Assembly (NCBI GenBank): GCA_028287445.1
Contig: JAQBPQ010000222.1
Span: forward strand, 1-32,494
Source: Cohnella sp.
GTDB taxonomy: Bacteria; Bacillota; Bacilli; Paenibacillales; Paenibacillaceae
DNA length: 32,494 bases
Direction of reading: 5' to 3'
Positions within the stretch are counted from its first letter, which is position 1. The number at the start of each line of letters is the position of its first letter. The notes under the pieces are model-generated. The model was given only the letters and a program-made list of their open reading frames with translations. It searched no databases and was not told the DNA's origin. The translations under genes were made by a program, and so were the position numbers. Of this stretch, positions 1-32,494 are shown one piece after another.

Positions 1-705
1 ACGATGCCGCCAGAAATATCCAAAATGGTCAAATCGCTGCTGGTTAATCCAGTAAAAGTAGAAATCATTCCGGAGTTTACTGCTGTGGAGAGGATAAAGC
101 AATCTATTTATTTGGTAGATAAGGGAAATAAGCAAAATCAATTGAATCACCTTCTACAAGATAAATCCATTGCTTCGGCACTGGTGTTTACCCGTACAAA
201 GCATGGCGCTGACCGCGTTGTGCGCGAACTGACTAAAGTGAAAATTTCCGCTCAGGCCATTCATGGAAACAAATCCCAAAATGCCCGCCAGCTTGCATTG
301 AGCAATTTCAAGAGCGGCGTAACGCGAGTGTTGGTAGCGACGGATATCGCAGCAAGAGGAATCGATATTGAGGAACTTTCTCATGTGATCAACTTCAATC
401 TCCCTAATATTCCAGAAACCTACGTTCATCGAATTGGCCGTACCGGTAGAGCAGGACTGAGCGGGATCGCAATCTCCTTTTGCGAATTTGAAGAAATTCC
501 GTATCTCAAGGATATTGAGAAATTGATCGGCAAGACGATTCCCGAAGTGAAAGACCATCCCTATCCGATGCTGAGTACAGCTCAGACTTTAAAAGCGGAA
601 GGAACGTCGACAACAGCAGTCTTAAAACCTGCCAAATCCAAGGTAAACCCGATGCCCAAGCCTAAGTCCGAGTGGTTTAAAAAACGAAGTAAATCAAGCA
701 GATAA
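1..705 (+). CDS. DEAD-box ATP-dependent RNA helicase, C-terminal part (5' end outside window)
   Basis: This is the C-terminal RecA-like domain of a DEAD-box RNA helicase, which unwinds or remodels RNA in the cytoplasm (ribosome assembly, mRNA turnover, cold adaptation). The frame is open from base 1. The first visible residues, T-MPPEI, fit the sequence right after the SAT motif (motif III), so the whole first RecA domain lies upstream. Visible motifs in order are ALVFTRTK (motif IV region), TDIAARGID (motif V) and [10 protein letters not shown] (motif VI, with the arginine finger). The protein ends in a short basic Lys/Arg/Ser-rich tail of about 30 residues, typical of RhlE/CshA-like helicases and probably RNA-binding. 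An intrinsic terminator follows directly. The subfamily (RhlE, CshA or DeaD) cannot be fixed from this half. Confidence 0.93.
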
Positions 706-725
706 CTTTAGATTCGATGGATTAG

Positions 726-755
726 GACCTTGGAGACAACTTCAAGGTCTTTTTT
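726..755 (+). terminator. Intrinsic terminator after the helicase gene
   Basis: GACCTTG-type arms at 726-732 and 743-749 pair around a 10-base loop and run directly into a T tract (750-755). It lies about 20 bases after the helicase stop and separates that gene from the hut leader. Confidence 0.75.
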
Positions 756-756
756 G

Positions 757-786
757 TTGACGGGTTCGGCTCAACAATGATAGATT
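757..786 (+). promoter_or_regulatory. Candidate sigma-A promoter for the hut/ABC operon
   Basis: TTGACG at 757-762 (5/6 match to the -35 box) is followed after 18 bases by TAGATT at 781-786 (4/6 match to the -10 box). Transcription would start near 793, about 80 bases before the UAG triplets. An alternative -10 is CATAAT at 849-854 (5/6), which lacks a good -35 box but would start the RNA just before the triplets. Either would drive the ABC importer and, by readthrough, hutP and the rest of the locus. Confidence 0.4.
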
Positions 787-791
787 AAAAA

Positions 792-826
792 GTGAACAAT
801 ATTTTAACAATTTGTGAACATTTTCA
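792..826 (+). promoter_or_regulatory. GTGAACA direct repeats and weak cre-like site in the hut leader region
   Basis: GTGAACA occurs at 792-798 and again at 814-820, 22 bases apart, about two helical turns, so a dimeric protein could contact both on one DNA face. The second copy lies in TGTGAACATTTTCA (813-826), which matches 9 of 11 fixed positions of the CcpA cre consensus TGWAANCGNTNWCA but lacks the central G. Carbon catabolite repression of hut is known in Bacillus subtilis; a role here is an inference. Confidence 0.25.
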
Positions 827-873
827 ACCATCAACTCAGATGCTCTTACATAATCGCTAGAGTTCCGAAGGTT

Positions 874-890
874 TAGTTTATAGTGAATAG
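874..890 (+). promoter_or_regulatory. Predicted HutP RNA-binding site (three UAG triplets in 7-nt register)
   Basis: TAG occurs at 874-876, 881-883 and 888-890, giving UAG-N4-UAG-N4-UAG. As I recall, this is the RNA motif recognised by one face of the Bacillus subtilis HutP hexamer. A further TAG lies at 858-860. The triplets end one base before a large terminator hairpin (891-958), the geometry expected of HutP antitermination. A hutP gene lies 2.9 kb downstream in the same direction. The spacing is seen directly; binding is inferred. Confidence 0.65.
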
Positions 891-958
891 AAAATCGGAG
901 CAAGAAAAGTGAATGGCCGCAGCTTAAGCTGTCTCGTTTACTCTGTTCCGATTTTTTT
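891..958 (+). terminator. Leader terminator before the ABC importer, probably HutP-controlled
   Basis: A long hairpin is visible. The outer arms 891-902 and 944-955 pair over 12 bp with one G-U pair. A middle helix pairs 908-913 with 937-942. The apex is the palindrome CAGCTTAAGCTG (920-931). T's run from 952 to 958. The first gene starts only 67 bases further on, so the hairpin lies in the 5' leader, not at the end of the upstream gene, which has its own terminator at 726-755. With the adjacent UAG triplets it forms a candidate attenuator. Confidence 0.7.
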
Positions 959-1024
959 ATTTGCATAAAGGAAGTCTTTTGTATGAGAAAGTCAGCGACT
1001 AAACTTTTGGGAGGAAAAACAGAG

Positions 1025-2062
1025 ATGCGAAAAAAGAGTCAGATTATCTTGTTGTTGGTTTTCTTGTTGGTAATGTTAAGCGCCTGTGGAGGCAAAAATT
1101 CGCCGTCGGGATCGGCATCAGGAGCGCCATCAGGAACGGCTTCCGGGAACAATGCGTCGGCACAGCCGGTCTCGTTTTCTTACGGCATTTCGAGCTGGAT
1201 TGGATATGCTCCTCTGTACTTGGCGAAGGAGAAAGGAATCTTCGAGAAGAACGGGATTGATGTCAATTTAGTCAAAATGGAAGGTGCCGCAGACCGTAGA
1301 ACCGCATTGGCGGCCAACCGGATTCAGGGATATTCCACAACGGTGGATTCTCATGTCATGACGGCTGCAAGCGACGTTGCGGTTGTGCAGGTGGCGGCGC
1401 TTGACGATTCGTTTGGCGGGGATGGCATCGTTGCCAACAAAGAGATTAAAAGCTTGAAGGATCTAGTTGGCAAGAGTGTTGCGGTTGAGACCGGAGGAGG
1501 AGCAAGCTTCTTCTGGTTCCTTTACTTGCTGCAGACGGAAGGAATCAAATATGACGACATCAAAGTTCAAAACCTGAGCGCAGGCGATGCGGGCGCGGCT
1601 TTTGTAGCCAAAAAAGTGGATGCCGCGGTGACCTGGGAGCCGTGGCTTACGAAAGCTAAAAATACCGATTTTGGCAGCGTGCTGATTTCAAGCGATAAGA
1701 CGCCCGGTGTCATCGCCGATACTATCGGAATGCGCAAAGATTTTATCGAGAAAAATCCTCAAGCGGTAAAAGCGTTTGTAAAATCATGGTACGACGCACT
1801 GGACTATTACAAGAACAACCAAGACGAAGCCATAGCCATTATGGCCAAATCAATGGATCAAACGGCAGATGAATTTAAAGCCGCCTTAACCGGAGTTCAA
1901 TACTATGACCAAGCCAAAAATAAAGAATATTTCGGAACGAAGGAAAAACCGGGCAAATTGCGTGAACTGACGGAACTCAGCTCCAAATTGTGGATGCAAT
2001 ACAAATTGATCGACAAGCAGCCGAACATTGACGATTTAATTGATTATTCTTTTATTCAATAG
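1025..2062 (+). CDS. ABC transporter substrate-binding lipoprotein, NitT/TauT (NMT1/SsuA-like) family
   Basis: This is the extracellular solute-binding lipoprotein of the importer encoded by the next two genes. I chose ATG 1025 because GGGAGG at 1009-1014 precedes it by 10 bases; an in-frame ATG at 983 would only add a non-signal-like extension. From 1025 the protein has 345 residues, with a basic-hydrophobic signal and lipobox LSAC (lipidated Cys about residue 21), then a Gly/Ser/Ala-rich linker. The mature part has family features: SSWIGYAPLYLAKEKGIF near the N-terminus, then GKSVAVETGGGASFFW and DAAVTWEPWL. Relatives bind sulfonates, nitrate or thiamine pyrimidines. Its place at the head of a hut locus, behind a HutP-like leader, suggests histidine, urocanate or a related imidazole compound. 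That substrate is an inference. Confidence 0.88.
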   Translation: MRKKSQIILLLVFLLVMLSACGGKNSPSGSASGAPSGTASGNNASAQPVSFSYGISSWIGYAPLYLAKEKGIFEKNGIDVNLVKMEGAADRRTALAANRIQGYSTTVDSHVMTAASDVAVVQVAALDDSFGGDGIVANKEIKSLKDLVGKSVAVETGGGASFFWFLYLLQTEGIKYDDIKVQNLSAGDAGAAFVAKKVDAAVTWEPWLTKAKNTDFGSVLISSDKTPGVIADTIGMRKDFIEKNPQAVKAFVKSWYDALDYYKNNQDEAIAIMAKSMDQTADEFKAALTGVQYYDQAKNKEYFGTKEKPGKLRELTELSSKLWMQYKLIDKQPNIDDLIDYSFIQ

Positions 2063-2075
2063 GGAGAGACATTCT

Positions 2076-2951
2076 ATGAAGAACGGGCTTGCAGGGAAGC
2101 ACATCGCCGAACAGGCGTCTCCACTCTTGGATCCGGGAATGTCGAACCAAAAGAAACGGAAACGGAGAAGATGGATAGAGCCGCGAGGCTCTATCTCTCT
2201 TCAGTTATATCTCGCACTGAGCGTAATAAGTTTTGTGCTTATGCTTGCCGGATGGTCGGCTTTGACGTATACAGGTGTGATCGATCCGCTTTTTTTGCCT
2301 AGTCCGTCTCGAATCATTCAATCGGGGTTCAAACTTTTCACGGAGTTCCATTTTATCGGCGATATTTTGGCAACCGTTCTCCGGGTTTTTGAGGGTTTTA
2401 TCTTAGCTTTGATCCTAGGGGTGATCCTTGGTCTTTTGATCGGCACGTTTAAGGTCGTCGAAGCTTTTTTCGAACCGATGATCTCTTTCATTCGATACAT
2501 GCCGGTTTCTGCGTTCATTCCGCTTTTTATTTTGTGGATCGGCGTAGGAGACTCGGAGAAAGTATTGGTTATCTTTTTCGGAAGCATTTTTTCGATTATT
2601 TTGATGGTTGCGGTAGAAGTGGGAACGGTGCGCAGCGAGCTGCTGGAAGCCTCTTTTACGCTCGGGTCGACTCCATTCGGTGTTCTGCGTTCCGTGATCC
2701 TGCCGGCCTCGATGCCCGGCATTATGGAAATCGCCCGTCTCGTGCTCGGATGGGCATGGACGTATATCGTCGTGGCGGAGCTTGTTGCGTCATCTTCGGG
2801 CATCGGGCACGTGATTATCGAATCCCAGCGAATGCTGCGGACCAGCAACATCATATTTGGCATTCTGACCATCGGTATTCTGGGTCTGATAACCGATTTG
2901 GTTCTGAAACTGATCATTCGAAAAATGTTTCCATGGAGCTATGGGAGGTGA
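2076..2951 (+). CDS. ABC transporter permease, SsuC/TauC-like
   Basis: This is the membrane-spanning subunit of the NitT/TauT-type importer. ATG 2076 is preferred because AGGGAGAG (2061-2068) sits just upstream, right after the lipoprotein stop; earlier in-frame starts overlap the previous gene. The product has 291 residues: about 45 mostly polar N-terminal residues rich in Lys/Arg, then about six hydrophobic segments. The coupling (EAA-like) loop is visible as EASFTLGSTPFGVLRSVILPAS, which contacts the ATPase. The neighbouring SIRYMPVSAFIPLFILW-type stretch is typical of the SsuC/TauC branch. The gene ends a few bases before the ATPase start, implying coupled translation. Substrate specificity comes from the binding protein. 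Confidence 0.9.
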   Translation: MKNGLAGKHIAEQASPLLDPGMSNQKKRKRRRWIEPRGSISLQLYLALSVISFVLMLAGWSALTYTGVIDPLFLPSPSRIIQSGFKLFTEFHFIGDILATVLRVFEGFILALILGVILGLLIGTFKVVEAFFEPMISFIRYMPVSAFIPLFILWIGVGDSEKVLVIFFGSIFSIILMVAVEVGTVRSELLEASFTLGSTPFGVLRSVILPASMPGIMEIARLVLGWAWTYIVVAELVASSSGIGHVIIESQRMLRTSNIIFGILTIGILGLITDLVLKLIIRKMFPWSYGR

Positions 2952-2955
2952 TGGC

Positions 2956-3741
2956 ATGCAGCCGTTGGTCGAAATTCGCAGCTTAACCAAGACGTTTGCG
3001 GGAAAGCGGAGAAATCCGGATGTACTTGCAGTGGACACGATTGATCTGAATATCATGAAGAATGAGTTTATCACGATTCTCGGCCCTTCCGGGTGCGGCA
3101 AATCCACCCTCCTGCGAATCGTTGCCGGACTTGAGGAAAAATCGTCAGGAAACATCTATTTGGACCAGCAAGAGATCCACGGCCCTTCATCCGACCGGGG
3201 CATGGTATTCCAGGCATACTCTTTGTTCCCTTGGTTGAACGTGCAACAGAATATTCAATTCGGATTAAAGAATAAAAAAATGGAACCCAAAAGACGCAAT
3301 GAAATCGCCCGGGATTACATCGAATTGGTCGGACTTGGCGGTTTCGAGAGTCATTACCCCAAACAGCTTTCGGGCGGAATGCAGCAGCGCGTGGCGATCG
3401 CCCGGGCTCTGGCCAATGATCCGGAAGTGCTGCTGATGGATGAGCCTTTCGGGGCTTTGGACAACCAAACACGCCTTCTGATGCAGGAGCTGCTCCTTGA
3501 TGTATGGGAGAAGACCAAAAAAACGGTTTTATTCATCACACACGATGTGGAGGAATCGATTTTTCTTGCAAACCGCGTGCTGGTTATGACGGCGAGACCG
3601 GGACGAATTAAGGCGGACATTCCGATTGAGATCGAGCACCCGCGCTCTTATCATCTGAAAGTCGATCCGCGTTTTCTGAATTATAAGAAGCAATTGACTG
3701 AACTCATTCGTGAGGAAACTCTCAAAGTCATGCGCGAGTGA
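2956..3741 (+). CDS. ABC transporter ATP-binding protein, SsuB/TauB-like
   Basis: This ATPase energises the importer at the cytoplasmic face of the membrane. ATG 2956 is chosen because GGGAGGTG at 2943-2950 lies 5 bases upstream; ATGs at 2941 and 2951 are too close to or inside that site. The 261-residue protein has Walker [10 protein letters not shown] (about residues 43-51), a Q-loop in [11 protein letters not shown], signature [15 protein letters not shown], Walker [12 protein letters not shown] and the switch His in ITHDVEES. The VMTARPGRI stretch after the switch is typical of the nitrate/taurine/sulfonate group. A binding protein, permease and ATPase in this order form a complete importer. 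The gap to hutP is about 50 bases with no terminator seen, so hutP is probably co-transcribed. Confidence 0.92.
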
Positions 3742-3792
3742 ACGTTAGGGCAACAAAATCACACCTACACCATTAGAGAAGGGATACACACA

Positions 3793-4254
3793 ATGCACAA
3801 TTCCAACGGCGTACCATTCCCGATCGGTAAATTATCCATTCTTCTTGCGGTGCTTCAAGATCATGAATGGAGACAGGTTGTGGAACAGGATTTAACTTCG
3901 AAGGGATTTCGCTTCACCATCGGCCGAGTGGGGGCGATGGATATGATTAAAGTGGTGGCGGCGATCGAGACGGCTGCCAAGAACAACCGGATCATCGACA
4001 GTGAACAATACCGTGAGGTTCACGCCCTGTATCATGCCATTATTGAAGCGATTCAGAGTGTCGGCCGGGGTGTGGTGCAATTTGGTGAAATTTTGCGTAC
4101 GGTCGGGCTTACCTTCTCCATCGTCCGGGGCGAAATGACCGGCACAGTGCTGCATGAAGGCGAATGGATCGCTGTCTGCGTTTACGGCACCATTGGTGCG
4201 CCCAAAAAAGGATTCGAACATGAAGCCATAGGATTCGGGTTTAATCATATCTAA
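3793..4254 (+). CDS. hutP: HutP, L-histidine/Mg-dependent RNA-binding antiterminator of the hut operon
   Basis: HutP binds L-histidine and Mg2+, assembles as a hexamer and wraps UAG/NAG-triplet RNA so that a leader terminator cannot form. The 153-residue product (Bacillus subtilis HutP has about 150) shows strong family features: IGKLSILL near the N-terminus, MDMIKVVAAIETAAKNN, the YREVHALYHAIIEA helix, LRTVGLTFSIVRG, WIAVCVYGTIGAPKKGFEHEAIG and the conserved C-terminal NHI. His77, His81 and His143 correspond to the metal/histidine-binding His73, His77 and His138 of the B. subtilis protein. GAAGGGAT lies before ATG 3793. Two UAG-containing terminators flank it, one before the importer (874-958) and one before hutH (4292-4353), so it may control uptake and catabolism and its own synthesis. 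Confidence 0.96.
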   Translation: MHNSNGVPFPIGKLSILLAVLQDHEWRQVVEQDLTSKGFRFTIGRVGAMDMIKVVAAIETAAKNNRIIDSEQYREVHALYHAIIEAIQSVGRGVVQFGEILRTVGLTFSIVRGEMTGTVLHEGEWIAVCVYGTIGAPKKGFEHEAIGFGFNHI

Positions 4255-4291
4255 GGTTTTATCCTTTGAAGTATTTCGTTTGTTTGGTGTA

Positions 4292-4318
4292 TAGGCCATT
4301 TAGCGACTAGTGATATAG
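4292..4318 (+). promoter_or_regulatory. UAG-triplet cluster before the hutH attenuator, probable HutP target
   Basis: TAG occurs at 4292, 4301, 4308 and 4316, immediately before the terminator at 4320-4353. The spacers are 6, 4 and 5 bases, so only one pair is in exact seven-base register. In Bacillus subtilis the HutP target lies between hutP and hutH; this cluster sits in the same place. Spacing is less regular than in the leader site at 874-890. Confidence 0.6.
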
Positions 4319-4319
4319 A

Positions 4320-4353
4320 AGCCGGTACCCTCATGTTTGGTATGGGCTTTTTT
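4320..4353 (+). terminator. Attenuator terminator between hutP and hutH
   Basis: AGCCGGTACC (4320-4329) pairs with GGTATGGGCT (4339-4348) with one mismatch and one G-U pair around a 9-base loop, followed by six T's (4348-4353). It lies 65 bases after the hutP stop and about 30 bases before the hutH start. With the UAG triplets just upstream it matches the Bacillus hut layout, where HutP plus histidine prevents this hairpin. Confidence 0.8.
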
Positions 4354-4380
4354 CATTACTCTGGAAGCAGGTGGGGCGAG

Positions 4381-5922
4381 ATGCGCCAAACAGTGGAAAA
4401 CACCATAACGGTGAATGGGAAGTCATTAACAATTGAAGATGTCGTAAGGGTGGCCCGGCTCGGAGCCAAAGTGGAGCTGGGTGAGGAAAGTCTTCAAAAG
4501 GTGAAGCGTACCCGTGAATATGTGGAAAAGCTGCTGACGGAGAAAAAAGTGGTGTACGGGTTGACCACCGGCTTCGGCAAATTCAGCGACACTTATATTT
4601 CCAGCGAGGATGGCAAGTTGCTGCAGCTGAATTTAATCCGCAGCCACGCGTGCGGACTCGGAAACCCGTTCCCGGAAGAAGTCGTCAGGGCCATCCTGCT
4701 GCTTCGGATCAATGCCTTATCGCTCGGATACTCCGGCATTCGGCCGGAAACGATGCAGACGATGATCGATATGCTGAACAAAGGGGTTGTTCCTGTCATC
4801 CCGGAGAAAGGCTCGCTCGGAGCAAGCGGAGACTTGGCCCCTCTTTCGCATTTGGCGCTCGTGTTGATCGGCGAAGGCGAAGCTTATTATCAAGACGCCA
4901 AAATGCTCGGAGGCAAAGCAATGGCCGCTGCGGGAATTGCGCCGATCACGCTGGAGGCCAAAGAGGGGCTGGCGCTGATCAACGGGACGCAGGTCATGGC
5001 CGCGGTCGGCACGATCGCCTGCTGGGATGCGCTTCAATTGGCCCAATGGGCCGATTGCACGGCAGCCTTGACTTGCGAGGCATTGCTGGGTGTGCGGGAT
5101 GCTTTCGATCCCTTGACACATCTCATCCGTCCCCATCAGGGCCAAATCCAGGTTGCCGATAACATCAGGCGCCTCACCTCCGAAAGCCGGTTGATGACCG
5201 ATCAGGGAGAGCTTCGGGTACAGGACGCATACTCGCTCCGCTGCATCCCACAAGTGCATGGCGCGAGCAGGGACGCGTTGGTGTATATCGCAGAAAAGCT
5301 GGAGATTGAAATCAACTCGGCGACCGACAATCCGCTCATCTTTACGGAGGAAGAGCGTGTCATCTCGGGCGGTAATTTCCATGGACAGCCGATTGCGCTG
5401 GCGATGGACCATCTCGCGATCAGCGTAGCCGAGCTGGCCAACATTGCGGAACGGCGCATCGAGCGGCTGGTTAATCCGCATTTGAACGAGAATTTGCCGC
5501 CTTTTCTGACGAAAAAGGGGGGACTGCAATCCGGCTTAATGATCGCCCAGTATGCGGCGGCTTCCGTTGTCTCCGAGAATAAATCGCTGGCCCATCCGGC
5601 GAGCGTTGATTCGATTCCCTCCTCGGGGAATCAGGAGGATCACGTCAGCATGGGGACAATTGCCGCCCGAAAAGCCAAACAAATCGTGGAGAATGCCTAT
5701 TCGGTATTGGCGATCGAGCTCATTTGCGCCGCACAGGCCATTGATTTCCGCGATCCTCTGCTGCTCGGCAAAGGAACGAAACAGCTATACCACCGCTGTC
5801 GGGAAAAGGTGACGTTCGTGGAAGAGGATCGCGTGCTTTCGAACGATTTTCATACGGTTGCGGAATGGATGAAAAGCGCGGAAATGCTGGATGAATTATG
5901 TACGCTCGTTTCTCTTCAATAA
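4381..5922 (+). CDS. hutH: Histidine ammonia-lyase
   Basis: HutH removes ammonia from L-histidine to give trans-urocanate, the first step of histidine catabolism, in the cytoplasm. The 513-residue length fits the family (about 500-510). The autocatalytic MIO cofactor forms from Ala-Ser-Gly at residues 148-150 within GSLGASGDLAPLSH. Other family landmarks are YGLTTGFGKF, NLIRSHACG, ALINGTQVM, QDAYSLRCIPQVHGA, SATDNPLIF, SGGNFHGQP and SSGNQEDHVSMG. I chose ATG 4381, preceded by AGGTGGGG at 4369-4376. An in-frame ATG at 4333 lies in the loop of the attenuator hairpin and cannot be the normal start. hutU follows after 24 bases with its own AGGAGG site. Confidence 0.97.
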   Translation: MRQTVENTITVNGKSLTIEDVVRVARLGAKVELGEESLQKVKRTREYVEKLLTEKKVVYGLTTGFGKFSDTYISSEDGKLLQLNLIRSHACGLGNPFPEEVVRAILLLRINALSLGYSGIRPETMQTMIDMLNKGVVPVIPEKGSLGASGDLAPLSHLALVLIGEGEAYYQDAKMLGGKAMAAAGIAPITLEAKEGLALINGTQVMAAVGTIACWDALQLAQWADCTAALTCEALLGVRDAFDPLTHLIRPHQGQIQVADNIRRLTSESRLMTDQGELRVQDAYSLRCIPQVHGASRDALVYIAEKLEIEINSATDNPLIFTEEERVISGGNFHGQPIALAMDHLAISVAELANIAERRIERLVNPHLNENLPPFLTKKGGLQSGLMIAQYAAASVVSENKSLAHPASVDSIPSSGNQEDHVSMGTIAARKAKQIVENAYSVLAIELICAAQAIDFRDPLLLGKGTKQLYHRCREKVTFVEEDRVLSNDFHTVAEWMKSAEMLDELCTLVSLQ

Positions 5923-5946
5923 ATATACCTGTAGGAGGTCATTCTC

Positions 5947-7608
5947 ATGAGCCAAAGAACGCAAACCACGATCCGTGCGCCGCGAGGCACCGAGCTCAAC
6001 ACGAAAGGCTGGGTTCAGGAGGCCGCGCTGCGGATGCTGATGAACAATCTGGATCCGGATGTCGCCGAACATCCCGATAAGCTCGTGGTTTACGGAGGCA
6101 TCGGCAAAGCCGCCCGCAACTGGGAAAGCTTCGATGCCATCGTCAGCACGTTAAAGAATTTGGAGGATAACGAAACGCTGCTGGTTCAATCAGGCAAACC
6201 GGTTGCGGTATTCCGCACGCACAAAGACGCTCCGCGTGTTCTGCTGGCGAATTCCAATCTCGTTCCCGCCTGGGCGAATTGGGAACACTTCCGCGAGCTT
6301 GACCGTAAGGGGCTGATCATGTACGGACAAATGACCGCCGGAAGCTGGATTTATATCGGCAGCCAAGGGATCGTTCAGGGAACGTATGAGACGTTCGCCG
6401 AATGCGGGAGACAGCATTTTGGCGGAAGCCTGAAGGGTACGATCACCGTCACGGCCGGGCTTGGAGGAATGGGTGGTGCTCAACCGCTCGCGGTCACAAT
6501 GAACGACGGAGTGGTGATCGGCATTGAGGCCGACCGCAGCCGAATCGAGAAGCGGATTCATTCGCGTTATTGCGACATGCTCGTGGAGTCGCTGGAGGAT
6601 GCGATTTCGCTTGCCCTCGATGCGAAAGAAGAAGGACGTCCGCTGTCGATCGGGCTGCTCGGCAATGCGGCGGATGTACTGCCGCAAATGATAGAGCGCG
6701 GTTTTATCCCGGATATCATTACGGACCAAACCTCTTCCCACGATCCGCTGAACGGCTACTTGCCTGTCGGTTATTCGCCGGAAGCCGCTGCCAAGCTGAG
6801 GGAGGAAGATCCCGACGCATATATCAAGTTGGCCAAGGCAAGCATCGTCCTTCACGTGAACGCCATGCTGGAAATGAAACGCAAAGGCGCAATCGCCTTC
6901 GATTACGGCAACAACATCCGGCAGGTTGCCTTTGATGAAGGGGTGACGGATGCATTTGACTTCCCTGGCTTCGTCCCGGCCTATATTCGTCCCCAATTTT
7001 GCGAAGGGAAAGGGCCGTTCCGGTGGGTAGCTCTGTCTGGAGATCCGGAAGACATTTATAAAACCGACGAAGTGATCATGCGTGAATTTGCCGACAATGA
7101 GGGCTTGTGCAAGTGGATTCGTATGGCTCAAGAAAAAATTGCGTTTCAAGGCCTCCCGGCCCGGATCTGTTGGCTCGGTTATGGCGAAAGGGCCAAATTT
7201 GGCCGGATCATCAATGATATGGTGGCTTCCGGCGAGCTTACTGCGCCGATCGTCATTGGCCGCGATCATTTGGATGCAGGCTCCGTCGCATCGCCCAACC
7301 GGGAAACCGAAGCGATGAAGGACGGCAGCGACGCCATCGCCGATTGGCCGATCTTAAACGCGCTGATCAATACGGCTTCAGGCGCAAGCTGGGTCTCCCT
7401 GCATCATGGCGGCGGCGTCGGCATGGGATATTCGGTGCATGCGGGGATGGTCGTGGTGGCCGACGGTACCCAGGATGCGGCGGAGCGATTGGAACGTGTT
7501 TTGACGACCGATCCGGGAATGGGTGTCGTCCGACACGCGGATGCGGGCTATGAGCTGGCTGTGCAGACGGCGAACAATAAAGGAATCCGGATGCCGATGT
7601 TAGGCTGA
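5947..7608 (+). CDS. hutU: Urocanate hydratase (urocanase)
   Basis: HutU adds water to urocanate to give 4-imidazolone-5-propionate, using tightly bound NAD+ as an electrophile. The 553-residue product has the usual length. Visible hallmarks are the GKAARNWE start region, [49 protein letters not shown], the NAD-binding glycine-rich [27 protein letters not shown] and the active-site segment [12 protein letters not shown], whose Cys is residue 408 (Cys410 in the Pseudomonas enzyme). [13 protein letters not shown] near the C-terminus is also typical. TAGGAGGTC precedes ATG 5947. The gene is 18 bases from hutI, so the hut genes are tightly packed. Confidence 0.97.
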
Positions 7609-7626
7609 CGGGGAAGGAGAGTTCGT

Positions 7627-8904
7627 ATGATATACATTCGGAATGCTTCCCAAGTCATCACGGTCAGTGGAGCGAGCTCCGTCCCGAAACGGGGCAGTGA
7701 GATGGAACAGCTGCATCTCATTGAAGGCGGCGGGGTTGTCGTTGAAGACAGCTTGATCGTATTTGTCGGCAAAGATGAAGAAGCCCGTCGGTATGTCGAG
7801 CATCACGCCAAAGACAAGGAATTGACGGTCATATCCGCCGATGGGAAAATCGTCACTCCGGGATTGGTCGACCCCCACACCCATGTCGTGTTTGCCGGTT
7901 CGCGGGAATTCGAGTTTAACCTCCGCTTGCAAGGCGCGACATATATGGATATTTTGAATGCAGGCGGCGGCATTTTGTATTCCACCGGAAAAACCCGCGA
8001 GGCTGATGAACAGCAATTATTCGCCGAAACCGAGAAGCGTCTGGATCGCTTTCTCGCGCACGGGGTGACCACCGTCGAGGCCAAGAGCGGATATGGCTTG
8101 CGACTGGAAGACGAAATCAAGCAGCTTCAGGTTGCCCGCAGGCTGGACCATGCACATCCGATCGATTTGGTTTCCACCTTCATGGGAGCCCATGCTGTGC
8201 CGGCGGAATATAAAAGCGACCCGGAAGCGTTCGTCCGCATTGTGATCGAAGAGATGATCCCTGCTGTCTCCCAAGCGGAATTGGCGGAATTTTGCGATGT
8301 GTTCTGCGAGGAAGGCGTATTCACCGTCGATCAGTCCCGGCGTATTTTGGAAGCGGGGTGCAAATGGGGGTTGAAGCCGAAAATCCATGCCGACGAAATG
8401 GTGTCGTTCGGGGGCGCCGAGTTGGCCGCCGAGATCGGCGCCGTCTCTGCAGATCATCTGCTGCACGCTTCCGAAGCCGGCATTCGCGCGATGGCGGAGA
8501 CCGGCGTCGTTGCCGTACTGCTTCCCGGCACAGCGTTCTTCCTCATGGCGAAGCCGGCCGATGCGAGGAAGATGATCGAGGCCGGCGTGCCGGTCGCTTT
8601 GGCCACAGACCGCAATCCCGGCTCTTCTCCGACCGAATCATTACCGTTCATCATGAATCTGGCGTGCTTGACGATGAAGATGACGCCGGCGGAGGTGTTG
8701 ACCGCCTGCACCATTAATGCCGCGCACGCCATTGGCCGGGCCGACCGAATCGGCAGCATCGAAGTTGGAAAACAAGGCGATCTCGTTCTATTTGATGCTC
8801 CCAACTACATGTATTTGCAATACCACTACGCGGTTAATTTGGTCGACACCGTGATCAAAAAAGGGATACCGGTGATTCGGAGCGGAAGAAGGGTCGATTC
8901 ATGA
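7627..8904 (+). CDS. hutI: Imidazolonepropionase
   Basis: HutI opens the ring of 4-imidazolone-5-propionate to give N-formimidoyl-L-glutamate (FIGlu). It is a metal-dependent amidohydrolase; the product has 425 residues (about 420 in Bacillus subtilis). The metal-binding pair is His84 and His86 in TPGLVDPHTHVVFAGSRE. Further motifs are AKSGYGLRLEDEIKQL, STFMGAHAVP, KIHADEM (metal His), SADHLLHAS and ATDRNPGSSPTESL (metal Asp). GGGAAGGAGAG precedes ATG 7627. The stop overlaps the next start (ATGA at 8901-8904), so translation of the M20 hydrolase is coupled to it. The product, FIGlu, sets which enzymes are needed next. Confidence 0.97.
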   Translation: MIYIRNASQVITVSGASSVPKRGSEMEQLHLIEGGGVVVEDSLIVFVGKDEEARRYVEHHAKDKELTVISADGKIVTPGLVDPHTHVVFAGSREFEFNLRLQGATYMDILNAGGGILYSTGKTREADEQQLFAETEKRLDRFLAHGVTTVEAKSGYGLRLEDEIKQLQVARRLDHAHPIDLVSTFMGAHAVPAEYKSDPEAFVRIVIEEMIPAVSQAELAEFCDVFCEEGVFTVDQSRRILEAGCKWGLKPKIHADEMVSFGGAELAAEIGAVSADHLLHASEAGIRAMAETGVVAVLLPGTAFFLMAKPADARKMIEAGVPVALATDRNPGSSPTESLPFIMNLACLTMKMTPAEVLTACTINAAHAIGRADRIGSIEVGKQGDLVLFDAPNYMYLQYHYAVNLVDTVIKKGIPVIRSGRRVDS

Positions 8905-10154
8905 ACACCTTACGCATCAATGCCGCCCGGCTTCAAGACAAGATCCGTCTACTCAGCGCATTCGGGATTAACGATGCCGGAGGACTGGATCGGACGACGT
9001 TCACGCCGGCCGAGCTGGCCGCCCGCGAATGGCTGAAGAATCAGCTGCATCAGTTACGTTTGAGTGTCAGAGTCGACGAAGCGGCGAACATATGGGCCGT
9101 TCGCAACGGGCAGAACGAGCTCCCCTTTATCGTATTCGGTTCCCATATCGACACCGTTCCCAATGGAGGCAAATACGACGGAGCACTTGGGGTCCTGCTT
9201 GCTCTTGAAGTGATGAACGTATTCGAAGAGAACGGCGTCTCCACCCGCCATCCGCTGGAGCTTGTATCATTCAGTGCGGAGGAACCGAACCCGTTCGGAT
9301 TGTCGACGTTCGGCAGCCGGGCCGTATCGGCAAAGATCGGTGCTAAGCATTTGGAAGGCGTGCACGATGACAAAGATCAGCTGTTGACGGATGCGCTGCG
9401 GCTTGCCGGCGGGGATCCGGACCGTTTCGAACAAGCCCGCCGTAAGCCGCAGGAGCTGGCCGCTTTTCTGGAAGTACACATTGAACAAGGAAAACGACTG
9501 CTGCAGCAGGATATTCCGGTTGGCATCGTTACCGCAATCACAGGGATTTATCGGGAAGAGGTGACGGTGGCAGGAGAAGCGAACCACGCCGGAACGACGC
9601 TTATGCGCGACCGCAAAGATGCGCTGATGGCCGCTTCCGAAATCATGCTGGCTTTCGAATCGGTGTGTCGGGATCATCCGGCCGACGAGACGGTCGGCAC
9701 CGTGGGCAAAATCGCGAATTTCCCCAATGCTGCCAACATCATCCCCGAGAAAGTTCAATTCACTTTGGAAATCAGAGGAAAATCCCGGGACGACATCCAA
9801 GAAATCAACAACGAGTGGGACAAACGTGCAGCTGAAATAACGGAGCGAAGAGGAATTCGGTTGGAGAGACGGTTGATTCTGGACCAAGCGCCTGCGGCGA
9901 TGAACCCGCTGGTCATGAGCATTTGTGCCTTGCAATCGCAGCAGTTGGGATATCCCTCCTATCCTCTCGGCAGCATGGCCGGTCATGATGCCGCACATAT
10001 GGCGGCACTGACCCGCGCAGGCATGCTGTTCGTTCCGAGTATTGACGGGAAGAGCCATTGCCCAGAAGAGGAAAGCCGGATAGAGGATATGGAGAAAGTC
10101 GGCAACGTGCTGCTCCACTCGATATTGGCGTTGGACCAACAGTTGGATACCTAG
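8901..10154 (+). CDS. M20-family Zn-dependent amidohydrolase (carbamoylase/allantoate amidohydrolase-like); candidate N-formylglutamate deformylase
   Basis: The 417-residue protein belongs to the M20 hydantoinase/carbamoylase group, whose members cleave N-carbamoyl amino acids, ureidopropionate or allantoate with two metal ions. Visible motifs are GSHIDTVPNGGKYDGALGVL (metal His82, with Asp84 and the metal-bridging Asp of KYDG), SAEEPNPFG (catalytic and metal Glu), LEVHIEQGKRL (metal His), ANHAGTTLMRDRKDAL (dimerisation-domain substrate loop) and SMAGHDAAHMA (C-terminal metal His). Its start overlaps the hutI stop. It sits between HutI, which makes FIGlu, and a HutF-like deiminase that would make N-formylglutamate, and no classical HutG is visible. 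I therefore infer it removes the formyl or formimidoyl group to release glutamate. A plain N-carbamoyl amino-acid hydrolase is the alternative. Family certain, substrate not. Confidence 0.85.
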   Translation: MNTLRINAARLQDKIRLLSAFGINDAGGLDRTTFTPAELAAREWLKNQLHQLRLSVRVDEAANIWAVRNGQNELPFIVFGSHIDTVPNGGKYDGALGVLLALEVMNVFEENGVSTRHPLELVSFSAEEPNPFGLSTFGSRAVSAKIGAKHLEGVHDDKDQLLTDALRLAGGDPDRFEQARRKPQELAAFLEVHIEQGKRLLQQDIPVGIVTAITGIYREEVTVAGEANHAGTTLMRDRKDALMAASEIMLAFESVCRDHPADETVGTVGKIANFPNAANIIPEKVQFTLEIRGKSRDDIQEINNEWDKRAAEITERRGIRLERRLILDQAPAAMNPLVMSICALQSQQLGYPSYPLGSMAGHDAAHMAALTRAGMLFVPSIDGKSHCPEEESRIEDMEKVGNVLLHSILALDQQLDT

Positions 10155-10167
10155 GAGGAAGCGGATC

Positions 10168-11490
10168 ATGCGTCAACTTTATTCGGCGGATTATGTCTAT
10201 GCGGGGAATGGGTTTCAACCACAAAGTGCACTGCTGGTAGAAAACGGGATCATCCGCGATGTGGGTGGCAGGGAAGATCTGCTTCGGCAGAACCCGGATG
10301 CCGAACACGTTAGGTGGGAAGGCAAAGCGATCGTACCGGGAACGGTCAACGCGCACAACCATTCATTTCAAAGCCTGTTGCGCGGCATTGCGATCGACAA
10401 GCCGTTTCTGGAATGGCGGGATCAAGCGCTTTACCGGTACACCCCCCTGCTGGACGAGGAGGCCATCTATACCGGCGCGTTGCTGGCTTTTGGAGAAATG
10501 CTCCGTTACGGCGTGACGACGGTCAGTGATTTCTTTTATGTGCATAATGGCGGAACCGCCTATGACGAAGCCGTCATTCAAGCTGCGAAAGATTTGGGCA
10601 TCCGGCTCGTGTTCGCCCGGACCATGTACGACTGGTCGGGAGCTCCGATGGCTTACCGGGAAACGGTGGACCAGGCGACAGATCGCACCCGTTCACTAGC
10701 GAAGAAATATCAGGGCAACCCGATGATCACCGTTCATCCGGCCCCGCACAGCCCGCATGCCGCATCTTCGGAGATGATCCAAGCCGGACACCGGCTGGCA
10801 TTGGAGTTGGATACGCCGTTTCATATCCATGTGGCAGAAGAAATGTTCGAGGTGGAGGAGACCCTGCGGGATTACGGGCTTCGTCCGATTCATTACCTCG
10901 ACTCGCTCGGTGTGCTCGACGAGCGGATGATCGCCATCCATCTGGTGTGGCTGGATGAAACCGAAATCGAGCTGATCGGGCGGAGGCAGGGATCGCTTGC
11001 TTACTGCCCGTCGAGCAATATGTTTCTGGCGGACGGGATTACCCGGATTCCGGATCTGGTGAAAGCGGGCGTCAAGGTTGCGCTCGGAACGGACGGGGCA
11101 TGCAGCAACAACCGTACAAGCGTGTTCGAGGAAATGCGCATGTGCGCTTTGTTGCAAAAGGTCAGCCGTCTGGATGGTACTTGTATAACCGCCGGTCAGG
11201 TGTACCGAATGGGTACCTCGAATGCCGGCGAGATGCTAAGAATGCCAATCGGTTCACTTGAACCCGGCAAACATGCCGATTTTGTCTCGCTCGATCTTCA
11301 CGATCTGTCGCTGGCTCCGAGAAACGAGCTGTTTGCCAACATGGTGTACGCGATGCAGCCCGGAGCGGTGTCCCACACGGTTGTGGGCGGCCGGATCGTA
11401 TATGAGCAAGGCAGGATTCAAACGGTATCCGAATTTACCATCGGCAAACGTGTGGAACAGCTTTTTGATAATTGGTCCAAGCTTCTATAA
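10168..11490 (+). CDS. hutF: HutF-like amidohydrolase, probable formimidoylglutamate deiminase
   Basis: HutF deaminates N-formimidoyl-L-glutamate to N-formylglutamate and ammonia. The 440-residue protein is a mononuclear amidohydrolase: His63 and His65 in NAHNHSFQSLLRG, His219 and His221 plus Glu224 in HIHVAEE, His258 in AIHLVW and Asp309 in GTDGACSNN. Resemblance to proteobacterial HutF is strongest in FLEWRDQALYRYTPLL, YGVTTVSDFFYVHNGG and HIHVAEEMFEVEE. The C-terminal half, including GTDGACSNN and FEEMRMCALLQKV, also resembles MTA/SAH and guanine deaminases, so a purine-type substrate is not excluded by sequence alone. AGGAGG lies before ATG 10168, 13 bases after the M20 gene. Context favours HutF. 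The symbol is given on that basis. Confidence 0.72.
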   Translation: MRQLYSADYVYAGNGFQPQSALLVENGIIRDVGGREDLLRQNPDAEHVRWEGKAIVPGTVNAHNHSFQSLLRGIAIDKPFLEWRDQALYRYTPLLDEEAIYTGALLAFGEMLRYGVTTVSDFFYVHNGGTAYDEAVIQAAKDLGIRLVFARTMYDWSGAPMAYRETVDQATDRTRSLAKKYQGNPMITVHPAPHSPHAASSEMIQAGHRLALELDTPFHIHVAEEMFEVEETLRDYGLRPIHYLDSLGVLDERMIAIHLVWLDETEIELIGRRQGSLAYCPSSNMFLADGITRIPDLVKAGVKVALGTDGACSNNRTSVFEEMRMCALLQKVSRLDGTCITAGQVYRMGTSNAGEMLRMPIGSLEPGKHADFVSLDLHDLSLAPRNELFANMVYAMQPGAVSHTVVGGRIVYEQGRIQTVSEFTIGKRVEQLFDNWSKLL

Positions 11491-11509
11491 ATTTTCAGGA
11501 GGTGTAAAC

Positions 11510-12628
11510 ATGTCCACCCCATTATGGCGCCATGATGTGACCAAGCTTGAAACCTACGTACCCGGTAAATCAATAGAAGAAGTAAAAAAACAATACGGTC
11601 TGAGTGAAATTACTCGTCTCGCTTCCAATGAGAACCCGTACGGACCTTCGCCCAAAGCGATCGCCGCAATGCAGGAAGCAGCCTTACAGAGCCACTTGTA
11701 CCCCGAGCCGACCAGCATGGATCTGCGGGCCAAGCTTGGCGGCTTGTACGGGATCGACCCGGGACAGGTACTCGTTTCCAACGGGGCTGACAACGTACTG
11801 ATGCTGATCGGACAAGCTTATATTAATCCGGGTGACGAAGTCGTGTACTGCGTTCCGACTTTCCCGGTATATCGCACCTCGACGGTCATGATGGGAGGTG
11901 TACCGCTTGAAGTTGCTATGACAAGAGATTATAAGTTCGATTTAGACGGGATGCTTGCCCGGATCACAGCCCGAACGAAACTCGTATACATCTGCAACCC
12001 CAACAACCCAACGGGAACGATTGTGGAGTCGGATGACTTGGAAGCGTTCCTGCGGCAAGTCCCGGAACACATCGTTGTTGTATTGGATGAGGTATATATC
12101 GACTTTGTAGCTGTGGAAGGCTACCGGACGGGCATCGAATACATCAAAGCCGGGTATAACGTCATTTCCGTCCATTCGTTCTCCAAACTTTACGGTCTTG
12201 CCGCAGCCAGGATCGGCTATGCCTTGGCCTCTCCGCAAATCCTGGCGCCGCTGCTTGCGGTAAGGGAGCCCTTCCCGGTGAGCCGTATGGCCAATAGCGC
12301 GGCTATCGCTTCGCTGGATGATGTCGAATACCGCCGATTCATTTTGGATACGAATCGCGAGGGAATTCGTCTGCTCCAATCCGAATTGGAGGCGTTGGGC
12401 CTTGAGATACCCGATTCTTACGCCAACTTCCTGTTCATCGATATGAAACGGCCGGCCGCGCCCGTCTGTGAAGCTCTGCTTCAAGCCGGATTCATCGTGC
12501 GTCCCTGCAAGGGATGGGGGTATCCGAATCATATCCGGGTCACGGTCGGAAGCCCGGAACAAAACCAACGTTTCATCGCGGAAATGAAGACGATTTTGTA
12601 CAGATTAGCCGGAAAGGATGAATCATGA
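11510..12628 (+). CDS. HisC-like PLP-dependent aminotransferase (class I/II)
   Basis: A fold-type I, PLP-dependent aminotransferase of 372 residues, closest by eye to histidinol-phosphate aminotransferase. Visible features are RLASNENPYGPSPKA near the N-terminus, YPEPTSMDLRAKLG, VSNGADNVLMLIGQAY, CNPNNPTGT, VVLDEVYIDF (PLP-binding Asp) and the Schiff-base Lys226 in SVHSFSKLYGLAAARIGYA. I chose ATG 11510 because AGGAGGTG (11497-11504) stands just upstream; longer in-frame starts run into hutF. No other histidine-biosynthesis gene is present and it lies inside a catabolic operon, so a biosynthetic role is unlikely. I infer it transaminates histidine to imidazole-pyruvate, with the next gene reducing the product; general aromatic amino-acid transamination is an alternative. 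Confidence 0.88.
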   Translation: MSTPLWRHDVTKLETYVPGKSIEEVKKQYGLSEITRLASNENPYGPSPKAIAAMQEAALQSHLYPEPTSMDLRAKLGGLYGIDPGQVLVSNGADNVLMLIGQAYINPGDEVVYCVPTFPVYRTSTVMMGGVPLEVAMTRDYKFDLDGMLARITARTKLVYICNPNNPTGTIVESDDLEAFLRQVPEHIVVVLDEVYIDFVAVEGYRTGIEYIKAGYNVISVHSFSKLYGLAAARIGYALASPQILAPLLAVREPFPVSRMANSAAIASLDDVEYRRFILDTNREGIRLLQSELEALGLEIPDSYANFLFIDMKRPAAPVCEALLQAGFIVRPCKGWGYPNHIRVTVGSPEQNQRFIAEMKTILYRLAGKDES

Positions 12629-13608
12629 TGAAAAACGGGAAAAAGCTGGTTTGGATCTTGGATGACGAGTGGACCGATCACCTTCTGGAAGAGAAAATTT
12701 ATCATGAGCACGGTTTCGAAGTCAAAGTGACACGAATGGATGCGTTAGCGGAAGATTTGCCGGATTATGCGCCTTATGCGGATGGAGTGGTTGCGCAGGT
12801 GGGGTTTCCTTGCGGAGCGGACCTGATCGAGCAACTGCACATGTGCAAAGCCATTGCCATCTCCGGAGTCGGATTTAATCACGTGGATATAAAAGCCGCC
12901 ACGCAAAAAGGCATCGTTGTGGCGAATGTGCCCGATTACTGCATGGAGGAGGTCTCGGACCATACGGTGGCCCTGATGCTCGCAGTATCCCGAAGGCTGA
13001 TCGCCTACCGGCAAGCAGTGTTGAAAGGGAATTGGGATCCCATGGACACGAAGTCTATTTACCGATTCAAAGATAGGAATGTAGGCCTGCTCGGATTCGG
13101 ACGGATTGCACGGAAAGTCGCGGAGAAGCTGCAAGGATTTGGTGTCCGCATCCAAGCCCACGACGAATACGTATCAGCCGATACGTTTCAGCAATATGGC
13201 GTCACTGCGGTATCCTTGGAGGATCTGCTTCGAAAATCCGATATCCTGAGCCTCCATGTTCCGTTAACTCCTGAAACATCCGAGATGCTCAACTATGAAC
13301 GGATGAAAAGCATGCCGAAAGGAGCAGTGATCATCAATACTTGCCGGGGGGGCGTTATTCGCGAGACGGACTTGCAGGCCCTGATTATAGAAGGACATTT
13401 GGCGGGAGCGGGTCTCGATGTTTTGGCTGTCGAGCCGCCTGGTCCGGATCATCCTTTGAAATCAATGGAGGAAGTGTTGATCACGCCGCATTCCTCATAC
13501 ATATCCGTGGAGTCGGTCAAGGAATTGAAGGAAAGGACTTGCTTGATTGTCATCGATGCCGTGAATGGACACAAACTGTCTTACTCGTTAAATCCGCAAG
13601 TATCGTGA
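12625..13608 (+). CDS. D-isomer-specific 2-hydroxyacid dehydrogenase (hut-linked)
   Basis: A 327-residue NAD(P)-dependent D-2-hydroxyacid dehydrogenase. Members reduce 2-oxoacids to D-2-hydroxyacids or oxidise phosphoglycerate. The C-terminal Rossmann domain shows VGLLGFGRIARKVAEKL. Catalytic residues are the Arg in NTCRGGVI, the Glu in LAVEPPG and the His in ITPHSSY. The start overlaps the aminotransferase stop (ATGATG at 12625), so the two are translationally coupled. The pairing suggests a shared pathway: histidine to imidazole-pyruvate, then to imidazole-lactate, perhaps an overflow route or NAD+ recycling. Sequence alone cannot separate this from other 2-oxoacid reductases. Confidence 0.88.
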   Translation: MMKNGKKLVWILDDEWTDHLLEEKIYHEHGFEVKVTRMDALAEDLPDYAPYADGVVAQVGFPCGADLIEQLHMCKAIAISGVGFNHVDIKAATQKGIVVANVPDYCMEEVSDHTVALMLAVSRRLIAYRQAVLKGNWDPMDTKSIYRFKDRNVGLLGFGRIARKVAEKLQGFGVRIQAHDEYVSADTFQQYGVTAVSLEDLLRKSDILSLHVPLTPETSEMLNYERMKSMPKGAVIINTCRGGVIRETDLQALIIEGHLAGAGLDVLAVEPPGPDHPLKSMEEVLITPHSSYISVESVKELKERTCLIVIDAVNGHKLSYSLNPQVS

Positions 13609-13635
13609 ATATACTTGAACCGGGAGCGGAAAAGA

Positions 13636-14262
13636 ATGCCGTACACATGGAGATTGATTCGGACGCAGGATCAAGAGATAAGCCGATGGCCTGGAGGAGA
13701 AACGACTCAACTGGCCATCTATCCCGAATCGGGAGATTTCCAATCACGGCAATTCAAATGGCGCATAAGTAAAGCAACCGTCGAGCAGGAGGAATCCAAT
13801 TTCACCCCGCTGTCGGGATTCCGCAGGGTGTTGATGGTGCTTGAAGGCCAACTTAAACTGGAGCACGAAGGGCATCACAGGTGCGAGCTGTCGGCATATG
13901 AGCAAGATACATTTGACGGGGGCTGGACAACAAGAAGCCGCGGGCTCGCCTCTGATTTTAACCTCATGTTCTCTGCCGATTGCCATGGTGAACTGAAGGT
14001 TTATTCCGTCACGCAGGGAGAATGGTTAAGCAGGGAAACGCGGATGAACAAACCGGAGCAGCCCGAAATGTGCCGAGTTTTCTATTGTGTTGCCGGTTCG
14101 GTGGAAATGGCGTGTGATCAAGGGGCAAAGGTCAGTTTGGAGGCAGGGGACTTGTTGCTCCTCACGGAACCATCAGGACCCACTGCCGTGGAAATTCAGG
14201 TAGTCCGAGTAGGAAGTGTGCATACCAAGCTGTTGGAAGCCCGGATTTATTATCACTCATAG
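13636..14262 (+). CDS. hutD: HutD family protein (cupin-like regulator of histidine use)
   Basis: HutD is a small cupin-like protein in many hut operons; in Pseudomonas fluorescens it is reported to limit maximal hut expression, though its molecular function is not settled. The 208-residue product shows family landmarks: SRWPGGETTQLAIYPES at the N-terminus, FKWRISKATVEQEESNFTPLSGFRRVLMVLEGQLKL, then the second cupin half with LEAGDLLLL. I chose ATG 13636 because GGGAGCGG at 13622-13629 precedes it by about 6 bases; TTG 13615 in frame is less likely. It is the last hut gene, 27 bases after the dehydrogenase stop. Bacillus subtilis has no hutD, so its presence beside HutP is part of the mosaic character of this locus. 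Confidence 0.85.
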   Translation: MPYTWRLIRTQDQEISRWPGGETTQLAIYPESGDFQSRQFKWRISKATVEQEESNFTPLSGFRRVLMVLEGQLKLEHEGHHRCELSAYEQDTFDGGWTTRSRGLASDFNLMFSADCHGELKVYSVTQGEWLSRETRMNKPEQPEMCRVFYCVAGSVEMACDQGAKVSLEAGDLLLLTEPSGPTAVEIQVVRVGSVHTKLLEARIYYHS

Positions 14263-14296
14263 TTCCACCGATGAAAACGACAGCGAAATCTATATC

Positions 14297-14325
14297 TTGC
14301 CAAAAATAATTTTTTCCACTACAAT
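14297..14325 (+). promoter_or_regulatory. Sigma-A promoter of the sugar ABC operon
   Basis: TTGCCA at 14297-14302 (5/6) and TACAAT at 14320-14325 (5/6) are separated by exactly 17 bases. Transcription would start near 14332, inside the cre-like site, about 130 bases before the binding-protein gene. It marks a new transcription unit after hutD. Confidence 0.7.
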
Positions 14326-14328
14326 TTT

Positions 14329-14342
14329 AGAAAGCGGTTACA
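14329..14342 (+). promoter_or_regulatory. CcpA cre site overlapping the sugar operon start point
   Basis: AGAAAGCGGTTACA matches 10 of the 11 fixed positions of the cre consensus TGWAANCGNTNWCA; only the first base differs. It begins 4 bases after the predicted -10 box, covering the start point. Repression by CcpA in preferred sugars would follow if it is bound. Placement on a CUT1 sugar transporter agrees with that role. Confidence 0.65.
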
Positions 14343-14460
14343 TAGAATGGATAGTAACTGCTGCTACAGATATTTTGGGGGGTGCGGAGGATCCATTCCG
14401 TAAGTAAATCGGCTGTATGAATCCAGGCAGAAGAAACTAAATCATTTGGAGGTCGAGAAT

Positions 14461-15825
14461 GTGTCAATGAGGAAAAAAACAACAGCCCTTATACTCGCAT
14501 TGATCTTATCCGTATCCATGTTGTACGGATGCTCCAAAGGTAAATCCGCCAGCACCGATTCAGGAACGGGCTCCACCACCACCAGCGGAGGTAACGTAGA
14601 AATTACTTGGCTCGTCCGGACAGACCCGAATATGATCGACTGGGAAAAAGACATGATCAAAGGCTTCCAGGATGCCAACAAGAATATCACAGTAAAATTA
14701 ACGCAGATTCCACAGGCGGAAATCGACCAACGGTTAACCACGATGATTTCCAGCGGTAAGGTTCCGGATGTATGGTCTCCAAACTGGGCCAACTCCGGAT
14801 TCGCCAGCTATATGAAAATGGGCGCACTGATGGACATAAGTTCTTATATCGAGAGAGATTCGGCCAATCTGTCGACGATTAACCAGCAAGTCATGGACAT
14901 CTACAAAATCGATGGCAAGTCCTATGGAATTCCTATGCTTGCGATCGGCAGCTTCCTCTTTTATAACAAAGATCTCTTCGATAAGGCCGGCGTATCTTAC
15001 CCGCCAACGGACTGGAATGATAATTCCTGGAATTATGACGCGATGCTGGAGAAAGCTAAAAAGCTTACTCATGACGTCGGTAATGCCGACAAGCAAGTTT
15101 TCGGCGTACTGAACAGCATGAGCCCGAACCTTCAATCCTGGGGATTTGGCGGCGACTTTTTCAAGCCCGAAGCGTATACCTCCGCAGTCATGGGCGAACC
15201 GGCCGTGCTCACGAATCCTGCCAATAAAGACGCGTTACAGTTTAACGTTGACATGATCCAAAAATACAAGGTGGCGCCGAATCAGTCGACGGTTGACGCG
15301 GTATCCGCTGTCGGCGATCCTTTCCTAACGGGTAAAGTAGCGATGGTGGTCAACGGAGGATGGGGCTTCTGGGTTTATCAGCCGGCGAAGTTCAAATGGG
15401 GCGTAGCGCCGATTCCTTATCACGACGGCCGGAAAGTGCCGTTGTTCGTTGACCCTTGGACCATCAGCGCGAAGAGCAAACATCCCGAGGAGTCATGGAA
15501 ATTTATTAAATTCCTGGTCGATCCGAGCAACGGCGGCAAGAAGTTCATGGAGAAAACATCTGCAACTCCAGCCGATACCACGCTCGCCGACCAGTGGTAC
15601 AAACAGATCTCGGATAAAACCGGCATGAAGGTTGAGGAAGTCAAGCAGTTGAATGAGGGCGCCGTCACCAACGGCCGCGAGGCAGACAATCACCTCATCG
15701 ACAAATTTTCCGTCATTTCCAACACGATCAACCAAACCGCTTCGTCTTTATGGAACGGACAGAAGACCGTGGACGACGGATTAAAGGAAATCGATAAGAA
15801 CCTGAGATCCTTAAAGCTTCAGTAA
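14461..15825 (+). CDS. Extracellular solute-binding lipoprotein, CUT1 sugar ABC transporter
   Basis: This lipoprotein captures a sugar outside the membrane and delivers it to the two permeases downstream. I chose GTG 14461 because GGAGG at 14448-14452 precedes it by 8 bases; ATG 14467 is the alternative. The product has about 454 residues with a signal and lipobox LYGC (lipid Cys about residue 24), then a Gly/Ser/Thr linker. Family-1 binding-protein features include PDVWSPNWANSGF, YGIPMLAIGSFLFYNKDLFDKAGV, GKVAMVVNGGWGFW and HPEESWKFIKFLVDPSNG. No sugar can be named from the sequence; oligosaccharide or glycoside uptake is usual for this group. Confidence 0.93.
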   Translation: MSMRKKTTALILALILSVSMLYGCSKGKSASTDSGTGSTTTSGGNVEITWLVRTDPNMIDWEKDMIKGFQDANKNITVKLTQIPQAEIDQRLTTMISSGKVPDVWSPNWANSGFASYMKMGALMDISSYIERDSANLSTINQQVMDIYKIDGKSYGIPMLAIGSFLFYNKDLFDKAGVSYPPTDWNDNSWNYDAMLEKAKKLTHDVGNADKQVFGVLNSMSPNLQSWGFGGDFFKPEAYTSAVMGEPAVLTNPANKDALQFNVDMIQKYKVAPNQSTVDAVSAVGDPFLTGKVAMVVNGGWGFWVYQPAKFKWGVAPIPYHDGRKVPLFVDPWTISAKSKHPEESWKFIKFLVDPSNGGKKFMEKTSATPADTTLADQWYKQISDKTGMKVEEVKQLNEGAVTNGREADNHLIDKFSVISNTINQTASSLWNGQKTVDDGLKEIDKNLRSLKLQ

Positions 15826-15847
15826 TCGTATAGCCACACGTTCTCCA

Positions 15848-15877
15848 GGTTTCCCTTGGTGCTTCCCAAGGGAAACC
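15848..15877 (+). terminator. Perfect 12-bp intercistronic hairpin between binding protein and permease
   Basis: GGTTTCCCTTGG (15848-15859) and CCAAGGGAAACC (15866-15877) pair perfectly around a 6-base loop, followed by a short ATTTTCC. The hairpin could partly terminate transcription or protect the 3' end of the binding-protein mRNA. Either would give more binding protein than permease, as commonly needed in ABC importers. It lies 22 bases after the stop of the binding-protein gene. Confidence 0.7.
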
Positions 15878-15901
15878 ATTTTCCTAAAAGAGGTGAAACG
15901 A

Positions 15902-16858
15902 TTGAGCACACCCAATGCGACCACTGATATTCATCGAAGCTCCGCAGTCAAAGTGAAGAACAAAATGAATCCTGAGAGAGCGCGCGAGGAACGGGCCTTC
16001 TGGCTCTTCATTTCCCCATGGGCGATCGGTTTTATATTGTTTTCCGGCGGCCCCATACTGGCTTCCCTGCTGCTGAGTTTTGCAAATTATAATGTGATCA
16101 ATATTCCCAAATTTATCGGTATAGAGAATTACACAGGGCTCTTTGCGGATAAATTGTTTTACAAATCGCTTTCCGTCACGGTTTACTACGTCGTGTTGAC
16201 CGTTCCGTTTACCATGATTTCATCGCTGCTGTTGGCGGTACTCCTGAACCAAAAGGTGAGAGGTCAAGCCATTTTCAGAACTCTATATTATACACCGGCA
16301 ATCATATCGGGTGTCGCCGTAGCGTACTTGTGGTCCTGGTTGCTCAATCCGGAATTCGGCGTCGTCAATTCTTTATTAGGCCAGTGGTTCGGCATCCACG
16401 GGCCCGGGTGGTTTACGAGATCGAGCACCGTCATCCCATCCATGGTGCTTATGCAGCTCACTAGCATCGGCGGAACGATGGTCATCTTTCTGGCAAGTCT
16501 GCAAAGCTTACCGTCAGACCTGTATGAATCGGCATCGATTGATGGGGCAAGCCGAGTGAGGCAGTTTTTCCGCATTACCATCCCCTTGATTTCTCCGGTC
16601 ATATTGTTCAATTCGATTATCGGGATTATCTCCTCTTTCCAAGCATTCACACAATCATATATCATCACAAAAGGGGGGCCGGACTGGAATTCGTATTTTT
16701 ATGTGTATTATCTGTTCAATACCGCCTTCGCCGAGTTTAGGATGGGATATGCCTCCGCCCAGGCATGGGTTATGTTCATTATTGTATTTGTCTTAACCTT
16801 ACTGGCTTTAGCTGCGGCGAAAAAGCTTGTTTATTATGAATATGACAGTAAAGGTTAG
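15902..16858 (+). CDS. Sugar ABC transporter permease 1, UgpA/MalF-like
   Basis: The first of two CUT1 membrane subunits, about 318 residues. I prefer TTG 15902, with AGAGGTG at 15889-15895 upstream; GTG 15893 is inside that site and ATG 15965 is a further possibility. About 35 polar residues precede the membrane part, then six hydrophobic segments. The permease signature is FWLFISPWAIGFILFSGGPILASL at the start and the coupling loop YESASIDGASRVRQFFRITIPLISP. It would form a heterodimer with the next gene product. Spacing to permease 2 is about 15 bases. Confidence 0.92.
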   Translation: MSTPNATTDIHRSSAVKVKNKMNPERAREERAFWLFISPWAIGFILFSGGPILASLLLSFANYNVINIPKFIGIENYTGLFADKLFYKSLSVTVYYVVLTVPFTMISSLLLAVLLNQKVRGQAIFRTLYYTPAIISGVAVAYLWSWLLNPEFGVVNSLLGQWFGIHGPGWFTRSSTVIPSMVLMQLTSIGGTMVIFLASLQSLPSDLYESASIDGASRVRQFFRITIPLISPVILFNSIIGIISSFQAFTQSYIITKGGPDWNSYFYVYYLFNTAFAEFRMGYASAQAWVMFIIVFVLTLLALAAAKKLVYYEYDSKG

Positions 16859-16873
16859 GAAGGAGACATGTAC

Positions 16874-17731
16874 ATGTTGAGAAGCGGCAGGGTCTCTCAT
16901 GGGGAACTGAGTATTACGGGAAAATTTTTTGTGTACGCCATCATGTTTATTGGATTGCTCTTATTTGCCTTCCCCTTATATTGGATGGTCATCACATCAT
17001 TGAAAGAGTTGGGCGACGTTCACAAGCTACCCATGACTTGGATCCCGAACCCATTCAAATGGGATAATTATTCACAAATTTTCAAGGATGTACCGCTGTT
17101 AACGTATGTGTGGAATACAATCGCCTATACGGCCATAACCGTGTTCGCCGTCGCCCTCAGCTCGTCACTCGTCGCCTATGCTTTTGCCAGGCTGCGAGCC
17201 AGGGGAAGCGTGATCCTGTTTGCCATCGTACTGAGTACGATGATGATTCCTCCGCAGGTCACCATGATTCCCCAGTATCTGTTGTTTAACCAATTGAACT
17301 GGGTCGATACCTATTTGCCTCTAGTGATCCCAGCCTTCGGGGGCAGCGCCTTCATTATTTTCCTGTTAAGACAGTTTTATATGGGAATCTCGAAGGACCT
17401 GGATGAAGCGGTCAAAATCGACGGCGGCGGATACGCCACGATGTTTTTCCGGATCATTGTGCCGCTGTCCGTTCCTGCTCTCGCCACAGCCGCCATTCTA
17501 GAGTTTATGTACCGCTGGAACGATCTCATCGGCCCGCTCATTTACTTAAGCTCAGGAGAAAAATACCCGCTTTCTCTCGGACTATCGAACTTCACAGCCG
17601 CATACAGCGCCACCCCTTGGAATCTGTTAATGGCTGCTTCGATGGTTGCCGTCTTTCCTCCGTTGCTGCTCTTCTTTTTCGCACAGAAGTATTTTATCAG
17701 GGGTATCGTCATTACCGGCTCCAAAGGATAA
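16874..17731 (+). CDS. Sugar ABC transporter permease 2, UgpE/MalG-like
   Basis: The second CUT1 membrane subunit, about 285 residues. ATG 16874 has AGGAAGGAG (16857-16865) about 8 bases upstream; ATG 16868 is too close to that site. It has six hydrophobic segments, PLYWMVITSLKELGDV near the N-terminus typical of MalG-type permeases, and the coupling loop LDEAVKIDGGGYATMFFRIIVPLSVP. The operon ends without an ATPase gene; in many Bacilli such transporters share a distant MsmX/MsmK-type ATPase, which I infer here. A strong terminator follows. Confidence 0.93.
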   Translation: MLRSGRVSHGELSITGKFFVYAIMFIGLLLFAFPLYWMVITSLKELGDVHKLPMTWIPNPFKWDNYSQIFKDVPLLTYVWNTIAYTAITVFAVALSSSLVAYAFARLRARGSVILFAIVLSTMMIPPQVTMIPQYLLFNQLNWVDTYLPLVIPAFGGSAFIIFLLRQFYMGISKDLDEAVKIDGGGYATMFFRIIVPLSVPALATAAILEFMYRWNDLIGPLIYLSSGEKYPLSLGLSNFTAAYSATPWNLLMAASMVAVFPPLLLFFFAQKYFIRGIVITGSKG

Positions 17732-17745
17732 AAGGTCAGGACACG

Positions 17746-17782
17746 GAGTCCAAGCTCACGATGCTTGGGCTCTTATTTATTT
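17746..17782 (+). terminator. Intrinsic terminator of the sugar ABC operon
   Basis: GAGTCCAAGC (17746-17755) pairs with GCTTGGGCTC (17763-17772) over 10 bp with one G-U pair and a 7-base loop, followed by TTATTTATTT. It begins 15 bases after the permease 2 stop. Confidence 0.75.
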
Positions 17783-17840
17783 GCGCGTATAAAAAGTCTG
17801 CGCATCGGAACGATACAACTGATGCAACAGAAACGTGGTG

Positions 17841-18704
17841 ATGACGATTCCTACCGAAGAACCAAACAAAGTGTCTTGCTTCAGCGAATATCACCCGCTG
17901 CGTAAAGTGTTGGTCTGCGAACCCCGCCACATGAGCATTGACGAGATCATCAACGAAACGCAAAAGCATTACGCGGACGAGAATATCGATAAAGAGTTGG
18001 CGGTAAAACAACATACCGCCTTTGTCCAATCCATGCGTGATCACGGGATTGAAGTCATCCCGCTTCCGCATGTGGAGGAATTTCCGGAGCAGGTTTTTAC
18101 GCGGGACATCGGTTTTGCGCTTGGACGACAGCTGTTCGTATCGCATATGGGCCGAGGAATCAGACAGGGAGAAGATAATGTTTTGATCCGTTGGCTTGAA
18201 CGGAACCATTATTCGTTTCACAACTTACAACAAAACAATATCGAAGGCGGAGACGTCATGGTCGATCAAGACACCGTGTATGTCGGAGTCAGCGGCCGGA
18301 CCTCCAAACATGCGATTCATCAACTGGCGGCTCTTCTTCCGAATTGTCAGGTTGTCGCGATACCGATCGACCGCGCTTACCTTCACCTTGATTGTGTATT
18401 TAACGTGCTGTCCCCGACGGAAGCTCTCATATTCTCTCCGGCCCTTCACCGCGACGATCTGGAGCGATTATCCCGACGTTATGAATTGATTGAAGTGCTC
18501 AAGTCCGAGCAATTTAAAATGGGTACGAATGTATTGTCGATCGGAAATAAGAAAGTGTTCAGTCTGCCCGTCAATGAGCAAGCCAATCGGGATTTGCGAA
18601 GCAGAGGTTACGACGTCATCGAAGTGGATTTCTCGGAAGTAATCAAGTCGGGCGGATCGTTCCGTTGTTGTACGTTGCCGCTTATCAGAGGTAATCAATT
18701 ATAG
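17841..18704 (+). CDS. Amidinotransferase / dimethylarginine dimethylaminohydrolase-like protein
   Basis: The 287-residue protein has the pentein fold of the guanidine-modifying enzymes (arginine deiminase, DDAH, amidinotransferase) and resembles the uncharacterised YkgA group of Bacillus. Expected catalytic residues are present: Glu/Asp in NIEGGDVMVD (about 135 and 138), His in YLHLDCVFNVL (about 182) and the nucleophile Cys in GGSFRCCTLPL (about 276; a second Cys follows). FTRDIGFALG near residue 87 matches the guanidine-pocket Asp region. I chose ATG 17841; in-frame GTGs just upstream lie next to a poor ribosome site. It stands alone after the sugar operon, so no pathway is implied. Hydrolysis of a guanidino compound to citrulline or a similar ureido product is the likely reaction. 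Confidence 0.85.
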   Translation: MTIPTEEPNKVSCFSEYHPLRKVLVCEPRHMSIDEIINETQKHYADENIDKELAVKQHTAFVQSMRDHGIEVIPLPHVEEFPEQVFTRDIGFALGRQLFVSHMGRGIRQGEDNVLIRWLERNHYSFHNLQQNNIEGGDVMVDQDTVYVGVSGRTSKHAIHQLAALLPNCQVVAIPIDRAYLHLDCVFNVLSPTEALIFSPALHRDDLERLSRRYELIEVLKSEQFKMGTNVLSIGNKKVFSLPVNEQANRDLRSRGYDVIEVDFSEVIKSGGSFRCCTLPLIRGNQL

Positions 18705-18815
18705 GATGACTTCGTATCGATCCCGATCTGATTGGCACTACGGATTCCCTTGGAGCGATATAAGAGATATACTGGTGAGGTCATTAGGCACAACGGACAT
18801 AGCAGAGGTGATCCT

Positions 18816-19028
18816 ATGAAGGATGATAACCATAAACCGAATGAAGCAGAGTCAACCGAGCCCAAAAAGGTAAGTTTGGCCGAAGCCATGAAACGAAAAC
18901 TGGAACAGAAGAAACAAGTCCAATTGCAAGGCAAAGGTCAGCAAGACCACCACTCCACAGAGACCAAAAAGATGCAGAACCAAATCAACAAGAAGCCCAA
19001 CAATCAAAAGAGAAGAACGGGCGTTTAA
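18816..19028 (+). CDS. Small basic hydrophilic protein, function unknown
   Basis: ATG 18816 is preceded by AGAGGTG at 18804-18810, giving a 70-residue protein. It is very rich in Lys, Gln and Asn, has no hydrophobic segment or Cys and ends in a basic QKRRTGV tail. A short helix-forming stretch, KVSLAEAMKRKLEQKKQ, is the only hint of structure. The good ribosome site and coding-like codons support it as a real gene. I do not recognise a family. Nucleic-acid contact would fit its charge but is a guess. Confidence 0.6.
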   Translation: MKDDNHKPNEAESTEPKKVSLAEAMKRKLEQKKQVQLQGKGQQDHHSTETKKMQNQINKKPNNQKRRTGV

Positions 19029-19110
19029 GCCCAGCATAACCAATATCTGCATGGGGGACCTTACCATTGACTGTAACTGTTGTTACTCAATAGGGGGGTC
19101 CTTCTGCACG

Positions 19111-20358
19111 ATGAAGTATGTTTGGAAAATGCTGCTTCTGACGTTGCTCATTGCGATCTGTACGTTTGGTGTCATTCCGAACGGAGCGTGGGCCGAGCCT
19201 GCTGCCCAGCCGAATCAGATCGGAAGCTATGAAATGCTTTTCCATTGGAATCATCTGGACTGGAACTTCGTTGATCCCAGAGTGAAGCGACAATTCGAGG
19301 CTCGCCAATATTGGAAACAGGCGATGCCGGCCGGGATCAAGGTCGATCGGGAAGGGAGGTATTACGTATCGGTTCCGCGTTGGGCTCCCGGTATTCCTTC
19401 CACGATGAACCGCATTATCATCAAAGACGGTAAACCGGTGTTGGAAGCTTTTCCGAGTTGGGAATGGAATCAGGCGGGCAATGTCAAAGTTCTGCAATCC
19501 GTCCTCGGGTATGAAATCGACGAACAGAACCGGATGTGGATTCTGGATCAAGGGAAAATCAATTATGCCCCTTCGCCCGAAGGTTCGCAGAAGCTGATTA
19601 TTTGGGATTTGAATTCGAACCGGTTGATTGATTCGATCAATATCCCGAACGAGATCGCACCGTATCGAACCTCTTTTCTGAATGACATCGTTGTAGACAA
19701 TAAAAACGGATTCGCCTATATCACCGATTCCGGCAACGGATGGCCCGACTATCCCCTGGACGGTGGAATCATTGTCTACAATATGAAGACGAAAACACTG
19801 CGGCGTGTGTTGGACCGGCATTTCAGCACGCAGGATTTTCCCGATTTTCGGTTCGCCATTGACGAAAAGCCTGTGTTTAAAGACAAGCCTCTTCGAATAG
19901 GTGCCGACGGCATCGCCTTATCCGCGGATCGCTCCACCTTGTACTATTGCCAGGTGACCGGCCGCAATTTATATGCGATCGATACCGCCATGTTAAGAAA
20001 TTTCAATACGCCGCAGGAAGAGATCAGCAGAGCCGTTCGCGCGGTCGGCAGCAAACGGACGACCACCGACGGCATGCACGCAGACAACAAAGGCAATGTC
20101 TTTTATACGATGTTGGAGGGAAAAGGAATCGGCGTGTTTACCCCGGCGAACCACCGTTTCCACAACTTCATCTCCGACGACCGGATGTTATGGGTGGATG
20201 GGGTGGCGTTCGATCAGAAGGGCTCCATTATCTTCAACAACAACCGGCTTCACGAAATGTTCGGAGGCTATGACATCGATTGGAGTTACCCGTACAACTT
20301 GATCATCTGGAAGGCTTACGTCGGTCCTGACGTCAAGTCGTATCTGTACGCTAATTAG
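19111..20358 (+). CDS. Secreted major royal jelly protein / Yellow-like protein
   Basis: A 415-residue exported protein. I chose ATG 19111 because the residues after it form a clear signal peptide (MKYVWKMLLLTLLIAIC..., probable cut after AWA); an in-frame ATG 60 bases upstream would add a Cys-rich non-signal extension. The mature part resembles the MRJP/Yellow six-bladed propeller family: NRMWILDQG, LNDIVVDNKNGFAYITDSG, GGIIVYNMKTKTLRRVLDRH, ADGIALSADRSTLYYCQVTGRNLYAIDT and TTDGMHADNKGNVFYTMLEGKGIG. Bacterial members are poorly characterised; the insect proteins bind small ligands or act in pigment pathways. An enzyme of the SMP-30/lactonase type is an alternative. A terminator follows. Confidence 0.82.
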   Translation: MKYVWKMLLLTLLIAICTFGVIPNGAWAEPAAQPNQIGSYEMLFHWNHLDWNFVDPRVKRQFEARQYWKQAMPAGIKVDREGRYYVSVPRWAPGIPSTMNRIIIKDGKPVLEAFPSWEWNQAGNVKVLQSVLGYEIDEQNRMWILDQGKINYAPSPEGSQKLIIWDLNSNRLIDSINIPNEIAPYRTSFLNDIVVDNKNGFAYITDSGNGWPDYPLDGGIIVYNMKTKTLRRVLDRHFSTQDFPDFRFAIDEKPVFKDKPLRIGADGIALSADRSTLYYCQVTGRNLYAIDTAMLRNFNTPQEEISRAVRAVGSKRTTTDGMHADNKGNVFYTMLEGKGIGVFTPANHRFHNFISDDRMLWVDGVAFDQKGSIIFNNNRLHEMFGGYDIDWSYPYNLIIWKAYVGPDVKSYLYAN

Positions 20359-20373
20359 CTTCAGCTTTGCCGG

Positions 20374-20402
20374 AGTCCCTGCTCACTGCAGGGGCTTTTC
20401 AT
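20374..20402 (+). terminator. Intrinsic terminator after the MRJP-like gene
   Basis: AGTCCCTGC (20374-20382) pairs with GCAGGGGCT (20388-20396), 9 bp with one G-U pair and a 5-base loop, followed by TTTTC. It starts 15 bases after the stop codon. Confidence 0.75.
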
Positions 20403-20452
20403 TATGGTAATATAGAACAAGAAGGTCAAAAAGATAATAAAAAGGAGTCGCC

Positions 20453-21433
20453 ATGATACGATTCGGAGTCATCGGAACGAACTGGATTACCGACCAATTG
20501 ATCGAGTCGGCACGAGAGCTTGAGGATTTCGCCTTAACGGCCGTCTACTCGCGAACAGAAGAACGGGCAAGGGAATTCGGTGCCAAGTATGGTGTTACTT
20601 GTATATATACGGATGTAGAGTCGATGGCGAAGAGCGATGAATTGGATGCCGTATATATAGCCAGCCCGAATTCTTTGCACGCTCAGCATGCGATAACCTG
20701 CATGAATCATGGGAAACATGTGCTGTGTGAGAAACCGATCGCGTCCAACAGCCGGGAGCTGCGAGAAATGATTCGCTGTGCGAAAACCAACAATGTAGTA
20801 CTGCTGGAGGCGTTAAAGTCGACCATGCTTCCCAACTTCACCGCCATTCAAGAAAACTTACCTAGGCTGGGCAAGGTACGACGTTACTTTTCGAGTTCCT
20901 GCCAATACTCCTCCCGCTACGACGCCTACAAGGAAGGAAATATCCTGAACGCTTTTAACCCGGTTTTTTCGAACGGTGCTTTGATGGATTTGGGGATCTA
21001 CTGCATCTACCCCATGGTCGTCTTATTCGGCAGGCCGGATGAAATCAAGGCCACCGGAGTGATGTTGGAATCGGGTGTCGACGGTGAAGGCAGCATTTTG
21101 CTGAAATACGCGGATATGGATGCGGTCATCATGTACTCCAAAATCAGCGACTCCTCGCTCCCTTCGGAAATTCAAGGGGAGGATGGAACCATGATCATCC
21201 ACAAAATCAGCCAGCCTCAAAAGGTAGAACTCCGCTTCCGGGACGGAAGTGCGGAAGATATATCGAAACCTCAAGCGAGCCGGACGATGGTGTATGAGGT
21301 CATGGAATTGATCTCGTTAATCCAGAATGGCCGGTTGGAGTCATCGATCAACACCTATGACCATTCGTTAGCGGTCATGGAGATCATGGACGAAGTGAGG
21401 AGACAATTGGGACTTGTGTACCCGGCAGATTAA
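20453..21433 (+). CDS. Gfo/Idh/MocA family NAD(P)-dependent oxidoreductase
   Basis: A 326-residue oxidoreductase of the glucose-fructose oxidoreductase/inositol dehydrogenase family, which oxidises or reduces sugars, polyols or related compounds. The N-terminal Rossmann fold starts with IRFGVIGTNWITD. The family motif HVLCEKPIASN carries the catalytic-region Lys, and the C-terminal alpha/beta domain begins after LLEALKSTMLPNF, with GALMDLGIYCIYPMVVLFG as a further landmark. AAGGAGTCGCC precedes ATG 20453. It follows a terminator and stands alone, so it may have its own promoter between 20403 and 20452. The substrate cannot be read from sequence. Confidence 0.92.
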   Translation: MIRFGVIGTNWITDQLIESARELEDFALTAVYSRTEERAREFGAKYGVTCIYTDVESMAKSDELDAVYIASPNSLHAQHAITCMNHGKHVLCEKPIASNSRELREMIRCAKTNNVVLLEALKSTMLPNFTAIQENLPRLGKVRRYFSSSCQYSSRYDAYKEGNILNAFNPVFSNGALMDLGIYCIYPMVVLFGRPDEIKATGVMLESGVDGEGSILLKYADMDAVIMYSKISDSSLPSEIQGEDGTMIIHKISQPQKVELRFRDGSAEDISKPQASRTMVYEVMELISLIQNGRLESSINTYDHSLAVMEIMDEVRRQLGLVYPAD

Positions 21434-21539
21434 CCCCATTTTGACGAATACCACTCTGTTAAGAAACCACAGCATCATTGATATGCTAAATAATAATTAG
21501 AACCCTTGCTTACAGCAACCCTGTTAAGGAGTGATGACG

Positions 21540-21911
21540 GTGAAACGCTTAAATCAGTGGTTGGGCGACAAGCTTGCCATCTGGCTATCTACCATGGGAT
21601 GTTTTTACCTTATATTCGCTCTTGTCGTTGTTCCGTTGTTCTTTCAGCATCCCCAGGATCTGGTGGGTTGGGTCCAGTATATCGTTCAGAGCATTTTCCA
21701 AGGCGTAGCGCTTCCCGTATTGGGGTATGTAGCCCGTATATCCGGAGAGAAGCAGGAGCGGGTCATGAATGAGACGCACGATGTGGTAATGGATGAATTA
21801 GCGATCGTGAAGAAAGAGCTGGCATTGGCCAACGAAGAGCGGGATTCCCTGAAAGAGCTGATCAAGGAACTGCATCAGATCACCCAAAAAAAGACAAAGG
21901 AATCCTTATGA
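21540..21911 (+). CDS. Small membrane protein with C-terminal coiled coil, unknown function
   Basis: About 123 residues from GTG 21540, which has AAGGAG (21526-21531) 8 bases upstream; ATG 21534 and GTG 21531 are in frame but too close to that site. Two hydrophobic segments are visible: WLSTMGCFYLIFALVVVPLFF (roughly residues 13-33) and the weaker WVQYIVQSIFQGVALPVLGYVA. They are followed by a charged heptad-like helix, DELAIVKKELALANEERDSLKELIKEL, that probably forms a cytoplasmic coiled coil. I recognise no family. Confidence 0.6.
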   Translation: MKRLNQWLGDKLAIWLSTMGCFYLIFALVVVPLFFQHPQDLVGWVQYIVQSIFQGVALPVLGYVARISGEKQERVMNETHDVVMDELAIVKKELALANEERDSLKELIKELHQITQKKTKESL

Positions 21912-21974
21912 TGCCAGGATTGGTAAAAAGGATAAGGGAATAATACTTGTCGGATAAACGAAAGGATGGAATGA

Positions 21975-22787
21975 ATGATGAAGCTGACGCCGGAACAGCA
22001 AATCACACTGCATGGTTTCAATAATTTGACCAAATCCTTAAGTTTTAATATGTACGACATCTGCTACACCAAAACCAAGGAAGAACGCGAGGCTTATCTC
22101 GAATATATCGATGAACAGTACAACTCGGAGAGATTAAAGAAGATTTTGAAAACGGTAGCGGATATCATCGGCGCACACCCTCTAAATATTGCCCAGCAAG
22201 ATTATGTTCCCCAGGGAGCGAGCGTCACGATGTTAATATCTGAAGGGCCAGTCGTAGTAGTGCCGGACGAACACTACGACGAATCCCCGGGACCGCTTCC
22301 CGAATCGGTCGTCATCCAGTTGGACAAAAGCCATATCACCGTACATACTTATCCGGAATACCATCCCAACGAGGGGATCAGCACCTTTCGAGCAGATATC
22401 GACGTGTCCACCTGTGGAGAAATCTCGCCGCTTAAAGCGCTGAATTACCTCATCCATTCATTCGACACAGATATCATGACGATCGACTATCGCGTACGGG
22501 GTTTCACCCGGGATGTGCACGGCCAGAAGCTGTTTATCGACCATGAGATAAGCTCCATTCAAAACTACATCCCCGACGAAGTGATTGAGTTATTTCACAT
22601 TATAGACGTGAACGTGTACCAGGAGCATATTTTTCACACCAAATGCAAGCTGCGGGACTTCGATTTAAATAACTACCTGTTCGGTTATACCAAAGATAAA
22701 TTGGATGCAGGAGAACAGAAGGAGATCACCGAAAGATTAAAAACAGAGATGGATGAGATCTTTTACGGGAAAAATATAACGTCGTAA
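21975..22787 (+). CDS. speD: S-adenosylmethionine decarboxylase proenzyme, Escherichia coli-type long form
   Basis: SpeD decarboxylates S-adenosylmethionine to supply the aminopropyl donor for spermidine. The 270-residue product closely resembles the E. coli enzyme (264 residues): [68 protein letters not shown] and [12 protein letters not shown] are all recognisable. Self-cleavage should occur at Lys118-Ser119 in [14 protein letters not shown], turning the Ser into the pyruvoyl cofactor. ATG 21975 has AAGGA 8 bases upstream; ATG 21978 is an alternative. Bacillus subtilis has a short, different SpeD, so the long form here is notable. No speE lies nearby. The stop is followed at once by the ribosome site of the thioesterase. 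Confidence 0.95.
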
Positions 22788-22799
22788 GGAGAGAACCGG

Positions 22800-23273
22800 T
22801 TGAAGCAGATATCGTATATGCAGCCAGATCCGCAAGGGTGGCTGGACAAATTTCATTTTTCCATTCCGATCAAAGTGCGGTATGTGGAGACCGACATGTC
22901 AGGGCACGTGAACAATGTGAGCTACTTCATTTATTTCGAGCAAGGACGCGTTGACTATATGGAAAGCCTGCAACTTGGAGAGAAGCTGTTTAATGAAACG
23001 AACGTTTCGGTGGCGGCGGACTTGGAGTGCCAGTTCTTGGCGCAGATGTACCTGAAGGAACCTCTCAAACTCCTGGTGAGAGTAGCCAAGCTGGGCCGTT
23101 CCTCGTACGAGTTGGAATATGCGATCGTCCAAACCGCTACGGGTCAGTTGAAAGCGGTAGGCCGAGGGGCCATGGTGTATATCGACAAAAAGTTGGGTCA
23201 AAGCACTCCGCTGCCTGAAGAGGCTCGGGAGAAGATTGTTACTTTTGAGGGAGAGAGCTTGGAGAGCCGGTAA
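22800..23273 (+). CDS. Acyl-CoA thioesterase, 4-hydroxybenzoyl-CoA thioesterase (hot-dog) family
   Basis: A 157-residue single hot-dog domain protein of the YbgC/FadM/4HBT type that hydrolyses acyl-CoA or acyl-ACP thioesters. The motif VRYVETDMSGHVNNVSYFIYFEQGRVDYM carries the catalytic Asp and the conserved HVNN-Y-F-E pattern. TTG 22800 is favoured by AAGGAGAG at 22787-22793, which starts at the last base of the speD stop; ATG 22818 is an alternative. The tight spacing indicates one transcript with speD, though no biochemical link is obvious. Confidence 0.88.
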   Translation: MKQISYMQPDPQGWLDKFHFSIPIKVRYVETDMSGHVNNVSYFIYFEQGRVDYMESLQLGEKLFNETNVSVAADLECQFLAQMYLKEPLKLLVRVAKLGRSSYELEYAIVQTATGQLKAVGRGAMVYIDKKLGQSTPLPEEAREKIVTFEGESLESR

Positions 23274-23351
23274 TCGTTGGTTCGGCGTCACGGGGTAGTT
23301 AGTTGGAGGAATTCCTGTTATCGCTTGAACGCAGCGGATCGACTCGTGTGT

Positions 23352-23388
23352 AATGCATCGACTGTAGCGGTCTTTTGCATGCATTTTT
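23352..23388 (+). terminator. Weak hairpin with T tract after the thioesterase gene
   Basis: AATGCAT (23352-23358) pairs with ATGCATT (23379-23385), and GAC/GTC (23360-23362, 23370-23372) could extend it internally, followed by T's. It lies about 80 bases after the thioesterase stop. The long loop makes it a weak candidate terminator. Confidence 0.35.
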
Positions 23389-23427
23389 CGGAATTCGATT
23401 ATTAACGGCAGGTGGAGTGAAGGGCTA

Positions 23428-24393
23428 ATGAAAATTACCGTTTTGGATGGATTTGCGTTAAACCCGGGAGATTTAAAATGGGATGATCTGCAGCAGCTGG
23501 GGGACGTGACGGTCTATGACCGCACGCCTCCCGAGTTGATCGTGGAGCGGGCGAGGCATTCGGAAATCGTATTGACGAACAAAACTCCGCTGCATAAAGA
23601 AACGCTGGCACGGCTCAGTAAGCTTCAATATGTTGGAGTGTTGGCAACCGGGTACGATGTGGTGGATGTGAAGGAAGCGGCGGAACGGGGCATTGTGGTG
23701 ACCAATGTCCCTTCTTATGGAACGGACTCTGTCGCCCAATATGTATTTGCTTTGCTGCTCGAGCTATGTCATCATGTCGGCCGACACGACTTGTCGGTTA
23801 AGCAAGGGGAGTGGGCGAGCAGCCCCGACTTCAGCTATTGGCGCACTCCGTTAATGGAGTTAGCCGGAAAAACGCTGGGGATCATAGGACTTGGCCGAAT
23901 CGGCTTCCGAACGGCTGAGATTGCAGCGGCTTTCGGGATGAAGGTGAAGGTATACACCAGACGCATGCAAGAGACTCCGCCGCTCACTGTCATCCAGTGG
24001 GCGAGTTTGGAGAATTTGTTATCAACGTCCGACGTCGTTTCGCTGCATTGCCCGCTTACTCCAGAGACGAACGGCATGATCAATCGCTCCGCTTTGTCCC
24101 GGATGAAGCCGACGGCTTTGCTGATCAATACGTCCCGGGGCAAACTGCTTGTCGAGCAAGACGTTGCAGAGGCATTGCATGAAGGACGATTAGCAGGTGC
24201 GGCTGTCGATGTGTTAACCGTTGAACCTCCACAGGCGATCTCTGCTCTCATGAAAGCCCCCAATTGTCTGGTTACTCCCCACATCGCTTGGGCCACCAAA
24301 GAAGCAAGAAACAGACTGCTGCAGACAGCCGTGGATAATGTGAAAGCCTTTCTCTGCCATACGCCTATCCACGTCGTTTCTCATATTTATTGA
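23428..24393 (+). CDS. D-isomer-specific 2-hydroxyacid dehydrogenase (second copy)
   Basis: A 321-residue NAD(P)-dependent 2-hydroxyacid dehydrogenase. Landmarks are VGVLATGYDVVDVKEAAERGI, the Rossmann motif TLGIIGLGRIGFRTAEIA, catalytic Arg in NTSRGKLL, Glu in LTVEPPQ and His in TPHIAWA. The PHIAW motif and overall pattern fit glycerate, glyoxylate or hydroxypyruvate reductases better than phosphoglycerate dehydrogenase. It is clearly divergent from the hut-linked copy at 12625 and has no pathway neighbours. The last 29 bases overlap the convergent GNAT gene on the minus strand. Confidence 0.9.
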   Translation: MKITVLDGFALNPGDLKWDDLQQLGDVTVYDRTPPELIVERARHSEIVLTNKTPLHKETLARLSKLQYVGVLATGYDVVDVKEAAERGIVVTNVPSYGTDSVAQYVFALLLELCHHVGRHDLSVKQGEWASSPDFSYWRTPLMELAGKTLGIIGLGRIGFRTAEIAAAFGMKVKVYTRRMQETPPLTVIQWASLENLLSTSDVVSLHCPLTPETNGMINRSALSRMKPTALLINTSRGKLLVEQDVAEALHEGRLAGAAVDVLTVEPPQAISALMKAPNCLVTPHIAWATKEARNRLLQTAVDNVKAFLCHTPIHVVSHIY

Positions 24394-24901
24394 AGCCTGT
24401 GGCAGTCGTGCCCATGAATTCATAGCCTAAGCGGCTATAAAACCCGTTCAGCACCGCATTATCGGCGATGCAGTCCAGCCGGATCCGGTCCTTCCCGGGA
24501 AACCAGATACCGGAATCGGCCCAGCGCATGATTCCAGCGCCCAAGCCAGTGCCGCCGAAGTCCCGGTTAATGGCCAACCGATGAAGGTAGACCGCTCCCT
24601 CATGGCCCTCATCCCCCCATAAGTCCCGGTCCCAAGCGCTTGGACGCTGGAGCAACACGACCATCCCGGCGAGAACATCGCCATTATAAAACACAAAAAC
24701 ATCCCCGCGCTCGATCGCACCGGCCGTATCGTGATAATCCTCGCCTTGCAGCAAACCGCTCCACTGGGTGGAACCTCTGGCTTTCAGCCAACCAGCCGCC
24801 TGAACGAGCAGCTGCTTCACCGCTTCTGTTTGTTCAGACTTGGCTTGAGACGCCGTGATTTCCGGATGAATATGATCTGAGATTAACTTGAAAGAGGACA
24901 T
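24365..24901 (-). CDS. GNAT-family N-acetyltransferase
   Basis: A 178-residue acetyltransferase that would move acetyl from acetyl-CoA to an unknown amine. ATG at 24901 is preferred because AAGGAG stands just upstream, overlapping the end of the sensor kinase gene; an ATG 18 bases earlier lies before that site. GNAT features are VFVFYNGDVLAGMVVLLQ (strands 2-3), AVYLHRLAINRDFGGTGLGAGIMRWAD (strand 4 and the acetyl-CoA pyrophosphate loop, G-G-T-G-L-G) and LDCIADNAVLNGFYSRLGYEF (C-terminal motif). It directly follows the kinase on one transcript. Its 3' end overlaps the convergent dehydrogenase by 29 bases. Confidence 0.88.
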   Translation of the reverse strand: MSSFKLISDHIHPEITASQAKSEQTEAVKQLLVQAAGWLKARGSTQWSGLLQGEDYHDTAGAIERGDVFVFYNGDVLAGMVVLLQRPSAWDRDLWGDEGHEGAVYLHRLAINRDFGGTGLGAGIMRWADSGIWFPGKDRIRLDCIADNAVLNGFYSRLGYEFMGTTATGFNKYEKRRG

Positions 24902-24915
24902 GGCTTTTCTCCTTA

Positions 24916-27201
24916 TCAATCTTCGTCATACGTTTTGGCAACCGGCAGCCTGATCTCCACACAAGTGCCTTGACCCAGCGTACTGCTGATCATCATGCTT
25001 CCCTTGTGATTGGCAATAATTCGTTGAGACACCATAAGTCCCAAGCCGTTGCCGGATTCCTTCTTGGTAAAGAACGGTTCCCCCAGCCGCGGCAGTTCCT
25101 CCTCGGGAATGCCGTATCCTTGGTCGCAGATTCGCACCACAACGGTGCTCTCGGCCGGAATTTGCAGCAGATCAATCGCGATCGTTCCGCCATCCGGCAT
25201 CGCTTCAATCCCATTCTTGATCACATTGACGAATACCTGCTTCAACTGGTTGACCTCACAGGTCACCGGTGGAATGCCGGAAGCCAGCCGGGTCTCGAAC
25301 TGGACATTCGTTAAGATCGCTTGCGACTCCAGCAGCAGGATGATGTCATTCAGAATATTTTGCATGTCGGCGGATTCATAATTTTGCACCTGCGGTTTGG
25401 CCAATACGAGAAATTCGCTGACGATAAAATTGATCCGGTCGAGCTCAGACAGCATAACATCCAAATAAGCTTCGGTTAGCTTGCCATTCTGTTGATGCAG
25501 CTGCACGAATCCTCGAACGGTGGCCAGCGGATTGCGGATTTCGTGGGCGACTCCGGCCGCCAGCTGCCCGACGACGGACAGCTTCTCGGAACGGCGGATC
25601 ACTTCCTCGGTCTGTTTCCTCGCGGTAATATCCCGGGCGATTTCGGCGATCGCTACCACCTCCCCGCTTTCATTCCGAATCGGAGACACGGTGATGCTCA
25701 TGTCCATGGGTTGGCCGTCTTTCCCGATACGGACGATTTCGTGATCGGCTACCGATCCCCCGAGCATAATTTGTGTGCGAATTTCCTCGTATTCTTCGCC
25801 ATATTCCTCCGGAATATTGTGCAACGGCTTATGCAGCGCTTCCTCTTCGGTCCAGCCGTACATTTTCTCGAATGCCTTGTTGACCTGGGTGACCCGTCCT
25901 AGCAAGTCGGTCACGTGAATGGCGTCCGACGTATGATTCACGAACGATTCCAAATACTCCTTCGTGCCCTTGAGTTCTTTGGCCGTGTCGATCAATCGGC
26001 CCATATACGTCTGAAGGTTGTCCGCCATCGTATTGACGCGGGAAGAGAGGAGCCCGAGTTCGTCATGGCTGCGGATGGCGATTTTGCTGCTGAACCGTCC
26101 CTCGGCGATCTCGTCGACATTGCGCAAAATATGGCTGAGCGGCCGGATCATCAGCCCGGCGATAAAATAGCTCGAAATCCATGCCATAAGAATGAGCCCG
26201 ATGGAGATCAAGGAATGGATCAGCAGCTGACGGTTTATCGCTTGCTCGATCACCCCGTGGTCGAAGGTGACGCCGATGATATACGGCATTCCTTCACCCG
26301 AGGGGATAAAACTTTTGATCACATGCTTCCCGTTGATATCGGCAATTGTGGTCTGTATTTGTCCGGATTTGACCGTTCGATGAACATTGGCGAGGTCGTG
26401 GCTGGCGTCTTTATACGTATACTCCCCGAAAACGATGTCGCGCACATCCAAATTTTGAATGAGAACCCCATTTTTCTTTTTTAAAATCGGCGGTTTGCCA
26501 AAAAATTGCGGGTTAAATCCCGTGATGGCCAGAATGGCGGGATTGTCCGCCAATAAATTCCGCACCAAGGCGTTCGCTCCGTTGTTGTTCTCAAAATCCA
26601 GAAGCACTTTGGCGTTTATATAGGGGTTGATGATATAGTCCGTCGTACCGTCGTAGTAGTAGCCCCACTTGTCCACTACCTTGGGGTTGGAGCTTGCGTA
26701 TGTGTACGGCCCGGACCAATAGTTCGGAAGCTTCTGACCTTGCGGGATGGTCACTTCGTGTTTGTCGAACAATTGGTTAAATGCCGTATACCAGTAATCC
26801 CATTTTTTGGTGCTCATGTTGATTTCGCCCGGATCGGACGACTTCGCAGCAATAATGTCATCATCCGTTTTTTTCATAAGGGTGATATGGTCCACGCCCA
26901 ACTTGAGACTGAGCGCCGCCAGCTGTTCATTCCGGATGTGGTCGATTCGCGGATCCAGCTCATGTTTGGCTGCAATGGCGACCACACGGAGTTTCTCCCC
27001 CATTGAGGCTTCCATGTATTGTTTTGCTTTGACGGTAGCTTCCAACGTGGTTCCGATCTGCTTGGCGATCGTAATCATTTGCCGCTCGGCATTGTCCTTC
27101 AGTTCGGCTTTGGTGGAGTAATAGTAAATCGATATGTTCAACGTCAAAATGATGGTGACGATAAGGGAGATGAGCAGGGAAAGCTTCGCTTTAATGGACA
27201 C
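24916..27201 (-). CDS. Membrane sensor histidine kinase with Cache-like, HAMP and PAS domains
   Basis: A 761-residue sensor kinase. The first membrane segment is about residues 7-28, followed by a large extracellular sensing region (about 30-320, Cache-like by length and position), a second membrane segment (about 327-353), HAMP (353-405), PAS (415-530), HisKA with phospho-acceptor His553 in AAGVAHEIRNPL, and a HATPase domain with N-box NVIKNGIEAM, G1 DQGYGIPEEE and G2 GNGLGLMVS. GTG 27201 has GGAGGCGG upstream. No response regulator is adjacent. The SEKLSVVGQLAAG-AHEIRNPL core is that of the KinA/KinB/KinE group, so it probably phosphorylates Spo0F in the sporulation phosphorelay; this is an inference. 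The GNAT gene follows directly; the SDR gene lies 73 bases upstream. Confidence 0.92.
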   Translation of the reverse strand: MSIKAKLSLLISLIVTIILTLNISIYYYSTKAELKDNAERQMITIAKQIGTTLEATVKAKQYMEASMGEKLRVVAIAAKHELDPRIDHIRNEQLAALSLKLGVDHITLMKKTDDDIIAAKSSDPGEINMSTKKWDYWYTAFNQLFDKHEVTIPQGQKLPNYWSGPYTYASSNPKVVDKWGYYYDGTTDYIINPYINAKVLLDFENNNGANALVRNLLADNPAILAITGFNPQFFGKPPILKKKNGVLIQNLDVRDIVFGEYTYKDASHDLANVHRTVKSGQIQTTIADINGKHVIKSFIPSGEGMPYIIGVTFDHGVIEQAINRQLLIHSLISIGLILMAWISSYFIAGLMIRPLSHILRNVDEIAEGRFSSKIAIRSHDELGLLSSRVNTMADNLQTYMGRLIDTAKELKGTKEYLESFVNHTSDAIHVTDLLGRVTQVNKAFEKMYGWTEEEALHKPLHNIPEEYGEEYEEIRTQIMLGGSVADHEIVRIGKDGQPMDMSITVSPIRNESGEVVAIAEIARDITARKQTEEVIRRSEKLSVVGQLAAGVAHEIRNPLATVRGFVQLHQQNGKLTEAYLDVMLSELDRINFIVSEFLVLAKPQVQNYESADMQNILNDIILLLESQAILTNVQFETRLASGIPPVTCEVNQLKQVFVNVIKNGIEAMPDGGTIAIDLLQIPAESTVVVRICDQGYGIPEEELPRLGEPFFTKKESGNGLGLMVSQRIIANHKGSMMISSTLGQGTCVEIRLPVAKTYDED

Positions 27202-27224
27202 GGTTCCGCCTCCAGAATAATCTA

Positions 27225-27250
27225 GATGTCCTACTTATTCATTTGACATC
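27225..27250. repeat. Short inverted repeat between the SDR and sensor-kinase genes
   Basis: GATGTC (27225-27230) and GACATC (27245-27250) form a 6-bp inverted repeat with a 14-base spacer in the 73-base gap upstream of the kinase GTG. It could be an operator for a separate kinase promoter, but six bases can recur by chance. Confidence 0.3.
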
Positions 27251-27274
27251 TTTCGGCAAAATCCTGTCGAACCG

Positions 27275-28135
27275 TTATTTCCCCTTACGCGTTATTTCGG
27301 CGAGGGTGTCCCACTGCTGTTCGGTCACCTCAAGCAGATCGTTGAACTGACCGGCGCCCTGCAGCCATTCTCCGCCGTCGATCGTTACGACTTCACCATT
27401 GATGTAGCCGGCGTAGTCGGAGATGAGATACGCGGCCAAATGGGCAAGCTCGTCTTTGTCGCCCACCCGCCCCAGCGGTACGCGGCCCAGCATTTTGCGC
27501 TCCAATTCCGGAGTGGGGGACAGTCTCGACCAAGCGCCGTCCGTCGGGAAAGGTCCCGGAGCAATGGCGACTTGGCGGATGCCGTACTGCGCCCACTCCA
27601 CGGCAAGCGAACGGGTCAAAGCCAATACGCCGGCTTTGGCCGCTGCGGAAGGGACGACGAAGCCGGAACCCGAGCCGGAAGAGGCGTACGTGGTGACGAT
27701 GTTGAGCATCGTTCCATGGCGCCCTTGTGCGATCCATCTTTTGCCGACTTCCAATGTCGTATAGAACGTGCCGTGCAAAACGATGTTCAACACCGCATCT
27801 ACCGCACGGGGAGACAGACGTTCGGTTGGACTGATGAAATTCCCCGCCGCATTGTTGACTAACACATCGATTCGTCCAAAATGCTGCTCCACCGCTTCCA
27901 CCATCTCTTGAACCTGAGCAGCATCGCGAACGTCGCAACTCTTGTAGAACACTTCGTTTCCTTCCCGGCTCATTTCCCCGGAAGCTTGACGCAGCACATC
28001 CTCCCTCCGGCTGGCAATGGCCAATCTGGCTCCCAGCTCGAGGAATTTCTCTCCCATGGCGCGTCCCAATCCGGTAGCCCCGCCGGTGACAAGCACGACT
28101 TTGTCCTTCAACAAATCAGGTGCAAACGGTCCCAT
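27275..28135 (-). CDS. SDR oxidoreductase resembling 2,4-dienoyl-CoA reductase (DECR type)
   Basis: A 286-residue short-chain dehydrogenase. The NADP-binding motif is LVTGGATGLGRAMGEKF, with NNAAGNFISPTERLSPRAVDAVL typical of dienoyl-CoA reductases rather than FabG. The segment SGFVVPSAAAKAGVLALTRSLAVEWAQYGIR and the C-terminal pattern GQFNDL...TEQQWDTL strongly resemble mitochondrial DECR1. As in DECR, the usual YxxxK is absent; the Tyr of TTYASSG and the Lys of SAAAKAG are the likely catalytic pair. It would reduce 2,4-dienoyl-CoA in unsaturated fatty-acid beta-oxidation. ATG 28135 starts close to the divergent aldo/keto reductase gene. Other beta-oxidation genes are not in the window. Confidence 0.87.
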   Translation of the reverse strand: MGPFAPDLLKDKVVLVTGGATGLGRAMGEKFLELGARLAIASRREDVLRQASGEMSREGNEVFYKSCDVRDAAQVQEMVEAVEQHFGRIDVLVNNAAGNFISPTERLSPRAVDAVLNIVLHGTFYTTLEVGKRWIAQGRHGTMLNIVTTYASSGSGSGFVVPSAAAKAGVLALTRSLAVEWAQYGIRQVAIAPGPFPTDGAWSRLSPTPELERKMLGRVPLGRVGDKDELAHLAAYLISDYAGYINGEVVTIDGGEWLQGAGQFNDLLEVTEQQWDTLAEITRKGK

Positions 28136-28172
28136 ACGAACAGTCCCCTTTTGTAATCGTATCCTTGCTTCC

Positions 28173-28183
28173 TATATTATAAT
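28173..28183. promoter_or_regulatory. AT-rich divergent promoter region between SDR and aldo/keto reductase
   Basis: The 98-base divergent gap (28136-28233) holds TATATTATAAT at 28173-28183, including a perfect rightward TATAAT at 28178-28183. No strong -35 box at 16-18 bases is visible on either strand, so this is only a candidate -10 area for one or both genes. Confidence 0.35.
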
Positions 28184-28233
28184 AACAAAAGCGTAGGAAC
28201 AGGGATCGAACATAAATAGGGAGGGCAATCACG

Positions 28234-29136
28234 ATGAAAAAAAACCGGTTAGGCGTGTCTGATCTTATGGTGAGTGAAATTGGTTTCGGATGTATGTCGA
28301 TTGGCACGGAAGAAGACAAGGCAGTTTCCCTTATTCACGAAGCGATGGAGCGGGGCATTAACTTTTTGGATACTTCGGATCTGTATGATGCCGGGCGGAA
28401 TGAAGAGCTAGTAGGCAAGGCGACCCAAGGGCGCCGCGATCAGGTTGTGTTGGCCACCAAAGTCGGGAATCGGCGAATTCCCGGCAAGGAAGGCTGGACA
28501 TGGGATCCTTCCAAGGCGTACATCAAGTCGGCGGTCAAAGACAGCTTAAGCAGACTGCAAACCGATTACATCGATCTGTATCAACTTCATGGCGGAACTT
28601 TGGACGACCCCATTGAGGAGACGATTGAAGCTTTTGAGGAGCTGAAGCTAGAGGGGCTCATTCGGTACTATGGGATTTCCTCGATCAGGCCCAATGTCAT
28701 CCGCGAATATGCGGCCAGATCGTCGATCGTCAGCGTCATGAACCAATACAGCATCCTGGACCGCCGGGCGGAAGAGGAAGTATTGCCTTTGTTGCAGGAC
28801 AAAGGCATCAGCGTCATTGCCAGAGGACCCGTAGCCAGCGGCACACTTGCAGCCAATAGGAAAATAGAGAAGGGTTATCTGAATTACGACGTGGAGCAGT
28901 TGCAACAGCTTCGGGAGAAATTACAGAAGATGGTGAACGGCGCATGCAGCATGTCCCAGTTGGCCATCCGCTACTCTCTTGGCCATCCGGCAGTTGCGGC
29001 GGTCATTCCGGGTGCGAGTTCTCTTGAACAGCTTCTTCAAAATATTGAGGCGTCCAATGTGCCTGCGTTATCCGAGGAAGAGTTGGAGACAATTCGGCGT
29101 ATATCGATTGCGAACCAATATGAACTGCACCGTTAA
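28234..29136 (+). CDS. Aldo/keto reductase
   Basis: A 300-residue NADPH-dependent TIM-barrel oxidoreductase that reduces aldehydes or ketones. The catalytic tetrad is visible: Asp and Tyr in NFLDTSDLYDAGRNEELVG, Lys in VVLATKVGN and His in DLYQLHGG. The N-terminal VSEIGFGCMSIG and the C-terminal AVIPGASSLEQLLQNI cofactor loop are typical. GGGAGGG precedes ATG 28234. It diverges from the DECR-like gene. The physiological substrate is unknown. Confidence 0.93.
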   Translation: MKKNRLGVSDLMVSEIGFGCMSIGTEEDKAVSLIHEAMERGINFLDTSDLYDAGRNEELVGKATQGRRDQVVLATKVGNRRIPGKEGWTWDPSKAYIKSAVKDSLSRLQTDYIDLYQLHGGTLDDPIEETIEAFEELKLEGLIRYYGISSIRPNVIREYAARSSIVSVMNQYSILDRRAEEEVLPLLQDKGISVIARGPVASGTLAANRKIEKGYLNYDVEQLQQLREKLQKMVNGACSMSQLAIRYSLGHPAVAAVIPGASSLEQLLQNIEASNVPALSEEELETIRRISIANQYELHR

Positions 29137-29160
29137 CAACGAACCTTAATATGTTGATTT

Positions 29161-29523
29161 TCAGTCCTTTTTCTTAAAACAGGTTTCAATGTGATCGTCT
29201 ACAAGGCCGGAGGCTTGCATGAACGCGTAACATATGAATGATTTTATTTTAAATCGGTTGCGGATAATGCCCGGATTAAGCATTAATTCTTCGATTTTTC
29301 TGTCATCATAATATGCTATTTTGTTTGGATCGAAGCCATCAAATGCTTTGCGATAGGCCTCCCGTTTTTTTAGAACAGTATACCAGCTCAGACCCGCTTG
29401 CGCTCCTTCCAGACAAAGGAGTTCGAACAGTTTTTGATCGTCATATAGAGGCACGCCCCATTCCTTATCGTGGTATGAGATATACAAGGGATCTTCATTT
29501 ACCCAATTGCATCTTGGTATCAT
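29161..29523 (-). CDS. tag: DNA-3-methyladenine glycosylase I (Tag) with an internal in-frame deletion, probably inactive
   Basis: Tag removes 3-methyladenine from alkylated DNA and is about 185-190 residues long. This product has 120. Residues 1-92 match the Tag N-terminus closely (RCNWVNEDPLYISYHDKEWGVPLYDD, LEGAQAGLSWYTVLKKREAYRKAF, LNPGIIRNRFKI), and the last 25 match the Tag C-terminus (ICYAFMQASGLVDDHIETCF). About 65 residues between them are missing, with no frameshift. The four zinc ligands (Cys5, His18 and the His and Cys of DDHIETCF) and the active-site Glu/Trp region remain, but several core helices are lost. Start site context is weak. It is either a decaying gene or an unusual minimal form; I favour decay. 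Some AT-richness is shared with the following spacer. Confidence 0.8.
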   Translation of the reverse strand: MIPRCNWVNEDPLYISYHDKEWGVPLYDDQKLFELLCLEGAQAGLSWYTVLKKREAYRKAFDGFDPNKIAYYDDRKIEELMLNPGIIRNRFKIKSFICYAFMQASGLVDDHIETCFKKKD

Positions 29524-29639
29524 TTTGTCCAGATCACTCTCTCAAATGTATTTTATTTGTTGATTTACCTATCGGCGGCCGTTAGCCGGTTGATGCCGAA
29601 GCCAGGTATGGTACGCATTTATTCGACGATTTCTTCTCT

Positions 29640-29698
29640 TTTTCCTGCTGTTGAAAAATAGCAATTCTAGGAATGTGGAACGTATGCAAGCAGGAAAA
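29640..29698. repeat. 10-bp inverted repeat upstream of the MBL/TetR promoter
   Basis: TTTTCCTGCT (29640-29649) and AGCAGGAAAA (29689-29698) are perfect inverted copies 39 bases apart in the 272-base gap between the Tag and MBL genes. Any role as hairpin, looping operator or remnant is unknown. Apart from this and the promoter at 29726, I see no gene in the gap. Confidence 0.5.
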
Positions 29699-29725
29699 GG
29701 ATAGCTCAGGAGACGCGAGGAGGTC

Positions 29726-29754
29726 TTGACAAAACTAATCATATTAGCTATATT
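29726..29754 (+). promoter_or_regulatory. Strong sigma-A promoter of the MBL-hydrolase/tetR operon
   Basis: TTGACA (29726-29731, perfect) and TATATT (29749-29754, 5/6) are spaced by 17 bases. The start point would be near 29761, 35 bases before the MBL ATG. Both flanking palindromes overlap this promoter. Confidence 0.8.
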
Positions 29755-29769
29755 AAAACTAACGTTAGT
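29735..29769. promoter_or_regulatory. Pair of palindromic operators, probable TetR-family binding sites
   Basis: CTAAT-CAT-ATTAG (29735-29747) lies between the -35 and -10 boxes. The perfect palindrome ACTAACGTTAGT (29758-29769) covers the start point. Both share CTAA half-sites and their centres are about 22 bases apart. A TetR-family regulator is the second gene of the operon, so autoregulation at these sites is likely. Confidence 0.65.
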
Positions 29770-29795
29770 AATAATTCAAACGGGGAGTGGATCAA

Positions 29796-30512
29796 ATGAA
29801 AACAACGAAAATGGGCACCGTCTATCAGTTAACCTTCTTGCCGCGGATGTTCCCGGTGAACTGCTACTTCGTGGAAGAGCAAGACGGATTGACGCTTATA
29901 GACGCAGCTTTACCGTACAGTGCCAAAGCGATCATGCAAGCGGCGAGGGACATCGGAAAACCGATTACGCGAATCTTGCTTACCCATGCGCATGGAGATC
30001 ATGTTGGTGCGCTGGATAAGCTCAAAGCTGAGCTTCCGGATGTACCGGTTTACATCTCGCGGCGGGATTCGCGGCTGTTGGCGGGAGATCGTTCGCTGGA
30101 ACCGGGCGAACGCGATACGCCGATCCGCGGAGGAGTGCCGGCCAAGCTGCAAACCAAGGCGGATATGCTGCTAGAGGAAGGGGACCGAATCGGTTCGCTG
30201 ATCGCGGTTGCCGCACCCGGCCACACGCCGGGATTAATGGCTTTCCAGGATACGCGAAACGGGGCGTTGATTGTCGGAGACGCATTGCAGACTCGCGGGG
30301 GCATTGCGGTTGCCGGTCAAATCAAAGCGTGGTTCCCTTTTCCGGCATGGGGCACGTGGAATAAGGAAACCTCATTCGAGAGCGCACGCAAATTACGGGA
30401 ATTGCAGCCCAGCCTGTTGGCAGTGGGGCATGGCAGAATGATCGAAAATCCTGTCGCGGCGATGAACAAGGCGATTGAAGAAGCGGAGAGGAATCTCGCG
30501 CGGCGTTCTTAA
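29796..30512 (+). CDS. MBL-fold metallo-hydrolase
   Basis: A 238-residue metallo-beta-lactamase-fold hydrolase. The metal-binding motif THAHGDHVGALDKL (HxHxDH) is intact, as are the later His in APGHTPGLMAF and the Asp in LIVGDALQ; GHGRM near the C-terminus supplies a further metal His. Related proteins hydrolyse thioesters, lactones or phosphoesters. I chose ATG 29796 because GGGGAG at 29782-29787 lies 8 bases upstream; GTG 29787 is an alternative. It is co-transcribed with the TetR gene 19 bases downstream, so its substrate may relate to the inducer. Detoxification or quorum-signal lactone cleavage is possible but unproven. Confidence 0.92.
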   Translation: MKTTKMGTVYQLTFLPRMFPVNCYFVEEQDGLTLIDAALPYSAKAIMQAARDIGKPITRILLTHAHGDHVGALDKLKAELPDVPVYISRRDSRLLAGDRSLEPGERDTPIRGGVPAKLQTKADMLLEEGDRIGSLIAVAAPGHTPGLMAFQDTRNGALIVGDALQTRGGIAVAGQIKAWFPFPAWGTWNKETSFESARKLRELQPSLLAVGHGRMIENPVAAMNKAIEEAERNLARRS

Positions 30513-30531
30513 AATAAAAGGAGTGATCCTC

Positions 30532-31104
30532 ATGCCAAGAGCCGGATTGGATCCGAATACCGTTTTGCAAGCAGCCGCCGAGTTGGTCGACACCCGCGGT
30601 CTTGAGGAATTAAGTCTCGCCAGCTTGGCTCAGAAACTCGGTATTCGGTCACCCTCGCTGTACAACCATGTGAATGGGTTGCCCGGACTGCGACGGAAGC
30701 TGGCGTTATACGGATTTGTCCAAATGAGAGACGCCTTCACCCGAGCGTCGATCGGCAAATCCAAGGATGATGCGGTCCGATCCTTGGCAGAAGCCTATCT
30801 GGACTTTGCCCGTCGTCATCCGGGGGTTTACGAGGCAACTCAACGCTTTGCCGACTTGAGCGACCCAACCGTTCAGAAAGCAGCCGGAGAGGTCGTCGAA
30901 GTCGTGGTTCAAGTGCTGGCCGGTTATGGTTTGCAGGATGATTTGGCTATCCACACCGTGCGCGGATTTCGCAGCTTGATCCACGGCTTCGCCTCCATCG
31001 AACAGCAGGGCGGATTCGGGATACCGCTAGATCTGAACGAGAGTTTTCGAGTGTTGGTGGACACCTTTCTTGCAGGAATTCATGCGAGAATGGACAATAA
31101 ATAA
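30532..31104 (+). CDS. TetR-family transcriptional regulator
   Basis: A 190-residue repressor-like protein. The N-terminal helix-turn-helix is visible as LSLASLAQKLGIRSPSLYNHVNGLPGLRRKLA. The C-terminal ligand domain includes YLDFARRHPGVYEATQRF and VRGFRSLIHGFASIEQQGGFG, typical of the TetR group with a WHG-type C-terminal domain. ATG 30532 has AAAGGAGTGAT upstream; earlier in-frame starts overlap the MBL gene. It is the second gene behind the palindrome-containing promoter at 29726-29769 and probably represses it. It ends 11 bases from the convergent sensor kinase. Confidence 0.93.
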   Translation: MPRAGLDPNTVLQAAAELVDTRGLEELSLASLAQKLGIRSPSLYNHVNGLPGLRRKLALYGFVQMRDAFTRASIGKSKDDAVRSLAEAYLDFARRHPGVYEATQRFADLSDPTVQKAAGEVVEVVVQVLAGYGLQDDLAIHTVRGFRSLIHGFASIEQQGGFGIPLDLNESFRVLVDTFLAGIHARMDNK

Positions 31105-31115
31105 AAGAGACCCCA

Positions 31116-32494
31116 TTACAGAGAACTCGAGCCATTCGTATCCTCTTGGGCTGATGGCAAAAAGATTTCTATTGTTGTCCCTTCATTTACCTTACTTGTT
31201 ACCTTCAGTGTTCCATCATGGCTTTCAATGATCTTTTTGCTGACCATAAATCCTAAACCCGTCCCTCTTTCTTTGGTCGAGTAAAAAGGCTCTCCGAGTT
31301 TCTTTAAATGGTCTTCAGAAATACCACAACCATGATCTATGATAGTGATCCATAGTCCACCACGAGGGTCATCACTTTTTCTCGATACATTGACTAGAAT
31401 TTCTCCACCATTTGCCATAGATTCAATACCATTTTTTATAAAATTTATGAAGATCTGTTTCATTTGATTTTCATCACATCTAATAAGGACTGGGCCGTCT
31501 GTATAAAATTTTGCGATAACTTCAACATTTTTCAAATGGACTTGTGGTTCGAGCAAGGCAATAACCTGCTCCAAAACAACACGTAGATTTTTATCATAAT
31601 ATTTCTGGGCTTGAGGCTTTGACAGAATCAGCAATTCGTTAACAATGAGCTCCATACGATCTATCTCGGAACTAAGTATGTGAAAGTAATAAGGTTTTTC
31701 ATTCCATTCGCGTTCCATTAATTTTAAAAATCCCTTTACCACCATTAACGGATTACGAATTTCATGTGCGATACCTGCGGCCAATTGACCTACAACAGAT
31801 AACTTTTCGGAATTGAGCATCAGTTGCTGTGTCTGTCTTTTATCTTCTTCGGCTTCTTTTTTCCGGTCCGTAATATCTCGCACGAGTGCCAAAAACATTT
31901 CCTCATCACCCATGTGAATAAGCCCTAGATTTATATCCACTGGAATACGTGTTCCATTGCCGAGTATCATTTGATCTTCAAAGTTGGCTGCTTGTCCGCC
32001 GGCAACTTTATTGATTAACTCTTGCCGTTCAGTTGCAGGAAGAGCGCAAATCATTTCAAGATGCATCGACAGCAGGTGCTCTCGAGTGTAACCAAGGATT
32101 TTACATGCCTGAGTGTTAACGTCAATTATAAGACCGTTCCTATCAATCAAGAAAAAACTATCAGCAGCTTGATCTACCAGCATCCTAAACTTTTCCTCAC
32201 TTGCTCGCAGCTTCTGTTCCGCTTGCACTCGCGCTGTAATATTGATACTAAAGCCAAGAAGTAGACTCTCATTGGACTTGGACTCTTCTTCGGCATGTAT
32301 AATCTTTTTTCCAGTGAAAACATGAGAACTTGTACCTTTATACTCAATGACCTCTTCTTTGGTGATAAGTGTATTAGCACGCCATACTGCCTGATCGTCC
32401 TGTTTTATTCGTTTGCCGACTAAGGGGGAGAATAAATCATACTTCGTTCTACCTGCCATCTGCTCAAGTTTCACTCCGAAAAATTCAGATGCAT
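31116..32494 (-). CDS. PAS-domain sensor histidine kinase, C-terminal part (5' end outside window)
   Basis: The minus-strand frame is open to the window edge (residues A-S-E-F-F-G-V precede the in-frame GTG at 32474), so the N-terminus is cut off. About 458 residues are visible: the end of one PAS domain, a second PAS (about 95-212), HisKA with His about residue 243 of the visible part in AAGIAHEIRNPL, and a HATPase with N-box INFIKNGIESM, G1 DHGCGISEDH and G2 GTGLGFMVSKK. No membrane segment or receiver domain appears in the visible part. The core SEKLSVVGQLAAG-AHEIRNPL is shared with the kinase at 24916-27201, and both resemble KinA-type sporulation kinases. Its base composition looks more AT-rich than its neighbours. 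Confidence 0.93.
   Translation of the reverse strand, partial: ASEFFGVKLEQMAGRTKYDLFSPLVGKRIKQDDQAVWRANTLITKEEVIEYKGTSSHVFTGKKIIHAEEESKSNESLLLGFSINITARVQAEQKLRASEEKFRMLVDQAADSFFLIDRNGLIIDVNTQACKILGYTREHLLSMHLEMICALPATERQELINKVAGGQAANFEDQMILGNGTRIPVDINLGLIHMGDEEMFLALVRDITDRKKEAEEDKRQTQQLMLNSEKLSVVGQLAAGIAHEIRNPLMVVKGFLKLMEREWNEKPYYFHILSSEIDRMELIVNELLILSKPQAQKYYDKNLRVVLEQVIALLEPQVHLKNVEVIAKFYTDGPVLIRCDENQMKQIFINFIKNGIESMANGGEILVNVSRKSDDPRGGLWITIIDHGCGISEDHLKKLGEPFYSTKERGTGLGFMVSKKIIESHDGTLKVTSKVNEGTTIEIFLPSAQEDTNGSSSL

Follow-up and report, generated by a model that had tools for sequence, protein, structure and literature searches.

A putative HutP-controlled transcription attenuator ahead of an ABC importer and hutP in Cohnella sp., with related elements at other hutP loci

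Results

The stretch of DNA analyzed here (the window, 32,494 nt) comes from a contig of a Cohnella sp. assembly of 3,305,553 bases (3.3 Mb; completeness 78%) and carries, in this order, the end of a helicase gene (1-705), a leader of about 100 nt (about 860-958, + strand), the genes of an ABC importer, hutP, a gap of 126 nt, hutH, hutU and hutI. The importer comprises an NMT1/SsuA-like substrate-binding lipoprotein (SBP; 1025-2062; PF09084, 97 bits), a permease (2076-2951; PF00528) and an ATPase (2956-3741; PF00005), all on the + strand. As the preliminary description had it, hutP, which encodes the histidine-responsive antiterminator protein, is found 2.9 kb 3' of the leader (3793-4254, + strand; NF002838, 208.9 bits, cut-off 155), and hutH (4381-5922), hutU (5947-7608) and hutI (7627-8904) follow on the same strand, scoring above cut-off with TIGR01225, TIGR01228 and TIGR01224, respectively. 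Genes for an M20-type amidohydrolase, a HutF-like amidohydrolase, a HisC-like aminotransferase, a 2-hydroxyacid dehydrogenase and HutD lie 3' of hutI. The last three of these, the dehydrogenase being of the D-2-hydroxyacid type, occupy 11570-14262 and might, speculatively, convert imidazole-lactate to histidine.

The hutP product belongs to the HutP family (PF09021, 105.3 bits, cut-off 25) and aligns with PDB entries 1wmq and 4ok9. In the alignment to the PDB match, from which the residues were copied by hand, H77, H81, R102 and H143 of the Cohnella protein occupy the positions of H73, H77, R98 and H138 of B. subtilis HutP, which we take, in numbering and in role, to be the Mg2+/histidine ligands. 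Judged by its sequence, the window operon encodes a genuine HutP.

The leader had been singled out for three TAG triplets in exact UAG-N4-UAG-N4-UAG register, and these are indeed present at 874, 881 and 888 (TAGTTTATAGTGAATAG; 874-890, + strand). This is the only exact TAGN4TAGN4TAG match in the window and also the only one on both strands of the whole assembly; the reversed pattern gave 19+24 matches there, a control that is only rough because TAG is rarer than GAT. The triplet abuts an intrinsic terminator, which our scan placed at 892-954 with a T-run to 958 (+ strand, -26.6 kcal/mol), within a base or two of the 891-958 given beforehand. Two features of a HutP site, namely three N4-spaced NAG/UAG triplets and an intrinsic terminator overlapping or adjoining them, are found in the leader, and no second N4- or N5-spaced NAG triplet lies within 75 nt of it. 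Three in-register TAGs could in principle precede an ordinary terminator by chance, the terminator serving the helicase gene or stray transcription; such triplets did arise in dinucleotide shuffles of the window, once each in 2 of 100 (mean 0.02). However, the helicase gene has a terminator-like hairpin of its own at 724-751, and the comparisons with related loci below argue further against coincidence.

A promoter scan of 600-5000 gave 4 matches vs 4.9 in shuffles, hence no excess, and the nearest + strand match 5' of the leader was weak (757-786, 9/12). Just 5' of the leader, on the minus strand, 813-826 (TGAAAATGTTCACA) resembles a CcpA cre box, if the consensus that we assumed in reading it is right.

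Predicted folding of the leader RNA provides two competing structures. The sequence GTTCCGA at 862-868 (+ strand) occurs again, in direct orientation, as the terminator 3' arm (945-951) and is predicted to pair, as the 5' strand of an antiterminator stem, with 895-901, a part of the terminator 5' arm that would in this way double as the antiterminator 3' strand. In the minimum-energy fold of RNA 855-910, that is, before the terminator 3' arm is transcribed, this 7-bp stem forms (-10.6 kcal/mol) and encloses the three UAGs. In that fold the first UAG is partly base-paired with the third, and HutP presumably requires single-stranded UAGs, which counts against an attenuator. When RNA 855-960 was folded, the terminator was predicted at -33.7 kcal/mol, compared to -24.8 kcal/mol with the antiterminator forced. 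Because these folds compete, the position of the triplet would let a bound protein hold the antiterminator until the polymerase has passed.

Many RNA switches share the layout of a leader followed by a terminator, a resemblance that no tool result favored, and the UAGs might be incidental to a T-box, a riboswitch, a leader peptide or a TRAP-like protein acting at this terminator. Nor does the SBP fix the importer substrate: members of its family bind taurine, sulfonate, nitrate or pyrimidine precursors, it scored 160.6 bits with TIGR01728, slightly under the cut-off of 163.5, and its relatives in the PDB include proteins named for taurine, sulfonate, nitrate, bicarbonate or pyrimidine precursors. 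An Rfam scan of both strands of the window, in contrast, gave no family at gathering score, with neither a T-box nor a known riboswitch recognized. RNA 855-960 contains 11 NAGs, of which 6 are (G/U)AG, and even spacing is confined to the three UAGs named above, so that the 11 (G/U)AG repeats of a TRAP-type site are absent from the leader. Moreover, the leader is short, holding the triplet and two competing stems within about 100 nt, and a HutP-negative relative described below (n=1) has lost the middle UAG while keeping hairpin and register. Taken with these observations, a switch of another kind is very improbable.

A second HutP-type triplet, UAG-N4-UAG-N5-UAG, lies in the gap between hutP and hutH (4301-4318, + strand; TAG at 4301, 4308 and 4316), which is the position of the HutP antitermination site in B. 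subtilis. It is followed by a terminator hairpin with T-run (4319-4349, + strand, -13.2 kcal/mol) of the same sequence type as in relatives, and the stem of this mid-operon element is just 3 bp. The assembly contains this N4-N5 pattern three times, and one of the other two copies, L198 (G000:C206:10418-10435, minus strand), likewise has a hairpin and T-run 12 nt behind it. In L198 the triplet stands directly after a TATAAT, and the element precedes a gene that by eye looks like a cation/proton antiporter gene, also in the window's own genome; it is either a chance occurrence or a further target.

The preliminary description had named UAG spacing in orthologous leaders as a check, and this was run on 394 genomes of the family. 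Orthologues of the window SBP (E <= 1e-80) were found in three, the window genome (G000), G323 and G324, and in all 3/3 close orthologues the leader has the exact triplet followed by a terminator. All three genomes are HutP-positive, as are 38 of the 394 at E <= 0.001 (37 of them over the cut-off). SBP, permease and ATPase of G323 and G324 are 70-77% identical to those of the window over the aligned parts, and in their leaders, 114-120 nt 5' of the start of the SBP match, TAGCGTTTAGCGAATAG and TAGCTATTAGCGAGTAG are followed by strong terminators. No match to the window hut proteins was obtained within 14-15 kb around these two importers, and each genome has its sole HutP match on a different contig, at a distance of at least about 30 kb as estimated from draft contig positions. 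The orthologous leaders at L123 and L124 show, in our reading, TTGACA/TTGACG-like promoters. Since G323 and G324 keep the leader away from hutP, the HutP-type leader appears to travel with the importer, and this is the main evidence that HutP apparently exerts control in trans as well.

With a HutP profile built from 17 sequences 300 loci were confirmed, of which we named the best 80. To these and the window (81 sequences) we applied a strict rule requiring three NAG spaced by N4 or N5, two or more of them UAG, and a terminator within 25 nt. This gave 80 matches on the hut strand vs 2 on the other strand. Among the best 80 of 300 loci, 50 had at least one match and 49 had one within 3.5 kb of hutP; L082, L085 and L097 were missed by the rule, though a triplet and hairpin are visible there by eye. 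Triplet-plus-terminator elements recur before hutP, importers and hutH across these hutP loci, and 33 of the 80 named loci (best 80 of 300) have a looser triplet in the 300 nt 5' of hutP, vs 28 of 2482 random control stretches of 300 nt. The latter figure illustrates that coincidences at a single site do occur, but the strand bias and the same arrangement before orthologous importers make chance a highly unlikely explanation of the window leader. In a further 17 loci chosen by place (L133-L149; 10 on the same contigs as named loci, 7 new), an element was present before hutP or the importer in 13/17, showing that the upstream element is not universal, and 3' of hutP, before hutH, in 16/17, with L146 lacking both. 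Among the Paenibacillaceae loci examined it is common for hutP to be preceded by a HutP-type element, and the window genome is not special in this respect.

Nearly all of 71 elements compared have a single triplet; a second N4/N5 triplet was found downstream in 2/71 and upstream in 9/71. The third triplet member is CAG or AAG in several elements, which counts against the HutP reading. The longest array was seen in L137 (G304:C1:1655000-1672000, minus strand), where four triplet-plus-terminator elements stand in series (oriented positions 3873, 4488, 7012 and 11280) one each ahead of hutP, of a hutG-like gene with hutI, of an importer with hisD and of hutH, the hutG-like gene being of the arginase family (219.4 bits, under the hutG cut-off of 229.15).

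Eight genomes, six of them Cohnella, gave 60 exact-triplet loci, some overlapping and one set limited to 30 of the matches listed, of which 12/60 had a terminator in range; ten of the 12 were elements of hut or importer genes, and the remaining two, L186 and L198, are due to chance or unexplained. Triplet counts alone in 31 HutP-positive genomes, among the matches listed, were too noisy for reading a regulon. Under a stricter pattern seven of eight genomes were HutP-positive, which is biased support because the pattern was partly derived from loci found; the eighth, G393, is not among the HutP-positives and has no terminator behind its triplet.

We compared the pairing of each upstream flank with its own downstream flank and with those of other elements, using short flanks. 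For 28 non-redundant elements near hutP the mean own pairing was 11.36, compared to a permuted mean of 8.52 and a maximum of 10.66 in 20,000 permutations. Split by place, p was 5e-5 for mid-operon elements (n=20) and 0.0019 for 5' leaders (n=16, non-redundant); these values are not clean probabilities, because the elements are related and part of the signal from common descent survives the swapping of flanks. The stems found include AGCCC/GGGCT, ATAACCC/GGGTTAT, AGCCT/AGGCT, TGTC/GACA, CTCAGC/GCTGAG and AAGCGCA/TGTGCTT, and by this comparison of sequences the predicted antiterminator pairing covaries among relatives. The 28 elements were obtained from the 71 by dropping near-duplicates and elements at least 3.5 kb from hutP, a distance rule that also removed the pre-hutH elements of L032, L035, L042 and L045. 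For the split test the L084 element at 7767 was dropped (its flank is without pairing) and 14 elements were added by hand before removal of near-duplicates. In the L063-type hutP-hutH elements the triplet picked by the rule was kept; the alternative choice pairs better by eye. An earlier wide-flank stem search, using shuffles of each element, was not discriminating, with values below 0.05 in 2/18 pre-hutP, 0/47 pre-hutH and 0/15 other elements. In leaders of the P. auburnensis type (L009/L034), the 5' antiterminator strand apparently lies at or before the likely transcript start in our reading, which counts against the model.

A second, distantly related NitT-type importer (SBP 29-34% identical) occurs in the hutP cluster of Cohnella and two other genera. 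Orthologues of its SBP (E <= 1e-80) were present in 8/394 genomes, and a triplet with terminator precedes the SBP gene in 7/7 HutP-positive genomes (L133, L134, L135, L136, L137, L140 and L145), the third member being AAG or CAG in 4/7. Beside this importer, a histidinol dehydrogenase gene (PF00815) was found in both cases checked, L134 (7586-8851) and L137 (5746-7020, minus strand), suggesting histidinol as an imported nutrient. The preliminary description had proposed that histidine switches on its own uptake, which we can only infer, because HutP binding, histidine-dependent readthrough and histidine as the substrate are all hypothetical here. The hisD gene in the second-type operons, together with the HisC-like aminotransferase and hydroxyacid dehydrogenase of the window, rather hints at histidinol or imidazole-lactate/pyruvate than at histidine.

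The HutP-negative relative is G319, which is outside the 38 HutP-positives and in which a search with the window HutP was empty, an answer that alone proves little. The leader before its SBP (L158, G319:C11) keeps a terminator hairpin (-18.5 kcal/mol), a flanking stem and the 17-nt register, and it reads TAG-GTAT-TTG-TTGA-TAG, the middle UAG having become UUG. This single case has the appearance of decay after loss of HutP.

Discussion

HutP-linked conservation and the recurrence of triplet plus terminator in this comparison support the HutP reading, and with it the antitermination leader of the preliminary description; in our judgment the window leader is very probably a HutP-controlled transcription attenuator. 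Without histidine, the nascent RNA would refold into the terminator, and few polymerases would get as far as the importer genes and hutP. In the presence of histidine and Mg2+, HutP would bind the three UAGs and hold the antiterminator, preventing the terminator 5' arm from joining the terminator hairpin, so that the polymerase could read the three importer genes and hutP. The second attenuator at 4301-4349 would then gate hutHUI. Because hutP sits behind the first terminator, HutP would be its own activator, raising its own synthesis after initiation by leaky readthrough. Where a relative has the importer at a separate locus, HutP would reach the importer leader in trans, and HutP apparently acts on several targets, in cis and in trans.

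A different outcome of binding has also to be weighed, namely that HutP represses, giving negative feedback on hutP and the importer, or affects RNA decay or translation and not termination. Seven Bacillaceae loci (L084, L085, L095, L097, L103, L106 and L107) bear on this, having UAG triplets about 50-115 nt 5' of the HutP match and near the presumed mRNA start; L084 has as many as five UAGs there, and no terminator was detected 3' of these pre-hutP triplets. Since such hutP mRNAs have no obvious terminator, HutP may have a role other than antitermination in Bacillaceae, and the triplets possibly reflect autoregulation by another route. The window triplet, however, is directly before a terminator and inside the predicted antiterminator stem, as in the hutP-hutH elements, and for this leader we regard a different outcome as improbable and keep to HutP-dependent antitermination.

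Two further observations concern genes outside the usual hut set. In L084 (Alkalihalobacillus sp. BA299), a near copy at 7767 of the locus' own hutH element (10480) stands before a glutamate dehydrogenase-like gene (8143-9441); glutamate is the end of histidine breakdown. In L108, which is filed as Pseudomonas sp. ISL-84 and whose content looks Bacillaceae, a HutP-type triplet with terminator at 4015, some 6 kb 5' of hutP, precedes an OppA-like peptide importer gene.

More broadly, we lean toward the view that HutP of Paenibacillaceae is the hub of a histidine-responsive RNA regulon built from serial single-triplet attenuators, up to four in one locus, that have also been carried to distant importers and perhaps, in Bacillaceae, to the glutamate dehydrogenase-like gene and the peptide importer, with the terminator before hutP giving positive feedback. 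If this is true, that feedback could render histidine use switch-like, and a HutP-gated terminator before hutP makes the question of positive feedback directly testable. The movable and repeated attenuators would moreover be a natural variant series from which the RNA requirements of HutP could be learned, HutP targets would become predictable from sequence, and an orphan importer family would be tied to histidine-like compounds.

The proposed mechanism resembles that of BglG, LicT and SacY in that a protein is predicted to stabilize a hairpin sharing a strand with the terminator. The UAG triplet lies inside a large hairpin here, whereas the hairpin is read at two bulges there. HutP is unrelated to these proteins, and no PTS phosphorylation is known to be involved. 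The trp leader bound by TRAP is similar in having an amino-acid-activated protein oligomer, spaced NAG triplets and a leader controlling termination; in contrast to our three N4-spaced UAGs and predicted readthrough, TRAP binds 11 (G/U)AG repeats and promotes termination (PMC4027176).

The closest known system is HutP of B. subtilis, where the module is given as hutHUIGM (PMC7732839) and HutP directly binds terminator sequence repeats (PMC8934654). In the literature searched, which was available in part and covered few subscription papers, HutP has so far been described for this one B. subtilis operon, and no target beyond the hut operon was found; the available text of a comparative study of histidine regulation in Gram-positive bacteria from 2022 contains 0 occurrences of hutP (PMC9413887). 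The window shares with that system the protein family, NAG/UAG triplets at an intrinsic terminator and an element between hutP and hutH. It differs in having one triplet where the B. subtilis site is reported to have two clusters spaced by 20 nt (PMC7430163), and since the two-cluster feature is absent we do not assign the window element to the B. subtilis type but treat it as a variant form of HutP antitermination. It differs further in the additional element before the importer and hutP, and in that importers, and perhaps other genes, appear as putative targets, some of them away from hut.
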